Position numbers and translations under genes: made by a program. A DNA stretch of 64,000 nt from Nitrosococcus halophilus Nc 4 (GTDB taxonomy: Bacteria > Pseudomonadota > Gammaproteobacteria > Nitrosococcales > Nitrosococcaceae): the NCBI RefSeq assembly GCF_000024725.1, contig NC_013960.1, positions 3,706,001-3,770,000 of the forward strand. Reading direction: 5' to 3'. This document shows positions 1 to 64,000 of the stretch, piece by piece (the stretch's first letter is position 1; each line of letters begins with the position of its first letter). The notes under the pieces are model-generated. The model was not told where the DNA came from. It was given only the letters and a program-made list of their open reading frames with translations, and did not search any database.

Positions 1-1261
1 AGGGGAGCAATCCCGGCTCCACTCGTTCCGCCATCACCTGGGTTGCCGCCTCATCAAGCTTACTGAACTGGCGGCGCTGTTCATCGATTCGAAGTTGATT
101 AAGGCCGACTTCGGCCATTTCCTCCTCGGATTGTTCAGCCTCTTGCCGATAGTGGCTAAGATCGGGCAGACTACGGCGTTGATCCCGCAAAATTTGCTGC
201 AGTGCCTTATTCAATCCGGCAATTTCTAATCTTTGCTGGGTACTTTGAAAATCCTGCTGCATCTGTTTTAGTTGGGCTTCTGCGACTGCATGTTTAGCCC
301 TCATACGGCTCAAATTTGCAGCCAGTGAGGCAAGTTCCTTGCTGAGCTGGGCATTCTGCTCCGCTAGCGCCTGGATAGCAGGATGTTTACCTGCGGCTTC
401 CTGTTCAGCACGGGCGGCAGCTTCCTGGGCCTCCCCCACTTCGACTTGGCGCCGCTGGTCAACCAGCTCTTGGAGGTCATTAACCCGTGCTTGGGCTTGG
501 GAAACCTGCTGTGCCGTCAGGTCACGCTGCGTCTTCAGTAACTGTAACCGGATACTGTGGCTGAGTAGTTCCTGCTCGAGCATGTGGATTTCGTTCAGGC
601 ATGCCTCTAGCTGGGCCTTTAATGCGAGCTGACGGGCTTCGGCAAAAAGGGAGGTCTCTTTCGGTGGCGGCAGTGCTTTAAGGTCATTTTCTACTCGCTC
701 TTGCCGCTGTTTGGCCTCTGTCAATTGATCCCGTGCCTGCCGAGGCCGATGCTGTTGCTCTTGCAACTGCTTGTCTAGCCCAACCAGGGTACTTTCTAGG
801 GCTGCTAATCTAGCTTGCTCTTTCGCTAGGTGCTGTTCCAACTCAGAAAGTGGGCTTTCATCGGCGATCTGCTCCAGGGCCACCATGGCCTTATCCGTAC
901 CGGGAGAAGCGAGATGCTCATTGATCTCCTCTATTTGAGTCGGCCCGGTCTCAATCACCTGTCTATAGGTTTTAGCGCTGCTCCTATAGGAATTGGCGGC
1001 TTGCAAACGCTCCTTGGCCAACCGGTATAAATCCAATAGCTTCTTCTTCTCTGCCTCCTCTAACCCTTGAGCCTCTTCTACTTCCCTTATTTTGCTCTGG
1101 ATTTGCTCCACAGTCACCGAAGAATTTAAAGGGGTCAGTTCTTCTGCCCCCACAGACGGAAGAATCGATACCATGGCCAACAGGAAGCAAAAACTCAAAA
1201 CGCGAGATGGCCTTAAGGCCCAAAAAGCACCGATACCAGTTAGGATTGGGGTTGGCTTCAT
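1..1261 (-). CDS. MscK/KefA-type mechanosensitive channel, N-terminal part (runs off window start)
   Basis: The reading frame is open from the ATG at 1261 down to base 1, giving about 420 residues with no stop, so the C-terminal part lies outside the window. It opens with a signal peptide (hydrophobic stretch around residues 24-36, then VGAEE). After that comes a long Glu/Gln/Ala-rich helical region with little hydrophobicity. This is the layout of the periplasmic MscS-porin region of MscK-like channels, which precedes the membrane and MscS pore domains. The family releases solutes on hypo-osmotic shock in the inner membrane. The pore domain cannot be seen, so another coiled-coil periplasmic protein is possible. 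Confidence 0.7.
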   Translation of the reverse strand, partial: MKPTPILTGIGAFWALRPSRVLSFCFLLAMVSILPSVGAEELTPLNSSVTVEQIQSKIREVEEAQGLEEAEKKKLLDLYRLAKERLQAANSYRSSAKTYRQVIETGPTQIEEINEHLASPGTDKAMVALEQIADESPLSELEQHLAKEQARLAALESTLVGLDKQLQEQQHRPRQARDQLTEAKQRQERVENDLKALPPPKETSLFAEARQLALKAQLEACLNEIHMLEQELLSHSIRLQLLKTQRDLTAQQVSQAQARVNDLQELVDQRRQVEVGEAQEAAARAEQEAAGKHPAIQALAEQNAQLSKELASLAANLSRMRAKHAVAEAQLKQMQQDFQSTQQRLEIAGLNKALQQILRDQRRSLPDLSHYRQEAEQSEEEMAEVGLNQLRIDEQRRQFSKLDEAATQVMAERVEPGLLP

Positions 1262-1295
1262 AATACCTGCTTAATCTTGTTGATTTTCAAATCAA

Positions 1296-2513
1296 TTAAT
1301 TTCGTATGCGTTGCCTAAATTCTCCAGCCGTTTGCCGCATTTTTCGTAACCACCGTCTCGCCCATGCAAATTCAATGGCTAAAATACCTAAACCAACCGG
1401 GATCACCACGACAGCAGGGCCTGGCAGTACAATCATTGCGACCCCCACTAACAGCACCGAGGTACCAAGAACGAGCACCACAATCCGTCGCGCTTGCCGG
1501 TAGCTGAGCACTGCTAAAGTCACCAAATCGGTAAATAGCGGTGCGGCACGCCTGTCAACATCCAGGGGGGGAACCCACAATGAGGCGAGAACACCTAGGG
1601 TGAGAATACTCCCGATAGTCACTAAGGAAACGATATTTGGAATGGGATAAGTGTGGATCAACATCATTTTGGCAGCAAAATAAACTAAGACAAAAACTAA
1701 GCTCAGCTTAATGTAGCGGAATCGATCCACATAGCCGGCAATCGTAAAGTAAAGAGCCCGAAGGCCCAGCACTGAGAACACATTACAAGTAAATACTAAG
1801 AAGGGATCTTGGGTGACGGCAAAGATAGCAGGAATGGAGTCTAATGCGAACATTAGATTAGTGCTGACCACCAGAATTAGCGCAAGCAACAAAGGCGTTA
1901 TTGCACGGTTTCCATTTAGGGTGCTAAAGAAATTCCCGTCTTTATAGTTATCGGTAATAGGATAAAACTTTTTGATCAAAGGCAACAACGGACTGTGGCC
2001 TATGTTGATATTATCCTGGCGGATCATCATCATTCTCACCGCCGTGGCTATAAGCAATCCCCCAAATAGGTAGACGATCCAGTGGAAACGGGCCATCAGC
2101 ACGGTGCCTAGCGTGACCATGATAACCCGCAAACCAATCGCCCCCAATACCCCCCACAACAACAGGCGATGCTGCTCCACCACAGGTACTTTTAAATAGG
2201 AGAATATCATGGCAATGACAAAAATATTGTCTATGGACAGGGATTTCTCCATGAGGAAACCTGTCAAAAATTGCACTGCGGCTTGCTGACCACTAAAGTC
2301 ATGGGAAGCCACATCACTCCACCCTAGCCAGTTATTCTCATAGAGAAAATACACAAAAACATTAAAGCAAAGCGCCAATACGACCCAGGTCATTGTCCAA
2401 ACCAGAGCCTCTTTGACACAAACCATGCGTGCCCCGCGATTTAGGATGACAAGATCCAATACCAGCAATCCGATAATAAGCGCGATAACTCCGATCCAAA
2501 TAGAGACCGTCAT
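1296..2513 (-). CDS. TerC-family integral membrane protein with C-terminal PGPGW domain
   Basis: The 405-residue protein has a typical TerC core over about residues 1-320. It contains the conserved FLMEKSLSIDNIFV and FALDSIPAIFAV segments, whose acidic residues lie inside membrane helices. TerC/Alx proteins are linked to metal (manganese) export and tellurite resistance. The family is normally about 320 residues long. Here about 65 residues are added, holding two more hydrophobic stretches around VLPGPAVVVIPVGL, which matches the small PGPGW transmembrane family. An AGGGAGA-like ribosome site lies about 9 bases before the ATG. It appears to be a single gene; a dispersed repeat lies directly upstream. 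Confidence 0.88.
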   Translation of the reverse strand: MTVSIWIGVIALIIGLLVLDLVILNRGARMVCVKEALVWTMTWVVLALCFNVFVYFLYENNWLGWSDVASHDFSGQQAAVQFLTGFLMEKSLSIDNIFVIAMIFSYLKVPVVEQHRLLLWGVLGAIGLRVIMVTLGTVLMARFHWIVYLFGGLLIATAVRMMMIRQDNINIGHSPLLPLIKKFYPITDNYKDGNFFSTLNGNRAITPLLLALILVVSTNLMFALDSIPAIFAVTQDPFLVFTCNVFSVLGLRALYFTIAGYVDRFRYIKLSLVFVLVYFAAKMMLIHTYPIPNIVSLVTIGSILTLGVLASLWVPPLDVDRRAAPLFTDLVTLAVLSYRQARRIVVLVLGTSVLLVGVAMIVLPGPAVVVIPVGLGILAIEFAWARRWLRKMRQTAGEFRQRIRN

Positions 2514-3079
2514 GGCTTATTATCTCCCTGCTCTGCTAGCTGAAAAAAAACACCTATAGCCAATAACTGCACGAAATTGCTCCCTTCACGTAGAGAAAAT
2601 AAGTTCCTCGACAAAAGTTTTGAGATATTGGAGCGAGGGAGTGGTGTGGAGCTAGGGGACAGGAATGTCCCCACAAACCCTTTTTTCAGGGAGGAAAAAC
2701 GGGTTTGCAAAGCATTACCCCCTCGTTCCTAAACATCCCCCCTATTTTATTCATAGGTACTTACAATAAAGGCCCATTGTATAGCGTATCGCCAAAAATG
2801 AACCTTAGGGGGCAGATTTCGCTACGCTCTTCTCTAGGGCTCGATGCTAGAGCCTGCTGCCAAGAGCAAAGAAAAAAATAGAGATGGGAAACAAACTAGA
2901 GCCAGCTTTTAGCCGCAAATGCACGCGAATAAACGCTTATAAAACAATGCTAAGCGGGAGTTTTATAGGTATAGGGTGCCCAGAACGTAGCGACGCGGAC
3001 CATTAAAAGGGAAATCCATAATCAAAGAGCAGTCTTGCCGCCCGCAATCCAATTCTAATAAGGATTTCTCAATGGCTTC
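2514..3079. other. Intergenic region with dispersed repeat, no gene seen
   Basis: Between the TerC-type gene and the end of amrS there is no convincing reading frame. The left part (2613-2764) is copy A of a dispersed repeat. The right part holds short imperfect hairpins and a stretch around 2915-2940 (GCCGCAAATGCACGCGAATA) that resembles degenerate repeats seen in intergenic DNA of many bacteria. Confidence 0.6.
2613..2764 (-). repeat. Dispersed modular repeat, copy A (longest)
   Basis: Read on the minus strand it starts TAAGTACCTATGAATAAAAT and ends in TCAAAACTTTT. The first half matches copy C at 19457-19549 nearly base for base, including GCAAACCCGTTTT and CTGAAAAAAGGGTTTG. The second half (CTGTCCCCT.GCTCCACACCAC, then CTCGCTCCA) matches copy B at 13671-13778. 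Copy A therefore carries all modules, while B lacks the centre and C lacks the right end. It contains a GGGGAC/GTCCCC hairpin. Confidence 0.75.
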
Positions 3080-4174
3080 TCAGGCAAAACGACCAAGGCG
3101 TACTGGCATGCGCCTGGCCCCCCAAGTCCCAGGGACTGCCTCAAAAACACCAGCACAAGGCGTATCACACCGCTGGCAGCGGCCCTCGGCGGTCAATCCC
3201 CAGTTCGATAGGCTATACCAATCCCGGCCAATCAACAGGTGGCCGCAATGGTGGCAGTAGGTGCTCCCCCCCTGGACATCATGGACATTGCCTACATAAG
3301 CATAGCGAACGCCATTTTCAACCGCAATTTGGCGGGCCCGCATCAAGGTGGCCGGGGAAGTAGAGGGTTTATCCATCATCTTCCAGTCAGGGTGAAAGGC
3401 AGTAAAATGCCAAGGAACATCCCTTCCCAAATGCTCCACTACCCACTGACTCATTGCTTCCAATTCCTGATTGGAATCGTTTTCACCAGGGATTAAAAGA
3501 GTGGTCAGCTCAAACCAAAGTGGGGTTTCATATTTTAGATACACCAGGGTATCCAGGACCGGTTGCAGATGCCCTCCCGTGATCTTGCGGTAAAATTTTT
3601 CCGTGAAAGCTTTAAGATCGACATTGGCGGCATCCATATAACGGTAAAATTCCATCCGTGGTTCATCACAGATATACCCTGCCGTTACCGCGATGGATTT
3701 AATACCTCGCTCGCGGCAAGCCTGGGCAACATCGATAGCATACTCCATAAAGATAACAGGGTCATTGTAGGTATAGGCTACACTACGGCACCCGAGTTCT
3801 CCAGCCGCACGGGCAATAGCCTCCGGGCTGGCCTGGTCAGCAAGAGTGTCAAATTCTCGCGACTTGCTGATGTCCCAATTTTGACAGAATTTACATGCCA
3901 GATTACAACCTGCTGTTCCAAAAGACAGGACGGGTGTGCCCGGTAAGAAATGGTTTAGAGGTTTTTTCTCAATCGGATCGATACAGTAGCCACTGGAACG
4001 ACCATAGGTGGTTAAGACGATTTGTCCCTCCTGGCAGGCACGGACAAAACACAACCCTTGCTGGCCCTCGCGTAATTTGCAATAACGGGGACACAAATCA
4101 CATTGGACCCGACCATCATCCAAGCGATGCCAATAACGAGTGGGAACCGTATCAGAAAAGGTTTCAATGACCAA
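3080..4174 (-). CDS. amrS: AmmeMemoRadiSam system radical SAM enzyme AmrS
   Basis: The radical SAM cluster motif CxxxCxxC is visible in GCNLACKFCQNWDIS. An N-terminal set of cysteines (CDLCPRYC) and C-terminal CHHC and CQRC pairs are typical of AmrS, the radical SAM member of the AMMECR1-MEMO1-radical SAM triad, whose reaction is not settled. I prefer the TTG at 4174 (MVIETFSDTVPTRYWHRL) because AGGAG lies 8 bases before it. The ATG at 4210 would add 12 residues and lacks a ribosome site. The gene is divergent from amrB, which starts 156 bases away, so the pair probably shares a promoter region. Confidence 0.9.
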   Translation of the reverse strand: MVIETFSDTVPTRYWHRLDDGRVQCDLCPRYCKLREGQQGLCFVRACQEGQIVLTTYGRSSGYCIDPIEKKPLNHFLPGTPVLSFGTAGCNLACKFCQNWDISKSREFDTLADQASPEAIARAAGELGCRSVAYTYNDPVIFMEYAIDVAQACRERGIKSIAVTAGYICDEPRMEFYRYMDAANVDLKAFTEKFYRKITGGHLQPVLDTLVYLKYETPLWFELTTLLIPGENDSNQELEAMSQWVVEHLGRDVPWHFTAFHPDWKMMDKPSTSPATLMRARQIAVENGVRYAYVGNVHDVQGGSTYCHHCGHLLIGRDWYSLSNWGLTAEGRCQRCDTPCAGVFEAVPGTWGARRMPVRLGRFA

Positions 4175-4329
4175 CGCAAACACTCCTGGGCAACCCCTAG
4201 GCGCCCTCATGGGAAATACTCAGCTTTTATGCGTTAGTATAGGGTTCACCAATAAAGTTTCCTTATTTGCTCGTTACCCGATATCCTATGGTATTTTATA
4301 TTTTTAGCGAGGATTTCTGAGGATGAGCC

Positions 4330-5115
4330 ATGGCTACCTTAAGGCAACCGGCTGTTGCGGGCCTATTCTATCCTGCCGATCTCGTGTCACTACAGACCCA
4401 AATACAAAACTTTTTCAAGACTAACGACGCAAGAGGGAACCCACCCAAAGCCATTATTGCCCCCCATGCAGGCTATCGCTACTCCGGCCCAGTGGCCGCA
4501 TCAGCTTATGCCTGTCTACGCAAGGTCCAGGGGCGGATTCATCGGGTTATTCTTCTAGGCCCCTCCCATCGAGTCCCTTTTTATGGAATAGCAACCAGCC
4601 GGGCAAACGGCTTCGCAACCCCCCTTGGTATCGTTCCCGTAAACCAAGATGATTTACAACAGGCTTTGGCCCTTCCTCAGGTCAGAGCACTAGACGAGCC
4701 TCACGCCCTAGAACATAGCTTGGAAGTCCAGCTGCCCTTCTTGCAGGAAATTCTCGGTGATTTTTCCCTGGTTCCACTCGTCGTAGGGCATAGCTCCCCC
4801 CAAGAGGTCAAGGAGGTGCTCGATCTCTTCTGGGGCAGCGAGGAGACTTTAATTATCGTCAGTTCAGACTTAAGTCACTACCACGACTACACTACTGCCC
4901 AACAGCTCGACAGGGCTACCACTAAAGCCATAGAAGCTTTACAACCCGAGGCGATTCATTCTGAACAGGCCTGCGGTTATCTTCCAATGGGTGGGCTCCT
5001 CATGGCGGCCCGGGAACGCGGCCTTCATGGGACCACCCTTGATCTCCGCAATTCCGGTGATACTGCGGGTTCCCGGGAGAAAGTCGTTGGCTATGGAGCT
5101 TATGTCTTTCAATAA
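4330..5115 (+). CDS. amrB: MEMO1-family protein AmrB
   Basis: The 261 residues cover the whole MEMO family fold, which is related to class III extradiol dioxygenases. Conserved blocks are PHAGYRYSGPVAASAY (His46), LEHSLEVQLPFLQ, SSDLSHYHDY and CGYLPMGGLL. These carry the His, Asp and Cys residues that line the metal or active site in homologues. TGAGGA lies 8 bases before the ATG. It overlaps the start of amrA, so the two are translationally coupled. The set amrS-amrB-amrA defines the AmmeMemoRadiSam system, whose substrate is not established. Confidence 0.93.
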   Translation: MATLRQPAVAGLFYPADLVSLQTQIQNFFKTNDARGNPPKAIIAPHAGYRYSGPVAASAYACLRKVQGRIHRVILLGPSHRVPFYGIATSRANGFATPLGIVPVNQDDLQQALALPQVRALDEPHALEHSLEVQLPFLQEILGDFSLVPLVVGHSSPQEVKEVLDLFWGSEETLIIVSSDLSHYHDYTTAQQLDRATTKAIEALQPEAIHSEQACGYLPMGGLLMAARERGLHGTTLDLRNSGDTAGSREKVVGYGAYVFQ

Positions 5116-5674
5116 TCCCCCCCTTTTTTCGTCAGAAGAACGGCAAAGACTGCGAGAAATTGCCCATGACTCTATTCGCCATGGATTAGAAAGGGGGGAG
5201 CCTTTGCCTATTGAGTTAGATAGCTATCCACCGCTAATCCAGCGCATTGGGGCTAATTTTGTGACTTTGACATGGGAAAATCAGTTGCGTGGCTGTGTGG
5301 GTACTCTCGATGCCTATCGCCCTTTGGTGTTAGATGTAGCGGAAAATGCTTATGCCAGTGCCTTTCGCGACCCCCGTTTCCCCTCCCTGACAGCCGATGA
5401 GTTTGAGCGTCTGACTATCACCGTCTCAATCCTCACCCCCCCTCTTTTGATGACCTTTGAGAACGAGCAAGACCTGATTTTCCAGCTACGCCCAGGAGTT
5501 GATGGTTTGGTACTAGAAGAGGGGATGCTTCGGGGGACCTTTCTTCCTGCGGTTTGGGAAATATTGCCCGATCCTCGGCTATTCCTCAAGGAACTCAAAC
5601 GGAAGATAGGCCTACCACCAGAACATTGGTCGAATTCCTTACGAGTGCTCCGCTATACCGTGGAGAAAATTTGA
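5093..5674 (+). CDS. amrA: AMMECR1-domain protein AmrA
   Basis: The AMMECR1 domain fills the protein of about 193 residues and includes the signature LRGCVGTLDAYRPL, then ASAFRDPRFP. The chosen ATG at 5093 lies inside the end of amrB and has GGGAGA upstream; the next ATG at 5102 is also possible. The frame is open further upstream, but that part only re-reads amrB. It forms an operon with amrB and ends 12 bases before the convergent pentapeptide gene. The function is unknown beyond its constant association with MEMO and AmrS. Confidence 0.92.
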   Translation: MELMSFNNPPLFSSEERQRLREIAHDSIRHGLERGEPLPIELDSYPPLIQRIGANFVTLTWENQLRGCVGTLDAYRPLVLDVAENAYASAFRDPRFPSLTADEFERLTITVSILTPPLLMTFENEQDLIFQLRPGVDGLVLEEGMLRGTFLPAVWEILPDPRLFLKELKRKIGLPPEHWSNSLRVLRYTVEKI

Positions 5675-5685
5675 ATTTTGCGATC

Positions 5686-6420
5686 TCATCGGCAAAAGCC
5701 AATAGATTTAGGCGCACATTCACGCCGATCAGGCCATACGGCATAATCTAATTTCGCCCCTTGCAAAGAAGCTCCGTCTAAATTAGCGCCTGACAAATCA
5801 GCGTAGGAAAGGTCGGCATAATTTAGCTTGGCATGAGCAAGATCCGCATCGCGCAAATTAGCACTTCTTAACACGGCATTGGAAAGATCCGCATGCCTTA
5901 AGTTGGCAGAGGCCAAATTGGCATAGGTTAAGAGAGCCGAATCTAACGAAACTCGGGACAAATTGGCACCTTTAAGGGATGAGTTAAGAAGATTAGCTCT
6001 ACTTAGATTGGCCGCGACCAAAACCCTCCCCGAGAGCAGACAATTACTCCAGTCCACACCTGCTCTAGGAGGCATATCGCAACTTCCTATGCGCCAAATT
6101 GAGGATAGGAAAATGCCCCCCCCCGCTAGGGCCATAATCATCAAGACAATCGCCCCCACGAAGCGACGTTTAGGAGCACGGCTCGCCTGATATGCTTTTA
6201 GTTGGCGCCTAAGCTGCGTCCGCGCTCTACGGTATTTGATGGCTTCAGGTAGCTCCGGGGAACGCCGGTCCTTCCCACTGCGTTGCTCGGACAGTAAGCG
6301 CCGCTCCCCGAGCCTACGGCGATCGAACCCAGAGCGGCGATCACGCCAAGGATATTCCGCCTCGTATTGTTTTAGGCCTGGAAAAGTTTCGGCCCTACTT
6401 TTATCATGCTTTGCTTGCAC
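5686..6420 (-). CDS. Membrane-anchored pentapeptide-repeat protein
   Basis: The 244-residue protein has three parts. Residues 1-85 are highly basic, with repeated DRR and ERR motifs. One transmembrane helix follows at about 86-108. The rest is a run of about 16 pentapeptide repeats of the A(N/D)LxxA type (ANLSRANLLNS to LQGAKLDYA). These fold into a right-handed beta-helix that would lie on the far side of the membrane from the basic part. It ends with two cysteines (REC, FCR). It is convergent with amrA and just downstream of the flagellar operon. No specific function can be assigned. Confidence 0.85.
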   Translation of the reverse strand: MQAKHDKSRAETFPGLKQYEAEYPWRDRRSGFDRRRLGERRLLSEQRSGKDRRSPELPEAIKYRRARTQLRRQLKAYQASRAPKRRFVGAIVLMIMALAGGGIFLSSIWRIGSCDMPPRAGVDWSNCLLSGRVLVAANLSRANLLNSSLKGANLSRVSLDSALLTYANLASANLRHADLSNAVLRSANLRDADLAHAKLNYADLSYADLSGANLDGASLQGAKLDYAVWPDRRECAPKSIGFCR

Positions 6421-6467
6421 CCAAATTAAACATAATAACTAAAGGTAGGCTTTTCTAATACATACCA

Positions 6468-6944
6468 CTATTCTTGCCGTTCGTTCAATCTATTTTGGTT
6501 ACCCCCCTTGTTAGTTCCCGCCTGGCCGAGTGGGGTATTTGCCGTCGAACTTGTATTGTGCAACAAATACACCAGTTTCGCCTCATCTTGAGACAATCCG
6601 CAGTTGGCTATTAATTGGTCAATATCAGCGCCGTTGCGCACCATCTTTATCGCCTGGCTATAAGCACAATTTTCAGGCGTGTGCAAATCAATTTGATCTT
6701 GCCGCTCGTCAAGTTTTTTTACTCGCCGTTCCAACTGTGCAACTTGGTTTCCTAGCTCCACCGAACCGGCGCAAAACGCACCAAAAACCTTCTGTAGCTG
6801 TTGCAACTGTTGGGCTTGTTCCTCTAGCTGCCGCTTAGCTCGATGCAAAATAAGATTCAAATAGAGTACTAAGATCAGTAGTACCTCTGTCACCACGAGA
6901 AGTAGCCAGACCAATTCCACTACCGCCCCCACTCTAAAACCCAC
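6468..6944 (-). CDS. DUF2802-type membrane-anchored coiled-coil protein of the flagellar cluster
   Basis: A single N-terminal membrane helix (residues about 9-31) is followed by a Gln/Leu-rich coiled coil (35-85). A small domain then reads YSQAIKMVRNGADIDQLIANCGLSQDEAKLV and looks like a helix-turn-helix. This matches DUF2802 proteins, which sit at the end of polar flagellar/chemotaxis operons in pseudomonads and relatives. It lies 43 bases after motD and is probably the last gene of that transcript. Its role is unknown. Confidence 0.75.
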   Translation of the reverse strand: MGFRVGAVVELVWLLLVVTEVLLILVLYLNLILHRAKRQLEEQAQQLQQLQKVFGAFCAGSVELGNQVAQLERRVKKLDERQDQIDLHTPENCAYSQAIKMVRNGADIDQLIANCGLSQDEAKLVYLLHNTSSTANTPLGQAGTNKGGNQNRLNERQE

Positions 6945-6987
6945 GGTATCCGGAACACAGGACTAATAGCGAAAAATATTCTTTTGC

Positions 6988-7827
6988 TTATTTCTTGGCC
7001 TGAACCCCACTAGCAGGGGACCCTTGGGCTTCCAGTGTACGGCGGCTCAAGGGGCGCCCCAGTATCACTAACGCCACCCGCCGATTCCGACGTCTTCCCT
7101 CCGGTGTACTGTTATCCGCCACCGGTCGGTATTGCCCATAACCGATAGCGGCCATACGCGCCGGGGATACCCCAAAACGATCAAACAGATGCACGACGCT
7201 CGCTGCCCGTGCCGATGACAATTCCCAGTTAGAGGGAAAAACAGCGGTGCTAATCGGAACATTATCGGTAAATCCCTCAACCTGGATAGGATTGGGAAAA
7301 CGACGCAAGATCTTTGCTAGCTTCTTTAGCACCGGCACGGCTTCTGCCTCCAACTTAGCGCTTCCGCTGGTAAAAAGCACTCTATCATTGATTTCAACCT
7401 CCAACCATTCCTGGCCTTGGCGGAGACGAACCAAATCTTCGTCGATCAAAGGCTGCAAGGTAATTCTAACCTCCTCGGTGATGGCTTTAAGACTGGTCAT
7501 TGCCGAATGCTCCTGAGTAGCGGCTGAAGGGAACGATATTCCCAAAGTCTGGGCTGAAGAGGGGATTGCAGGTAATGCCTCTATTTCAATAGGGCTAGAA
7601 CCCGAGACGACCCCCGGCCCTCCTACCTCAATAGGCTCTATCCGACGAGATGCTTGAGGAAATATTGCAGTCAAGCTTTCTGAGAGCACCCGGTACTTTC
7701 CCTCGTTGACAGAAGAAACGGCATACATGACGACAAAAAAAGCAAACAATAAGGTAATAAAATCGGCATAAGACACCAGCCAACGCTCATGATTTTCCTG
7801 ATCTTCCTGCCAGCGCCGGCGGGCCAT
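6988..7827 (-). CDS. motD: Flagellar motor stator protein MotD (MotB-like)
   Basis: The 279 residues show the MotB plan: a short cytoplasmic N-terminus, one membrane helix with the proton-binding aspartate (VSYADFITLLFAFFVVMYAVSS), a linker, and an OmpA-like peptidoglycan-binding domain (VEGFTDNVPIS, NWELSSARAASVV). The start MARRRWQEDQENHERW is preferred over an upstream ATG that would add 24 residues overlapping motC. It pairs with MotC directly upstream, with a gap of 7 bases, to form a stator ring. Confidence 0.93.
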   Translation of the reverse strand: MARRRWQEDQENHERWLVSYADFITLLFAFFVVMYAVSSVNEGKYRVLSESLTAIFPQASRRIEPIEVGGPGVVSGSSPIEIEALPAIPSSAQTLGISFPSAATQEHSAMTSLKAITEEVRITLQPLIDEDLVRLRQGQEWLEVEINDRVLFTSGSAKLEAEAVPVLKKLAKILRRFPNPIQVEGFTDNVPISTAVFPSNWELSSARAASVVHLFDRFGVSPARMAAIGYGQYRPVADNSTPEGRRRNRRVALVILGRPLSRRTLEAQGSPASGVQAKK

Positions 7828-7834
7828 AACGAAC

Positions 7835-8575
7835 TCAATCCAAATAACTTTGCAAATGGACTTCGATATTGCGGGGATTTTCCCCCTCGGCGATACCAAT
7901 GAGCCCCTCTACCACCATCTCGCTAATATATGAACGTCCCCGGATAAGCACCTTCAATTTATTGGCAAAGGGGAGAAAAAATAAATTAGCGAGCCCTATC
8001 CCATAGATAGTCGCCACAAAAGCAACCGCAATGCCACTGCCTAAAGAGGAGGGATCGGCAAGATTGCCCATAACCTGTATTAATCCCATCACGGCCCCAA
8101 GAATACCAATGGTCGGGGCATACCCCCCCATAGACTCAAAAACCTTAGCGGCCAGGAGATCTCGCCGCTCCGCAAGCTCAATATCCAATTCCAAAATCTT
8201 GCGGATATCCTCCGGTTCGTTCCCATCCACCAATAATTGCAAACCTCGACGGGAAAAACGATCAACTTCAGTCTCGGCAATGGTCTCTAGCCCTAACAAA
8301 CCTTCTCTGCGAGCAATCTTACTCCATTCAAGGATATTGACAATAAGCTCCTCTGCCCTCTGGGAGGGTGGCCGAAAAACCCAACCCGAAATCTGGAAGG
8401 CTCGTAAAAAAAGCTTGAGGGGAGTCTGTAACATTACCGCTCCCAGGGTACCCCCCAGGACAATAAGCAAGGCCACAGGGTTGAGAATGGCACTTAACTC
8501 ACCCCCTTCTAAATACTGGCCAACGATGATGGCCCCAAACCCAATGATTACGCCGAGGATACTCAAGATATCCAT
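7835..8575 (-). CDS. motC: Flagellar motor stator protein MotC (MotA-like)
   Basis: The 246-residue protein has four hydrophobic segments, beginning MDILSILGVIIGFGAIIVGQ and ending with the pair around GGYAPTIGILGAVMGLIQVM and VAFVATIYGIGLANLFFLPF. These are the standard MotA/TolQ/ExbB signatures. The frame is open 51 residues further upstream but that part is not MotA-like, so the ATG at 8575 is used. The 187-base gap to fliA suggests that motCD may have their own promoter. Confidence 0.93.
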   Translation of the reverse strand: MDILSILGVIIGFGAIIVGQYLEGGELSAILNPVALLIVLGGTLGAVMLQTPLKLFLRAFQISGWVFRPPSQRAEELIVNILEWSKIARREGLLGLETIAETEVDRFSRRGLQLLVDGNEPEDIRKILELDIELAERRDLLAAKVFESMGGYAPTIGILGAVMGLIQVMGNLADPSSLGSGIAVAFVATIYGIGLANLFFLPFANKLKVLIRGRSYISEMVVEGLIGIAEGENPRNIEVHLQSYLD

Positions 8576-8668
8576 GCTTACACCCGTTGCTCCCCTGGCG
8601 CTAGTAAGGCCGCTCCTGACTGCAACCGCTGCCCCCTTATAGGGCCCTTTGGTACAAAGAGCATACAA

Positions 8669-8699
8669 TTCCCCTAAAGAATAAAAAATATTAGGGGAA
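8669..8699. terminator. AT-loop inverted repeat between fliA and motC
   Basis: TTCCCCTAA and TTAGGGGAA form a perfect 9-bp stem around a 13-base A/T-rich loop, 64 bases after the fliA stop. It could end the fliA transcript. No clean T-tract follows on the minus strand, so a regulatory or processing role is equally possible. Confidence 0.4.
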
Positions 8700-8762
8700 A
8701 ACCTGCTGGCATGGAGGTATGATTTCACCCTCTACAGAGAGCGCAAACCCAGAGCTATATAC

Positions 8763-9488
8763 TCAATCCAACCACTCGCTAAGGCGGGCCCGAAGGCGTA
8801 ACACAGCCTGACTGTGGATTTGGCTAACACGGGACTCACTCACCCCTAATACTTCGCCAATTTCCCGGAGGTTTAAATCCTCGACATAGTAGAGCGACAT
8901 CACCAACCGCTCCCGCTCCGGCAAACCATCAATAGCGCCGACCAACGCACTTCGGAAACTCTGATCCTGTAATCCGTCGAAGGGTCCCTGTAGCGGGGTG
9001 GTCAGAGGCTCTGTCTCCTCACCCTCGTTGAATTCATCGAGGCTAAATACTCGATACCCCCCTGCATCCTGTAAGAGTCGATGATAATCGTTGAGCGATA
9101 ATCCAAGTTCCTTGGCGACTTCATGATCGCGCGCGTCTCGGCCTTCGCGGTTCTCAATTTCTCGCATCACTTCAGCCACTTGCCGAGCCTTACGGTGGAC
9201 CGAACGAGGGGCCCAATCGTTGCGGCGAATCTCATCTAAAATAGCCCCCCGAATGCGGATTCCGGCATAAGTTTCAAAACTCGCGCCCTGGGAGGCATTA
9301 TAATTGCGGGCGGCTTCCAATAGACCAATCATGCCGGCCTGAATAAGGTCATCTAACTGGACGCTAGGTGGGAGCCGAGTTAACAAATGGTAGGCAATAC
9401 GCTTTACCAACGGCGCATATTGAATGACCAGTTCGTCACTCCTGGGTTTCTCCTCGGTCCGGGTAGCATAAGCGGCGACCCCATTCAT
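8763..9488 (-). CDS. fliA: Flagellar sigma factor FliA (sigma-28)
   Basis: The 241 residues contain sigma regions 2, 3 and 4: LVKRIAYHLLTRLPPSVQLDDLIQAG for region 2, RNDWAPRSVHRKAR for region 3, and LREIGEVLGVSESRVSQIHS for region 4.2. Length and sequence match FliA, which directs transcription of late flagellar genes. Its start overlaps the flhG stop by 4 bases, so it is part of the flhA-flhF-flhG-fliA transcript. Confidence 0.96.
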   Translation of the reverse strand: MNGVAAYATRTEEKPRSDELVIQYAPLVKRIAYHLLTRLPPSVQLDDLIQAGMIGLLEAARNYNASQGASFETYAGIRIRGAILDEIRRNDWAPRSVHRKARQVAEVMREIENREGRDARDHEVAKELGLSLNDYHRLLQDAGGYRVFSLDEFNEGEETEPLTTPLQGPFDGLQDQSFRSALVGAIDGLPERERLVMSLYYVEDLNLREIGEVLGVSESRVSQIHSQAVLRLRARLSEWLD

Positions 9489-10402
9489 AACAAATCCCCC
9501 TTACTATGAGTGGTCCCCGCATGGACCCGACTTGCTCCATCCGCAAAACACAGACTGTATTGCACTAGGCGTTCCACAAAGAATTCAAGGTGACCGCCTG
9601 GTTCCCGTCGCACCGGCCAACGAACCGCCTTTTGAGCTAAATGCATGAAGGCCATCGCTGATTTACTTCTAGGGTAACTATCCACCACCGCGCTTTGTTT
9701 CTTTACCGCCCTACGGAGATAATCGTCGTAAGGCACCACTCCTAAAAACTCCAACGTCACATCCAGAAACTGGTTGGTGACTTTGGCAAGTTTGTCATAC
9801 AATTCCCTGCCCTCCTGAATACTACGAGACATATTGGCGAGGAGATGAAACCGTTGCAGGTGATGATCCCGACTTAATACTTTGATCAAAGCATAAGCAT
9901 CAGTGATAGATGCGGGCTCATCACAGACCACCACGAGTACCTCCTGAGCTGCCCGGGTAAAGCTGATCACACTGTCAGAAATTCCGGCAGCAGTATCAAT
10001 TAACAAAACGTCTAGGGTTGTGCTGACTTCACTGAAGGCGTTGATAAGGCCGGCATGCTCAGCCGGGCTAAGACGGGCCATGGCTTGCACTCCCGAGGCT
10101 GCCGGTACAATTTTGATGCCTGCGGGTCCGGGGACAATAATCTCCCCTAGCGAACGTTCCCCTTTAATAACATGGGCCAGGTTATAAGTAGGCTGTAATC
10201 CTAGCAGCACATCGATATTGGCTAATCCGAGGTCAGCGTCCAACAACATCACTCTCTGGCCTTGACTTGCTAAAGCCACCGCCAAATTCACTGAAATGTT
10301 AGTTTTACCGACTCCCCCTTTACCGCCCGTCACCGCCACTACCCGGACAGGACGAGTCATCCGCCGCAAACCACTGGCCTGATCAATCCGCGCCTCAGAC
10401 AT
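9485..10402 (-). CDS. flhG: Flagellar number regulator FlhG/FleN (MinD-like ATPase)
   Basis: The deviant Walker A motif TGGKGGVGKTNIS, the switch LLDADLGLANIDVLLGL and LLIDTAAGISDSV mark a MinD/ParA-family ATPase. The start ATG at 10402 gives MSEARIDQASGLRRM, which holds the DQAxxLR motif known in FlhG/YlxH to stimulate the FlhF GTPase. Longer starts would add residues that overlap flhF. The protein limits flagellar number and acts with FlhF at the cell pole. It overlaps the flhF stop by 8 bases. Confidence 0.94.
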   Translation of the reverse strand: MSEARIDQASGLRRMTRPVRVVAVTGGKGGVGKTNISVNLAVALASQGQRVMLLDADLGLANIDVLLGLQPTYNLAHVIKGERSLGEIIVPGPAGIKIVPAASGVQAMARLSPAEHAGLINAFSEVSTTLDVLLIDTAAGISDSVISFTRAAQEVLVVVCDEPASITDAYALIKVLSRDHHLQRFHLLANMSRSIQEGRELYDKLAKVTNQFLDVTLEFLGVVPYDDYLRRAVKKQSAVVDSYPRSKSAMAFMHLAQKAVRWPVRREPGGHLEFFVERLVQYSLCFADGASRVHAGTTHSKGDLL

Positions 10403-11576
10403 GAGCATAATTTTTAGCCCTTCCAAATGCTTGAGCCAATACCTCATCAGCCAATCCTTTTTCCCTTTCACAGGCATACTCGGTGAGAAGATGGACTAGA
10501 TGCTGAGCACGGGCTGCGCCGAAGTCCTCCGGTACACGCTGCCCATCACTGATATAGGCAAGAGGCAACTGATGGCGGATAACTGTGGAGACAATCCCCC
10601 CTAGGCTCGCCGCTTCGTCGATTTTAGTCAGGATGCAGCCCGAGAGTTCAACCCGATTAAATTGCTGCACCACCTCATCCAGCGCCGAAGATTGAGTGGC
10701 CGCTGACAGGACTAGGTAATTCCTAATTTTTGGGCCTCCCCCGGCAAGCATGGCAAACTGTTTGGTAAGGTGCATATCCCGCTGACTCATACCCGCGGTG
10801 TCAATAAGCACTAACTGTCGATCCAGCAAGCCGTCCAGAATTTCCTCCAATGCTTGCCGATCCTGAGCGACCTTCACGGGAACACCCAGGATGCGGCCAT
10901 AGGTATGCAACTGTTCCTGCGCTCCGATACGGAAACTGTCAGTGGTTACCAGAGCCACGCTATGGATCCCACGGCGGAGTGCAAAGCGCGCCGCGATTTT
11001 CGCCACACTGGTAGTTTTCCCCACTCCAGTAGGACCAATGAGGGCCACAATCCCGCCAGTGGTCAAGGTATCATCATCGGCAATGGGGATAAGATCTGTC
11101 AGTACTTGCACTGCCTGCTGCCAAATTTGATGGGGGTCATTGCTGTTGCTCACCTGGGCAGCAAGCTGCCGGCAAAGCTCAGGCACAAGATCCAGTCCTA
11201 TTAACCGGCGGAGCAATTGGGCCTTAAGGGGGTGGCGCCGTCCCAATTCCCCCCAGGCAAGATCCGATAATTGCGTCTCTACTAGATTGCGTAAAGTTTT
11301 CATCTCTTGCCGCATCTCAAGCAGGAGAGGCTCTTGAGACTCATCCCGAGGGGCATTAGGAACAGGCCTCCTTTCTGGCAGCGGCTCTGCCTCTTGGCGA
11401 TGACGGGAATCCGAAGCTTGCTCTAGTACGGTGTCCTCATAATCCGTGGCGGCGACAATTTCAACGCCTCCGTCAACCGAACGATTTGACAAGATAACGG
11501 CATCTGCCCCCATCGCCTCCCGTACCTGCCGGATAGCTTGTCGCACATCCGGCGCTGTAAACCGTCTAATTTTCAT
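10395..11576 (-). CDS. flhF: Flagellar placement GTPase FlhF
   Basis: The 393 residues hold the basic N-terminal segment MKIRRFTAPDVRQAIRQVRE, a linker of low conservation, and an SRP-type NG GTPase domain. Within the domain are GPTGVGKTTSVAKIA (G1), DTAGMSQRD (G3) and TKIDEAASLGG (G4). FlhF recruits the first flagellar parts to the pole. It lies 23 bases after flhA and overlaps flhG. Confidence 0.96.
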   Translation of the reverse strand: MKIRRFTAPDVRQAIRQVREAMGADAVILSNRSVDGGVEIVAATDYEDTVLEQASDSRHRQEAEPLPERRPVPNAPRDESQEPLLLEMRQEMKTLRNLVETQLSDLAWGELGRRHPLKAQLLRRLIGLDLVPELCRQLAAQVSNSNDPHQIWQQAVQVLTDLIPIADDDTLTTGGIVALIGPTGVGKTTSVAKIAARFALRRGIHSVALVTTDSFRIGAQEQLHTYGRILGVPVKVAQDRQALEEILDGLLDRQLVLIDTAGMSQRDMHLTKQFAMLAGGGPKIRNYLVLSAATQSSALDEVVQQFNRVELSGCILTKIDEAASLGGIVSTVIRHQLPLAYISDGQRVPEDFGAARAQHLVHLLTEYACEREKGLADEVLAQAFGRAKNYAHV

Positions 11577-11599
11577 CGGCTACTTCCTAAAAAGTCACC

Positions 11600-13669
11600 T
11601 TAACTACCCACACTGGCGACGATGCGGACCTGCTTATCTTCCGGTATCTCGTTGTAGGACAGCACTTTAAGTTCAGGGATAGTGTGGTGAATAAACCGTG
11701 CGAGCCAAGCCCTTAATACCCCCTGTACCAACAGTATGGCGGGCTTTCCAACTGCCTCCTGCCGCTGGGCGCTTTCCTTCAAGGTGCGGTGCAGTTTTTC
11801 CGCTAGTCCAGGTTCCATATTGAGCCCCCCTCCTTCGTTGGCAGCCTGTAAAGAACGTAGCAATAATTGTTCCAAGTCAGGTGATATAGAAATAACTTCA
11901 AGTTCCTTGTTTAGCCCATTGATCTGCTGAACAATAGAACGTCCAAGAGCAATACGCACCATAGCCGTCAATACGGCGGGGTCTTGACTCCGCAGCGCGT
12001 GCTCTGCCAAAGTTTCGACGATGGTCCGCATATCGCGGATGGGCACCCCCTCCGTTAACAGCTGCTGTAGCACTTTCTGCACAACGCCCAAGGGCAAGGT
12101 CTCAGGCACCATTCCTTCCGTCAGTTTGGGGGCGACTTTGGTTAGATTCTCCAAGAGCTGCTGCACTTCCTCCCGTCCCAATAACTCATGGGCATGGTTT
12201 TGGAGGATTTGACTCAAGTGAGTGGCGATTACGGTCCCGGCATCGACTACCGTATAGCCTTGCACTTGAGCTTGTTCTCGCTGGGCTGGCTCGATCCAGA
12301 GGGCTTCTAAGCCAAATGCAGGATCCTGGGTGGGGGTTCCTTCCACTTTACCAAACACCTGACCGGGATTGATGGCCATCTCCCGTTCCGGGAAAATTTC
12401 CGCCTCCCCCACCGTGACTCCAAAAAGGGTAATTCGATAAGCCGTGGGAGCTAGATTTAAGTTATCGCGGATATGAACGGCCGGGATTAGAAATCCCCAC
12501 TCCTGGGACAGCTTTTTCCGCACCCCTTTGATGCGTCCCATCAACTGCCCTCCCTGGGCCTTATCCACCATGGGAATCAAGCGATAGCCTATCTCCAAAC
12601 CAATGGGATCCACGGGAGGAATATCCTCCCAAGAAAGCTCTGGGGTCTCCAGGGGAGCCGGTGGCGGTGGTGCCGCTTCAATTTTTTGCTGCCGGCTGAG
12701 GTGCCAAGCAGCAAAGCCGCAGAGAGAAGCCAACCCTAAGAAGGCGAGGTTAGGCATTCCGGGGATAAGCCCCATGCCCCCGAGGACGGCGGCAACAACA
12801 GCCAAGGGCTTGGGATTCTCAAATAATTGGGTCAAAATTTGAGTGCCCATATCTTGGGCATGGGAAACCCGGGTGACAAGAATGCCTGCGGCAGTAGAGA
12901 GCACTAAGGAAGGAATCTGGGCGACCAGGCCATCGCCAATGGTCAACAGAGTGTAGTTCCGGGCTGCCTCGCTAAAGGAAAGATCATGTTGGAGAAGCCC
13001 CACTGAAAGTCCGCCAATGACATTAATCAGCAGGATTAAAATCCCTGCAATGGCATCACCACGAACAAACTTGCTGGCCCCGTCCATGGAACCATAAAAA
13101 TCAGCTTCCTCCATGATCTCCTGGCGCCGGAGCCGGGCTTCCTCCTGCTCAATCAAGCCGGCATTGAGATCCGCATCAATGGCCATTTGCTTACCAGGCA
13201 TGGCATCCAAGGTAAAGCGGGCGCTCACTTCGGAGATCCGGGTCGCCCCTTTGGTCACCACCACAAAATTAATGATGACCAAAATCAAAAACACCACCAA
13301 GCCCACCGCATAGTTGCCTCCGATCACAAACTCGCCAAAGGCTTGGATGACCTGGCCGGCAGCATCGGGCCCCGTGTGGCCCTCCAATAGCACCGCTCGT
13401 GTAGAGGCCACATTCAAAGCCAGCCGCATCAGGGTGGCAAGCAGTAAAATCGTGGGAAAAGCAGCAAAATCCAGTGGTCGGTGGGCATAAACACCCGCCA
13501 GCAATACCACCAGCGCCAGGGAAATGTTGAAGGTAAAAAGCAAATCGAGCAGTACCGCCGGCAACGGCAACACCATCATCGACAGCATGAGGAGCAATAT
13601 TAATGGCGCACCTAGCCCATTACGACTGAGTTCCCGCAAATTTCCCAGCACGCTGGCAGCATTCATCAC
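11600..13669 (-). CDS. flhA: Flagellar type III export gate protein FlhA
   Basis: The 689-residue length and the FHIPEP-family N-terminus are clear: FNISLALVVLLAGVY, LRLALNVASTRAVLLEG, and the cytoplasmic loop MPGKQMAIDADLNAGLI. Eight or so membrane helices are followed by a large soluble C-terminal domain from about residue 330. The start is GTG at 13669 or ATG at 13666. The 119-base gap to flhB is filled by a dispersed repeat with a strong hairpin, so this gene may have altered expression relative to flhB. Confidence 0.97.
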   Translation of the reverse strand: MMNAASVLGNLRELSRNGLGAPLILLLMLSMMVLPLPAVLLDLLFTFNISLALVVLLAGVYAHRPLDFAAFPTILLLATLMRLALNVASTRAVLLEGHTGPDAAGQVIQAFGEFVIGGNYAVGLVVFLILVIINFVVVTKGATRISEVSARFTLDAMPGKQMAIDADLNAGLIEQEEARLRRQEIMEEADFYGSMDGASKFVRGDAIAGILILLINVIGGLSVGLLQHDLSFSEAARNYTLLTIGDGLVAQIPSLVLSTAAGILVTRVSHAQDMGTQILTQLFENPKPLAVVAAVLGGMGLIPGMPNLAFLGLASLCGFAAWHLSRQQKIEAAPPPPAPLETPELSWEDIPPVDPIGLEIGYRLIPMVDKAQGGQLMGRIKGVRKKLSQEWGFLIPAVHIRDNLNLAPTAYRITLFGVTVGEAEIFPEREMAINPGQVFGKVEGTPTQDPAFGLEALWIEPAQREQAQVQGYTVVDAGTVIATHLSQILQNHAHELLGREEVQQLLENLTKVAPKLTEGMVPETLPLGVVQKVLQQLLTEGVPIRDMRTIVETLAEHALRSQDPAVLTAMVRIALGRSIVQQINGLNKELEVISISPDLEQLLLRSLQAANEGGGLNMEPGLAEKLHRTLKESAQRQEAVGKPAILLVQGVLRAWLARFIHHTIPELKVLSYNEIPEDKQVRIVASVGS

Positions 13670-13670
13670 A

Positions 13671-13778
13671 TTAAGTACCTATGAATAAAATATGAGGTGT
13701 TTTAGGAGGGAGCCGGTGGTGTTCCCTGTCCCCTGGCTCCACACCACCGGCTCGCTCCAGGAATACTTCAAAACTTTT
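13671..13778 (+). repeat. Dispersed modular repeat, copy B, inside the flagellar operon
   Basis: The left end TTAAGTACCTATGAATAAAA and right end ACTTCAAAACTTTT match copy A at 2613-2764; the middle module is absent. It contains a perfect 12-bp inverted repeat, GAGCCGGTGGTG at 13710-13721 and CACCACCGGCTC at 13742-13753. On the RNA this would form a strong hairpin between flhB and flhA. Confidence 0.75.
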
Positions 13779-13788
13779 ACTGAGATGC

Positions 13789-14922
13789 TTAATCTCTCCT
13801 TAAGTCCTCAGGTATCGGGAATTCATCGGGCAAGGAAGCGGGTTTAATACCTCCTTGTCGCTGATAGCGACGCAATTGGAAGACATAGGCCAACACCTGA
13901 GCCACAGCCACATACAGCCCGGCTGGAATTTCCTGATTCAATTCAGTGTTGTAATAAAGAGCGCGGCTTAAGGATGGCGCCGAAAGAACAGGCACATTAT
14001 TGGCTGCTGCCACGGCTCGAATTTTGAGGGCCACCTGATCGGCACCTTTAGCCACCACGCGCGGAGCCCCCCCCTTATCCTGCTGGTAGTCCAAAGCCAC
14101 TGCGTAATGGGTGGGATTGGTCACCACCACATTGGCCTGGGGAACCGCCGCCATCATCCGGCGGCCTGCTATTTCCCGCTGTACTCGACGAACCCTCGCC
14201 TTGAGTTCGGGGCTACCCTCGGTTTCTTTATGCTCCTCTTTAATCTCTTGATGAGTCATCTTCAACTGCCGAGTATGGTGCCAATGTTGAAAGGGGGCAT
14301 CGATAGCGGCGATGAGCACAAGGCTGGCCGAAAGGCCCAAAAAGCTCCATCCCATCAAGTGGGCGAGTTGGTACAGGGCGGGGATAAGCCCTTGTCGCCC
14401 CAAAGCGATGAGATCGGGGCCCAAATACCAAAACAGCACACAAGCAATTCCCCCTAAAAGCAAGAACTTAGCTAAGGCCTTGAGTAACTCCATCCACCCC
14501 TGGGGACCAAAAACCCGTTTCATGCCCTTAAGGGGATCTAATTTCTCCCACTTAAACCCCAGCGCCTGGAAACTAAAGCTCCATCCCCCCATCAGCAGGG
14601 GCGCTGCTAATGCCGCAATGAGCGTCAGGAACAGAAAGGGCGTTATCGTTTTGAGGGCTTCCCAGAGGGCTTGCTGAAACTGCAAAATGGCTGCGGCCGG
14701 CTCGAAGATCTGGGCCCGCTCTAAGCGCAGGCCCTGCCGCATCAGCTCAGCAAGCCCTTGAAGAAAAAACTCTCCCATCAACAACAAACCCAGGGCAGAA
14801 CTTAGCAGCAAAACCGTCGTACTGAGTTCCCGGGAACGGGGAACCTGGCCCTTTTCCCGGGCCTCCTGCTGACGTTTCGGAGTCGGTTGTTCCGTCCGCT
14901 CTTGGGCGCTAGACTCCGCCAC
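13789..14922 (-). CDS. flhB: Flagellar export substrate-switch protein FlhB
   Basis: The 377 residues start AESSAQERTEQPTPKRQQEA, a classic FlhB N-terminus. Four membrane helices follow, then the cytoplasmic domain with the self-cleaving NPTH motif (VVVTNPTHYAVAL). FlhB controls the switch from rod-hook to filament export. The start is GTG, sharing one base with the fliR stop (TAGTG), which implies translational coupling. Confidence 0.97.
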   Translation of the reverse strand: MAESSAQERTEQPTPKRQQEAREKGQVPRSRELSTTVLLLSSALGLLLMGEFFLQGLAELMRQGLRLERAQIFEPAAAILQFQQALWEALKTITPFLFLTLIAALAAPLLMGGWSFSFQALGFKWEKLDPLKGMKRVFGPQGWMELLKALAKFLLLGGIACVLFWYLGPDLIALGRQGLIPALYQLAHLMGWSFLGLSASLVLIAAIDAPFQHWHHTRQLKMTHQEIKEEHKETEGSPELKARVRRVQREIAGRRMMAAVPQANVVVTNPTHYAVALDYQQDKGGAPRVVAKGADQVALKIRAVAAANNVPVLSAPSLSRALYYNTELNQEIPAGLYVAVAQVLAYVFQLRRYQRQGGIKPASLPDEFPIPEDLRRD

Positions 14923-15701
14923 TAACCCTCTTCTCCCAGCAGGGTCCGAATAAGGTCCAGGGCAGTATCAACAAGGTTGACCAGATGACTCGAGGTACTG
15001 GGTAAAGTGAATAAAAGTATCCCAAAACCCAGGATGAGGGTGAGAGGAAAACCGATGGAAAAAGGATTCAATTGAGGGGCGGCACGAGTCATCACGCCGA
15101 AGGTCAAGTTAACCAACAGCAATGCCCCAATGGCCGGCAAAGCAATTAGCATACTGCCAGCAAACATCCAACTGCCTCCCCCAACCAGTTGCCAGAAATT
15201 ATCCGAGTTCAAACCACTCATCCCAAGGGGCAACCTATAAAAACTCTCCGCCAACACCTGGATCACCACCAAATGACCGTCTAAAGCCAAAAACACGAGG
15301 GTGATTAAGATTTGATAAAGTTGTGAAATCATCGAAACTGAAACCCCGTGCTGGGGATCTATCATGGAAGCAAATCCCAGCCCCATCTGCATCGCCACGG
15401 TCTGACCGCCGATAACAAAGGCCTGGAACACCATCTGCAAGACAAAGGCCATGGCTATCCCAATCAGGAACTGTTGGATAATCAGCAACCCTCCTTGCAA
15501 ACTCAAGGGGGAGACGGGAGTGGTGGGGATCACAGGGGCAATCACTACCGTTAAGGCCAACGCGAGGACTAACCGCACGCGCACCGGAACCACAGCGCTC
15601 CCAAAGAGCGGAACCGCCATCAATAATGCGCCGATGCGGCAAAAAGGCCACAGATAAGCACCAATCAAAGCGCTAATTTCGTCGCTGGTAAAATGCATCA
15701 C
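14922..15701 (-). CDS. fliR: Flagellar export gate protein FliR
   Basis: The 259-residue polytopic protein matches FliR in length and signatures (RVRLVLALALTVVIAP, FVIGGQTVAMQMGLGFASMIDPQHG). It belongs to the FliPQR export gate in the flagellar basal body. It lies one base after fliQ and overlaps flhB. Confidence 0.96.
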   Translation of the reverse strand: MMHFTSDEISALIGAYLWPFCRIGALLMAVPLFGSAVVPVRVRLVLALALTVVIAPVIPTTPVSPLSLQGGLLIIQQFLIGIAMAFVLQMVFQAFVIGGQTVAMQMGLGFASMIDPQHGVSVSMISQLYQILITLVFLALDGHLVVIQVLAESFYRLPLGMSGLNSDNFWQLVGGGSWMFAGSMLIALPAIGALLLVNLTFGVMTRAAPQLNPFSIGFPLTLILGFGILLFTLPSTSSHLVNLVDTALDLIRTLLGEEG

Positions 15702-15702
15702 C

Positions 15703-15972
15703 TCACCCGATAAGGGCAGGAATATCCCTAAACAACTGCCGGGTGTAATCCAGCACCAACCGCAGCATCCAAGGGCCGGCGAGGGCCATCGTCAACAAGA
15801 TGGCCAAAAGTTTGGGAATAAAGCTCAAAGTCATCTCATTGATCTGAGTCGCCGCTTGAAACATGCTCACTAATAGTCCCACTGCTAAAGACGGTAACAA
15901 CAGGACCAGCAACAACAGGGTGATAACTTCAAGACCGCGATGGAGAAGGGAAAGTACGGTATCGGGAGTCAT
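15703..15972 (-). CDS. fliQ: Flagellar export gate protein FliQ
   Basis: The 89 residues hold two membrane helices with the FliQ signatures [20 protein letters not shown] and [10 protein letters not shown]. Its start overlaps the fliP stop by 4 bases (ATGA). The length is standard for the family. Confidence 0.96.
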
Positions 15973-16778
15973 GGCGCGATATAAAAACTTGAGGCTAAGG
16001 TGCCCATGAGCAGGGACCAGCCATCAATCAATACGAATAGCAGGAGCTTAAAGGGTAACGACACCAACATAGGAGAGAGCATCATCATTCCCATGGCCAT
16101 GAGCACACTGGCCACCACTAGATCAATAATGAGAAAAGGAATAAACAGCAAGAAGCCAATCTGAAAAGCGGTCTTGAGTTCACTGGTAATAAAGGCGGGC
16201 ACCAATAAGGAAAAGGGAACTTGAGCCGGGGATTCAAAGGCTTTCTGCCCAGCGATCTCTGCAAATAGCTGCAGGTCGGTCTCCCGAGTCTGGGCCATCA
16301 TGAAATGGCGAAACGGCTCTCTTGTCCGCACCAAAGCCTCCGTCACCGAAATTTCTTCTTGCAGGTAGGGCCTTACCCCCTCCTGATAGGCCTTATCAAG
16401 CACCGGACCCATGATAAAGAAAGTCAAAAATAGGGTAAGTCCAATCAGAATTTGGCTAGAGGGAGTCTGGGCTAAGCCCAAGGCTTGACGCAGAATCGAG
16501 AGCACCACAATAATGCGGGTAAAGGAAGTCATCATCATGACCGCCGCCGGCAGCAGGGTGAGGGCTGTCATCAGCCCTAAAATCTGCAAAGTGACGGTAT
16601 AGGTCTGCTCGCCACTCCCCTCTGTGGTCACCGCCAGCGCCGGCACACCAGGTGCTGCCAAGCCCATTGCCGTAGGCAACAACAGCAGCGCAACCAACAA
16701 CGCTAACCTGCCCCCCGGTGGCTTCCCCCCACTGGCCTGCCCTCTCTTCCCCTGCCGGAGTGTTCCTTCCCCCCTCAT
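15969..16778 (-). CDS. fliP: Flagellar export gate protein FliP
   Basis: The 269-residue protein has a cleavable signal peptide (residues about 25-43, ending MGLAAPG) followed by the FliP signatures [20 protein letters not shown] and [20 protein letters not shown]. The ATG at 16778 overlaps the fliO stop (ATGA). The frame is open for 85 more residues upstream, but these only re-read fliO. Confidence 0.96.
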
Positions 16779-17266
16779 GAGTATTCCCCTGGTTTCAATG
16801 CTCGCTCCAAATGCCGAGCAAAGGGACTTCTCGAAGAGTGGGGCGACACCGGGATGGGAGTCTTTAGCACATGCAAGGTGCGTATCTGCCCTGGACAAAC
16901 TCCAAGCAACAACTGTTGCTCGCCGACCTGCACTAGTACGAGCCGCTCTCGGGTCCCCAGGGAGATCCCTTCCAGAATTTGGAGGTTGCGATGCGCGCCA
17001 CGCTGCAAACCAGGGAGCCGGCGGAGAAACCAAGCCACTAGGGCAATGACTCCCAACACCAACCCCAATGCAAAAACCATCTGCAACACCTCACCGGCAG
17101 CAACTGTCTGGGCAGGAAAACCCTGGACTCGCTCCTCGCTTCCCTGGGCTTGTTCTTCTGAAATTGCAGCCGGCTGGGCGTTTATGCTTGCAGCCCAAGC
17201 TCTTTGACCGACAGAAACAAAAAGCAATAAGACCAGAACAATAACGGTATAAGGGGCTTTACTCAT
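16775..17266 (-). CDS. fliO: Flagellar biosynthesis protein FliO
   Basis: The 163-residue protein has an N-terminal hydrophobic signal, a low-complexity Gln/Glu stretch, and one membrane helix ([20 protein letters not shown]). The FliO domain follows ([20 protein letters not shown]). FliO assists assembly of the FliPQR gate. It overlaps both fliN and fliP by 4 bases. Confidence 0.93.
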
Positions 17267-17721
17267 TTTAGCTTCCTTACCCGCTCGGTGGTGCTGATCA
17301 CATCGGTAAGACGAATACCAAATTTCTCATTGACCACCACGACTTCGCCATGGGCAATAAGACAACCATTGACTAACACATCTAAGGGTTCCCCGGCGAG
17401 CCGTTCCAACTCCACCACAGAACCTCGGTTTAATTTCAGTAAATCCCGAATGCTGATCCTGGTGCGCCCTATCTCCATGGCCATGGTCACCGGGATATCC
17501 AGGATAAGATCCAAGTTAATATCCTTGGCAGCTGCGGTGGGATCAGTCGCCAACTCTTCTAATGTTGGCGGGGCGTAGGGTTCGGCAGAGGACTCCGCCT
17601 GAGCCTTGGAGGCCGCTGTTTGCCCTTGCCTAGAACCCGAGTCACCCGCTTGCTCTCCCGCCAGCGACGCCACCCATTCATCAGCGGCGGTGGGATCTTG
17701 GTTTTTAGGATGATCGGCCAT
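17263..17721 (-). CDS. fliN: Flagellar switch protein FliN
   Basis: The C-terminal 85 residues form a SpoA/FliN domain (LDIPVTMAMEIGRTRISIRD, GEPLDVLVNGCLIAHGEVVVVNEKFGIRLTDV). The N-terminal 65 residues are acidic and low in complexity, as in FliN of many gammaproteobacteria. It overlaps the end of fliM by 17 bases. It is part of the C-ring with FliM. Confidence 0.97.
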   Translation of the reverse strand: MADHPKNQDPTAADEWVASLAGEQAGDSGSRQGQTAASKAQAESSAEPYAPPTLEELATDPTAAAKDINLDLILDIPVTMAMEIGRTRISIRDLLKLNRGSVVELERLAGEPLDVLVNGCLIAHGEVVVVNEKFGIRLTDVISTTERVRKLK

Positions 17722-18754
17722 AGGCGACCTTCTGGCTTAAAGTAGGCTTCTCCGCAAACAACCCCTGATGGGGCAGAGGTTCGACTACTTTTAAGGCGTA
17801 ATTATCGTTATGAACCCCATAACGGGCACGGAACACCGGCACCCCATCTGCCTGGGCAGTGAGGATAGAGGGCAGTTCAATGGGCAAAATATCACCTGGC
17901 TCAAGCGCTAATATTTCTCGCAAGGAAAGTTGAGTCTCCGCGAGGGTGCAGGACAGTTCGACCTCCGCCTCCAATATTTTTTCTTGCAGCGCTTGATCCC
18001 AGCGTTCGTCTACCTGGCTAGAGCCACTTTGCCTTCCCACTTCCAGCAACTCACGAATGGGTTCCAGCATGGCATAGGGCAAAGTGATGTGAAATTCACC
18101 TCCCCCGCCATCGAATTCCACGAAAAAGGTGGAAACCACCACCACTTCACTGGGGCTGACAATGGTGGCGAACTGGGGGTTGGGTTCTGCCTGTAGGTAC
18201 TCAAAATGCACCGCGAGTACGGGCTCCCAAGCCTGTTCCAGATCCGCAAACACCTTTTCGAGGACGAGTTGGACAACCCGGACTTCAGTGGGCGTAAACT
18301 CCCGGCCTTCAATGCGGGCATAGGAGCGGCGAGCATAAGCTCGACCTGAACCACCGAAATAATTATCCACCATCATAAACACCAGCTTCGGGTCAAACAC
18401 GAACAGGCTGGTGCCCTGCAAGGGGGACATTTGCACCATATTCAGGCTAGTAGGAACAAACAAGGTGTGGATATATTCGGAAAACTTGACCATCTGCATA
18501 CCCGACACCGTCACATCGATAGCACGCCGAAAGAGGTTAAATAGACTGCGGCGAAGCTGACGGACAAAACGCTCATTAATCATCTCCAAAGCTGGCAGGC
18601 GGGCTCGAACAATACGGTCCTCACTGCTAAAATCGTAAGGGCGTACCGCCTCTTCACCTGCTACAGCTTTGGTCTCGGTATTGACCTCGCCATCGGCCAT
18701 GCCTGACAGCAGGGCATCGACCTCATCCTGAGAAAGAATGTCGGTAGCAGCCAT
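17705..18754 (-). CDS. fliM: Flagellar switch protein FliM
   Basis: The 349 residues begin with the CheY-P binding peptide ILSQDEVDALLSG. The CheC-like middle domain (FSSEDRIVRARLPALEMINE) and a C-terminal SpoA domain follow. The intact CheY-binding peptide implies that a CheY is encoded elsewhere, since no che genes are in this window. It lies 3 bases after fliL. Confidence 0.97.
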   Translation of the reverse strand: MAATDILSQDEVDALLSGMADGEVNTETKAVAGEEAVRPYDFSSEDRIVRARLPALEMINERFVRQLRRSLFNLFRRAIDVTVSGMQMVKFSEYIHTLFVPTSLNMVQMSPLQGTSLFVFDPKLVFMMVDNYFGGSGRAYARRSYARIEGREFTPTEVRVVQLVLEKVFADLEQAWEPVLAVHFEYLQAEPNPQFATIVSPSEVVVVSTFFVEFDGGGGEFHITLPYAMLEPIRELLEVGRQSGSSQVDERWDQALQEKILEAEVELSCTLAETQLSLREILALEPGDILPIELPSILTAQADGVPVFRARYGVHNDNYALKVVEPLPHQGLFAEKPTLSQKVAYGRSS

Positions 18755-18757
18755 GGG

Positions 18758-19276
18758 TTATTGCATTATAAAACTGGTAAAGTAAACTGCTTCCACCCCC
18801 TTGATCCCAGCTTGATCTTCCAAAACCTGGTTAATCTCATCCCGTGCGGCTTCCCGCAGTTGCCCCTTGCCTTCAACAGTATGTATGGTTTCGTAGTCCT
18901 GATGGCTCAACAATAACAACAGGTTGTTACGAATCGCAGGCGTGTGGGTTTTTATGGCTTCGATGATTTCCGAATCACGGGCCATCGCTTCCATTTTGAC
19001 TTGCAGAAAACGCACCTGCTGCTGGCTTTGGCGATAGAAATTGACCACAAAAGCAGGGTCTAGGGAATGATAAATGGCAGGATGTTGAGGTGCTTTAGGA
19101 TTGGCGGCAGCCTCCCCGGTAGCGGCTTTAGGCGTGAGCGCCCCGGTTAGAAACAAAACTACCCCCACCGCTATGGCCACCACCAACATAACGATGGTAC
19201 TGATAAGAATAATCAAGGTCTTTTTGGAAGTACCGCCGCCCTTAACCTCCAAATCCAACTCACCGCTCTGGGTCAT
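18758..19276 (-). CDS. fliL: Flagellar basal body-associated protein FliL
   Basis: The 172-residue protein has one membrane helix (LIILISTIVMLVVAIAVGVV) near the N-terminus and a periplasmic FliL domain (LDPAFVVNFYRQSQQQVRFLQVKMEAMARDSE). The ATG at 19276 has GGAGAGGAA about 9 bases upstream. A start 19 residues earlier would overlap the sigma-54 promoter. It is the first gene of the operon in this window. Confidence 0.94.
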   Translation of the reverse strand: MTQSGELDLEVKGGGTSKKTLIILISTIVMLVVAIAVGVVLFLTGALTPKAATGEAAANPKAPQHPAIYHSLDPAFVVNFYRQSQQQVRFLQVKMEAMARDSEIIEAIKTHTPAIRNNLLLLLSHQDYETIHTVEGKGQLREAARDEINQVLEDQAGIKGVEAVYFTSFIMQ

Positions 19277-19320
19277 GGGATCTATTCCTCTCCTCAAGCA
19301 AGAATCATTATTCTTGTATT

Positions 19321-19337
19321 GGGCAAAACCCATGCCA
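19321..19337 (-). promoter_or_regulatory. Sigma-54 promoter for the fliL operon
   Basis: On the minus strand the sequence TGGCATGGGTTTTGCC keeps the GG and GC of the sigma-54 consensus exactly 10 bases apart, with TTGC at the -12 element. Its -12 end is about 45 bases before the fliL ATG. Middle flagellar genes of polarly flagellated gammaproteobacteria are known to use sigma-54 with a FleQ/FlrA-type activator. Confidence 0.7.
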
Positions 19338-19456
19338 GCTCTTGTGAGAAGAAAAGAACTTAATGATTTAAATAACTTACCGCAAAGTGCCCCTTAACCG
19401 TCAAATAAGTGACCCCTCTCCATGGCACCGCTTTGACAAAAAATTGACTTTCCGCT

Positions 19457-19549
19457 CTAAGTATCTATGAATAGAATAGGGGGATGTTTAGAAGCGAGGG
19501 GGTAGTGCTTTGCAAACCCGTTTTACCTCCCTGAAAAAAGGGTTTGGGG
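19457..19549 (+). repeat. Dispersed modular repeat, copy C
   Basis: It begins TAAGTATCTATGAATAGAAT and runs through GCAAACCCGTTTTACCTCCC to AAAAAAGGGTTTGGGG. This matches the first two thirds of copy A with few differences. The right-end module of copies A and B is missing. Confidence 0.75.
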
Positions 19550-19621
19550 TTGCAGCTAAAGAGGAGCCCCTATCGTTTTGGTAACGGCGCGCACCGAAAA
19601 GCATCTTGCGGCTCTGACAAC

Positions 19622-20671
19622 TTAACCTTGCTCTCGCTTCTCCGTGCTATTTTGAGACAATTCCAGTGATCTCCGAGGGGAGTGCAATAAATCAAGATTT
19701 GCGAGGATCTCAGGCAAGGCCGTTTCCAACGAATGCCGGGGTCTGTAACCTAGCTCCCTCCGTATTTTGGCGCAGCTATACCAAGCAGAACCAATGAGCT
19801 TGTAGACCACTTGAGAATTCAACGGAACGCTTCTGTGCAATACCCGTTCCGCAAGATCCCCCGCCTTAGCCCCCACTCGAAGTAGCCCTGCCGGAAAGTA
19901 CCACCAGGGGACATGTCGGCCTAATGCTTGGCAGAGCAAGATATAAATTTGGCGAGAGGAATAAGTGTAGCCATCGGTCACAATATAAGTTTGATGGCTG
20001 GCCTGGGGGTTTTCAGCGACAAGCAACATTGCCTGCACCACATCATCCACGTGGACCATGGAACGCCGATTCTCCACTTTAGGCAATGGAGGAAACCACC
20101 CCCGATCAATTGCCATGGCCATTCGGGGGAGATTTCCCTTATGGCCACCCCCATACACCATGGGAAGCCGCAGGTTGCAAACCTGCATACCATAAGTACG
20201 GCCCGCTTCCAGCACCACCCGTTCGGCGGCTAGCTTCGCTCGACCATAAGCGGTTTGAGGCGCCGCGGGACTGGCCTCATCGAGACACTCCCGCCCCCCT
20301 TCGCCCATAGCCTTGACACTGCTTATAAAAATAAACCGTTTAACACCCGCTTGTGCGGCTAACTTTAGCAGTTCTCCGGTCCCCTCTACGGACACTTTTC
20401 GATGGAGCCGCTCTGCCTCACCGCTATCATCATCTTCGACAAAGCTACCACTGGCCAAATGAAAGACTGTATCCACACCTTCACATAAGTTGCCGAGCGT
20501 TAAAGATTCAGCAAGATCCCCCTGAAATACGCCTAGCGAACTTGTAGGCCATATTGCCTTAGCCTTTTCTACATTTCTCACCAATACTCGGATCGAATTT
20601 CCTCTCGGTAATAATGTGGCGACTAGGTGTTGGCCGATAAAACCCGTCGCACCTGTAATCAGTGCCTTCAT
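19622..20671 (-). CDS. NAD-dependent epimerase/dehydratase (extended SDR)
   Basis: The 349 residues show the Rossmann motif GATGFIG at 7-13, a Ser near FISSVKAMG and the catalytic YxxxK (YGRAK). It resembles 3-beta-hydroxysteroid dehydrogenase/isomerase-like and nucleotide-sugar epimerase-like SDRs. The VHVDDVVQAMLL block is common to both groups. It lies 42 bases after a glycosyltransferase gene on the same strand, which favours a sugar or lipid-carrier substrate. The substrate cannot be read from sequence. Confidence 0.85.
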   Translation of the reverse strand: MKALITGATGFIGQHLVATLLPRGNSIRVLVRNVEKAKAIWPTSSLGVFQGDLAESLTLGNLCEGVDTVFHLASGSFVEDDDSGEAERLHRKVSVEGTGELLKLAAQAGVKRFIFISSVKAMGEGGRECLDEASPAAPQTAYGRAKLAAERVVLEAGRTYGMQVCNLRLPMVYGGGHKGNLPRMAMAIDRGWFPPLPKVENRRSMVHVDDVVQAMLLVAENPQASHQTYIVTDGYTYSSRQIYILLCQALGRHVPWWYFPAGLLRVGAKAGDLAERVLHRSVPLNSQVVYKLIGSAWYSCAKIRRELGYRPRHSLETALPEILANLDLLHSPRRSLELSQNSTEKREQG

Positions 20672-20713
20672 CCCAAAATTAGACGCTTTAGATAAACCAA
20701 GAGGTGAAGATTA

Positions 20714-21799
20714 TTAACTGCTATGAACCCGTTTCGTGGTCACCTCTGAGGTGTCGGAACTCTCTGGCTCAACCCTGCATGCCGCACCTGAAGGGCTGGT
20801 AGGCAATTTTGGTGGACTCGCACTCAAATAAAAAGTATTTCGCATTCTCAACCCGACTCTGGCTTTACTTTCTAGGACAAACCGCCGTAGCAAGGTCAAT
20901 CCAGCCAACACAAAAAAGCGACCCCACACCCCGCTGATCACTAGCCCCATGAGGGGCAGGGGATATTGATGGCGGAAAAATTTCTGGTAGAAATACACCA
21001 TTCCTTTGTGTTTATGCCAAAGCACTTGAATAGGCCGCTGCCGACTACAGGTCCCTTTATAATGAACCACCTCCACATTAGGGACGAACAGGATTTTCCA
21101 CCCCGCCTGCCGAAAGCGCATGCACCAGTCCAAATCCTCACAATGGAGAAAATAACTCTCATCCAGCAAACCTACCTGCTTTAGGCCCTCTTGCCGAACC
21201 AACATAAAAGCTCCCGAGATGGCTTCGAGAAATACCGACTCTCTAGGCAAAGCCTGGCAACTGAGGACAAACCCTCGAAATTTTGGGTGATAGGGGAAAA
21301 ATCTATTCAAATGAAGGACTCGGACGAAACTCCGCCACGGCGTAGGCACACTGCGGCGGCACCCCGCCTGCTCGGTTCCATCCGGGTTACGAATCAAGCA
21401 GCCGACCATTCCCACTTCTGGACGGCTAGCGATTTCCTCAAGAATCCTGGAGAGCGTATTTGGGCGAATAACGCAGTCGGGATTTAGCAACAGTACATAG
21501 TCTCCCACTACCTGCCTGAAGGCAATGTTGTTCGCCCGTGCAAATCCTAGGTTGCGGCCATTTTCAATCACCCGAACGCGGGGATCTCTGCCCACGACGC
21601 TTCGCAAACATACCAGGCTGCTATCTTGGGAACCGTTATCCACAACGATGACCTCTAGCGGGATATCGGCTTGCAGCACAGAGCGTACAGCCTCAGTCAG
21701 CAGCCAACCGCCATTAAAGTTCACCATCACCACAGAGACAAGCGGAGGCTGCCTAGCCCCCTTTGGTTTGTTTCCATGCTCCCCATTGATATTTTTCAT
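20714..21799 (-). CDS. Family 2 glycosyltransferase (rhamnosyltransferase-like)
   Basis: The 361-residue protein holds a GT-A domain from residue 20: VSVVMVNFNGGWLLTEAVRS, VIVVDNGSQDSS, LGFARANNIAF, LLLNPDCVIRP and LDESYFLHCEDLDWCMRFRQ. This pattern is typical of rhamnosyl and related inverting transferases acting at the inner face of the cytoplasmic membrane. The downstream epimerase probably belongs to the same transcript. Confidence 0.88.
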   Translation of the reverse strand: MKNINGEHGNKPKGARQPPLVSVVMVNFNGGWLLTEAVRSVLQADIPLEVIVVDNGSQDSSLVCLRSVVGRDPRVRVIENGRNLGFARANNIAFRQVVGDYVLLLNPDCVIRPNTLSRILEEIASRPEVGMVGCLIRNPDGTEQAGCRRSVPTPWRSFVRVLHLNRFFPYHPKFRGFVLSCQALPRESVFLEAISGAFMLVRQEGLKQVGLLDESYFLHCEDLDWCMRFRQAGWKILFVPNVEVVHYKGTCSRQRPIQVLWHKHKGMVYFYQKFFRHQYPLPLMGLVISGVWGRFFVLAGLTLLRRFVLESKARVGLRMRNTFYLSASPPKLPTSPSGAACRVEPESSDTSEVTTKRVHSS

Positions 21800-21935
21800 G
21801 AGCGGGCCTGCTGGCGCAGTTATCCTGAATGAACTCTATATCAGTTTAGCACGACTAGGGCTCGCCGCTAGGACAAAAAAATAACTAAACTGCTATGCTA
21901 AACATAAGATTATCAAATCAAATTTTCAAAAGACT

Positions 21936-24404
21936 TTAAAAATCAAAACGCTCTAATTGCAGGGTTTCATTGACCGAAAGCACATCGCGGATGGCGACGG
22001 TGGCGGTGGTATCCGAGGTGAAAGAAATTGAGAGGTTACCACTCGCTACCCCGTTAATTGTAGACCCTACAGCATCAAAATTATTAGCAATATCTGTACC
22101 AGATGGGAGGGCCGGGCCCAAAAAATAATAGGCCGTTCCTGAATAGGTGGTCGCAGAACTCATAGGACCTGCTGTCAGTACCCAAAACGGTTCCCCCTCC
22201 CTATCATCATAGACGTACCAGGCCGCAGTTAGCACGGTATCTTGGATATTAATAAAAAATCCGTGTCCATTCTGCTGTCCATTCCACCATAAACCATCAT
22301 GTTTGGAAGTATAGGGAACTTGAGGGGTTTGCTCTGCCGCCGGATATCCTAGAAAAGGCTGAGCTTGAAGGTTAAAGGTATTAGAGGAGATCAGATTGTC
22401 CCCGTTGAGTTGGATCTGAATAGCCGCTTCGCCAGAATTTATAAAATCAATATCAAGACGACCCACTCCCTTTGAGACCACGGTGCTGCCACCGCTGTCA
22501 AAAAGAGAGTTCAAGGATGGCTTTAATACCGGCCCCTGAAAAGCGTATAGAGTCCCCGAATAATGACTTGAAGTCTCCATGGACCCCCCAGAGAGCAACC
22601 AAAATGGATTGCCTGCTCTATCATAGGTATACCAAGTCGCTACTAATGTGCCATTCCGAACATCGAAAAAGAAGCCATGCCCATTCTGGGCTGGACTCCA
22701 CCATACTCCGGAAAAGGGTGAGAGTCTCCTATTGGCTACAAAATTTTCAAGAGCCAGGGTGCCAGACCCATATTCATTGTCCTTACCCCTAAGGGCACGG
22801 TCTGTGCTCGATTGTTGCAGCAATAGCCTGAGCTCCTGAGCGCTACGGCTGGGATCCTGGGATTTAAGCAGTGCCGCCGCACCCGCAGCATGGGGAGTCG
22901 CAGCAGAGGTCCCAAAAAAGGTACCTAGGACTGCCGTGGTCACTCCATCGGGGGCGATAATATCAGGCTTGATGCGACCATCCCAGGTGGGTCCCAGGGA
23001 TGACGCTGGCTCGAGTTGCTGGGTCACCACATCCATAGCACCGACAGTGAATACCCCACGGCCATCGCCGGGTAAAACTAAGGTGCTGTCGGTACTTTGA
23101 TACTCCATGGGGAAGGCTCTTCCCTGGCTACCACCGATAAATAACCGAAGTAAACGCTCACCGGTTTCAAGGCTCGCGCGCACGATAAAAATATAATACG
23201 TACCCGTCGTTGGCGCCGTGAAAAAAACTTGTTCTAGAGGCTCATGGCCTAATAACCCTGTCTGGAAGCCCACTGATGAGGCACAGGCATTATTAGGAGA
23301 AAACCGAACCGTACCTGGGCAAAAGATATAAAGATCATAATCCTGATCAGAGCGGGGACGGGATGGGTCTTCACCCCAATCATCCCAATTAAGGATGACA
23401 CGAACCAAATCTCCCGCCCGCAATGCCAGATTTAGGGCCTCATCATCATCACTAAATTCGTGGGCGCCGTCGCCATCCGAGTCATGAAAGGTGCTGCTCC
23501 AATAGTTTTGCTGCTCATTCCCGGCAGCCGTGACAAACAAAATGCCTGCTTCGTCGAATAATCGGCTGGCAGCTACAGAAACCGGGCTACTACCATCTAG
23601 CGGACCAAGATTATCAAAGCCAAGGGAGAATGAAACGATAGCAATCTCTTGAGTGCGCAGCCAATCTAGTGCCGCCATGTATTCCAACTCCGTACCGGCG
23701 GCAACTAAAACCAACTCAACATCTGGAGCCATATCGTAGAGGATTTCAGCCACCCCAGTGCCATGGTTGGTCCCTTCAAAACCTTCACCTAAGTTAAAAT
23801 TTTTTACGGTAACCTCCTGGGGCAACTCTTTTCCCAGGAGATCCCGATATCCCTGGAATCCCCTATCTAAAATAGCGACCCGCACCCCTTGCCCCGTCAC
23901 CCCTAACTGGTGGAGCCTGTGGGCGGAAGTCACCTGGACACCTTCATTACCACCGGAGCGCTCCTCTTGCCGAGGCTCGGCACGGTGGGGTAACCGTATA
24001 TACCGCACCTGAGGCAAAGTCGCGAGCTCGGAGACTCGCCCCAGAGGCAACAGTACCTGTAGGTGTTCGCCACGCTCAAGCTCCACCGCACCGTTTAACT
24101 CTTCAATGGCTAAGCGCGTTTTTTCAGTAAGGGGCCCGTCCAAGAGAACATGGATTTGTACAGGTTGCTCCTGCGATGTTCCTTTAAGGCTACTCCTTGC
24201 CTCTAACATCTCTTGCAAGCGATACTCGATACGGGGGTGTAGGGACCTAGGCACTCCTGAATTGGAGGAAAAAGCTTCATTGTTTTCTAAACGACTACCG
24301 CTAATGCCATTCCCATATGAAGGAATAAGCGCTAAGCTGATACCAGCCGTCAAGACTGTCAGTAGACAACACCGGCCTACTTTACAGATAACTCCCTTAC
24401 TCAC
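21936..24404 (-). CDS. Secreted subtilisin-like serine peptidase (S8) with duplicated C-terminal domain
   Basis: A signal peptide (residues about 12-33) precedes a prodomain-like region and an S8 domain with Asp180 (VRVAILDRG), His214 (NHGTGVAE), the oxyanion Asn296 (TAAGN) and Ser500 (GTSAATPHAAG). A pre-peptidase-like beta insertion lies at about 330-425 (DYDLYIF..GTYYIFIVRA). Two copies of a domain of about 130 residues follow. Each starts WW...QNGHGFF (568 and 706) and contains WYxYD and PFW. The start is GTG at 24404, with GGAG about 8 bases upstream. It is probably exported across the outer membrane or held at the surface. Confidence 0.92.
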   Translation of the reverse strand: MSKGVICKVGRCCLLTVLTAGISLALIPSYGNGISGSRLENNEAFSSNSGVPRSLHPRIEYRLQEMLEARSSLKGTSQEQPVQIHVLLDGPLTEKTRLAIEELNGAVELERGEHLQVLLPLGRVSELATLPQVRYIRLPHRAEPRQEERSGGNEGVQVTSAHRLHQLGVTGQGVRVAILDRGFQGYRDLLGKELPQEVTVKNFNLGEGFEGTNHGTGVAEILYDMAPDVELVLVAAGTELEYMAALDWLRTQEIAIVSFSLGFDNLGPLDGSSPVSVAASRLFDEAGILFVTAAGNEQQNYWSSTFHDSDGDGAHEFSDDDEALNLALRAGDLVRVILNWDDWGEDPSRPRSDQDYDLYIFCPGTVRFSPNNACASSVGFQTGLLGHEPLEQVFFTAPTTGTYYIFIVRASLETGERLLRLFIGGSQGRAFPMEYQSTDSTLVLPGDGRGVFTVGAMDVVTQQLEPASSLGPTWDGRIKPDIIAPDGVTTAVLGTFFGTSAATPHAAGAAALLKSQDPSRSAQELRLLLQQSSTDRALRGKDNEYGSGTLALENFVANRRLSPFSGVWWSPAQNGHGFFFDVRNGTLVATWYTYDRAGNPFWLLSGGSMETSSHYSGTLYAFQGPVLKPSLNSLFDSGGSTVVSKGVGRLDIDFINSGEAAIQIQLNGDNLISSNTFNLQAQPFLGYPAAEQTPQVPYTSKHDGLWWNGQQNGHGFFINIQDTVLTAAWYVYDDREGEPFWVLTAGPMSSATTYSGTAYYFLGPALPSGTDIANNFDAVGSTINGVASGNLSISFTSDTTATVAIRDVLSVNETLQLERFDF

Positions 24405-24545
24405 TTGATTGCTCCAGTCACTTGAAAATAACCCTTGAGAACAGCTATAGATAATAGCTTACTAGGTGGGTAAAGGAGGGTTGAAAGATAACCGACGGAA
24501 AAAACTGAGCAATTGAGCCGAGCTGAAATCAAAAACTATCGTTGT

Positions 24546-26411
24546 TTAATCCTTGATATCATCTTTACAAAAATTCCATAACCGTGGCCACACTTTCAAT
24601 GCCGAACCAAACTGGCGAAGCGTGGTTCTCACCAGCGCCACCTGGGCCGTTCTCTCATTGCTAGCGGCAACATCAGGAATGAGCCGCTCTTCACGATTAA
24701 CTAAGGCGTTACTGCCCGCTAGCAATAGGCGTTTCACATCATTGGCCCAATAGGAGGGCTGATTTCCATAAGTATCTAATTGAGCCTGCAAGTGGTTGAT
24801 CTTTCCGACTCTGGCATGTATCAGGTTTTCCTCAATTCCCGCTTCAAGAACCCCCTCATTCGCATCCGCCAATCCCAAATAAGTTTCTGCCAGAAAAGTT
24901 AACCTTTGGGAGCAATCATTGGCGTAGCAATTCCCCATGGAATTATTAGCCACATCCGCTAAAAACCCTAGCACACCCACATTTTCAGGCCTGTCCAAGG
25001 CTTCTTGACTCCAAGTGCGCTCAGGTTCAGGAAAATGCAGTAACCCCCACGGAAACTCAAGTGCCAACGAATTCGGATATAAAGCTTTTACCAAGATCCC
25101 AAATAAATGATCCTCATTGCGGAAGTACGGACTCGTACAGGGCAACATCTCCTGGTTATCAAATCCGGTAAGGGTGCTGAGCAGGGAAGTAGTGGGGGAG
25201 AAATGCAACGAAGATGACCCCAACCATAAATGCCGACTAGCCCGTAACGACTCGTAAGTTTCTAGGCTCGCAACCAATTGCGCCCTTGCCTCCCCCTCGA
25301 GTTCATATATCCAATTCGTAGAGACGGTTCCAGGATCGCCAAAAACACCACATTGAGTTAAAAGAATTTTAGAATCGGCATGTAAAGTCTCTACCTGATC
25401 ACTGCCTAGATCCTTAAAGGTCTGCTCTTGCAGTTTAACTGCGGAAAAATGATGAATCGCCTTCTCAATGGAATAGCCAAGAACCTCGGAGGACTGTTCA
25501 ATAGGATCAATAGTGGATAGGCTGGTTTTTTCCAATAGATCAGCCCGATCCAGAAAAAAATGAACGTCCCGTTGTTTTTCTGAAATTTGCAAACTATTTT
25601 GATGACCAGGGGCCAGGCGAGGTTGGCAAATCATGTCATCGTCAATAGTCAAAAACCGCTTTCCAGCGGTTAACAACAGCATGTAATTCCAGAGTCTGCC
25701 CCCAGAAAAACGGGTATCCTCTTCGTGGTCGCCTAGCAACCATTGGATGATTCCTTGATGTTCCGGAAATGCACCGCTCAAGGTAGCGATGAGTTTTTGC
25801 TGTGCTTCCCGCCCATGATAATGGATATCCAGGCCATGATCCTTGCTAATCTGTCTTACTAACGCTTGGTTCTCAGCAATATTTTCTGAATTTCTGGAAT
25901 CATCCACCACCAGATAACGGTAGCGCCGCCCATGGTGGAATTCATTCTCAGCCAGACTTTTCACTAAACGGGCTAACTGCTTGGGCCGGTCGCAAGTGCG
26001 CACCAAGATCCCAAACAAAGGGGTTTGATGGGCAGCTCTGCCTTTATACTGCAAGCTTGCAACTAAATCCTTGGCTGAAATCATAAAGCCTTGTTCAATA
26101 AATTTATTAAAAATCTGGCTGATTTCAGCCTGGCGCTCCGCCAACGCCGGATTCATTTTCTTGACTAGGGCAACATGTTCTTCAAGGGTTCTAAACTGCC
26201 GACAAAGCTGGAGAATCTGAAATACCTCTGCGGTAATGACTACCCTTTTATCAGTCCGTTTGCTCTTTAACAGTAGCCGCCGCCTTGGTAAGGGAAAAAC
26301 AACACAATTATCAAACGCCCATAACCCCTGGACCTGGCGGGCGGCATTGGCTACAGTGGAGCCCTGGCTAAAATTCCAGGAATAATTTATTCCGTTATTT
26401 TTCTCGGTCAT
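24546..26411 (-). CDS. Glycosyltransferase-like protein with PqqD-like N-terminal domain
   Basis: Residues about 90-190 from the chosen ATG hold a GT-A-like fold (FGILVRTCDRPKQLARLVKS, YLVVDDSRNS) and an acidic FLTIDDDMI motif. The first 90 residues (VVITAEVFQILQLCRQFRTL and FNKFIEQGFMIS) look like a PqqD/RRE-type winged helix. The long C-terminal part has no motif I recognise. A start at 26411 is preferred because GGA lies 6 bases upstream; an ATG at 26498 would add 29 residues. It is divergent from the GT4 gene at 26657. Substrate and acceptor are unknown. Confidence 0.7.
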   Translation of the reverse strand: MTEKNNGINYSWNFSQGSTVANAARQVQGLWAFDNCVVFPLPRRRLLLKSKRTDKRVVITAEVFQILQLCRQFRTLEEHVALVKKMNPALAERQAEISQIFNKFIEQGFMISAKDLVASLQYKGRAAHQTPLFGILVRTCDRPKQLARLVKSLAENEFHHGRRYRYLVVDDSRNSENIAENQALVRQISKDHGLDIHYHGREAQQKLIATLSGAFPEHQGIIQWLLGDHEEDTRFSGGRLWNYMLLLTAGKRFLTIDDDMICQPRLAPGHQNSLQISEKQRDVHFFLDRADLLEKTSLSTIDPIEQSSEVLGYSIEKAIHHFSAVKLQEQTFKDLGSDQVETLHADSKILLTQCGVFGDPGTVSTNWIYELEGEARAQLVASLETYESLRASRHLWLGSSSLHFSPTTSLLSTLTGFDNQEMLPCTSPYFRNEDHLFGILVKALYPNSLALEFPWGLLHFPEPERTWSQEALDRPENVGVLGFLADVANNSMGNCYANDCSQRLTFLAETYLGLADANEGVLEAGIEENLIHARVGKINHLQAQLDTYGNQPSYWANDVKRLLLAGSNALVNREERLIPDVAASNERTAQVALVRTTLRQFGSALKVWPRLWNFCKDDIKD

Positions 26412-26656
26412 TGTTTTTCCATCCAGACTTTTTTGCCGGTAATGCGGGGTCATGCCGTATACTGGAAGCGCACCCCCTATCCTAGATCGCCAGTTCATGT
26501 TCTGGTTTCAGCCAGAGAATTTCCCTACCCCCCCTGAGCCAATGGTGCCGTAGGGTATACTCGTCATTTAAAATAGCTCGGGATAGGAAAATTGTTTGAT
26601 TATGCGTCCATGATACTCCCATGGGCAGTATAACCAACAATAAATCGGAGTAAAAC

Positions 26657-28981
26657 TTGGTCAAAAACAGCGCCGACCCGCCTGCCACGGAGGAACAAGC
26701 CCAATCGCCCCCGGCATCGCGCCTAACCGCGGTTCATGCTCCGAAGGGAACTCTGCTTCACATCCTCCACAGTTGGGGGGGCGGTATCGCCCGCTGGACC
26801 GAGGACTTTGTCCGACACTGCCCTGAACGGCGCCACCTCATCCTGTATTCTCGCAGCAACCGTAACGTCTTCGGCCACGCCTTAGAACTGGTGGATCCGG
26901 CCTATCCAGAAACACCCCTTGCGGTCTGGGAACTCACCCCCCCGATTCTGGCCACCGGCATTACCCACCTCCAGTATGGAGCCATACTCTCAGACCTCCT
27001 CACCGGCTTGGCGGTGGAGGCCATTGTGGTCTCCTCCCTGATCGGGCACTCCCTGGAAGCCCTGACAACCGGCCTGCCCACCCTGCGGGTGCTGCACGAC
27101 TTCTATCCCTACTGCCCGGCCATGTTTGGTTACTTCAATGACCCCTGCCAACAATGCGATGAGGAAAGACTGACTATTTGCCTACAGTCCAACCCCCAGA
27201 ACGAATGCTGGCACAACTCCATCACCGAAGACTGGCTCGCCATGCGCCGGGCCTATGCCGCCGCGCTCCTCAAGCCCGAAGTTCACCTTGTGGCCCCTAC
27301 TCACACGGCGCGGGACAGGCTGTACCGGCTTTATCCCGAAATCGCCCGCAAAGCTTGTCACCTCATCGCCCATGGCATCGATCCCGCAAGGATGGGCTGC
27401 CCTACTCGACCCCCTCTGCTCCTTGCAAGAGAAGATGGGGGAAAACAAATCCAAATAGATAAAACCCGCAAATTGCGTATCCTCGTTCCCGGCCGCCTGG
27501 AACCCCACAAGGGCCTGCAACTGTTGCAGGACGCCCTGCCTCAGCTCACTGACAAGGCCGAATTCCTCCTCCTCGGCTGCGGCATATTAGGCCAATCTTT
27601 CGCTGACATGGACGGCATCACCCTCATCCCGGACTACAACTTCGCCGATCTGGGTCCCTTGGTCCAGGATTTCGCGCCGGATTGCGCCCTCCTTCTCTCC
27701 ACCCTACCGGAAACTTTCAGCTACACCCTCAGCGAAATGTGGGCGCTGGGCATCCCCCCTCTCGCCACCAACCTGGGCGCCTTCGCCGAACGCATCCACC
27801 ATGGCATAAACGGCTTCCTGTACAAACCTGACGTTCACAGCCTGACTGAACTGATTGCTTCTTTGGCCCAGGATCCCACGCCCCTCATCCACGTCGCCCG
27901 CTATCTAGGCGCTCACCCCGTACGCCATGTAAAAGACATGGTCGAAGATTACCAGGCCCTGCTGCCAACCCCGAGCAGACCTGAAGGTCCTGGAAGCTGG
28001 CTGGCCCTAGGTATTGAGGGCGCTCAGTCCCGTTACCACTCAAACGACAGGGCACGGGAAACAGAAATCATTCGTCAGGTTGGGGAATTAGAAGAAACCC
28101 GCCGCCAACTTGAACGGACACGCCATGCCCTCACTCATCACCAAACCCGTGCCGATATGCTAGAACAGGAACTAGCAGCCCTGCGCCACTCCAACTCCTG
28201 GCGCGTAACCGCGCCCATCCGAGCCATCACCCTGACTTTCCGTGCCCTCCGTAGCCGCTTCCGCCGACATTCAGTAAACCAGACCGCCCCTACCTCCACG
28301 GGGAAAAACCAGGAAAGCCTCCCCCCTCATCCACCCCCTGACACTATCGCCACCCCTGGGAGGGCAGGCAAGCTCACTGGAAACGAATTTGGACCCGACA
28401 GGGGTCTCAAGGAGAAAATTAGGAAAGGCGCGCATCACCGATTCGCCGGGAGCGAATCGGGACATCTAAAGGATGCCCGCAGGGGGCGCGCCAGGGAAGG
28501 CGCGCATCACCGTCTTAAGCTCCGTGCTCGCCTGCGAGAACAGCTTGGCATACCCGACGCCGCTCGCATTGTCTTGGGCATCGCTCAGCAAAACCGGCCG
28601 GACGCGGCGCATGAGTTTATCCAAGCCGCAATCCGGCAAGCAAGCATCCAACGGAATCTGTATTTTTTGTGGCTGGAAGGGGAACACATGCCCCCCATCC
28701 CAGCGAGCTTAAAAGCGAGGGGACTGGCTAGGGCTCCCCGCCGCCTGCATTTCGTCACCGATTCGCCGGGAGCGAATAAGGCAACCGCCTTTACCCTCCC
28801 CGAATATCTGGCGGCTTCAGACTTGATCTACCTCCCCGAGGCGGGCGATGCAACCCGGCCCACTCCAGCCGAAATAGGGCTGCTCAAGGTGCCGGTCATG
28901 AGCGTTCCCCGGGGAAACGATTTGACCATTACACTGGCAACGGCATTAAAGGAATTCCCTCCAGGAAACCCCGCTGACTAG
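26657..28981 (+). CDS. Family 4 glycosyltransferase with coiled coil and truncated second GT domain
   Basis: Starts at TTG, with CGGAG 6 bases upstream. Residues about 30-440 form a GT-B domain (LLHILHSWGGGIARWTEDFV, ILVPGRLEPHKGLQLLQDAL, PETFSYTLSEMWALGIPP). A coiled coil (470-515) ends in the SNSWRVTAPIRA motif common at such junctions. Residues 589-618 are encoded by a palindromic repeat. The last 150 residues resemble the C-terminal half of another GT4 domain. Its stop overlaps that of the convergent HAD gene at CTAG (28978-28981). It probably acts in surface glycan assembly. Confidence 0.85.
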   Translation: MVKNSADPPATEEQAQSPPASRLTAVHAPKGTLLHILHSWGGGIARWTEDFVRHCPERRHLILYSRSNRNVFGHALELVDPAYPETPLAVWELTPPILATGITHLQYGAILSDLLTGLAVEAIVVSSLIGHSLEALTTGLPTLRVLHDFYPYCPAMFGYFNDPCQQCDEERLTICLQSNPQNECWHNSITEDWLAMRRAYAAALLKPEVHLVAPTHTARDRLYRLYPEIARKACHLIAHGIDPARMGCPTRPPLLLAREDGGKQIQIDKTRKLRILVPGRLEPHKGLQLLQDALPQLTDKAEFLLLGCGILGQSFADMDGITLIPDYNFADLGPLVQDFAPDCALLLSTLPETFSYTLSEMWALGIPPLATNLGAFAERIHHGINGFLYKPDVHSLTELIASLAQDPTPLIHVARYLGAHPVRHVKDMVEDYQALLPTPSRPEGPGSWLALGIEGAQSRYHSNDRARETEIIRQVGELEETRRQLERTRHALTHHQTRADMLEQELAALRHSNSWRVTAPIRAITLTFRALRSRFRRHSVNQTAPTSTGKNQESLPPHPPPDTIATPGRAGKLTGNEFGPDRGLKEKIRKGAHHRFAGSESGHLKDARRGRAREGAHHRLKLRARLREQLGIPDAARIVLGIAQQNRPDAAHEFIQAAIRQASIQRNLYFLWLEGEHMPPIPASLKARGLARAPRRLHFVTDSPGANKATAFTLPEYLAASDLIYLPEAGDATRPTPAEIGLLKVPVMSVPRGNDLTITLATALKEFPPGNPAD
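28436..28505 (+). repeat. Palindromic coding repeat, copy 1 (full length)
   Basis: This 70-bp unit matches copy 2 at 30312-30381 in 69 of 70 positions. It folds into three hairpins: CCGATTCGC/GCGAATCGG, GGGACATC/GATGCCC and GGCGCGCC/GGCGCGCC. It is inside the GT4 frame and encodes HHRFAGSESGHLKDARRGRA. A 16-base direct repeat (AAGGCGCGCATCACCG) at 28425 and 28497 suggests a partial tandem unit of 72 bp, a multiple of three. Confidence 0.85.
28756..28777 (+). repeat. Palindromic coding repeat, short partial copy
   Basis: These 22 bases equal the first 22 of copy 1 (CACCGATTCGCC, then GGGAGCGAAT). They are read in a different frame, as TDSPGAN. It lies 320 bases downstream of copy 1 in the same gene. 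Confidence 0.6.
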
Positions 28982-31098
28982 AGGCTTGGGGAGAATCGAC
29001 GCCGAATCCAGCGCCGGATACTCAGTGCCCGCAGAAACCAACCCAGCACCCAGCGAAAATTCGAATCAACATCGGGACAAACCAACAATCCCGATACCCA
29101 ACCGTTTTCCATCAGGAACTGGTGTAGTTTTTCCCGATGTTTCCTGGAAATGAAAGCCTTTAACACCTCTCCGGAGGTCAGCATCCGCTGCTTGTTGGAG
29201 AATCCCCCCGTGCCAAAGGTCTCGTTATGATTGAGTTGGAAATAAGCCTGAGCTAGGAATGGAGGGGGACGCTGGATAATTTCCGACCAGATGTCCAGGG
29301 CCATCGGTCGAAGCTCATCGGATGAATAGGCATGGGTACGCAGAAAATCGGCCCAAAAAGATACCGAATCCAATACCCCGGCCTGAAAATGGCGGACACA
29401 AGCTTCGTATATCTGGTTTTCCCCCTCATCCACATGGCGGTGAACTCGAACACTATCCTTGCCTATCTCATAGCCTATCACGCTGCCATAGGGAGAATTA
29501 CACAGCATCTCCACGGGGGCGACGAAATCTAGCAAGTGCCCATGGGCTTCATCTCCGTTCAGGTTGGGACCAAAGGCCTCTTTACGAACATTTTCTGGCT
29601 GGATATTAAGAAAATGATTCAGGCCCAGGTAATAGCCCCGCAGCTCCACTGAGGGCAATGCATGGGCCAGATTGTCCTGTATCGTGCCTCGCCAGCCGAT
29701 GTCCACAATTCCCACTCGGCCGGCGGTATCCAACAGACCGGCGGATTCCAAGTAAGCGGATAATTGTGCCCGTTTGACATTCAAATGGCTCTCCATTTCC
29801 GCCCTGACCTCAGGATCATCAAGGAAAGCCTTGACCCGCTCGTCCTGCCAAGGATAGCGGATGGGCTGCTGCAACTCCAGACCATGACGAACTGCCTGCT
29901 CGGCGAATGCCGCCGACTCCATCCCCAGGGATTTCAACAGTGCGTGTAAAGGCTGAATGCTGTATTGGTTCCACAGACGCATCAACTCCCCCGTGGACAA
30001 CTCTCGCAGGGAGCCGGCAAAAGTGGCGATACGGCTGACTTGGAGCAACTGGGCGGGCGGCGGTGGAAACCCGAGCAAATCCGATTCTGTCAAGCGGTGG
30101 TAGATTTCCATAAAAAGTTCACCTTCCCGGGTGAAGAAATATAACTTTTCTACCTGATCAGCCACCGCCCGTTCCATGATACCGACGACAAAGCCCACCA
30201 ACAGCAAAGAACACTTTCGGCCATAGTTGTAAACCTCCTGTTCCCACTCTGAGGGAAGAGGAGCAGTGAGCAGATCTTGGATCGCCGCCTGTAGCGCCTG
30301 GGGACGAGCGCCACCGATTCGGCGGGAGCGAATCGGGACATCTAAAGGATGCCCGCAGGGGGCGCGCCAGGGAAGGCGCGCCTCAAAATCGGCCTCCCGC
30401 TGCCGCCGTCTTTGATGCTCCTCTTCGGGCTGGAAATGAATCGCCGCGACACCGGTTTTCTTTGCCGCCCGAACATCGGCATCAGGGTTGTCTCCCACAT
30501 GGAGATGTTGGTCTGGCGAAACGCCAAACTGTTGGTGCAAATACTGGTAGAGCCGACCGGAGCGCTTGTTCAGACCCACCTCGCAGGACACCACTCCCTC
30601 CGCCGCTAGATGAACGATACCGTGATGAGCAAGCAATGCCCGAACAGCCGTGGCCGGCAGATAAAAGTCCGAAAGAAAGCACCGCCTAGCGGCAGAAGAG
30701 TGGGTCAACGTCCCCGCAATAGTCGGATCCGGGTAGGAAACAAACTTTTCCTGGGAAATTTCCACCTGCTCCAGGGTCAGTAGCAACTGTTCCAGGGCGT
30801 CACTGCCCAAGGGAAAAGGCTCTAGTCCTGCCAATGCCAACCAGCGCCGGTAAACATCCAAATGGCGGTACTCGTCATCCATGCCCTGTTGCCGGCTGTC
30901 GTCCCCCAACTCCTTTTCCGCCTGCTGGCGCAATCGCAGCAACGTCCAACTATCTCGATTCTCGGGAAGTAGGTATTGGGTATAATTCAGCGCCACATAA
31001 CGGCACACTTGCAGCTTTACACTATCGGGATGACAACGGCGACGCAGCAAGGTATCCCAAACATCAATGGTCAGTAACTCATAGTTTTGCCCCGTCAC
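28978..31098 (-). CDS. HAD-domain protein of the polysaccharide locus
   Basis: The first 235 residues form a HAD hydrolase-like domain: motif I is DVWDT at 12-16, LSDFYLP is near 142, and HVGDNPDADV is near 200. Residues about 240-265 are encoded by a palindromic repeat in reverse orientation. The remaining 440 residues form a second domain (YFFTREGELFMEIYHRL, GIVDIGWRGTIQDNLAHALP) that I recognise only as common in HAD proteins of O-antigen loci. The role is unknown; phosphatase or sugar-phosphate processing is plausible. It lies 25 bases after the preceding GT gene. Confidence 0.75.
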   Translation of the reverse strand: MTGQNYELLTIDVWDTLLRRRCHPDSVKLQVCRYVALNYTQYLLPENRDSWTLLRLRQQAEKELGDDSRQQGMDDEYRHLDVYRRWLALAGLEPFPLGSDALEQLLLTLEQVEISQEKFVSYPDPTIAGTLTHSSAARRCFLSDFYLPATAVRALLAHHGIVHLAAEGVVSCEVGLNKRSGRLYQYLHQQFGVSPDQHLHVGDNPDADVRAAKKTGVAAIHFQPEEEHQRRRQREADFEARLPWRAPCGHPLDVPIRSRRIGGARPQALQAAIQDLLTAPLPSEWEQEVYNYGRKCSLLLVGFVVGIMERAVADQVEKLYFFTREGELFMEIYHRLTESDLLGFPPPPAQLLQVSRIATFAGSLRELSTGELMRLWNQYSIQPLHALLKSLGMESAAFAEQAVRHGLELQQPIRYPWQDERVKAFLDDPEVRAEMESHLNVKRAQLSAYLESAGLLDTAGRVGIVDIGWRGTIQDNLAHALPSVELRGYYLGLNHFLNIQPENVRKEAFGPNLNGDEAHGHLLDFVAPVEMLCNSPYGSVIGYEIGKDSVRVHRHVDEGENQIYEACVRHFQAGVLDSVSFWADFLRTHAYSSDELRPMALDIWSEIIQRPPPFLAQAYFQLNHNETFGTGGFSNKQRMLTSGEVLKAFISRKHREKLHQFLMENGWVSGLLVCPDVDSNFRWVLGWFLRALSIRRWIRRRFSPSL
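30312..30381 (-). repeat. Palindromic coding repeat, copy 2 (opposite orientation to its host gene)
   Basis: This 70-bp unit differs from copy 1 by one base. The host HAD gene reads the complement of the strand used in the GT4 gene, giving ARLPWRAPCGHPLDVPIRSR, and stays open. It falls in the linker between the HAD domain and the C-terminal domain. Confidence 0.85.
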
Positions 31099-31123
31099 TT
31101 TCTACATTCCTTGTTGATATCTT

Positions 31124-32335
31124 TTATATCTTTACAGCCGCCAGCGCCCGCCGCAGCCGATAGTAAACGAAGCGCACTAGCTTGCGAGGGGCGGGCGGCA
31201 AAAAAGCCAAACGCCCCCGATCCACCATGGTGTCAATGACAGAGGGACTGGAGTTCCCAGTCCCCGCTTCGGCCACCAGGGCAGACCGGCGGTACAAGGG
31301 GGTAGGCGCTGACCGTGCCGATTGCGCGCCCATCAGCAATTGATTAACCGTCGCTTGGAATTGCTCCAGCCCATATTCCAGGGGCCGACTTGCCATATAA
31401 GCGCTCCCTGCTCGGCCCATCGCTTGGGCCCGCTCGGGGGAAGCTAAAACATCCATTACTCCCTGGGCAAGGGATTCCGGAGTGGGTTCGCACAATAACA
31501 CCGCTTCTTCTGGAAAATCATATAACGTGTTGTCCCGATGCGCCTCCACCACCGGCAAGCCAGCGGCCATCATTTCAAAGGGAACACGGGAGGGGTTGGT
31601 GGAGCTGATGCACAGGCCTACGGTGCAGCGGTTATAGAGATGGTTGCAATCCTCCAGACTCAATAGACCCAGGTTTTTATGCTCGAACCAAACCCGGCCG
31701 CTGGCCTTGGAACCATACAGGTAAACCTTCACCTCCGGCATACAATGCTTGACAATGCCCAAGGTCTCGATACCTAGTTCCGCGCAGCGGCGGGGTTTGT
31801 CCGGCTGGTAGATGAGGCAGACCGCCAGCTCCCGTTTCGGCTCTGGCAGCGGGCGATAAATCCCTAAATCGGCGCAGAAATCGAAATGGCTGGCGGCTAC
31901 GCCGAACTGGCGGTCCAACAAGGCCGGCAACCAGCGGCCGATGGTAATCGGGTAAAGGCCGTAGCGGTAAGAGTTCTCGGCCATGAGATAGCCATCTCCC
32001 ATGGGGTTGAACTGGGCTTCGAAATCCTGGACGAAATAGGCTTTCACGCAAGGGAAGGGCAGGTCACGAACCACCCGGGCCGAGTACCATACCGTGGCGA
32101 ACACCATCTCGACGGGCTGAATATTGGACCAACCGGCATGGATTTCTTGGAAGTCATACCCAAACATCCGTTTGATGTCCTTACGCAGACGAGCGCTGGA
32201 AAACTGCTCGGGATTTTCCAAGTATAAGAGGCAACGGTGACCCTGTTGTTGCAGATAATCCGCGTGCTGGAGGAAGGTACGGTGCCCCCCGGAACCTTCG
32301 ATGAGACTAGGAATAAGCCAGGCAATACTCGCCAT
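31124..32335 (-). CDS. Family 4 glycosyltransferase (WsaF-like rhamnosyltransferase)
   Basis: The 403 residues carry a GT-B layout. The N-terminal part is IAWLIPSLIEGSGGHRTFLQ, and the middle VKAYFVQDFEAQFNPMGDGY with AENSYRYGL resembles WsaF-type rhamnosyltransferases. The donor-binding part is NPSRVPFEMMAAGLPVVEA. It lies 8 bases after the methyltransferase gene and 25 before the HAD gene in one transcription unit. The sugar specificity is inferred. Confidence 0.85.
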   Translation of the reverse strand: MASIAWLIPSLIEGSGGHRTFLQHADYLQQQGHRCLLYLENPEQFSSARLRKDIKRMFGYDFQEIHAGWSNIQPVEMVFATVWYSARVVRDLPFPCVKAYFVQDFEAQFNPMGDGYLMAENSYRYGLYPITIGRWLPALLDRQFGVAASHFDFCADLGIYRPLPEPKRELAVCLIYQPDKPRRCAELGIETLGIVKHCMPEVKVYLYGSKASGRVWFEHKNLGLLSLEDCNHLYNRCTVGLCISSTNPSRVPFEMMAAGLPVVEAHRDNTLYDFPEEAVLLCEPTPESLAQGVMDVLASPERAQAMGRAGSAYMASRPLEYGLEQFQATVNQLLMGAQSARSAPTPLYRRSALVAEAGTGNSSPSVIDTMVDRGRLAFLPPAPRKLVRFVYYRLRRALAAVKI

Positions 32336-32342
32336 GTTCTAT

Positions 32343-33110
32343 CTATAATGAGCTTTTCTGAATGAGGGTCAAACCGCAACCATCCCCATAGGGGAAATCC
32401 CCCGGCGAGCCTCCAGTGACAAAGGAATTCAGCATTAATCCCGTCACCCCCCGAACTGCACACCATTCGCTCACTGCCCGGAACACACCGCCTTTACCGG
32501 TGGAATCAAACGTTGCCGCAAATTGGCTGGTATCGTGCAAAACCAACAGCCCCCCCAGGGGCAGCGCAGTGTACCATAGGTCCAACTCTTTCAAGGTATG
32601 CTCATATTGATGGCTGGAATCAATAAACACCAGTTGGGGCGGCAAATCACCAAAATACGCCGATGCCCGAGCAGGTCCCTCCCTATCGGCAGAATCGGCA
32701 ACGCATAAACGCACTTGTTCCTCCAATCCCGCCTTGGCAACCCAACCTGCCGTGTATCTCGTCACCCCTTCATCGATATCGATGGAAAAGAGGGCATTTT
32801 TTTGGTTCATCTTGCGCAGCAGAAACCCCAGCAGCAAAGTCGAATACCCCACATAATGGCCACATTGCACGATCCGGTTGATGGCGCTACCGGAAATCAG
32901 CCCGATCAACAAAGACAGGGGCGGCACGTTGGCCTCCCCCGTACTCGGGTATTGACGCTCTGTGTCTTCAAACCAATCCTGAACCAACAACCATTCCCTC
33001 TCATCGAGGAAGCTGTAGGGAATCGGGATATAATCCGTATTTGGCGCCCGGTGCCACCAGTAACGATTGTGTGGGCGTTGCCGAAATTTTAGAGACCTTT
33101 CACTGCTCAT
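32343..33110 (-). CDS. Class I SAM-dependent methyltransferase (Methyltransf_24-like)
   Basis: The 255-residue protein has a Rossmann pattern with IVQCGHYVGYSTLLLGFLL as the SAM loop region, ALFSIDIDEG as the acidic strand end and PQLVFIDSSHQYEHTLKELDLW as the strand 4 region. This is the Methyltransf_24 pattern found in O-antigen and cephalosporin-hydroxylase-like proteins. The usual glycine-rich motif I is altered. It probably methylates a glycan residue or its precursor. Confidence 0.75.
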   Translation of the reverse strand: MSSERSLKFRQRPHNRYWWHRAPNTDYIPIPYSFLDEREWLLVQDWFEDTERQYPSTGEANVPPLSLLIGLISGSAINRIVQCGHYVGYSTLLLGFLLRKMNQKNALFSIDIDEGVTRYTAGWVAKAGLEEQVRLCVADSADREGPARASAYFGDLPPQLVFIDSSHQYEHTLKELDLWYTALPLGGLLVLHDTSQFAATFDSTGKGGVFRAVSEWCAVRGVTGLMLNSFVTGGSPGDFPYGDGCGLTLIQKSSL

Positions 33111-33135
33111 CTACATCCTCCCTAACAGCAACCCG

Positions 33136-34452
33136 TTAAAGCGCCAAAAACTTCGGCCATATCCGTTTAAGGTATCGAGTTGCACGGATAAAGAAATTCC
33201 CATTTAGTTTCGCTATTTCCGCTTGCATCGCTTCAATTTGATTATCCCGGTTGGCGATTTCCCCATTCATCTGCTGGATAATATGCCAGCGCTCCTCAAT
33301 CATGGCCGCCTGGCTGGCAATACACTCATCCCGGTTGGCGATTTCCCCATTCATCTGCTGGATAATATGCCAGCGCTCCTCAATCATGGCCGCCTGGCTG
33401 GCAATACACCGATCCCGGCTGGCGATTTCACCGCTCATCTGTTGCATGGCTTGCCAACGTTCAGCCAGCATGGAGGCCTGATCAGCGAGCTGCTGAATGG
33501 ATCGAAAAACCTCTGGCGGGCAGGAAGCCGCCTCGGCCATCTGCTGCAATCGCCAGCTTGCACCGTCTCCAGCCGCAAACTCCAGCAAGCGCCGCTCTTC
33601 CACCCCAGCGAGGCCATAAATCAAATAACATAAAAGAGAGAGCGGATGAAAGCTCTCATTCTGCATCAAGGCCAGGAGAATCGCTTCCACGCGGGCTTCC
33701 GCCTCCGGGCCGTTCCCTGAACGTAGTCCCAGTGAGAGCAGGGCCTTGGCCTGAACATAGGAATTTTCATGGATATGACGCCAGAGGTCATCTTCGGACA
33801 GGGTATTGGCTTCATGGACACGATAGGCCAGCAAATTTTCCCGAACCCAGATCGGGGTTCTGTACTGGCTGGCCCGTAAGACCCAATCCCAGTCGTGGGT
33901 ATAGCGCAGAGGAAAAAAACCGCCGACCCGATTGGCTAGGGAGCGGGAAAAAAAGAAATTGGAGGTAGTCATGGCAAGATTGCCGGCGAAAAACCAATTC
34001 GTCGGACTCAATGTTTCACAATGGCCGCGCAGCGTATTATAGCTTTGGGCGCGAAGGTGATGGGAAATCGGGGTTCCAGAGGGGCCAATGAAGTCCACAT
34101 CGCTGAAAACGAAAACATCGTTCCCACTCGACTGCCCGGCTGCTGACAACAACCGCTGGATCCGGCAAGGGGCATACGCATCATCGGAATTCAGGATAGC
34201 GATATATTCCCCCTGGGCCAGGGCCACCCCCTCGTTCAGGGTGGCGTCAGCCCCCCGATTGGTGTCATGTCGGCGCAGCCGTAGGCGGCTATCCTGAAAA
34301 GATTGGAGTATCTCCCAGGTGCCATCCTGGGAGGCATCGTCGATGACAATGAGTTCCAGATTCCGATGAGTCTGGCCGAGCACGCTCTCCACCGCCGAGG
34401 AGACGTAGCTCTCGTGATTGTAGGCGGGAATGATCACGCTTACCAGGGGCAT
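33136..34452 (-). CDS. Family 2 glycosyltransferase with C-terminal tandem coiled-coil repeat
   Basis: The GT-A domain begins at the start codon (MPLVSVIIPAYNHESYVSSA) and carries VIDDASQDGT and ILNSDDAYAP. The ATG at 34452 has GAGG 8 bases upstream; the frame is open 73 residues earlier but that part re-reads the preceding gene. The C-terminal 110 residues form a coiled coil with 28-residue repeats (CIASQAAMIEERWHIIQQMN), followed by a basic amphipathic tail that may contact the membrane. It lies 35 bases after another GT2 gene. Confidence 0.87.
   Translation of the reverse strand: MPLVSVIIPAYNHESYVSSAVESVLGQTHRNLELIVIDDASQDGTWEILQSFQDSRLRLRRHDTNRGADATLNEGVALAQGEYIAILNSDDAYAPCRIQRLLSAAGQSSGNDVFVFSDVDFIGPSGTPISHHLRAQSYNTLRGHCETLSPTNWFFAGNLAMTTSNFFFSRSLANRVGGFFPLRYTHDWDWVLRASQYRTPIWVRENLLAYRVHEANTLSEDDLWRHIHENSYVQAKALLSLGLRSGNGPEAEARVEAILLALMQNESFHPLSLLCYLIYGLAGVEERRLLEFAAGDGASWRLQQMAEAASCPPEVFRSIQQLADQASMLAERWQAMQQMSGEIASRDRCIASQAAMIEERWHIIQQMNGEIANRDECIASQAAMIEERWHIIQQMNGEIANRDNQIEAMQAEIAKLNGNFFIRATRYLKRIWPKFLAL
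33251..33502 (-). repeat. 84-bp tandem coding repeat (28 residues, four heptads)
   Basis: Units 33251-33334 and 33335-33418 differ at about two bases. The third, 33419-33502, is clearly diverged. They encode coiled-coil repeats, so length variation would change the reach of the coil without a frameshift. Confidence 0.9.
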
Positions 34453-34487
34453 GTCGATGTCCTCGAGCAATGAGAAAACTGCATAAA

Positions 34488-35408
34488 TTACTCCACTGCC
34501 CCATATCTTCCCATGCGCCCCCAGAGACCATGCCAAAGTCCTAAAGTCATCATTTTGAGCTGCCTCAGCCGGGGAGGAGCGAAGAGGGCGTAGAAAAAAA
34601 AGCGCTGCCACAACCGGAACCCATCGGCCAGCTTCCAAAGAGGAGGAATCCAGTCCTGCCGATAGATCCAAATAGCATTACGGAACAGGTAATAATGCCT
34701 CAAGGGGCTTCGAGCCACGACTTCACGCCCCAGAAAGCGAATAGGCTCCTCTCCCAGAGTGTGAAACATCTTCGCGCCGCAGACCCCATAGGCCTGATAT
34801 CCTCTCTGCCTAGCCCGCAATATCCACTCGATATCGATGTAGTCGATAAACAACGCCTCCACCATGCCCCCTACCTTGTCTAGCACCGCCATTGGAATCA
34901 AGCTCCCGGACGAAATGAGGTGATCCACTTCCAGTATTTCATCGTCCCGTTGGCAATGGCAACGTCCGATCATCAGTCCCCGCACCCGAACAAACGGTTG
35001 TGATTGGGGCCGCCTCCGATCTTGATAAGCGGGACCCAGAGCGCAAACCCGCCGCCCCCTCTGTTCCAGTTGCTTCCATGCTCCATACAGCCGCTCGATC
35101 ATATCAGGGGCGGGGCAACTATCCTGGTCGAACAATACCACATGGGTGGCGCTCCGTTCCTTGGCCCAGGCAATCCCCCTGTTCTGGGCCGCGGCCACTC
35201 CCAGATTCTCAGGCAATGCCAAGCAATGGAGGTTGGCGACGCCCCGTTGCTTAAGCCATTGGGGAATATTCCCCCCTGAAGCATTATCAACGACCACCAC
35301 CGCTTCGACCTGAGGAGAAACCGCGAAGAGCAGCCGTTCCAGGCCCTCTAGATCCGGCTGGTAAGTGATAATGACCGCGATACAGCAATAATTTTTTTCT
35401 CGCTCCAA
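34488..35408 (-). CDS. Family 2 glycosyltransferase (rhamnosyltransferase, RfbF-like)
   Basis: The 306 residues match the rhamnosyltransferase subgroup of GT2: VIITYQPDLEGLERLL, VVVDNASGGNIP, VVLFDQDSCPAPDMI and LFIDYIDIEWILRARQRGY. It probably adds rhamnose or a related deoxysugar to the growing O-chain on the inner face of the membrane. It is in the same transcription unit as the downstream GT2 gene. Confidence 0.87.
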   Translation of the reverse strand: MEREKNYCCIAVIITYQPDLEGLERLLFAVSPQVEAVVVVDNASGGNIPQWLKQRGVANLHCLALPENLGVAAAQNRGIAWAKERSATHVVLFDQDSCPAPDMIERLYGAWKQLEQRGRRVCALGPAYQDRRRPQSQPFVRVRGLMIGRCHCQRDDEILEVDHLISSGSLIPMAVLDKVGGMVEALFIDYIDIEWILRARQRGYQAYGVCGAKMFHTLGEEPIRFLGREVVARSPLRHYYLFRNAIWIYRQDWIPPLWKLADGFRLWQRFFFYALFAPPRLRQLKMMTLGLWHGLWGRMGRYGAVE

Positions 35409-35477
35409 GCCTACCTCCCCCTGAGCGTCGGCGAATCCGAACTGCTCCAGGGCTGTTCAATGCTATTGACAGTCATA

Positions 35478-35508
35478 GTAGGGCGGATAAGCGCAGCGCA
35501 TCCGCCGA
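35478..35508. repeat. Palindromic intergenic repeat (GGCGGATAAGCGCAGCGCAT type), copy 1
   Basis: TAGGGCGGATAAGCGCAGCG continues into CATCCGCC and forms a hairpin with GGCGGAT/ATCCGCC arms. The complement of the same sequence is at 46966-46996. Such units are common in intergenic DNA of many proteobacteria. Confidence 0.65.
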
Positions 35509-35532
35509 CATTCTTGCTACGTACATCAAAGG

Positions 35533-38500
35533 TCATTGGTCATGGCAGGCGGCTTCATAGACGCGCAAGGGGTCTATTCCTGTTAACCTAGGCGGTAGCG
35601 AGGGGGCCGAAGAACGCCGGTAAACCTCGGTAATAAGCTCCCTCGAAGACTCCAAATGAACCTCCATATCATCGCTGGCCTGTTTGACTCGCGCCAGGGT
35701 CGCCATAAAAGATTCCCGGGTTTCTGAAGACACCAACTCCATGAGTTGGTCCAAGATTTTATCTACATCCTGCCAATCCTCCATTATCCAACCTGCCCCC
35801 GTCTCCACTACTCTGTCTTGGAGCGTGCCTATGGGGGGCACTAACACCGGTCGGTCAGCCGCCCAGGCCTCGGAAAGGGTATAGGAAAAGGTTTCAGGGC
35901 CTGCCGAGGGGAACACCACCAGAGAAATGGCGTAATGATCCAGCAAGGCAGGCAACTCCTCCTGCCCATAAGGACCATGGAGCGTTAACACCCGGTCCTC
36001 GCTCTGATAAGGCACGGGCGGATCACCTTGGCGATCCGTGTATCCGATCACCACCCAGCGCAACGGCAATTTTCGCTCCCGGGTTTTTTCCACCAACCGC
36101 TCCAGCTTTCTGGCCCCTTTCACCGGCCCAATGGCGCCCAACACGCCAATCGACTTGATGCCATCCTTCGGCAGCAAGAAACCCTGAAGATGACCCCCTC
36201 TTAGCTTGGGAAGATCTAGATGGGGGACGTTAGGAATCACGGTAACAGGCACCCTAGGAAAATAGCGGTTAAGGGTATGCTTGACCCAAGCCGACGGGGC
36301 AAACACAAAAGCGGCTTTGGATAAAAAATTTCGATGCCTCCAGCGCCATTCTTCTATATCGATATGGGCAAAAGCCCCCTGCGCCCCAAGACATTGACGA
36401 CACAGTTCCAAATCGGTCGTGGCATCACAATAATGGCCACTGCCATCCAAAAGATTAATCGTGGGACATGCCAAAAAGAAATCATGGACACTAAAACCAT
36501 AGGGAATCACCGTTCCCGCAAAGGCCTCCAGCAATCCATCGCGGCAACCGGCCAGGTGATGAATGTGGCACAATTTAATCTCCAACCACCCACAAATCGC
36601 CTCCAAAAAATCCGTCCAGGTTTCACCATCCCGGCGCTGGAAACGATAATTTTGCTCTTCCTCTCCAGGAAGAAGCCCTTTGACCACCCATTCCTGCTCT
36701 AAGGCGATTAGCACATAGTGTCGAAATTCACCTGCAACTAATGTCGCCAGATTTCTGATATAAGCCCCTATCCCGCCGCCACGGCCCCGCAACACCGCAG
36801 GTCCCCCATGGCCATGCATAACATGCAGGATTCCCGGCATTCCAGGGGCAGAAAGAAGCTGGAGCTGGATTTCAATCAATTGCCGAATCGGCTGGAGCGG
36901 GTCCTGTTTGATAAAACCATTGACCTGTTCCAAGTAGGTGGGGTGCTTATTCAGCAGCGCCGCCATTTGCTTTTCCGCGATGACCTTTTTTTCTTGGCCA
37001 AAGGAGCCTCCGCCCACATGGGCCACATAGGCATCGCTACAGAGCACATTCCGAAAGCCCGCTTCTACAGCACGCAGGCATAAATCATTTTCCTCCCCGT
37101 AGCCCTTGCCAAAAGCATCCACATCAAATAACCCCACCCTATTGATGAGCGCCCGGCGTATATACAGGCAAAACCCCACCCCGGTAGGAAGCTCCGGATA
37201 GACGGTTATCCCGGCCCGATCCATGGCCCGATTGATCAATTCTGGATTTTCTGGGAAGGGGTTTTCCCGGCAAAAATCAGGAAAAGAACAGATCTCCCCA
37301 TTATTGGAGAAAGGGGTAATGGTGCCTATTTTCGGGTCCGAAGCAGCACAGCGCTTGAGTTTTCCGAGCCAATGTTGAGTCACCAAGGTATCGGAATTTA
37401 ACAGCACCACATCATTTCTGCCGATGGACATTCCCCGATTGGCGGTGGCGACGAATCCCTGGTTGTGCTCATTTTGCAGCAGCACAATATTCTCTTCTCC
37501 CCCCGTCCTAAGCTCCTCAAACAAAGTCTGAATGCGACTATCTGTGGAAGCATCATCAATGAGCACCAGTCGATAGGGGTCATCGGTGCAGCGGCGTATG
37601 CTCTCTAGACAGGCGCGCAGAGGCTCATAAGCATTATAAATAGGAATTACAATATCAATGGATGGGGAATCGGCCTTTTCGATTTTTGGGCGGTTTAGAT
37701 ACCAACGCTTCAACGGCCGGAAAGGTCGGCGCACCCAGCCGCGAAAACTTTCTTGATAAGCAAGCCGAGTTTCTAAGTAGCGGGTCAGAGCATTAGCTTC
37801 GGCCAACTGCTGTTCATAGGCGGTGAGTTCCCGCTGCTGCTGCTCGACTTGTTCATGAAGCGCTTGCAGATCTTGAGCGTTGATTGCAAGCAGTCGATCT
37901 TTTTCTTGCAACTGACGCCCGTGATAGGCAAGGAATCGATCCTTTTCCCCCAATAATCGATCTCGCTCTTGTATTTCTCGATCTTTCTGCCCCAGGCGTG
38001 GCGCCAATGCCATGAAATCAGCGGACAGGGGCCAGGAGGCTTGGATCTCCAAAACGCCCCCTCCTTGCAGCGCCCCTAAGGTCTCGGCCTCCAGGGGCAA
38101 TTCAAAATAAGGATTTTTGCCCATTAATAAAGCATTGACCCCCAAGGCGGTGGCCCACCCACTGGAAAATTCCATCTGGTGTATTTTATTCACCGGCAAA
38201 GGGGCCCTATCACCGTTCCATCGCCAAATGCTGCGATTTTCCTTATCGTAAAGGTCTATTTGGTAAATTCGCATGAAACCGGGGCGATCGGCGGGATTGA
38301 GCCGCATCCCGGTGGGAACTTCAGCCAAAGGAGGAATGGAAAAACGGATCACCTGGCGCTCGGCGCCAATACAACCCAGGGTACAACAGCTATTTTCCTG
38401 ATGATATTCAGCCTTTCCAAAACGCCAGTAGAGTTGGCAAGCAAAATGGAACCCGGGGGTAGTAGGGGGGGCTTCTGGTTTTTGGGTGGCCTGTTTTCCC

Positions 38501-39246
38501 GGTATGGCCTCAACGATAAATTGATAGGTTAAAGCATCAGGGTAGGCTTTCAATAAACGATAAATAGCGGGGGGCAAGGCCTCTAAATAATAGCCTCGAA
38601 ATTCACTCGCCCTCATATCGCAGGGTATCGCCTCTACCGAAAGGGGAGCCAAATCATGGCGATTGAGAAATTCCAATAGGGATTTGCGAGTAAAAAACCG
38701 CAAATGGGTCACATCCAGCAATCCCTCGGGACGATAGCGAAACTCTCCCGCCAGTAGTTCAGCAATCACCCCTGCATGGGCAATATTAGGAATGGAGAGC
38801 AAGATCCGGCCATTGGGTCTCAATAAGGGGGGCAGTTGGGAAACCACCGCCCCTGGATTCTTTAAATGTTCAAGGACATCGGCGCAGACGATATAATCGT
38901 AACGGTAATGCTCACCCCCCTTCTGGATATTTTCCGGATGTCCCGATTCGCTCCCGGCGAATCGGTTAGGAAAAAGCGTCCTTAGCTGAACTTTCTCCAG
39001 GTCGGCTATCCGCAAATCCCGATAAAAAGGTTCGGCAAGCTGGGCTTGTTCAGGACTGAACTCCACGCCATCCACAATGCAATTTAATGCCGTGGATAAA
39101 TATTTCCCCAAAACTCCAGGGCCGGTGCCTAAATCCAATACCTGAGTATGGGGACGGATAAGGCGGGCAATTTTAGCCAGGGAATCGTCTCCCTGGGGAT
39201 CTAACTCCCGGGCATAGAGATGACTTTCTGAGAAAAACTGGTCCAT
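35533..39246 (-). CDS. Giant methyltransferase-GT2-GT4 glycan assembly protein
   Basis: The 1237 residues have several domains in order. An N-terminal SAM methyltransferase (about 1-235) has VLDLGTGPGVLGKYLS and YIVCADVLEHLKNPG. A beta-rich region (240-410) is followed by a coiled coil (415-495). A GT2 domain lies at about 525-780 (IDIVIPIYNAYEPLRACLES, LIDDASTD, VVLLNSDTLV). A GT4 domain lies at about 815-1200 (GAIGPVKGARKLERLVEK, PETFSYTLSEAWAADRPVLV). Residues 94-104 derive from the palindromic repeat. Such fusions act as processive or chain-capping enzymes in O-antigen loci; here the coupling of methylation and sugar transfer is inferred. Confidence 0.87.
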   Translation of the reverse strand: MDQFFSESHLYARELDPQGDDSLAKIARLIRPHTQVLDLGTGPGVLGKYLSTALNCIVDGVEFSPEQAQLAEPFYRDLRIADLEKVQLRTLFPNRFAGSESGHPENIQKGGEHYRYDYIVCADVLEHLKNPGAVVSQLPPLLRPNGRILLSIPNIAHAGVIAELLAGEFRYRPEGLLDVTHLRFFTRKSLLEFLNRHDLAPLSVEAIPCDMRASEFRGYYLEALPPAIYRLLKAYPDALTYQFIVEAIPGKQATQKPEAPPTTPGFHFACQLYWRFGKAEYHQENSCCTLGCIGAERQVIRFSIPPLAEVPTGMRLNPADRPGFMRIYQIDLYDKENRSIWRWNGDRAPLPVNKIHQMEFSSGWATALGVNALLMGKNPYFELPLEAETLGALQGGGVLEIQASWPLSADFMALAPRLGQKDREIQERDRLLGEKDRFLAYHGRQLQEKDRLLAINAQDLQALHEQVEQQQRELTAYEQQLAEANALTRYLETRLAYQESFRGWVRRPFRPLKRWYLNRPKIEKADSPSIDIVIPIYNAYEPLRACLESIRRCTDDPYRLVLIDDASTDSRIQTLFEELRTGGEENIVLLQNEHNQGFVATANRGMSIGRNDVVLLNSDTLVTQHWLGKLKRCAASDPKIGTITPFSNNGEICSFPDFCRENPFPENPELINRAMDRAGITVYPELPTGVGFCLYIRRALINRVGLFDVDAFGKGYGEENDLCLRAVEAGFRNVLCSDAYVAHVGGGSFGQEKKVIAEKQMAALLNKHPTYLEQVNGFIKQDPLQPIRQLIEIQLQLLSAPGMPGILHVMHGHGGPAVLRGRGGGIGAYIRNLATLVAGEFRHYVLIALEQEWVVKGLLPGEEEQNYRFQRRDGETWTDFLEAICGWLEIKLCHIHHLAGCRDGLLEAFAGTVIPYGFSVHDFFLACPTINLLDGSGHYCDATTDLELCRQCLGAQGAFAHIDIEEWRWRHRNFLSKAAFVFAPSAWVKHTLNRYFPRVPVTVIPNVPHLDLPKLRGGHLQGFLLPKDGIKSIGVLGAIGPVKGARKLERLVEKTRERKLPLRWVVIGYTDRQGDPPVPYQSEDRVLTLHGPYGQEELPALLDHYAISLVVFPSAGPETFSYTLSEAWAADRPVLVPPIGTLQDRVVETGAGWIMEDWQDVDKILDQLMELVSSETRESFMATLARVKQASDDMEVHLESSRELITEVYRRSSAPSLPPRLTGIDPLRVYEAACHDQ
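38937..38965 (-). repeat. Palindromic coding repeat, copy 3 (first hairpin only)
   Basis: On the minus strand these 29 bases equal the first hairpin of copy 1 plus GGACATC. They are read as NRFAGSESGHP, the same frame as copy 1, inside the methyltransferase domain of the 1237-residue protein. Confidence 0.7.
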
Positions 39247-39263
39247 AATGATGAAATTTTTAG

Positions 39264-39456
39264 GCGTACTTAGCCTTATCCCAAAAAATTAGTGTTCTTT
39301 TTTCCCTTCTCTCCTTGCAGGAGAAGGTAATGCTCTTTTCCGCCCCATTTCCCCCAACGGGAGAAGGTAACGCTCTTTTCCGCTCCATTTCCCCCGGCGG
39401 GAGAAGGTGAGGATGAGGGGGATAATAAAAAACGTTATCGATTGGGATGGGTACTA
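39264..39456 (+). mobile_element. MITE-like element, family 1, copy 1 (internally expanded)
   Basis: It ends in ATTGGGATGGGTACTA and begins with a diverged CTTATCCCAAAAAATTAG. The core GGAGAAGGTGAGGATGAGGG matches the copies at 43613 and 46831. Inside, a block of about 50 bases (GGAGAAGGTAATGCTCTTTT and GGAGAAGGTAACGCTCTTTT) is repeated. It fills the space upstream of the methyltransferase gene at 39480. Confidence 0.65.
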
Positions 39457-39479
39457 CAATCCACAACTATTAATTCACC

Positions 39480-40076
39480 ATGCACGCTAGTTCTTACCAA
39501 CACATGTCCCACCTCGTCGAGGTTTATTTCAGTCACCGCGACTCCCTCAATATTCTTGACTTGGGCAGCTATGACGTCAATGGGAGTTACCGTCCCCTCT
39601 TCAAGCACCCGAACTGGCACTATAGAGGAATGGATCTCTCCCCAGGCCCCAATGTGGATATTGTGCTCTCCTCCCCCTATCGCTTTCCTATCTCCACCTA
39701 CAATATGGATCTCATTATTTCCGGGCAGGCTTTCGAGCACATCGAGTTCTTTTGGCTAACTTGGCTAGAAATGGTGCGGGTGCTCAAGCCCGGCGGGACG
39801 ATCTTTCTGATCGCCCCCTCCCGAGGTCCCGAACACCGCTATCCAGTGGACTGTTGGCGTTTCTACCCCGATGGCTTTGCCGCCCTAGCCAAGTACGGCG
39901 CCTTAGAACTGATTGAGGTTCGCACAGACTGGGAACCTCACCCCGAACCCGACAGTGCGCCCTGGGGGGATACGGTTGGGGTATTTGTAAAACCCAGGCG
40001 CAATTATACCGCCCGCCTCTATGAACGAGCTCAATATACTCTGCGCCGATTCCTAGAACCTCCCTTATTTAAGTAA
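39480..40076 (+). CDS. Class I SAM-dependent methyltransferase (Methyltransf_11-like)
   Basis: The 198 residues show NILDLGSYDVNGSYRPLF as motif I, NMDLIISGQAFEHIEFFW for the strand 4 region and MVRVLKPGGTIFLIAP. It is the only plus-strand gene between the exporter genes and the GT block. The WRFYPDGFAAL segment is common in methyltransferases of polysaccharide loci. An earlier ATG is not evident in the upstream repeat. Confidence 0.83.
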   Translation: MHASSYQHMSHLVEVYFSHRDSLNILDLGSYDVNGSYRPLFKHPNWHYRGMDLSPGPNVDIVLSSPYRFPISTYNMDLIISGQAFEHIEFFWLTWLEMVRVLKPGGTIFLIAPSRGPEHRYPVDCWRFYPDGFAALAKYGALELIEVRTDWEPHPEPDSAPWGDTVGVFVKPRRNYTARLYERAQYTLRRFLEPPLFK

Positions 40077-40080
40077 GGGG

Positions 40081-40196
40081 TTAAGGCGTGTTAGCGCCAT
40101 ACCCACCAAAATTTAACCATTTAATGGTGGGATCACCTTTCAAGCTTGCCCCCTTCGCTAAAGGCAAGGTTTTTCAACAGCTTCTAGTGCCAAGGC
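40081..40196 (+). repeat. Dispersed repeat, family 2, copy 1 (left end missing)
   Basis: TTAAGGCGTGTTAGCGCCAT, ACCAAAATTT, TTAATGGTGGGA, TTTCAAGCTTG and AAGGTTTTTCAACA align with the element at 56724-56865. That copy has both terminal repeats; here the left one has been lost. Confidence 0.7.
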
Positions 40197-40199
40197 ATT

Positions 40200-41099
40200 T
40201 TATTGTTTGAAAAAACCTTGCACCAACCACCAAAAATGCCAAGCAGGAGGGTCCCGTGCAATGGCCTCGGAGAAACAGCCTGCCAAAGCTTCCATCAGTT
40301 GACGCTGATCCCGGGCAGGCAACGGACCGGCAACCTTCAAATACCGCCGCCCGGTCTCATGATCCAAGGAGACCGTGAAGGCCACCACGGGGATACCCTC
40401 GCTCACCGCTAGCCGGACCAACCCACTGGGCCACCAGGCCTGGCGTTGAAATAGCGGTATTGGCAAACAGTTATTCCCTTCGCCAGGAGGAACATCAATC
40501 AGCGCCACCACGGATTTTCCCTGGCGAAGGGCTTCAAGCAGGCGAGGCACGCTGCCTCCTTTATAAATCACCGGGGCTGACCCCACCCTTTCCACTTCCC
40601 GAATTCGTAACCGTGAATAGTAATAAGCCACTAGCCGGCGAGCAAAAGTGTTTCTATCTAGGCGGACAGATAAAAAGGCTGCCGCCATCCCTTGACTGCG
40701 CAGATGACGCAAAGACCACAATCCGGTCCCCCAATGGAAGGTAATAGCCAGAAAGGGGGTATTTCCAGGCCAACCCGGCCCAGTCAGCTCCAGGTACTTT
40801 CTCATCCAGCGATCGGAGCGAAAAAGGGAGAGGTAGAGATCCCCGTGATCCACCAGCTGAATTAAGCGGTAAGCGGCGCACCAACGAACAGGGTCCTCCA
40901 CGGGAATAATGCTTTGTGCTGCGGCTAAGGCTTGCGCCGTCCGCTCCCCATAAAGCCATGAATATTGACTCAGATAGCGGTAAAAGCGGAAACACCAGGG
41001 CCAAGGGAGAAAAATTGCTATCCCCGGAAATAGCACCAATTCAAGCAGATCCTTAAATTCCTGCCGTAGCCGAATAAACAGCCGCGCCCCCCTCGCCAT
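40200..41099 (-). CDS. Lysophospholipid acyltransferase-like (LpxL/HtrB-type) protein
   Basis: The 299-residue protein has a hydrophobic N-terminal segment (LELVLFPGIAIFLPWPWCF) and an acyltransferase-like core. The core contains FLAITFHWGTGLWSL, where His would be the catalytic histidine, and KSVVALIDVPPG. It resembles the LPLAT group that includes late lipid A acyltransferases, but the classic HX4D/E spacing is not exact. Being next to the O-antigen exporter, it may acylate a glycolipid or glycan. The assignment is moderate. Confidence 0.65.
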   Translation of the reverse strand: MARGARLFIRLRQEFKDLLELVLFPGIAIFLPWPWCFRFYRYLSQYSWLYGERTAQALAAAQSIIPVEDPVRWCAAYRLIQLVDHGDLYLSLFRSDRWMRKYLELTGPGWPGNTPFLAITFHWGTGLWSLRHLRSQGMAAAFLSVRLDRNTFARRLVAYYYSRLRIREVERVGSAPVIYKGGSVPRLLEALRQGKSVVALIDVPPGEGNNCLPIPLFQRQAWWPSGLVRLAVSEGIPVVAFTVSLDHETGRRYLKVAGPLPARDQRQLMEALAGCFSEAIARDPPAWHFWWLVQGFFKQ

Positions 41100-41111
41100 A
41101 ATAGCTTTTCT

Positions 41112-42302
41112 CTAGGGCAAGCCCCCGTGCCATTGATGCTCTAGGCGGCACACTCCTAGTTCCCGGCTTCTGCCAACGACCTGGAATTCCCTTTCCACCA
41201 CATCAAATAACCGTATTCCTTCTGGATCCATGGCATGGGCGCACAGCTTATATCTGCCAGGCAGGAGAGAAAGACGGGGAAACGTCAGGGCGAATACAAA
41301 ACGCTTAGATTCTCGCCGGTTCAGCGCAAAACCATCGATATCGGAGGTAAACCCATACACTTCGGTGCCATTGGCCCGGATAATTCCCACGGCTACCGTC
41401 GGGACTCTATCATCAGGCGAATACAATTCACCGCTGATTTTAAAATCTTGCCCCATGGAAACCAGGGGAAGTTCATTATTCTCATTGTCCCCCAACCATA
41501 AAGCTTTCACCTGGTAGGCAGCGGAAGACAAGGGGGCCTGGGGCTGAGCTTCCTGGCGAGATTTTTGTTCATGATAGGCCAGATATTCTTGGGTGACCTG
41601 AAAGGCTTCACCATAGGAAACCATGCGTCCTTCTTTGATCCAACAGGCCTTTTGGCAAAGCTTTTGGACATGGAACATGCTATGGGAGCACAATAGCAAA
41701 GTCCCGCCGTTTCCTAGATAACCTTCCATCCAGCGAATGCATTTTTTCTGAAACGATTCATCGCCAACGGCCAGCACTTCATCGGTAATGAGCAAATCAG
41801 GCTGCAGCGCAGTAATCAATGCAAATCCAAGCCGCACCACCATGCCGGAGGAGTAATGTTTGATAGGTTCATCAATATAAGAACCGATATCCGCAAATTC
41901 GATAATCCCCCCAAGCTTATCCAGGAGTTCAGCGTCGCTCATACCCATCAAGGCCCCGGAAAGCTGGAGGTTCTCCCGTCCGGTGTACTCTGGGTGAAAG
42001 CCCGCTCCCAGCTCTAACAAAGCCCCAATCCGGCCTGAAACCTGCACCTTGCCAGCAGAGGGCTTGACGACCCCCGCCACATGCTTGAGCAAAGTGGATT
42101 TTCCAGCCCCATTCTCCCCGATGATCCCCAGGGTTTCCCCCCGGTAAACCTCCAATGAAATATCTTGGAGCACAGGGTAACCTGAATACCCCTCCTGCCC
42201 CTTCAACACCCCCCAGAGCGCACGGAGCCGATCCTGGGAGGAAGTCAGCTTGGGATAAATCTTGCTAACCTGGTCAAGCCGCACTAGAGGTTCTGTGGTC
42301 AT
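41112..42302 (-). CDS. wzt: O-antigen/polysaccharide ABC transporter ATP-binding protein (Wzt)
   Basis: Walker A (GENGAGKSTLLKHVAG), the signature YSSGMVVRLGFA and Walker B (PDLLITDEVLAVGDE) are intact. From about residue 270 there is a beta-rich Wzt-type C-terminal domain (FKISGELYSPDDRVPTVAVG), which in Wzt selects the finished O-chain by its end group. The ATG at 42302 is preferred over one 13 residues earlier. It forms the exporter with Wzm just upstream. The methyl-type end-capping suggested by nearby methyltransferases fits this ABC route. Confidence 0.92.
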   Translation of the reverse strand: MTTEPLVRLDQVSKIYPKLTSSQDRLRALWGVLKGQEGYSGYPVLQDISLEVYRGETLGIIGENGAGKSTLLKHVAGVVKPSAGKVQVSGRIGALLELGAGFHPEYTGRENLQLSGALMGMSDAELLDKLGGIIEFADIGSYIDEPIKHYSSGMVVRLGFALITALQPDLLITDEVLAVGDESFQKKCIRWMEGYLGNGGTLLLCSHSMFHVQKLCQKACWIKEGRMVSYGEAFQVTQEYLAYHEQKSRQEAQPQAPLSSAAYQVKALWLGDNENNELPLVSMGQDFKISGELYSPDDRVPTVAVGIIRANGTEVYGFTSDIDGFALNRRESKRFVFALTFPRLSLLPGRYKLCAHAMDPEGIRLFDVVEREFQVVGRSRELGVCRLEHQWHGGLP

Positions 42303-42381
42303 GATTTTATTTTTATCCCCTCCTATCTTGGCGGTACCCATCGTGGCGCTCTGTACACCCTACGGGACAGGAGGATAAAAA

Positions 42382-42415
42382 ATGTAGGATGGGTAGAGCA
42401 CAGCGAAACCCATCA
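42382..42415. repeat. Short dispersed intergenic repeat (GTAGGATGGGTAGAGCACAG type)
   Basis: GTAGGATGGGTAGAGCACAG continues into CGAAACCCATC. A related fragment, ACCCATCGTGGCGCTCTG, lies in opposite orientation at 42338-42355. This type of unit is widespread in proteobacterial intergenic regions. It separates wzm and wzt by about 120 bases. Confidence 0.5.
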
Positions 42416-42425
42416 ATGCCCACTA

Positions 42426-43217
42426 TCATAAAAACTCTTCAAACCGTCCAGCGCAACGCCGGAATAATCGAAGCCCCGCCACAAAGACCAACACACTGCC
42501 CAACACAGCCAGAACATCGGCCCCCGAGGGACTCCACTCCCCAAACATCAGCAAGGCCCGCAAACGGTCGAAAAAATAACTCAGGGGATTGGCCAAAATT
42601 AACGTACGGAAGGGCTCTGGCACTAACGAGAGGGGATACAAAATCGGCGAAGCATAAAATAAAAGCATGAACACGGGCGCCAGCACATGCTCAATATCTT
42701 TCAGAAACACTTGCAGAACCGACAGGATCAGGGCCACACCTATAGTGAACAACAAGAGAAGACCTAACAGCAGCAATACCAGGGGTAAAGCACTGAGGGA
42801 CAACTCAGCGCCAAGAATCGTAAGCACCCCCAGCACCAGCAAAAAGCCGACTCCATGAACCGCATAACTGCCCCCTACTGCCGTATACACCAATAACTCA
42901 TAGGGCAAGGCAATTTTTCTAATCAGCCCGGCATTATTGGTAATGGCCACCGTCGCCCGCAGGATTCCCTCATGAAAGGCCAGCCAGGGCCATAGGGCGA
43001 TGGCCACAAACACCACAAAGCTGTGCTGCTCCAACTCTGGAAAACGTACCCGAAAAATGGTGGTAAATACCAGCGAATAGATGGCAAGCTGGGCCAACGG
43101 TTGAAGTAACACCCAGAAATAGCCGCTGAAACTACCAAGATAGCGTCCCTTAATCTCGCGCACCAGAAAGCGCCGGAAAAGGGCACGATGTTGCCATACT
43201 AACACGCCTAATGACAC
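42426..43217 (-). CDS. wzm: O-antigen/polysaccharide ABC transporter permease (Wzm)
   Basis: Six hydrophobic segments and the ABC-2 signatures REIKGRYLGSFSGYFWVLLQP and LLFYASPILYPLSLVPEP identify the permease. The start is uncertain. GTG at 43217 has AGGA 9 bases upstream and gives 263 residues, the family's usual size. ATG at 43259 would overlap the end of the truncated hicA. Wzm and Wzt export a completed lipid-linked glycan across the inner membrane. Confidence 0.9.
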   Translation of the reverse strand: MSLGVLVWQHRALFRRFLVREIKGRYLGSFSGYFWVLLQPLAQLAIYSLVFTTIFRVRFPELEQHSFVVFVAIALWPWLAFHEGILRATVAITNNAGLIRKIALPYELLVYTAVGGSYAVHGVGFLLVLGVLTILGAELSLSALPLVLLLLGLLLLFTIGVALILSVLQVFLKDIEHVLAPVFMLLFYASPILYPLSLVPEPFRTLILANPLSYFFDRLRALLMFGEWSPSGADVLAVLGSVLVFVAGLRLFRRCAGRFEEFL

Positions 43218-43242
43218 CCCTTCCGTTCCTAGACTGAATTTT

Positions 43243-43380
43243 TCACAACCAAAACACATGAGTGAATGGATCATCCCGGCACAGAATGATATGACTGCCA
43301 TGCTGGCGCTTGACTACGAAGCCGATCCTTTCCAAAGCTTTCACCCGTTGCCGTCCGGAAATCACCGGCAACTGGCTCAT
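43243..43380 (-). pseudogene. hicA: Truncated HicA toxin remnant
   Basis: A 45-codon frame begins MSQLPVISGRQRVKALERIG and continues FVVKRQHGSHIILCRDDP. This is the N-terminal half of HicA, including the catalytic-type GSH motif. Full HicA is about 75-80 residues; here the frame runs into FTHVFWL and a stop. The remaining C-terminal half, expected to read like VVVPDHRELDRGTL, is absent. Its ATG overlaps the hicB stop by four bases, as in intact hicBA operons. The truncation point adjoins the start of wzm. Confidence 0.8.
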
Positions 43381-43583
43381 ACTGCGATGACTAGGGTTTC
43401 AAAGCGTTCCTCTGGAACAGGCAAGCTATCTTCTTCAAGGGCTAGAATATAGCCTTCGATGGCTTCCTTGATGTTTTGAATCGCTGTTTCGCGATCCTTG
43501 CCCTGGGAGACGCGCCCTGGGAGGTTGGGGCATCCCGTAACCCAATAACCACCCTCTCCAGGATAAATGACAACTTCTCTCAT
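43377..43583 (-). CDS. hicB: HicB-family antitoxin (partner toxin truncated)
   Basis: The 68-residue protein reads REVVIYPGEGGYWVTGCPNL, PGRVSQGKDRETAIQNIKEA and IEGYILALEED, the short HicB fold. It is followed directly by the truncated hicA. Without an intact toxin it is probably a relic or a solitary regulator. Confidence 0.88.
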   Translation of the reverse strand: MREVVIYPGEGGYWVTGCPNLPGRVSQGKDRETAIQNIKEAIEGYILALEEDSLPVPEERFETLVIAV

Positions 43584-43612
43584 GGTTATTCCTCGTTGCG
43601 AGTTTCTCGCTA

Positions 43613-43721
43613 TTAGACTAATCCCAAAATTAACGCTTTTTCCATCCCTTCTCCCCTGGCAGGAGAAGGTAATGCTCTTTCCCTTCCTTCAGAAGGTTAG
43701 GATGAGGGGGTTAATAGAAAG
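43613..43721 (+). mobile_element. MITE-like element, family 1, copy 2 (right end missing)
   Basis: The left end GACTAATCCCAAAATTAACG and the core GAGAAGGTAATGCTCTTTCC and GAAGGTTAGGATGAGGGGGT match the copy at 46831-46937. The right terminal repeat GGGATGGGTATTAG is not found after 43721. Confidence 0.65.
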
Positions 43722-43816
43722 CGACGCTGCATTTTTTGGAGTTTTGTGTTGCACTTAGCCGCTTGCAGGGAGATGCTATTATTTTAATATTATATGCATA
43801 ATTTAAGGAAGCAAGC

Positions 43817-44011
43817 ATGCGAACTACCCTTGATCTACCCGAGAATTTACTGAACGAAGCAATGAAGGTCACCCATATTGACACCAAAACTGGGGTTATT
43901 GTGCTGGCTTTGGAAGAATTGATAAGAAAATCAAAAATTTCAGAACTGAAGAAATATAAAGGGAAAATTGACTTGGATATTGATCTCAGTGAACTCCGAG
44001 ATCGCCCGTAG
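43817..44011 (+). CDS. vapB: VapB-type antitoxin
   Basis: The 64 residues start MRTTLDLPENLLNEAMKVTH, a ribbon-helix-helix-type DNA-binding N-terminus. The tail KGKIDLDIDLSELRDRP is of the kind that binds the PIN toxin. AGGA lies about 8 bases before the ATG and the upstream 40 bases are very A/T-rich. The stop shares one base with the vapC start. The gene pair is clearly more A/T-rich than its surroundings, which suggests transfer. Confidence 0.88.
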   Translation: MRTTLDLPENLLNEAMKVTHIDTKTGVIVLALEELIRKSKISELKKYKGKIDLDIDLSELRDRP

Positions 44012-44391
44012 TGGAAATTTTGGTAGATACACCAATATGGGTTGATTATTTTCGGGGTAGTGATAGCTCTTCCAGCATGGACTCCCTGATAGATGAAAAC
44101 CTTCTTATCACAAACGATATAATCTTAGCTGAGTTAGTCCCCTACCTAAAGATAAAGAAACAGGAAAAAGTAATTGAATTGCTTTATGAAGTAAAGCGAA
44201 TTCCTTTGAAAATAAACTGGCCGGAAATTGTAGAGTATCAAGTAAAGTGTTTGAGAAGTGGTGCAAATGGGGTAGGGATTCCTGATTTGATTATTGCTCA
44301 AAATGCCAAGAAGAATAACTGCAAGGTTTATTCGATAGATAAACACTTTCGTTTATTAAACCAGGTATTAAAGGTCAAACTATATAGGTAG
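44011..44391 (+). CDS. vapC: VapC-type PIN-domain ribonuclease toxin
   Basis: The 126-residue PIN domain shows its acidic residues in MEILVDTPIWVDYFRG, ILAELVPYL, GIPDLIIAQNA and YSIDKHFRLL. It starts at GTG overlapping the vapB stop (TAGTG). VapC toxins cut tRNA or rRNA when the antitoxin is degraded. The module looks intact. Confidence 0.92.
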   Translation: MEILVDTPIWVDYFRGSDSSSSMDSLIDENLLITNDIILAELVPYLKIKKQEKVIELLYEVKRIPLKINWPEIVEYQVKCLRSGANGVGIPDLIIAQNAKKNNCKVYSIDKHFRLLNQVLKVKLYR

Positions 44392-44451
44392 CAAGCGCAG
44401 TGTTGAGCGCACGATTAACGGTTAAAAGGGTAGGTAACAGTTAGCTGTAAT

Positions 44452-44604
44452 CTATGAAAACCTGCCAAAATTTAATTTTTTCTCATGGTGCTCAAGGAAA
44501 AAGATGAACGCTTCCCTAACCATTGCCGCAAGCGTCCACCCTTGCGATATGGCTTTGAGCCAATTTATGAGTTCTTCAGGATTACAAATGCTTGTGCGCT
44601 TCAT
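44452..44604 (-). CDS. Small hypothetical protein upstream of tnpB
   Basis: A 50-codon frame on the minus strand begins MKRTSICNPEELINWLKAIS and ends in a Phe/Lys-rich tail. It is divergent from tnpB and ends 61 bases after the vapC stop. I do not recognise the family. Size and charge would fit a small DNA-binding or accessory protein, but it may be a chance frame. Confidence 0.35.
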   Translation of the reverse strand: MKRTSICNPEELINWLKAISQGWTLAAMVREAFIFFLEHHEKKLNFGRFS

Positions 44605-44661
44605 TTTGGTTTATGATAGGCGTATAAACTGATTATTTTTGACGGACATTATCTTACCAAC

Positions 44662-45816
44662 ATGCTCCTAGCGCACAAGATTGAGTTAAGGCCCACCGTG
44701 AGCCAGGCCACGTACTTAGATAAGGCGTGCGGGTCTAAGCGCCATTGCTATAATAAATTGCTGGAGCATTTCTCCAAGCCTGAAAATAAATGGAGCAAAT
44801 CGTCTGCCTATCAGCACTATATCCAGGTTATCCGGCCCGAACACCCTTGGTATGAGGAAATTTCAAGCCGAGTGACGCGCAACGCCATTGATGACCTAGA
44901 GCATGCCTTCAAGCACTTTTTTAGTCGGGTGAAGAAGGGAGAGAAGCCCGGTTTTCCTAGTTTCAAGAAAAAGGACGTGAATGATAGTTTTGCCCTACGT
45001 GAGCGGACTAAATTTGAGGTCAGGGGCCGCAAGCTGAGAATCGAAAAGCTGAGCACTCTTATCCCAATGCGCCAGCGGTTGCGCTTTGAGGGAACGCCTA
45101 AGCAAGTGACTATCAGCAAGCGAGCGGGAAAATACTTCGCCTCTATCTTGGTGGACACGGAAGACTACAAAGACTATAGCCAAAACAGAGCGCCTTCTGT
45201 GGGCGTTGATTTCGGTGTTAAATCACTGGCCGTGACCTCGGACGGTCAAGTTTTCCCAGCCAATAACAAATTAAAGAGGAGTCTTAAGAAGCTCAAGCGA
45301 TTGAGTAAAAACCTATCCAGGAAGCAGAAAGGCAGCCACCGTCGAGCGATAGCCAAGCAGCGGTTAGCCAAGCTCCACCACCGGATAGTCCACCAAAGGA
45401 GAGCCGTGCTCCATGAGCTGAGCCATCAGCTGACGGCCAGCTATGAGCGGATTGCCCTAGAAGATCTCAACGTAAAAGGCATGGTTCGAAACCGTAAATT
45501 AGCCCGGTCAATCGCCGATGCAGGATTCGGCATGTTGCGGCGGTTTATCGAATACAAAGCCTACCTTCGCGGCTGTAGGGTTGAACTGGTGGATAGGTTT
45601 TTCCCCTCCAGCAAGATGTGCTCAGGTTGCGGCCAAATTCATGACATCACGCTGGCAGATAGAGCGTTGGCGTGTGATTGCGGATTGACCATAGACCGCG
45701 ATCTCAATGCCGCGATCAATTTAAATCAGTACCGTCGGGACACGCTCAAGCCAGACGTTAAACGCACACCAGAGTCGAGTAAGACCGCTCTAGCGGCGTC
45801 GGTGTTGACGGTGTGA
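44662..45816 (+). CDS. tnpB: TnpB RNA-guided nuclease-type protein (IS200/IS605, OrfB)
   Basis: The 384 residues hold the N-terminal helix-turn-helix (KIELRPTVSQATYLDKACGS) and a RuvC-like domain with all three acidic residues: SVGVDFGVKSLAV, RIALEDLNVKGM and DCGLTIDRDLNAAINLN. A zinc ribbon CSGCG...CDCG lies between the second and third. TnpB proteins are RNA-guided nucleases that use an RNA from the 3' end of the gene. Length and motifs suggest it is intact, although no TnpA is nearby. Confidence 0.93.
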   Translation: MLLAHKIELRPTVSQATYLDKACGSKRHCYNKLLEHFSKPENKWSKSSAYQHYIQVIRPEHPWYEEISSRVTRNAIDDLEHAFKHFFSRVKKGEKPGFPSFKKKDVNDSFALRERTKFEVRGRKLRIEKLSTLIPMRQRLRFEGTPKQVTISKRAGKYFASILVDTEDYKDYSQNRAPSVGVDFGVKSLAVTSDGQVFPANNKLKRSLKKLKRLSKNLSRKQKGSHRRAIAKQRLAKLHHRIVHQRRAVLHELSHQLTASYERIALEDLNVKGMVRNRKLARSIADAGFGMLRRFIEYKAYLRGCRVELVDRFFPSSKMCSGCGQIHDITLADRALACDCGLTIDRDLNAAINLNQYRRDTLKPDVKRTPESSKTALAASVLTV

Positions 45817-45853
45817 ATAAGGCTAGGTTTTCAGCGATTATCCTAGGCTTTTA
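45780..45853 (+). ncRNA. Possible omega-RNA 3' end / IS right end
   Basis: Two hairpins can be seen: CCGC/GCGG just before the tnpB stop, and AAGGCTAGG/CCTAGGCTT just after it. In TnpB systems the guide RNA overlaps the end of tnpB and extends through the right end. The exact RNA limits cannot be set from one copy. Confidence 0.35.
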
Positions 45854-46078
45854 TGAGCGGCTTGCTAAACTCCCCACCACGTATAGGAACCGGATTACCA
45901 GCAACACCCGGTTTGACGGTAACCTGGACCTCAACGCCCTGATCAGCACGGTCACAAGCCGGTCAATTCAATTGCGAAGCCCAGGAAACGGGCAAATGAT
46001 TGCGGCTTGTTTCGGCCATCCACTTGCATTGGACATTGGTAGGAATAATTGCTACCTTAGAGCAAGGAGGAATTCATT

Positions 46079-46357
46079 ATGCCGAATGTTGAAAAACTCA
46101 GTATTGCGCTAACCCCGGAGATGGCGGGGGCCGTTCGTGAGGCGGTGGAAACCGGCGAGTACGCCAGCAGCAGCGAAGTCGTGCGCGAGGCGCTGCGGGA
46201 TTGGAAACGCAAGCGTCTCTTGCAGCATCAGGAAATGGAAGAGATTCGCCGTCTCTGGCAGGAAGGGCTGAGCAGCGGCCCTGGCCGCTTCGAGAGTATC
46301 GAGGCGATCAAAGCCGAGGGGCGCTGCCGGTATGAAAAAGACCAGGAAGCGCAATAA
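46079..46357 (+). CDS. parD: ParD-type antitoxin
   Basis: The 92 residues follow the ParD ribbon-helix-helix pattern (KLSIALTPEMAGAVREAVET, GEYASSSEVVREALRDWKRK) with a C-terminal toxin-binding tail. AGGAGG lies 7 bases before the ATG, a strong ribosome site. It is 21 bases before parE. Confidence 0.9.
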   Translation: MPNVEKLSIALTPEMAGAVREAVETGEYASSSEVVREALRDWKRKRLLQHQEMEEIRRLWQEGLSSGPGRFESIEAIKAEGRCRYEKDQEAQ

Positions 46358-46378
46358 CCCTTTTGTTTCGAGGGACGC

Positions 46379-46666
46379 ATGCCGGTTTTCAAGCGTACGG
46401 CGCAGGCGGAAGAAGACCTCATTGAGGTCTGGATGTATATCGCTCAGGAGAATGTGGCGGCCGCCGAGCGGCTGCTGGATGAGATTGACGCGAAATGCCG
46501 CTTGCTTGCCGAGCATCCTCGCCTGGGTGCGGCCCGTCCCGATATTGCGCCTGAGCTTCGTTACCTGCCCATAAGCAACTACCTGCTCCTTTACCGTGAG
46601 ATTGACCAAGGCATTGAACTGGTTCGTGTCGTTCACGGCGCGCGGCGGCTGGATCAGCTTTTTTAG
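46379..46666 (+). CDS. parE: ParE-type toxin
   Basis: The 95-residue protein matches the RelE/ParE fold (FKRTAQAEEDLIEVWMYIAQ, AEHPRLGAARPDI, LLLYREIDQGIELVRVVHGA). ParE toxins inhibit DNA gyrase and are held in check by ParD. The pair looks complete. Confidence 0.92.
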   Translation: MPVFKRTAQAEEDLIEVWMYIAQENVAAAERLLDEIDAKCRLLAEHPRLGAARPDIAPELRYLPISNYLLLYREIDQGIELVRVVHGARRLDQLF

Positions 46667-46724
46667 GGCTTAGCCCTAAGTACAGGACAATTTCGAGGAT
46701 TGATTTGAATAAACAGATAAATAG

Positions 46725-46819
46725 GGAGTGAATTGAGGGGTTGCAGGAGATAGCATGGAGGTTTGTCGCCAAACAAGCCTTTGTACGAGACTCTGCCATG
46801 GAGCACATCAATTCACTCC
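46725..46819. repeat. Inverted repeat unit, 12-bp arms
   Basis: GGAGTGAATTGA at 46725-46736 and TCAATTCACTCC at 46808-46819 are exact reverse complements about 70 bases apart. The interval holds a short open stretch (MEVCRQTSLCTRL) with no known match. It may be a decayed small element. Confidence 0.45.
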
Positions 46820-46830
46820 ACCGAGAACTT

Positions 46831-46937
46831 ATACTAATCCCAAAAATTAACGCTCTTCTCTATTCCTTCTCCCCTGGAGGGAGAAGGTTAGGATGAGGGG
46901 GTCAATAAAAAATGTTATTAATTGGGATGGGTATTAG
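46831..46937 (+). mobile_element. MITE-like element, family 1, copy 3 (both ends present)
   Basis: The left end ATACTAATCCCAA and the complement of the right end, ATACCCATCCCAA, agree in 11 of 13 positions. The core GGAGAAGGTTAGGATGAGGG is shared with the copies at 39264 and 43613. It has no coding capacity. Confidence 0.7.
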
Positions 46938-46965
46938 ACCACATCTCTGGTTAGAGCCAGGGTTT

Positions 46966-46996
46966 CGACGGATGCGCTGCGCTTATCCGCCCTACG
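46966..46996. repeat. Palindromic intergenic repeat (GGCGGAT type), copy 2
   Basis: ACGGATGCGCTGCGCTTATC followed by CGCCCTAC is the complement of the unit at 35478-35508. It forms a hairpin. Confidence 0.6.
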
Positions 46997-47011
46997 TTCA
47001 ATGCACAACGT

Positions 47012-47075
47012 GTAGGGGCGGCTTTTAGCCGCCAAAAACGTCCGGGAGCAAATCGCGGCTAAAGCCGCCCCTACC
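47012..47075. repeat. Inverted repeat of GTAGGGGCGGCTTTAGCCGC type
   Basis: GTAGGGGCGGCTTTTAGCCG and CGGCTAAAGCCGCCCCTAC are nearly exact reverse complements about 20 bases apart. This long hairpin unit is a common bacterial intergenic repeat. It could also end transcripts arriving from either side. Confidence 0.6.
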
Positions 47076-47132
47076 CTAATTTTCAATAGCCTTGAACAAC
47101 CCCGGGACCCAGGGAGAAAGCAAACTGAAAGA

Positions 47133-48095
47133 TCAATCCCCAGAGTTTACCGCAGACCTGGCCTCTGGGTTCCGCTGTCCAGGAGACTCCTGCTTCAAAT
47201 TCTGCAAGGCTTCCCGATTCATCTGGATGCCTTCGGCATTTCGAATCTGGTTAAGATGGGTTTGCACCACCTTATTCAGATAGGTTTCTTTTGCTTCCTG
47301 AACCAGTTTTTCCTTAACCTGATCAAAGGGCTGCACCTGGGCAGGTTGCCGCTCCTCTAGGCGGATGATATGAAATCCAAACCGGCTTTTTACCACCGGG
47401 CTAATGTTCCCTGGCTGTTTCAGGGCAAAGGCGGCTTCTTCAAAGGGTTTGACGGTTTTGCCCCTGGCAATAAATCCCAGATCCCCTTGGTTTCGTTCCA
47501 CGGAAGGATCTTCCGAGTACTCAACCGCCAGTTCTGCAAAGGGCTTTTCTTCTGCAAGAGCCAGTTTGCGCACTTTTTCTGCCAACTGTCTGGCTTCTTC
47601 CTCGGAACGCTCTTCGGCTTTGATGAGGATATGGGAGACCTTGACCTGTTCCGGCAATTGATACTGCTCTTGATTGGCTTGATAACGTTCCCGAGCCAGA
47701 GCTTCAAAGTCTGGACTGGCCGCCAAAGCCTGCTCCCGCAGATGTTTAAGACGCGCCTTCCCTAGCTTTTCTTCCACTGCCAGCGCTATCTGTTGTCGCA
47801 ACAAGGGATCTTTGTCCAAACCCAGTTCTCGGGTCTCTTGGGCCAGCACCCGATAAACGAAGAGTTTGTCCAGCAATTGGTGGATGCGCTTGCCGCTGGC
47901 AAGGATACCAGCATGGTGCTGTGCGGGTATCTCGGCCAATTCCGCATCAAAATCTGCCTGGGTAACGGTGATCTCCCCCTGCTGAATCAGCACTTTCTCC
48001 CCCGAATTAGCGGCTGCTCCTGGAGCGGCTACTGCTAGTAGCCCCAGGAACAAAGTTAACTCTAAAAACCTTGAACCTAGTAAAAAATAGCGCAT
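47133..48095 (-). CDS. Periplasmic parvulin-type peptidyl-prolyl isomerase
   Basis: The 320-residue protein has a signal peptide (LELTLFLGLLAVAAPGAAAN). A SurA/PrsA-type chaperone helix region follows, with a parvulin domain at about 160-255: VKVSHILIKAEERSEEEARQ, EYSEDPSVERNQGDLGFIARG and FGFHIIRLEE. A C-terminal helix completes it. It would assist folding of exported proteins. The ATG at 48095 has GGTGGA upstream and puts the signal peptide at the start. The gene stands alone. Confidence 0.9.
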   Translation of the reverse strand: MRYFLLGSRFLELTLFLGLLAVAAPGAAANSGEKVLIQQGEITVTQADFDAELAEIPAQHHAGILASGKRIHQLLDKLFVYRVLAQETRELGLDKDPLLRQQIALAVEEKLGKARLKHLREQALAASPDFEALARERYQANQEQYQLPEQVKVSHILIKAEERSEEEARQLAEKVRKLALAEEKPFAELAVEYSEDPSVERNQGDLGFIARGKTVKPFEEAAFALKQPGNISPVVKSRFGFHIIRLEERQPAQVQPFDQVKEKLVQEAKETYLNKVVQTHLNQIRNAEGIQMNREALQNLKQESPGQRNPEARSAVNSGD

Positions 48096-48408
48096 AAGCT
48101 TCCACCATTGAGTTATTTTATATCTTCGTATCAATTAATTCCTGGCTCCGGCATGGAGAAAGGCCAGAAATCCGTGCTAGTGGGGTAAGTCACCGTCAAA
48201 TCTATTAAATTTAGTTGCTTATTGCTACTTATTTTACCTTCGAGCTTGCTGCTCTTAAAAGGCGGGAATAGTAATACCAATTTCATGTAATTTTGCATTC
48301 TATAGATTCAGTCTAAACAATTACTTGAAGCCTCAATAAATTGCATTCTTTAACTAAATTGGTATAAGACGATACCATTAATCGTACGAACATATCCATG
48401 CTAAAACC

Positions 48409-48436
48409 AAAAAAAACTGCCCCTTAGAGGGGACAG
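48409..48436 (-). terminator. Rho-independent terminator
   Basis: On the minus strand CTGTCCCCT and AGGGGCAG form a stem with a tiny loop, followed by eight T. It lies well downstream of the 48733 gene and may end its read-through transcript before the isomerase gene. Confidence 0.6.
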
Positions 48437-48538
48437 GTTTCAAATAAAACGGGGCGGGGATAAAATTTTCCTAAAACTTTTCTGATCAATACTTCGGAAC
48501 TTCGGACAGTTTTTATTCAAAATGCTCAGTGAGCTACC

Positions 48539-48660
48539 CGACTTTCCGACCCCCCTCCGTAACTTACGGAAAATACTAAATTAAAATTCTTGCCAGTTTA
48601 AAGCCAGGATTCAAAAAGACCGAAAAATGAGTAACTTAAAAATAGGGGGTCGGAAAGTCG
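48539..48660. mobile_element. 122-bp MITE with 16-bp perfect TIRs and 8-bp target duplication
   Basis: CGACTTTCCGACCCCC (48539-48554) and GGGGGTCGGAAAGTCG (48645-48660) are exact reverse complements. GAGCTACC flanks the element on both sides, at 48531-48538 and 48661-48668. The interior is A/T-rich, non-coding and has a small CCGTAA/TTACGG hairpin. Eight-base duplications fit several DDE transposase families such as ISL3 or IS66 and would need a helper transposase elsewhere. Confidence 0.85.
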
Positions 48661-48687
48661 GAGCTACCATTCCGAGACGAATAAAAT

Positions 48688-48713
48688 GCAAGTTAGGAGT
48701 ACTCCTAACTTGC
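48688..48713. terminator. 26-bp perfect palindrome, probable bidirectional terminator
   Basis: GCAAGTTAGGAGT is followed directly by its reverse complement. A/T runs lie on both sides (AAAAT and GTTTTA). It is 20 bases after the stop of the minus-strand gene at 48733, where a terminator is expected. Confidence 0.6.
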
Positions 48714-48732
48714 GTTTTATGCTGATTATATA

Positions 48733-49347
48733 TTACGGCCGTACAAAAAATGCACAGTCAGTATCATCCGGGCACGTATCTTGGGCTGTTCTCATATCGA
48801 AATGCCGGATATTAAGCCAATAGGTCTGGTCAGGATCCAAGGTACAAAACCGCGGATCCTCCGAACGGTTCCCAGTAAAGTCCACTAGGATTCGACCATT
48901 CAAGGCCTCTTTAGAACAGCCGGGTGTAACATCAAAATTTCCTGGGCAGCTGCTGACCACGACTAATTTGAGGGGGCTAGCGCCCTTGGTGCTTTCCGCA
49001 AACTGTAATTGTCTCATATCAAATCCAACACTCTGCCGGTTAAAGAACAAAGCGACGGCTTCATTCTGCCTGATCGTGTAAGGGGTTATAACAGTAGGTA
49101 GAGCTTCCTCCATCACCGTCAACCCATTCGGGAGAGGGCAGCCATCCCCGATGGGAGGAGGATCTATAGGGTCTTCTGACTGAGGTGGGGGGGGAGGAGG
49201 ATTCCCTGGAGGAGGTGCAGTGTCGTCCGCTATGATTTCAATTTTACTGAAATCTGTAAGCGGCTTACCATCTACAAATATCATAACTCCACTGCTGTTT
49301 TGGGCCGTTATCAAGGCCGCTAAAGCTAAAAAATATCGACTTCTCAT
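48733..49347 (-). CDS. Secreted protein of unknown function with proline-rich linker
   Basis: The 204-residue protein has a short N-terminal hydrophobic segment (RYFLALAALITAQNSSGV), possibly a signal peptide. A linker with PPPGNPPPPPP at about 46-56 follows. The C-terminal domain of about 130 residues has paired cysteines (SSCPGNFDVTPGC, FCTLDP, TCPDDTDC) and beta-rich character. I do not recognise the family. It lies 296 bases from the secreted protein at 49644 on the same strand, separated by a terminator. Confidence 0.65.
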   Translation of the reverse strand: MRSRYFLALAALITAQNSSGVMIFVDGKPLTDFSKIEIIADDTAPPPGNPPPPPPQSEDPIDPPPIGDGCPLPNGLTVMEEALPTVITPYTIRQNEAVALFFNRQSVGFDMRQLQFAESTKGASPLKLVVVSSCPGNFDVTPGCSKEALNGRILVDFTGNRSEDPRFCTLDPDQTYWLNIRHFDMRTAQDTCPDDTDCAFFVRP

Positions 49348-49643
49348 CTAATTCTCTCCATGCTAAGAGAAATACTTTACTAATCCAATTAAATATAATA
49401 GGAGAAACTTCCTCTAAGGAAGAAATATCTCACCTTTTAGCTTTAAACCTAATATCCAAATTGAGGCATTAGGCCGGGAAGTTGCCTCACATAAACCACG
49501 TTATCGGCCATAGTAGTGCTAGCTTTTGGGCACAAATCGATAACACCATCCCAATTTATCAAACTAGCCCAAAAAAAGAGCGGACGCCCCCACCAGGCCG
49601 TCCGCTCATCGATTAAAACAGAAATGGAAAGCGGTAATCTAAG
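49348..49643. other. Intergenic region holding a terminator
   Basis: No gene is seen. The right end holds the terminator of the gene at 49644. The left 60 bases before the 48733 gene are A/T-rich and may contain its promoter. Confidence 0.6.
49571..49607 (-). terminator. Strong rho-independent terminator
   Basis: On the minus strand GAGCGGACG and CGTCCGCTC form a perfect 9-bp stem around an 11-base loop, followed by seven T. It is 37 bases after the stop of the gene at 49644. Confidence 0.9.
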
Positions 49644-51062
49644 TTACTGAGTTTGAACTCCCGAAATTTGCCGACTAAAGGCATGCTCAAATAATCCGCC
49701 GTAGTTAGTGAGTACCTCATTACTAACGCCATTCACATATTCTTGGACTGCAAAGCCAATGACGGGCAAACCGATAAACACATTACCCTCTTCGCTTACC
49801 AACTGATGGTCTGGATCGGTAAACGTGAGCCGCATCCAGCCGTCATTACCCACCGATGAGGTATCGACATTTAAACCCAGTTCAGAACCCAACACATCCT
49901 TATCGTTAAAGCTAATGACATTGGTCTCCCAGCACAATGCATTTCCTCCGGGCGGCTGCGGCGAGAAGTCTAACCCCCCTGTCTGGGGTCTCTCCTCCCG
50001 GTTCCAAATGGCAAGTCCCACTGGCTCACAGGCTCCTCCCTCCATGAAGTTTTCAGTAAATGGAGGAGTAGGTGCTGGTGCTGAACCAGTATCCAGGTCT
50101 TTAACAGAGATATGGAACCGCTTGGTGGGGAAAGTAATGACCCAATCGGTTGCCGCATTTATATCCGGATCGGTCACAAAGTGGTTCATGACAGAATTGT
50201 GCATCAGCACCGAACTAGCAGAATCTAACCCTCTTGACCAGAGCGAATTGACTACCGCGGGGGTACCCTGCTGGGATATAAATACATCGCTCAATGTATC
50301 CGCATCTTCAAGAGAGGGGATTAATGTACCCGGATCGGTATGGAAAGGAACGATAAAGAAATTATCCAATGCAGTAGCCTGGTAGCTGTAGGCAGCACCT
50401 TGCGCCACATTGATGATAAGACCATGGCCAAATAGCCCCCCAGGGCTCGAAACGATATTAGTACTAGGATTTGTTGCCCACACACCACCCGACCAGGCCT
50501 GCTCAAGCACAGAACAATCTGCCGGCACATCGCTCACATGAGTTGCTGCGGTAGCTGGATTAAAAGCGGTGGGATCGCCAGGATTTGTGTCTGTAACCAC
50601 CCCCATTTCAATAATTTCCAGATGTCCCTCTCGGGTCCGGTTCAGGGAAGTATCCTCTCCATCGGCTTGGTTTCCCACATATGTGAAGTTCCGGAAATCC
50701 TCTCCATCTTCCGAAATTGTAGGCACGGTACAGGAGTTATCGTTTGTTATCAGCCTGGCACCTGCGTCGGTACGGACCACCGCACCTGTCCACACATCAA
50801 AAGGGGAAAGGTAAAGGTTAAAATCCAGAACCTCCCTAGTATTCTTACCCTCCAAAAAGCGCACTTTAACGGCCTTGACCTCATCCCTAGTGTTCACCAA
50901 TGATATCAAGGTATTTTGGCCGTTTCTCACTGTATAGTAGGGATAGAGCAGCACTTCCCCTAACCCATCAGGATTCACATTTACTGCATGGGCAGTATTC
51001 AGTACGCCGGCAGAACCAGCGAGTGCCAGCGAAACGGCCGTGGCCAATTTCGTTTTTTTCAT
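49644..51062 (-). CDS. Exported protein of unknown function (NPDGLGEVLLYPYY type)
   Basis: The 472-residue protein starts MKKTKLATAVSLALAGSAGV with a clear signal peptide ending NTAHA. The mature part opens VNVNPDGLGEVLLYPYYTVR. The rest is beta-rich and acidic, with few cysteines. I recall similar openings in uncharacterised exported proteins of gammaproteobacteria but know no function. The ATG at 51062 has AGGAGAA 5 bases upstream; the frame continues 9 codons further without a ribosome site. It has its own strong terminator. Confidence 0.75.
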   Translation of the reverse strand: MKKTKLATAVSLALAGSAGVLNTAHAVNVNPDGLGEVLLYPYYTVRNGQNTLISLVNTRDEVKAVKVRFLEGKNTREVLDFNLYLSPFDVWTGAVVRTDAGARLITNDNSCTVPTISEDGEDFRNFTYVGNQADGEDTSLNRTREGHLEIIEMGVVTDTNPGDPTAFNPATAATHVSDVPADCSVLEQAWSGGVWATNPSTNIVSSPGGLFGHGLIINVAQGAAYSYQATALDNFFIVPFHTDPGTLIPSLEDADTLSDVFISQQGTPAVVNSLWSRGLDSASSVLMHNSVMNHFVTDPDINAATDWVITFPTKRFHISVKDLDTGSAPAPTPPFTENFMEGGACEPVGLAIWNREERPQTGGLDFSPQPPGGNALCWETNVISFNDKDVLGSELGLNVDTSSVGNDGWMRLTFTDPDHQLVSEEGNVFIGLPVIGFAVQEYVNGVSNEVLTNYGGLFEHAFSRQISGVQTQ

Positions 51063-51204
51063 CACATTCTCCTTTTCTTTGAGTGTCACGAACCACCGAA
51101 CAGGACCTAAACGGAACTTAAGAAGTTAGCTTAATAATTCGCCTAAGGCAATTGATTCTTTAATAATCTCTCCCTATAAAATCAATAAGACCCCATAAAT
51201 TCAC

Positions 51205-51642
51205 TTAATCTTTTGGAAGAAACCACCACTCCCCCTCTACCTGGGTCCACTTTTCCTTAACGGGGCTTTCCCCTTCGTAACTCTCCACCCTTGGACCTAC
51301 ATAGCGATAGCGGATGTTGACGGTCACCTTGCATGCTTTATCGGCACAGGAAACATTCTTCAAAGTAGCCTCTTTCCACTGAACCGCTTTACCGATACGA
51401 GCCCGGTAAAGCTCAAAAGAGTTCACAGCGCGATAGCCAGGACTCAAGTACTCATAGGCCCGATTGAAATCTCCCTGGATTAGGGCTTGCCACCGCTCTA
51501 GGGCCCGGCGCCCCACCTCCTCTTCGGGAGGAGGAGAACTACAACCACTTAATCCAAACAATAGCCCGATAATTGGCACAACCAAAAGAATTCTTGAATA
51601 CGTTGGAAGAAACGTATCAGCGAAAAATAATAGACTCTGCAA
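51205..51642 (-). CDS. Putative lipoprotein of unknown function
   Basis: The 145 residues show a hydrophobic signal ending in the lipobox GLSGC. An acidic SSPPPEEE linker follows, then a domain of about 100 residues with WQALIQGDFNRAYEYLSPGY. That is the pattern of NTF2-like or DUF4878-type small domains, and two cysteines (SCADKAC) are present. It would be anchored in the outer membrane. It lies downstream of gspD, separated by a hairpin region, so a secretion role is possible but unproven. Confidence 0.7.
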   Translation of the reverse strand: MQSLLFFADTFLPTYSRILLVVPIIGLLFGLSGCSSPPPEEEVGRRALERWQALIQGDFNRAYEYLSPGYRAVNSFELYRARIGKAVQWKEATLKNVSCADKACKVTVNIRYRYVGPRVESYEGESPVKEKWTQVEGEWWFLPKD

Positions 51643-51803
51643 GGATAAGAAGCCTCCCTATTATTTTAAGTCTTCTGTTTTTCAATTTCCTAACTTAGCG
51701 CTGATTTAAATACAAAGAGTTAGAAGTTACTTTTTATCCTAAAAGCTAACTTTATTTAGCAGAGAATAACTCCGCTAGCAAGCAACTTCAATACTCAATT
51801 GTA

Positions 51804-51836
51804 TGTCTTTTTTGTCAAAATGAAACAAAAAAGACA
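51804..51836. repeat. Perfect 12-bp inverted repeat
   Basis: TGTCTTTTTTGT and ACAAAAAAGACA are separated by 9 bases, in the 270-base gap between gspD and the lipoprotein gene. It could be an operator for the lipoprotein gene or a weak terminator for gspD. Confidence 0.5.
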
Positions 51837-51911
51837 ATATGTTGCATGAAAGCAACAAAATCACCCAATTTATTAATTTTTATGCATATTTCATGCCGAC
51901 TATATTTCTCA

Positions 51912-54338
51912 CTACAAGTGATTGCCCTTGGTCGAAGGGGATATTTCTTCTTCGTTTACCTTTTGGGGGGCAATCCCTCCCATCTCCTCCGCAACATCCG
52001 ACGCATTCCTAAGCTTCTGGCGAAATTCCTCTGTGACTAGGCGGGCTTCGTGCTGGTCACGCACTACCCGGGGGGTCATGAGAACGATCAATTCAGTGCG
52101 CTGCTTGTCTCTCGTAGTAGAGCCAAAGAGGGGACCGATGAAAGGCAATTTATAAAGAAATGGAACTCCACTGTCAGTGAAACTATCCCGATCCCGAATC
52201 AGCCCCCCTAAAACAATGGTTTCACCGCTTTGCACCGTGACCACGCTCTCAAAGGTGCGCTGCAAGAAAGTGAAATTTTGGATATCCGACCCTACGGTTA
52301 CTGGATCGCCCACATCGGTGACTTCCTGTCTGATTTCCAAGGTCACCCGACCGCCGGCGTTCACTCGCGGAGTCACCGTCAACAATACCCCGGTATCCCG
52401 GAACTGAACCTGTGAAGTCAAAGTATTGCCGGTCCCCGCTAGCCCTGCTGTTTGACCGGTGAGTATCGGAACCTGATCCCCCACCCGGATCGCCGCAGTC
52501 TGATTGTCAAGCGCCAACAACTGAGGAGAAGAAAGAACATTGAGCTTGCTGTCAGAGGCCAATGTGCGCAGCAAGGCACGGACGATGCTATCATCCGTCA
52601 GGGCGTAGGTAAATCCTCCCCCCCCTAATAGACCCTCAACGCCCTGGAGGAAACCATTATCACCCACATCGGTGCTGAAATTGACGGCGCCGGTACCCGT
52701 GAACTCGCCCACCTCGTTTCGAAAAAACCACTGCAATCCATACTGGAGATTGTCGGTCAACTGTACCTCGGCAATGGTGGCCTCCACCAGCACCTGACGG
52801 GGAGGAATATCCAACTGGCGGAGAGCGGAAAGGATCTTGTCGTAGTCGCGGGAGGTGGCGGAAATCAGTAATGCATTATTTTCCACATCGGCAATGATAC
52901 GTACTTCCTTCTCGTCAGCATCATCATCAGCACGACTAAGCTCAATGCCTGCCGGGCTGGACGCCTTCGACTTTTTATCCCCCTCTTTCGCTTCAGCCTG
53001 AGCCTGGGATACTCTGAGATCCTGCTCCTGGGGTGCGCTGGACTCCAACACCTGGGACGCCCTGAACCCTCCTAGCTGGGATGATCCAAATCCCCCCGTC
53101 CGCGACGAGCCAAAGCCTCCCGTCCGTGATGAGCCGAGGCTCCCTCCTCGAGATGTTCCAAGCTCCACTGCCTCTCTTCCCGGTGCTACCCGCGCCGAGG
53201 AGGTGGCTCTGCGCCCCCCCCCTTGTCCAAAAGCTTCTTGCAGCAGTCCTGCCAAATGCTCTGCCTTGCCATTTTGAACTGGATAGACATAAAGACGTTC
53301 GACCTCCTCGTCTTCGCCCCGGTCTAGGCGCTCTATCCAAGTTTGAGCTTCTTCCAGATATTTAGACTGGGAGGTAATGGCCAAAACCGCATTAAGGCGT
53401 TCAATGGGGACAAAACGGAACATTCCCGCTAGCGGTGTGGCCGCCTCGGGTCCCAACACCTCATTTAATTCAGTCACTACCAACTCGGCATCCGTGTATT
53501 CCAATTTGTATAACCCCACCGACATCCCTTCCAGCCAATTCACATCAAAAATATCAATGGTCTCTTGCCACTGGGCTAATTCTTGGCCCGTACCGGCCAA
53601 AATAAGCAGATTCCGAGCTGGATCGACACGCAGAATTGCTCCTTTAGGGACGAAAGGCTCAAGAATTTGTTGCATCTCCGTGACCCCAATATAGCGCAGG
53701 GGCACAATACGCACACCATAGCCGGAGGCGGACCCTGCGCTTCTTAAGCGCGGAGACAGATTTCCTTGAACAGCCTGATTGAGGGGCACCACCTTATTCA
53801 GCCCTTCGGCTCGAACCAGAGCCGCATTGTTCATCCGCAACAGGGCTTCGAGGGTAGGCATTAAAGCGTCCTTGGGCAGGGGGCGGCCGGTCTGGGCAGT
53901 CACCGTTCCCTGAACGGCTTTATCAATGACGTAATTCTCCTCCAGAATATCGCCCAGTATCGTTTTCACCACTTCACGGATATTGGTATTCTCAAAATTC
54001 AGCAGAATTTCGCCTTCCAGCATTTCAAAGGTTCGCGGCTTACTCGCCACCTTACGATTGATAAAATGATCACTGCCAGGATAGAGTTCAGTACTCTCCA
54101 TCGCGTCTTTTTCTTCAGGAACTGGCGCGACTTCGAGTTCAGTGGCTTGGGCGGTTTCAAGACCAGATGGCAAGCTTTCCTCCTTTTGCTTATCCTTGCC
54201 AGAGGAAGAAACCATAGGTGCGTGCGCCTTACCGCTAGTGGGAGCCGTGGGTTGGGTCCCACAAGAGCCTAGGAAGAAAACCCCTAAAATGCCCAACCAA
54301 ACCGGTAAGCGCCGCCCATTTTTTTTCTTTTCTCGCAA
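51912..54338 (-). CDS. gspD: Type II secretion outer-membrane secretin GspD
   Basis: A lipoprotein signal (FFLGSC) precedes the N0 region (LLNFENTNIREVVKTILGDI). N1-N3 modules follow (VRIVPLRYIGVTEMQQILEP, LYVYPVQNGKAEHLAGLLQ), then the secretin core (VLVEATIAEVQLTDNLQYGL, VLSSPQLLALDNQTAAIRVG, ETIVLGGLIRDRDSFTDSGV). At about residues 397-435 an insert carries 8-residue SSRTGGFG repeats. The lipid anchor, seen in XpsD-like secretins, removes the need for a separate pilotin. It ends the J-K-L-M-N-D block. Confidence 0.93.
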   Translation of the reverse strand: MREKKKNGRRLPVWLGILGVFFLGSCGTQPTAPTSGKAHAPMVSSSGKDKQKEESLPSGLETAQATELEVAPVPEEKDAMESTELYPGSDHFINRKVASKPRTFEMLEGEILLNFENTNIREVVKTILGDILEENYVIDKAVQGTVTAQTGRPLPKDALMPTLEALLRMNNAALVRAEGLNKVVPLNQAVQGNLSPRLRSAGSASGYGVRIVPLRYIGVTEMQQILEPFVPKGAILRVDPARNLLILAGTGQELAQWQETIDIFDVNWLEGMSVGLYKLEYTDAELVVTELNEVLGPEAATPLAGMFRFVPIERLNAVLAITSQSKYLEEAQTWIERLDRGEDEEVERLYVYPVQNGKAEHLAGLLQEAFGQGGGRRATSSARVAPGREAVELGTSRGGSLGSSRTGGFGSSRTGGFGSSQLGGFRASQVLESSAPQEQDLRVSQAQAEAKEGDKKSKASSPAGIELSRADDDADEKEVRIIADVENNALLISATSRDYDKILSALRQLDIPPRQVLVEATIAEVQLTDNLQYGLQWFFRNEVGEFTGTGAVNFSTDVGDNGFLQGVEGLLGGGGFTYALTDDSIVRALLRTLASDSKLNVLSSPQLLALDNQTAAIRVGDQVPILTGQTAGLAGTGNTLTSQVQFRDTGVLLTVTPRVNAGGRVTLEIRQEVTDVGDPVTVGSDIQNFTFLQRTFESVVTVQSGETIVLGGLIRDRDSFTDSGVPFLYKLPFIGPLFGSTTRDKQRTELIVLMTPRVVRDQHEARLVTEEFRQKLRNASDVAEEMGGIAPQKVNEEEISPSTKGNHL

Positions 54339-54412
54339 CTAAATACCCCTAAGTAAGAACCAATTTTGCATTGGCCATTTATTTTTCTAGTCCGCGACCA
54401 CCCAATGTGCCG

Positions 54413-55042
54413 TCAATGCCGCCTTCTTCGTTGAGCTTGGCGCGCCGCCCGCCTCCTTTGGGATAACTTCTGCGTCATTGGCTCAAAATTTCGAACCAAT
54501 TCTAATGCTTCTGAATGACCATTATTATTAAACAGAACACTATCAGGAAAGATCCGAACGATTTGCCACCCTTCTAATTTTTCTCCCTTGCTGACCCGCA
54601 AACTCTTATTGTTTTTAATGTCCTGCAAAAGAGCGACCGTTTTTTTCTCAGTCACAACGACCCCGTTGAGGACAAACAAGTCCTTAACGGAAACTTGCGG
54701 CTGTTGGGATTGTTCAGCCGCTTGTTGCGCCTCGGATTCGCTTTCTTCCGGGTCGGGGGGACGGCGACTGGGCCGAAAGAGCGGGCGGGCCACAGTTTCT
54801 TCATAATTATCTAAAGGGAGAAGGGCGACATCTCCTATCGGCTCTCGCTCCGGGATCAAATTTGAAGGATGAGTACTTGAATTGGCGTCGTTCTCCTCCT
54901 GCTCAAAGCGAGGCGGATATCGCATCTCCAAAGCAATGACCGCCAACACCACGAGGCATAAACCCGCCAACAAAATCGCCAGCGCCTTATGGTTAGGCTC
55001 CGCTAAATGCACCGCTCCCCCGCATATATCCGTAAAGCTCAA
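54413..55042 (-). CDS. gspN: Type II secretion GspC/N-like (XpsN-type) inner-membrane protein
   Basis: The 209-residue protein has one membrane helix (ALAILLAGLCLVVLAVIALE) and a homology region like that of GspC/PulC (VSVKDLFVLNGVVVTEKKTV, GWQIVRIFPDSVLF). A very basic C-terminal tail closes it. It would link the inner-membrane platform to the secretin. The start is uncertain: TTG at 55042 overlaps gspM by 50 bases, and GTG at 55012 is an alternative. Position between gspM and gspD matches XpsN of Xanthomonas. Confidence 0.78.
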   Translation of the reverse strand: MSFTDICGGAVHLAEPNHKALAILLAGLCLVVLAVIALEMRYPPRFEQEENDANSSTHPSNLIPEREPIGDVALLPLDNYEETVARPLFRPSRRPPDPEESESEAQQAAEQSQQPQVSVKDLFVLNGVVVTEKKTVALLQDIKNNKSLRVSKGEKLEGWQIVRIFPDSVLFNNNGHSEALELVRNFEPMTQKLSQRRRAARQAQRRRRH

Positions 55043-55598
55043 AGCTAATCGTCAACTGGGTTTCTTCGATGATGGTACGACGATCATGCCGGCTACGCCG
55101 CCGGATCTGACGGCTGCGTACTTGCAGATCATCCACGAACAACAAGGGCCGCCGCGATTCCAAATCATATAAAACCTTTTGTAAAACTTCCGTATCGCCG
55201 GTCATTCGCACGCTGATCCCCACCCGGGGAAAGGGCTCGTTCTCAACCAATGGCAAACTTTGAGTACTCACCAGAACGCCATCGCTGGATTCCACCACTG
55301 TTTTAACTCTCTTCCGCAACTCCGTAGCCGCTAACGGGGCGGACTGTTGCTCCAAATAATAAGCGTTTGCGGCCTGTTCCCGACGCAATCGATTGAGCTC
55401 AGCCTCCAATGCTGTCCGACTAGCGATAATCTGGTTGTACTTCTGGAGCCGCTGCTGCATGGAAGCGATATTTTCTTGATAAAACCTATGCTTGGCAATG
55501 ACAGGCTGGACCAGGACAAAATAAGCCATCAGCAGGACAAACAGTAATAAACCCACCGCGGTCGCGCAATGCCACTTCTTCGACAATTGCAGGTTCAT
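54993..55598 (-). CDS. gspM: Type II secretion GspM-like protein (XpsM type)
   Basis: One membrane helix (CATAVGLLLFVLLMAYFVLV) is followed by a coiled coil and a ferredoxin-like domain (SQPLVENEPFPRVGISVRMTG as a rough core, PLLFVDDLQVRS). This matches the T2SSM_b/PilO-like group. It overlaps gspL by 4 bases and would pair with GspL in the inner membrane. Confidence 0.82.
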   Translation of the reverse strand: MNLQLSKKWHCATAVGLLLFVLLMAYFVLVQPVIAKHRFYQENIASMQQRLQKYNQIIASRTALEAELNRLRREQAANAYYLEQQSAPLAATELRKRVKTVVESSDGVLVSTQSLPLVENEPFPRVGISVRMTGDTEVLQKVLYDLESRRPLLFVDDLQVRSRQIRRRSRHDRRTIIEETQLTISFELYGYMRGSGAFSGA

Positions 55599-56713
55599 AG
55601 GGGCAACGACTCCAACTTTGGAAGCTGCGCGGTAATATGGAACCGGTCCCGGCCAGTTCTAGCATTGGTCGTCACCGGGGAGCGAAATTGAACATTTTGA
55701 AAATAGGGAGACGCTTCTAAAATAGAGATCAAGGCCGATGCCTCGGTCGCTTCCCCCCGAACTTCAATTTTGCCCCTGGTAAAATCAAGCTGTTGAAGCC
55801 AGATCCCATCCGGTAGAATCCGAGTTAGTTCGTATAAGAACTCAACCGCTGAAGGATACTGCTCCTTCTCCTTAACCAAGAATTCTGAAGCCTCAATCGC
55901 TTCCTCCAACCGTTGGCGAATCGTAATGACCGCCTCTGCTTTTTGCTGAGCAGCGGACACCTTTGACATCAAGTCGATCACCACCGTCCTTTCTTGCCAC
56001 AGGGGAAACAGGATCGCCGCTCCCGCGCAAACCATAAACAGTAGGCTAAGCGCCATGTTAATTCGTGGCAGGGCCCTAGATCGAGAGGGGCGCTTTTCTT
56101 CCGGTAGCAGATTAATGCGTCCCGTACCGACGCCGGCGACATCCACCATAGTCGGCTGTAGTGCCCAGTGGGACAACCGTTCCAACCATTCGTCGAGGAT
56201 GCGCCGGGGAACCACCACCAACCTGACGGTAAGATGGCGGGTCTCTAAGCTGCGTTTTATCACCTCAAAATCGTAGTAGACCTGGTTGGTTGCAAAGGGT
56301 GTATGGCGCTCCATTTCAAAGGCCAGTACCTGGCGTAAATTCTCTTCAGCCGCCAGAGGAAGGGTGATGGGCTTTGAGAGCGTTTGCTCCGGCGGTAGGC
56401 GAAATACCAGCACCTTATCCTTCCCTACAAGGGATTCATCCCCCCACTCTACGCCACTAAAAAAGCCAAGTTCTTCCCTCGATTCGCCTCGCTCCCGATG
56501 GACTCGTACCCCATTTCCTTGTGGCTCCAACACTAGTCTCGTGGTTTCGCGCCAAAATAACTGCCGCACTCCCCCAGGAAGGCAACAGAGCAGCCCTTCT
56601 CGCCACCAGCTCAAAAAACCACTGATATTGAGGGACGATAATAAATTCTTAGAAAGGGCTTGAGCCCCCATTCCCTGGCGCCTGGATTGGCGTTTCGTCG
56701 CGTTAGCACTCAT
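55595..56713 (-). CDS. gspL: Type II secretion GspL-like protein (PilM/PilN fusion type)
   Basis: Residues about 50-215 look like an actin-like PilM/GspL cytoplasmic domain (VLVFRLPPEQTLSKPITLPL, AFEMERHTPFATNQVYYDFE, a typical PilM signature). A membrane helix (INMALSLLFMVCAGAAILFP) and a PilN-like periplasmic part with coiled coil (285-360) follow. It recruits the secretion ATPase to the membrane. A 363-base gap with a MITE separates it from gspK, unusual for this tight operon. Confidence 0.85.
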   Translation of the reverse strand: MSANATKRQSRRQGMGAQALSKNLLSSLNISGFLSWWREGLLCCLPGGVRQLFWRETTRLVLEPQGNGVRVHRERGESREELGFFSGVEWGDESLVGKDKVLVFRLPPEQTLSKPITLPLAAEENLRQVLAFEMERHTPFATNQVYYDFEVIKRSLETRHLTVRLVVVPRRILDEWLERLSHWALQPTMVDVAGVGTGRINLLPEEKRPSRSRALPRINMALSLLFMVCAGAAILFPLWQERTVVIDLMSKVSAAQQKAEAVITIRQRLEEAIEASEFLVKEKEQYPSAVEFLYELTRILPDGIWLQQLDFTRGKIEVRGEATEASALISILEASPYFQNVQFRSPVTTNARTGRDRFHITAQLPKLESLPL

Positions 56714-57076
56714 TGAAAATTAAGAAACTGTTGGAAAACCCCTTTCGAGTCGGCTGGATTAAGGCGTGTGAGCACCCTAGCCACCAAAATTTAGGGCCTT
56801 AATGGTGGGACCCTCTTTCAAGCTTGGGCTAACCTTCGCTGCAAGCAAGGTTTTCCAACAACTTCCAAGGCTAATCATGAAAACTCCCTTTTGCCCGGCG
56901 AACCTGCCCGGTAACTAAGGTGGAATAGGGATCACAAGTATTTATACGGCAAAGCCTTACCGTGGCCTCAGATGCCATCATACTTCCATAGACAGGGGTG
57001 TCGGCTTTGAGCCTTGAATATGCCCAGCAAGATCGCCAACCATCTCAGGCCGATGTTAACATCAGTCGAGGGATAC
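56714..57076. other. Gap between gspK and gspL filled by a repeat
   Basis: No gene is seen. The left part holds the family 2 element (56724-56865). The right 200 bases have no reading frame that I can link to a secretion gene. The gap could interrupt or re-start transcription of gspL-M-N-D. Confidence 0.65.
56724..56865. mobile_element. MITE-like element, family 2, copy 2 (both ends present)
   Basis: GAAACTGTTGGAAAACC (56724-56740) and GGTTTTCCAACAACTTC (56849-56865) are inverted repeats with 15 of 17 bases matching and a perfect 12-bp core. The interior matches 40081-40196 (TTAAGGCGTG, ACCAAAATTT, TTTCAAGCTTG). It is non-coding and lies between gspK and gspL. Confidence 0.75.
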
Positions 57077-57961
57077 TTACAGGCTTTCTCTCCATTCGAG
57101 CACCGAATAAGGGAGGGAACCGCTCGTGCTAGAGCCGGGAGATATCACGGCCTCTATCATGGCCGCCCCGCCTCCTTCTGTTTTAGCCTCAGCGCGCACA
57201 CTATACGCCAAACCTCCAGCCTGGGCCAGATATCCCCCTCCAACCGGAGGTAATGGCGGCGGCGCTTCCCCCAATGCCCGTCTTACTCTTCGCTCTTCAA
57301 GATAAATTTCAATCAACTCAAAATCGATCCCAGGGATTGCCAGAAGAACCCCCCTTGGCGCGACGGCAGGATCAATCCCGGATTGCTCCGAATATAGGGT
57401 TAAAAATTCCTCAATGCGCTGATATAGCTCCAGGGAAACGCCTAAAACCTGCTGCAACTCCGTAATATCCTCAAAAGGACCGTCCTTAGCACCATAGGGT
57501 AATCCCGCGGCCAGGTAGTCCTCATCCTCTGCCCCTTGTAAGCGAGGCACATCATCCGGGTCACGCCAATCCTCAATGGCGTCCAACAAGGGATCCCGTT
57601 CCTCTTCAGCCACACCCGCGGCCCCCAACAACCCGCCTAAAAGTTCCCGGCTGGCGGTATTCAAGTCAATCAAACCGCCGACATCCCGAACCGAAACCCT
57701 CACCGTCTCACCTCCGAATTTCCACCGATAAGGGATACCATCCGGAGAAAAACGGCGCATTTGCAGAGGGCGCAAAAGGTCAAGGGCGGCATAAACGACA
57801 CCCGCCTCTGCCAAAGCCCGAGCCTTCGCTCGCCCGACTAGGTTAGCCGCAAGCGTGGACTCAATGCGCAAAGTGTAAGCAAAGTTACCGGCAATGACCG
57901 CTAGCAAGGTGACAGTCCATAACACCACCACTAGCGCAATCCCTCGTTCAGCAAAGGACAC
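57077..57961 (-). CDS. gspK: Type II secretion minor pseudopilin GspK
   Basis: The 294-residue protein starts MSFAERGIALVVVLWTVTLL, a prepilin-like signal with glycine before the hydrophobic helix. The GspK pattern follows (LAEAGVVYAALDLL, VRVSVRDVGGLIDLNTASRE, LLDAIEDWRDPDD). The helix-hairpin-helix-type repeats are typical. It caps the pseudopilus tip. It lies 13 bases after gspJ. Confidence 0.9.
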   Translation of the reverse strand: MSFAERGIALVVVLWTVTLLAVIAGNFAYTLRIESTLAANLVGRAKARALAEAGVVYAALDLLRPLQMRRFSPDGIPYRWKFGGETVRVSVRDVGGLIDLNTASRELLGGLLGAAGVAEEERDPLLDAIEDWRDPDDVPRLQGAEDEDYLAAGLPYGAKDGPFEDITELQQVLGVSLELYQRIEEFLTLYSEQSGIDPAVAPRGVLLAIPGIDFELIEIYLEERRVRRALGEAPPPLPPVGGGYLAQAGGLAYSVRAEAKTEGGGAAMIEAVISPGSSTSGSLPYSVLEWRESL

Positions 57962-57973
57962 AGACGGACTCCC

Positions 57974-58693
57974 CTATTGCATTGCGGGAGCAGGACCAAA
58001 ATCAACTCGAAGGCGCCGACCAGCGCCCCCTCCCCGACCATCTTGCGGACTGGACTGAATACCGGCGATCAGTTCAGGCCATTCAGCTTCCTGGGTGCGG
58101 ACTTGCAGGCGGACTAATTGCGGCGGCCGCTGGGGATCCTCCCAGCGCTCATGCCACTCTGGCGCTTCCCCAACCGCTTCCTTACCGAAATAAGAAAAGG
58201 CGATTTCTTCCACGGCCTCCAGTAATACTTCCCGTTCCCGGCCCTCCTCTTCCAGTCCCTCGGGCCGATAAGGCCACCAATTCATCACCAAGTGGGACTC
58301 CCCCCCCTCTTTCACCACTTCAAAAGTAATCCAATACAAACCGCCAAGGCCCAAGCGGGTTAACAGGGGCGCCACAAATTGCATGCCCTCCGAAGTGCCT
58401 GCAAAAGTCATCACCTGACCCTGTTCGGGATCATTAAAAAAAAGCAATTTTTGCTCTCGAATTTGGCGCCGAAATAACCCCTCAATGACTCTCTGTTTCT
58501 CGACTACCGCTAACTTTTGCTCGGCAGCTTCCCAACTGCGGGTTGAAAGGCGCAAGCCACTAAATAGAATCACCAACATCATGCCCACCAAGGTCATGGC
58601 AATCAGCAACTCCACCAGCGTAAACCCCTGGCAGGAATGGGGGGCTTTACTTCCTGATTCATATTGCGGTAGGCCCAATCTTAGAGACGCCAT
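57974..58693 (-). CDS. gspJ: Type II secretion minor pseudopilin GspJ
   Basis: A prepilin peptidase site CQGFTLVELLIAM is followed by one long hydrophobic helix and a beta domain (FEVVKEGGESHLVMNWWPYR, VRLQVRTQEAEWPELIAGIQ). The ATG at 58693 has GGA about 8 bases upstream; an ATG at 58747 would lengthen the leader by 18 residues. It is the first secretion gene here. GspE, F, G, H and I are not in the window on this side and must lie elsewhere. Confidence 0.88.
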   Translation of the reverse strand: MASLRLGLPQYESGSKAPHSCQGFTLVELLIAMTLVGMMLVILFSGLRLSTRSWEAAEQKLAVVEKQRVIEGLFRRQIREQKLLFFNDPEQGQVMTFAGTSEGMQFVAPLLTRLGLGGLYWITFEVVKEGGESHLVMNWWPYRPEGLEEEGREREVLLEAVEEIAFSYFGKEAVGEAPEWHERWEDPQRPPQLVRLQVRTQEAEWPELIAGIQSSPQDGRGGGAGRRLRVDFGPAPAMQ

Positions 58694-58841
58694 ATTAAAA
58701 TTCCAATAGGGGAAAGACAGAGAAATACCGGAGTAATCCGCGGGCAAATTTGGGTAACGGGGCTCAGCATACCGCCTTTATCTAGGTGAATTAGATTAAT
58801 ATAGAAAATTCCAGTTTGGCACAGGGGTATAACTCAAGATC

Positions 58842-61034
58842 ATGGGCATAGAGGAACGGCTAGCACGAGCTCGTAGGTTGCAAGCAAGAAACCGCTTCCA
58901 CGAAAGCGCTCAACTCTATACCCAAATTCTAGCCAAGCATCCCAACCATCCCGATGCTCTGCTCGGCCTGGGCAACGCCGCCTTGCAAAATAGGGACTTC
59001 AACGGGGCGGTCCAATGGTTAGAACGCCTCCTCAAGGTTGTCGGCCCTAAAAAGCAACTATTGACTACCCTGAGCACGGCCCACAGTAATTGTGGCTCCC
59101 GCTTGTTCGAGACAGCAGCACTGCCATCCGCCCTGACCCATTTTCAGCGCGCCCTAGAACTCAATTCCCATAATACACTCGCTTGGCGTAATTTGGCGCT
59201 CACCCAGCTCCAGCTAGGGGAGAGCCAGGCCGCGGTGGTCAGCGCCCGCCAAGCAGCCCTCTTAGATCTCCGTGATCATGAAGCCCACTTGTTGTTGGCG
59301 CGGGCACTACTGGCGAATCACCAATATCCGGCAGGACTTGGCCTGCTCCGTATCCTATCAAATCTCCCCTTGCCTGATGAACTCGCCATCGGTGTCGCCG
59401 AGCAATGGCTGCTTTGCCATCAGCCCGATCCCGCATGGGCGCTGCTAGAACGACAACGCTCTCGCAGCATGGACCCCAGCGCCTTGGCCTCCCGGATCAT
59501 GAGCTTGGCTCGCCGCCATGGAGAAAATTGGCAAGCAGCCCAATGGCTGCGCCGCTGGCTTAAGCAAAATCGCGCCAATGAGAAGCAGTCTTTGGATTTC
59601 GCACGAACACTGGCAAGAGCCGGCGAAGCTCACAAGGCCGTCATCGTGTATCAAAAGGTGCTGGCGACCCATCCCAATTCGTGGCCGGCAAAACTGGGGG
59701 CGACCCTCACCCTGCCGGTTGTCTATGAGGATGCCCGCCATTTGGCAAGGGTGCGTGACCGCTTTGCGAAAAGCCTTGAGACCTTAAAAAACTGGCAACC
59801 GACCACTCCCCCGCTTCTGGAGGATTTGCTCTGGTCCAACTTTTTACTAGCCTATCAAGGTCTTGACGACCTATCCCTGCAACGGGATTACGGTGACTGG
59901 TTGCACCACTGGGCTAGCCGTGCCCAAGATAGCCCTCCTCAAATTGAACCGGGAAGATTGAGACCACGCCGCATCGGCTTTGTTTCAAGTTCTTTCCGGA
60001 ACTGCACCGTGGGTCATTACTTTGGCCGCTGGCCTGGGGCCTTGCGCCAAGGGGGATTTGAGGTGAGGGTCTATCAATTAGGCCCCCACCGGGATCATCA
60101 CACCCAGACGATTGCCAATTCAGCCAGCAAATTTTGCTATTTGAACCGGGATCTCGCTTCCTGCGCGACCCAAATAGCCGAAGACCAATTAGACGCCCTC
60201 ATCTATCCGGAGCTTGGCATGGATGCCCGGGTGTTGGTGCTGGCAGCCCTCCGGTTAGCCCCCTTCCAGGGCTGCGCCTGGGGCCATCCTATCACCAGCG
60301 GCTTGCCGACAATGGATGTCTATTTTTCCTGTGCTCCCATGGAACCCCCCGAAGGGCGGAACCACTACCGGGAACGACTCGCCCTCCTGCCTGGACTAGG
60401 GACGAGTTATCCTGCGCCTCCCCAGCCACCGGCGGCAAGCCGGGGAGAGCTGGGCCTGCCAGAAAACCGCACCCTCTACCTACTACCCCAGTCACCCTTT
60501 AAGATCCACCCGGATACCGATGCCCTTGTGGCCCGAGTGTTGGCTGAAGACACCCAGGGAGTGCTGATATTATTTGCCGGCCAGGATCGTCGGGTCACCG
60601 ACAAATTGCTCAGCCGTCTCCGGGCCGCCTTAGCCCAGGCGGGCGCAGACCCAAAACGCCAACTGCTATTGCTACCCGTCATGACACGTTCGCGCTACTT
60701 GCAAATCAATCGCTGCTGCGATCTCATGCTCGACCCGCCCCACTGGTCGGGAGGAAACACCGCGCTGGATGCCTTGAGCACCGGACTGCCCATCATGACC
60801 CTCCCCAGTGCCTATATGCGGGGGCGGCAAAGCGCGGCCATGCTGACTTTGCTGGAGCTACCCGAGCTGATTGCCCTTGATAGGGAAGGCTATGTCACCC
60901 AAGCCCTCCAATATGGCCGGAACAAAGCGGCAAACGAGACCTTGCGCGGACAAATTCTCACCCGGCAAAAACGCCTCTTTGAGCAGAAAGAACCCATGAA
61001 AGCGCTCACAAGTTTTTTTCACGGTTTAAAATAG
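58842..61034 (+). CDS. TPR protein with SPINDLY-type O-GlcNAc transferase domain (GT41-like)
   Basis: Residues 1-290 are TPR repeats (HPDALLGLGNAALQNRDFNG, HNTLAWRNLALTQLQLGESQ). From about 375 to the end the GT41 pattern is seen: IGFVSSSFRNCTVGHYFGRW, CAWGHPITSGLPTMDVYFSC, YLLPQSPFKIHPDTDALVA and WSGGNTALDALSTGLPIMTL. In eukaryotes and some bacteria such enzymes add GlcNAc or fucose to proteins; bacterial targets are little known. It is divergent from gspJ, with 148 bases between starts. Confidence 0.88.
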   Translation: MGIEERLARARRLQARNRFHESAQLYTQILAKHPNHPDALLGLGNAALQNRDFNGAVQWLERLLKVVGPKKQLLTTLSTAHSNCGSRLFETAALPSALTHFQRALELNSHNTLAWRNLALTQLQLGESQAAVVSARQAALLDLRDHEAHLLLARALLANHQYPAGLGLLRILSNLPLPDELAIGVAEQWLLCHQPDPAWALLERQRSRSMDPSALASRIMSLARRHGENWQAAQWLRRWLKQNRANEKQSLDFARTLARAGEAHKAVIVYQKVLATHPNSWPAKLGATLTLPVVYEDARHLARVRDRFAKSLETLKNWQPTTPPLLEDLLWSNFLLAYQGLDDLSLQRDYGDWLHHWASRAQDSPPQIEPGRLRPRRIGFVSSSFRNCTVGHYFGRWPGALRQGGFEVRVYQLGPHRDHHTQTIANSASKFCYLNRDLASCATQIAEDQLDALIYPELGMDARVLVLAALRLAPFQGCAWGHPITSGLPTMDVYFSCAPMEPPEGRNHYRERLALLPGLGTSYPAPPQPPAASRGELGLPENRTLYLLPQSPFKIHPDTDALVARVLAEDTQGVLILFAGQDRRVTDKLLSRLRAALAQAGADPKRQLLLLPVMTRSRYLQINRCCDLMLDPPHWSGGNTALDALSTGLPIMTLPSAYMRGRQSAAMLTLLELPELIALDREGYVTQALQYGRNKAANETLRGQILTRQKRLFEQKEPMKALTSFFHGLK

Positions 61035-61072
61035 CCCTTTCATTACGCCATATGATCGAGTGATTGCCCCCC

Positions 61073-62512
61073 ATGATCCCTCTCCAGCTTTTTACCGCGC
61101 TTTTTCTCCCCTGGCTACTTGGTATCGCTTGGTTACGCCTGGGGTGGCGCCAGACAGCAAGGGGCACGGGGCCCCTGGTGCTTGGCTACGCTTATTTATT
61201 GGGCATTCTCTTCACCACATTGGTAATGCGCCTCTGGGATGCGGTGGGGCTAAAGCAAGCTTTTTGGCCTCTCGCAGGCTTACTCTTATGCTTGACCCTG
61301 TTGGGATTTTGGATGGGACGCCACCTTCCTTGGAAGGAGGGAGGACACACGGCTCCCAGCATCACCCGTTCTCAGAGTCCCTGGCAAAAAGGACTTTTTG
61401 CGCTACTTATTGCCCTTCTAGCCATCCGCTTCGCCAGTTTAGGCCTAGAAATTCTTTGGCGTCCCCTCTACCCCTGGGACGCCTGGACCACTTGGGCGCC
61501 TCGGGCCCAGGTCTGGTTTGCGCTAAAGGAACTGGTGGCTTTCGTTGACAGCGCCACCTGGCTCCACAACCCCAGCAACGAAATCTATACCATTCCGGCC
61601 TGGCACTATCCCAAAACCGTCTCCCTTATCCAACTCTGGATCAGCCTGGCCCTGGAGCGATGGGATGATTCGTTAATTAGCCTGCCCTGGCTACTCTGCG
61701 CCGGCGCCCTGGGGCTGGCTTTCTACGGACAGCTCCGCTACTGGCGTCTAACACCGCTGGCTAGCCTTCTTGGCGCCTACTTACTACTGTCTCTCCCTCT
61801 GCTCAATACCCATATCGCCCTTGCTGGCTATGGGGATCTGTGGCTCGCAACCACCTATTCCCTGGCCGGGATGGCTTTTTTACAGTGGCTGCGCACCGGC
61901 GATTCCCGGCAAGGCTGGCTGGCGCTGCTGCTTGTCCTAGCCTGCCCTCTGCTTAAACGGGAAGGACTTATCTGGATACTCACGTTTCTCCCTCCCCTCC
62001 TTATTGTCCACCTCTCCTTTAGGGCAATGCTATTTACAGGCGCGGGAGGATTGGCAGGCATGGTTGCTTGGTATATGGCTGGAGGAATCCGTATTGGAGA
62101 ACTCGAAATCACTCCTGATCTGATTCAAATTCCTTCCCTAGGCCGCTTTGAGCTGGCGCTGTCTCCGGTCTGGGAACCGTTCTATCAGAATCTATTCGTG
62201 ATGGGGAGCTGGAATCTTCTCTGGTACCTGGTCATCGGGGTATTGGCCCTCTCTGCCATCCGCATCCTCACCCATCGCCAACTCTTTGTTGACTTCACTT
62301 TTATCGGCAGTGGCTTGATTGTGGTCTTCGTTACTTTTTTCCTGACCAGCAATGCTGCTTGGGCCGAATATTACACCAGCATCAACCGGATACTGCTTCA
62401 CTTGGCTCCGATCCTTTTGTTTTATATTCTGGTATTACTTCAGCAAAACTATGCCGGAAACGGCCCTAGGCCTTATTCCGGCCTACCTGCTAAGAGAGGC
62501 GAACCCCAGTAG
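61073..62512 (+). CDS. Polytopic membrane protein, possible glycosyltransferase of the PMT/ArnT type
   Basis: The protein of about 479 residues has at least 10 hydrophobic helices. The loop PLYPWDAWTTWAPRAQVWFA holds Asp and Trp residues like the first periplasmic loop of C-type (lipid-linked donor) glycosyltransferases. The family is not clear. It follows the TPR transferase gene closely on the same strand, and both may act in glycosylation. ATG at 61073 is chosen; TTG at 61064 is possible. Confidence 0.6.
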   Translation: MIPLQLFTALFLPWLLGIAWLRLGWRQTARGTGPLVLGYAYLLGILFTTLVMRLWDAVGLKQAFWPLAGLLLCLTLLGFWMGRHLPWKEGGHTAPSITRSQSPWQKGLFALLIALLAIRFASLGLEILWRPLYPWDAWTTWAPRAQVWFALKELVAFVDSATWLHNPSNEIYTIPAWHYPKTVSLIQLWISLALERWDDSLISLPWLLCAGALGLAFYGQLRYWRLTPLASLLGAYLLLSLPLLNTHIALAGYGDLWLATTYSLAGMAFLQWLRTGDSRQGWLALLLVLACPLLKREGLIWILTFLPPLLIVHLSFRAMLFTGAGGLAGMVAWYMAGGIRIGELEITPDLIQIPSLGRFELALSPVWEPFYQNLFVMGSWNLLWYLVIGVLALSAIRILTHRQLFVDFTFIGSGLIVVFVTFFLTSNAAWAEYYTSINRILLHLAPILLFYILVLLQQNYAGNGPRPYSGLPAKRGEPQ

Positions 62513-62631
62513 GCCGGAATAAGCGTCAGCGTTTCCGGCAAAAATCTGGATTCTTTACCACCAATACACAAAAGGCACTAAGAACTAACCTTGCACTCCG
62601 GCAAAAATTCCGCCGGAAACAGCTCCAAACC

Positions 62632-63030
62632 TTATTCCGGCCGACTAGAAAGCACCTTCCCCCCGTCCTCTTCGTGGGCTTGTCGGGTTCGCTGGGCTTT
62701 TTCCAAATCCGCCTCAAGTATCGCTAGACGCTGAACCAGCCGACGCAGTCTGCGCTCCTGCCGGGAACGTTCCAAGTCCATGGTTAGGACCTTAAGCAGC
62801 AACAACCCCATCCCCAACACCACCGCCAAAATAGGGGGATAAGCGACACCAAAAAAAGGGGCCACCTTATCGAACAACCCCGGAAAAACCCCCAGCACCA
62901 CTACCGTAGTAGCGACAACCAACCACCAAACAGCATAGGGGCCATGTAAATGATCACGGCGCACCAGGAAGAGAATTAAACCCGCAATCAAGACCCCAAT
63001 AAAGGTGGATGTCCATTGGTAATCAATCAT
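62632..63030 (-). CDS. DUF2304 membrane protein
   Basis: The 132 residues contain three hydrophobic helices (FIGVLIAGLILFLVRRDHLH, AVWWLVVATTVVVLGVFPGL, PILAVVLGMGLLLLKVLTMD) and a charged C-terminal helix (ERSRQERRLRRLVQRLAILE). This is the DUF2304 layout. Such genes are often next to a GT2 gene of the dolichyl-phosphate-mannose type, as here, where they overlap by 8 bases. Confidence 0.8.
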   Translation of the reverse strand: MIDYQWTSTFIGVLIAGLILFLVRRDHLHGPYAVWWLVVATTVVVLGVFPGLFDKVAPFFGVAYPPILAVVLGMGLLLLKVLTMDLERSRQERRLRRLVQRLAILEADLEKAQRTRQAHEEDGGKVLSSRPE

Positions 63031-63724
63031 CGCTGTATGCCTGCCGCCGCTTCCCGTTCATCCCTACCTTAGCTAGGCATAAGATGCTCGTTTGCAGCAT
63101 ATATTTTCCAACGATCAACCAGGAAGGAAATACCCGTGAGCCACCATAATCCCGCTCACGCATGGAGACCGGAACCTCCTTGATACGTAGCCCAGCACGG
63201 CGTAATAGCAACAACACCCCCACATCCTGATAATCAAGCAATGTTGCCTCGGAAGAAGCGAGCACGGCCATGGCGGCCTCATTATAGGCACGGAAACCGG
63301 AGGTCAAATCCTCAATCCCCAACCCCGTCAACTTCCGAAAATAAGTCCAGGCAAGCCGCCGAGCATGGCTGCCCCGCCCAGTGCAGGCGCCAATCACCAC
63401 ATCCGCCTCCCCCGAGTCTAGGGCTATAAACAGGGAAGGAAAGGCCTCCGGGAGGTGCTGGCCATCAGCATCCATAGTTAGCACCTGCTTGTAACCGGCT
63501 TTTAGGGCATAGCGGATACCTGCTTGGGTCGCCCCCCAAGCCCCTAAATTGCAACTAAGGGAGAGGACGGTAGCACCAGCAGAACGGGCAATCCCGGCTG
63601 TTTTATCAGTGCTCGCATCGTCAACCACCACCACTTCGCAGGCCAAATGCCTCTTTACTGCCCCCACGATGCTGCCAATCGTCGCTGCTTCATTGTACGC
63701 CGGAATTAAAACCACAGAGTTCAC
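63023..63724 (-). CDS. Family 2 glycosyltransferase (polyprenyl-phosphate sugar synthase-like)
   Basis: The 233 residues show VVLIPAYNEAATIGSIVGAV, VVVDDASTDKT, VLTMDADGQHLPEAFPSL and DLTSGFRAYNEAAM, the pattern of DPM1-like transferases that charge undecaprenyl phosphate. With DUF2304 it may supply lipid-linked sugar to the membrane protein at 61073. That link is inference. Confidence 0.88.
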   Translation of the reverse strand: MNSVVLIPAYNEAATIGSIVGAVKRHLACEVVVVDDASTDKTAGIARSAGATVLSLSCNLGAWGATQAGIRYALKAGYKQVLTMDADGQHLPEAFPSLFIALDSGEADVVIGACTGRGSHARRLAWTYFRKLTGLGIEDLTSGFRAYNEAAMAVLASSEATLLDYQDVGVLLLLRRAGLRIKEVPVSMRERDYGGSRVFPSWLIVGKYMLQTSILCLAKVGMNGKRRQAYSDD

Positions 63725-63908
63725 TAAATCCTCGCGTTATCGTGCCTACGTGCGCTTAAGCACCGTCATGACAGGCTACGACGAGACGTTAAATACGCGC
63801 AAGAGCTATATAAGACCACGGTTTTAAAGCCTGGCAATGGCAGAGACGGCGCGAACAAACCTATGAGATTTTCATAGATTCTTAGCAGCAGCAATTGGCC
63901 TCGTTGAC

Positions 63909-63939
63909 AAAAAAAACGCCAGCAAAAGCTGGCGTTTTT
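63909..63939 (-). terminator. Rho-independent terminator (bidirectional shape)
   Basis: ACGCCAGC and GCTGGCGT form an 8-bp stem with loop AAAA, and with runs of A and T on the two sides. It lies 25 bases after the stop of the gene that enters at 64000 and upstream of the GT2 gene. Confidence 0.85.
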
Positions 63940-63963
63940 CCCCTTGCTTCAGGAAAGCCGAAC

Positions 63964-64000
63964 TTACTTAAGGCTCTCCACAAAGGCTGCCAAGTTTTCG
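63964..64000 (-). CDS. C-terminal end of a gene, possibly a cytochrome c
   Basis: Only the last 11 codons are in the window, reading ENLAAFVESLK and a TAA stop. Endings of the LAAFVESLK type are common in small class I cytochromes c, where the last helix closes on the haem. The strong terminator right after it supports a real gene end. Identity remains tentative. Confidence 0.4.
   Translation of the reverse strand, partial: ENLAAFVESLK

Follow-up and report, generated by a model that had tools for sequence, protein, structure and literature searches.

The window, which is the whole 64,000-nucleotide stretch of Nitrosococcus halophilus Nc 4 DNA analysed here, includes two convergent genes on opposite strands, coding for a GT4-type glycosyltransferase and for a protein with a HAD-like domain. 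Each contains a copy of the same palindromic element, and both reading frames stay open (Table 1). A sequence-only reading of the window had described this element as a 70-bp unit, and the match on which the description relied, 69 identical bases out of 70 between positions 28436–28505 and 30312–30381, was confirmed; the inserted segment itself was found to measure 72 bp rather than 70 in both genes. A partial copy had also been noted at 38937–38965 in a third gene, which encodes methyltransferase and glycosyltransferase domains. This copy is indeed present, with a larger extent than first given, and is degenerate. The same stretch is found in a sister species (G003) with 84% identity over 171 ungapped bases, and this third copy is therefore older. 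Lastly, the reported 22-base piece at 28756 exists, but 21 of its 22 bases are carried by G003, so that it is not a recent insertion and may be either an old remnant or a chance likeness.

Table 1 The palindromic element, its parts and its host genes in the window (positions counted from the first base of the window), and sites of the same genome found unfilled in sister species (genome positions)
Feature	Position	Strand	Basis or remark
Host gene 1, GT4-type glycosyltransferase	26657..28981	+	
Host gene 2, protein with HAD-like domain	28978..31098	-	
Host gene 3, methyltransferase and glycosyltransferase domains	35533..39246	-	
Element copy 1, 72-bp insert in the GT4 gene, 24 additional codons in frame	28438..28509	+	Alignment with the G003 orthologue without insert
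Hairpin 1 of copy 1, 9 bp, loop CGGGA	28438..28460	+	Alignment A1, structure with covariation
Hairpin 2 of copy 1, 5 bp	28463..28475	+	Alignment A1, structure with covariation
Hairpin 3 of copy 1, 3 bp, CCC...GGG	28476..28485	+	Alignment A1; weakest helix, no pair changed on both sides
Hairpin 4 of copy 1, 7 bp, loop AGGGAA	28486..28505	+	Alignment A1, structure with covariation
Element copy 2, 72-bp insert in the HAD gene (gene on - strand), 24 additional codons in frame	30314..30385	+	Absent from three sister species
Copy 3, degenerate and shortened, in the methyltransferase/glycosyltransferase gene	38905..38967	-	Model R1, 44.7 bits, E 2.7e-7; common to G003
22-base piece, like hairpin 1 only	28756..28777	+	21 of 22 bases in G003; may be chance
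Unfilled site	2938311		Empty in three species
Unfilled site	2911515		Three species; small local differences, 3 extra bases in G001 and G002
Unfilled site	2794624		Empty in G002
Unfilled site	1533354		Empty in G003
Unfilled tandem pair	3128263		Empty in G002

The host proteins were aligned with homologues lacking the insert from three genomes of the same genus (G001, G002 and G003). In the HAD protein, no residue lies between positions 241–242 and 264 in any of the three, the homologous blocks covering residues 2–241 and 264–706 in G003, 3–242 and 264–706 in G001, and 1–223, 191–241 and 264–706 in G002, where the first two blocks contain TGA stops; the DNA alignment gives an insert of 72 bp, or 24 codons. 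The GT4 orthologue of G003 also lacks the 72 bp, while those of G001 and G002 are too diverged to be read at this site. About 20 bases at the empty GT4 site of G003 resemble the 3′ end of the element itself, and a loss in G003 by recombination between direct repeats is therefore possible there. The proposal that a palindromic element had been inserted in frame, in both orientations and in unrelated genes, is borne out by these unfilled sites.

Fourteen additional sites of the N. halophilus genome were searched as joined flanks in the three sister genomes. This set left out most copies lying within three larger repeat families (R1–R3), partial copies, and the separately aligned HAD and GT4 sites. 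Five sites were unfilled (Table 1), four (1727705, 1204202, 1962473 and 1717126) were filled in G003 too, as read from split matches, and five (1708025, 1709379, 1358190, 1680161 and 2838466) gave no call. The cleanest empty sites read CCTTA^ACG, GGCCGGA^ATAAGG and AACCCA^ACG, the element C...TCA being placed at ^ with nothing duplicated or lost, and the HAD junction fits the same A^A rule with one substitution. Two exceptions were noted: the GT4 site reads TCA^CCG, and at 2938311 an A stands left of the cut in the filled site but a G in each of the three empty ones. At readable empty sites, the unit C...TCA thus enters between two bases, usually A^A, and no target site duplication of the kind that marks MITEs was found. 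Terminal inverted repeats, the other trait of MITEs, are likewise absent, the ends being by eye C... and ...TCA.

The region of copy 1 folds better than 200 out of 200 shuffled sequences, with a z value of -4.2 as DNA and -3.3 as RNA. Three hairpins had been claimed for the unit; the structure with covariation resolves four, of 9, 5, 3 and 7 bp. In an alignment of 30 copies from the genus, 12 of the 24 pairs were changed on both sides (3.3 in shuffled alignments) and 95.1% of cells pair. A wider alignment, in which 34 of the 45 copies come from G001 or from other genera, was fitted to the structure and hence leans towards it; it gave 225 cells with changes on both sides against 60.5 in shuffled alignments, with 96.3% of cells pairing. 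The trinucleotide GGA is found in the loop of hairpin 1 in 45/45 of these copies and in the loop of hairpin 4 in 41/45, both loops having it in 41/45; the corresponding counts for the genus set are 27/30 and 28/30. The stems are held by compensatory changes while GGA persists in two loops, and the structure is under constraint. No Rfam family matched at the gathering cut-off across the 64-kb window, and a scan of 12 loci at E ≤ 1 gave no significant match on the element itself; a sub-threshold RsmW match overlaps the element at L128 (27.1 bits against a cut-off of 52, E 0.8).

The whole genome (4,145,260 bases in two contigs, the larger of 4,079,427) was searched with the unit, giving at least 44 DNA matches with E values of up to 6 (threshold E ≤ 10), from 40 scored candidates out of 64. 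At E ≤ 0.01, a model scan found at least 50 copies in this genome, 49 in G003, 2 in G001 and 3 in G002, all of which are lower bounds as 150 candidates were scored per genome (150 of 1343 in N. halophilus). The earlier remark that all copies lie in the polysaccharide locus holds within the window and fails genome-wide. Copies occur in both orientations, and most lie outside long ORFs: nine distinct matches out of the 44 were located well within ORFs, defined as at least 40 codons within a stop-to-stop ORF of at least 150 codons, a tenth such hit being the other-strand palindrome match of one of the nine. Only one of 23 copies in G003 is inside a long ORF. Among 45 copies, all three forward frames are open in 33 against 21.3 expected, and one reverse frame is open in only 20 against 32.8 expected, so that the element is only partly ORF-friendly. 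One further in-frame copy was observed in a DUF6079 protein of G001 (L090, positions 46498–46572), with compensatory changes in its stems.

Part of the copies are nested in larger repeats. Left flanks are shared with other copies in 16 of the 44 own-genome matches, which fall into the three repeat families R1–R3, and 21 of 23 copies in G003 have flanks like those of repeat family R2. These counts, together with a tandem array of period 72 in another genome (G193), would fit a unit with no mobility of its own that spread as a passenger of larger repeats, by gene conversion or by tandem duplication. We regard this as very improbable, since unrelated, unique flanks with unfilled orthologues exist, copies lie within unrelated genes, and the T-loops of tRNA-derived sequences described below are entered in both orientations. 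The nested element can be seen in representatives of repeat families R2 (L005), R1 (L017) and R3 (L038); R2, which has by eye the inverted ends GGAGCGAGCCGGTGG, is predominant in G003.

An element restricted to the genus had been suggested by a DNA search of 39 relatives, in which only four same-genus genomes matched; this was overturned by the covariance model. Model R1, trained on same-genus copies only, matched in at least 126 of 369 genomes of the class at E ≤ 0.001 with 13 candidates scored per genome, and model R2 in at least 67 of 299 genomes of the phylum at E ≤ 1e-4 with 16 candidates scored per genome. Fuller rescoring of fourteen chosen genomes gave between 2 and 121 copies each, the highest count being that of G431. 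Many near-identical copies are present in G431, G193 and G462. An exact pattern of one subfamily retrieved 55 named stretches, including Woeseiaceae, Zetaproteobacteria, Ectothiorhodospira mobilis, Acidihalobacter, Nitrococcus and Lysobacterales. An earlier exact DNA pattern had given no match across genome contigs, a set from which the records of near relatives may be missing, and plasmids and phages gave no DNA matches. The sequence-only reading knew of no such element described for this group of bacteria. The element is confined neither to the group nor to the locus and belongs to a structured family spread across the Pseudomonadota; no description of the unit as mobile or gene-invading was found in the open-access literature searched. 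The array in G193 (L249) runs head to tail, with five full units and one partial.

The targets used in other genera were examined in 102 copies, a non-random sample with loci picked by best score (L118–L146) or by the subfamily pattern (L178–L232). A tRNA gene lies upstream of 37 copies at a distance of at most 400 bp, 16 are gene-interior (an ORF of 200 codons, with 40 codons on either side of the copy) and 49 belong to neither group. The insert is preceded by GA in 85 cases, CA in 12, TA in three and TC in two, so that an A stands directly before 100 of the 102. The 37 tRNA-adjacent copies form 41 copy–tRNA pairs, in 24 of which the tail of the tRNA recurs in the flank of the element with at least 75% identity; 22 of these 24 repeats start exactly at a cut in the T-loop, the other two being off by one. 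Depending on orientation, this cut reads TTCGA^ATCC or T^TCGA, the latter being the same TCGA^A when followed along the element. In the remaining 17 pairs, the repeat is less alike, cut short, shifted or paired with a second nearby tRNA. One locus (L140) has three 171-bp units downstream of a tRNA-Leu gene, with one copy in each. At L132, L134, L145, L123 and L146, an inverted copy of the T-arm was also observed downstream of the tRNA, with the loop TGAGA in place of TTCGA, as in the E. coli tyrT repeats.

The length of the insert is a multiple of three in 13 of the 16 gene-interior copies and in 48 of the 86 others, a difference that is not significant (p 0.09). Ten host proteins were scanned against Pfam, and in six the insert splits or falls within a domain, namely YqeY, YgjP, a competence protein, an IS66 transposase, a molybdopterin oxidoreductase and DUF6079; the insert lies outside the listed domains at L121, L012 and L016, and the L118 host protein has no Pfam match. 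The element provides a Pseudomonadota-wide case of in-frame peptide insertion, including within conserved domains. A further copy (L120) is located inside a group II intron, apparently a small one: the Rfam matches for this intron type lie around it, at L120:1342–1995. At L235 and L238, the copy is embedded in sequence that we take to be ERIC-like. This arrangement is present in 604 of 5426 E. coli genomes, at 605 places, and lies between panC and rpnC in the filled E. coli records viewed. Those E. coli records viewed that do not have the copy lack about 212 bp including the ERIC, and hence do not represent a site from which the unit alone is absent. Insertions of some 70 bp have been noted in ERIC before, and may be the 72-bp unit. 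Overall, the unit (C...TCA; 72 bp in intact copies of this species) is inserted precisely after an A, usually in CA or GA, and mostly before an A. In either orientation it enters intergenic DNA and other repeats, duplicated 3′ ends of tRNAs at the T-loop, and, in frame, genes.

A member of the family was found in E. coli K-12, in the rrnB T1–T2 region that is carried on many cloning vectors. The spacer between T1 and T2 matches model R2 over its full length with 62.7 bits (E 2.3e-16) and the full model R1 with 54.4 bits, sharing with the element its core sequence and the same helices. The match is flanked by GAGTAGGA and ACTGCCAGGC. As the 5S gene ends in GAGTAGGGAACTGCCAGGC, the cut is GA^A, with one G fewer, and the junction at the 5S end, GGGA^ACTGCC, obeys the same rule. 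In the available text of PMC8144298, the rrB small RNA gene is placed in this spacer and counted as one of 22 tRNA-linked repeats (TLRs) at ten loci, RrB-type TLRs having been known since 1978 and being given no origin there. In the same text, transcription of RrA, RrB and RrF is reported, as is their binding to Hfq and CsrA in vitro; GGA motifs, among them two in loops, are said to matter, and no CsrA binding is predicted for the remaining 19 E. coli TLRs.

The strength of the spacer match (E 2e-16) indicates that RrB and the gene-invading units belong to one structured family, which appears to have been mobile. As described in the part of PMC8144298 available, RrB is a small RNA at a fixed place conserved in Enterobacteriales, whereas the same fold is dispersed here, with up to 121 copies per genome, also in protein genes and with unfilled sites. 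No tRNA gene was detected in the 64-kb window or in 49 other loci from this and the sister genomes; lacking a tRNA copy beside them, the window copies share the RrB core but are not tRNA-linked repeats. The tyrT/rttR repeats gave full-length matches to the covariance model of 6–10 bits, which are not significant (E 0.03–0.26 in 3.6 kb), and show by eye the same T-loop layout. The 18–19 bp by which TLRs are defined would correspond to the distance from the T-loop cut to the end of the tRNA. If this is true, the tRNA copy in a TLR extends from the point of insertion in the T-loop to the end of the tRNA, and the 18–19 bp rule gains a simple geometric reading. The family joins RrB-type TLRs and gene-invading palindromic elements, which were found described only apart in the literature searched.

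On the basis of sequence comparison, the probable explanation that we propose for the unit is a small mobile element that is non-autonomous and belongs to a structured family found across the Pseudomonadota, the E. coli RrB RNA being one of its members. An enzyme acting in trans, with its gene elsewhere, would move the unit by recognising its folded single strand. The survival of in-frame copies in genes may be explained by a length divisible by three (72 bp) and by the small number of stops in the unit. Once transcribed, the two hairpins with GGA loops could bind CsrA, as reported for RrB, and fixed copies could turn into regulators.

The conserved loops would also be expected of a selected regulatory module, a CsrA- or Hfq-binding RNA retained where it is useful and not a selfish element. 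In favour of such a module, the loops are conserved while the stems covary, RrB binds CsrA in vitro (PMC8144298, in the text available), and in the phylum sample CsrA is found in 61 of 67 element-bearing genomes against 119 of 232 others (p 7e-10). This co-occurrence is confounded by ancestry and is not significant in the class sample (112/126 against 200/243, p 0.13); copies lie in both orientations, within genes and nested in other repeats, and a transposase could equally read the loops. We therefore do not claim dependence of the element on CsrA, which is unproven, and consider a purely regulatory origin unlikely. Three of the six phylum genomes that bear the element without CsrA are less than 75% complete. 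Mobility and CsrA binding might also be combined: tentatively, the element could be a mobile CsrA-binding module that with each jump sets a CsrA site in a new transcript, RrB and the other E. coli TLRs being its domesticated remains.

For a mobile element with a defined target rule, that rule offers a starting point for the search for the enzyme. REP elements, which together with BIMEs are short hairpin repeats that are often clustered, are thought to be moved by a Y1/HUH single-strand transposase. An enzyme of this type (IS200/IS605 or RAYT) would agree with the absence of target duplication and of terminal inverted repeats, with hairpins near the ends and with insertion just 3′ of a short motif. 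Eleven Y1_Tnp matches were found in the N. halophilus genome, and in the class sample Y1 is enriched among element-bearing genomes in a weak co-occurrence (92/126 against 133/243, p 7e-4). Yet 34 of these 126 genomes have no Y1_Tnp match, and to the left of the insert conservation is limited to an A, usually within CA or GA. In addition, the GTAG or CGTC tag that defines REPs in the available text of PMC3733652 is by eye absent from the consensus of the element, which further differs from REP and BIME by its four hairpins and its in-frame entry into coding genes. Movement by a Y1/HUH transposase is therefore, in our view, rather doubtful.

A recombinase of the IS110 family was also considered, as IS110/IS1111 elements often target palindromes. 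In G431, the genome with 121 copies, seven fetched units (L239–L245) are 93–98% alike and have inverted copies of the element about 1.3–1.6 kb apart, the gene between them in L239 being of the IS110 family. This insertion sequence seems to be part, together with the element, of a larger mosaic repeat, so that the linkage may be passive. It is unproven that the IS110 gene of G431 represents an autonomous form of the element, and transposition by such a recombinase seems to us quite improbable.

The non-autonomous mobile element proposed here was further compared with other small repeats. Its likeness to Rickettsia palindromic elements (RPEs), which the sequence-only reading had pointed out, was upheld as a likeness of behaviour: both are palindromic and found in frame in unrelated genes. 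RPEs are about 150 bp long according to the portion of PMC10969869 available, whereas the unit has 72 bp and four hairpins and is phylum-wide. With ERIC and with RU-1, RU-2 and RU-3 it shares the character of a small structured dispersed repeat, and RU elements are also described as fused in genes (PMC2759123 and PMC2229807, available text). ERIC has inverted ends and target duplication in the latter source as far as available, in contrast to the unit, which lacks both and can itself lie within ERIC-like sequence.

Other repeats were observed in the window. Three 84-bp tandem repeats lie at 33244–33495 in a glycosyltransferase gene, where they code for a repeated 28-residue segment, the first two being 98% identical. 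Two inverted repeat pairs were identified, at 2671–2741 and 19479–19549 (93% complementary) and at 35478–35518 and 46955–46995 (88% complementary), the latter beginning with GTAGGGCGGATAAGCG and having a REP-like look. Further dispersed repeats, of families D3 and D4, are located at 39281–39431, 43623–43720 and 46882–46911.
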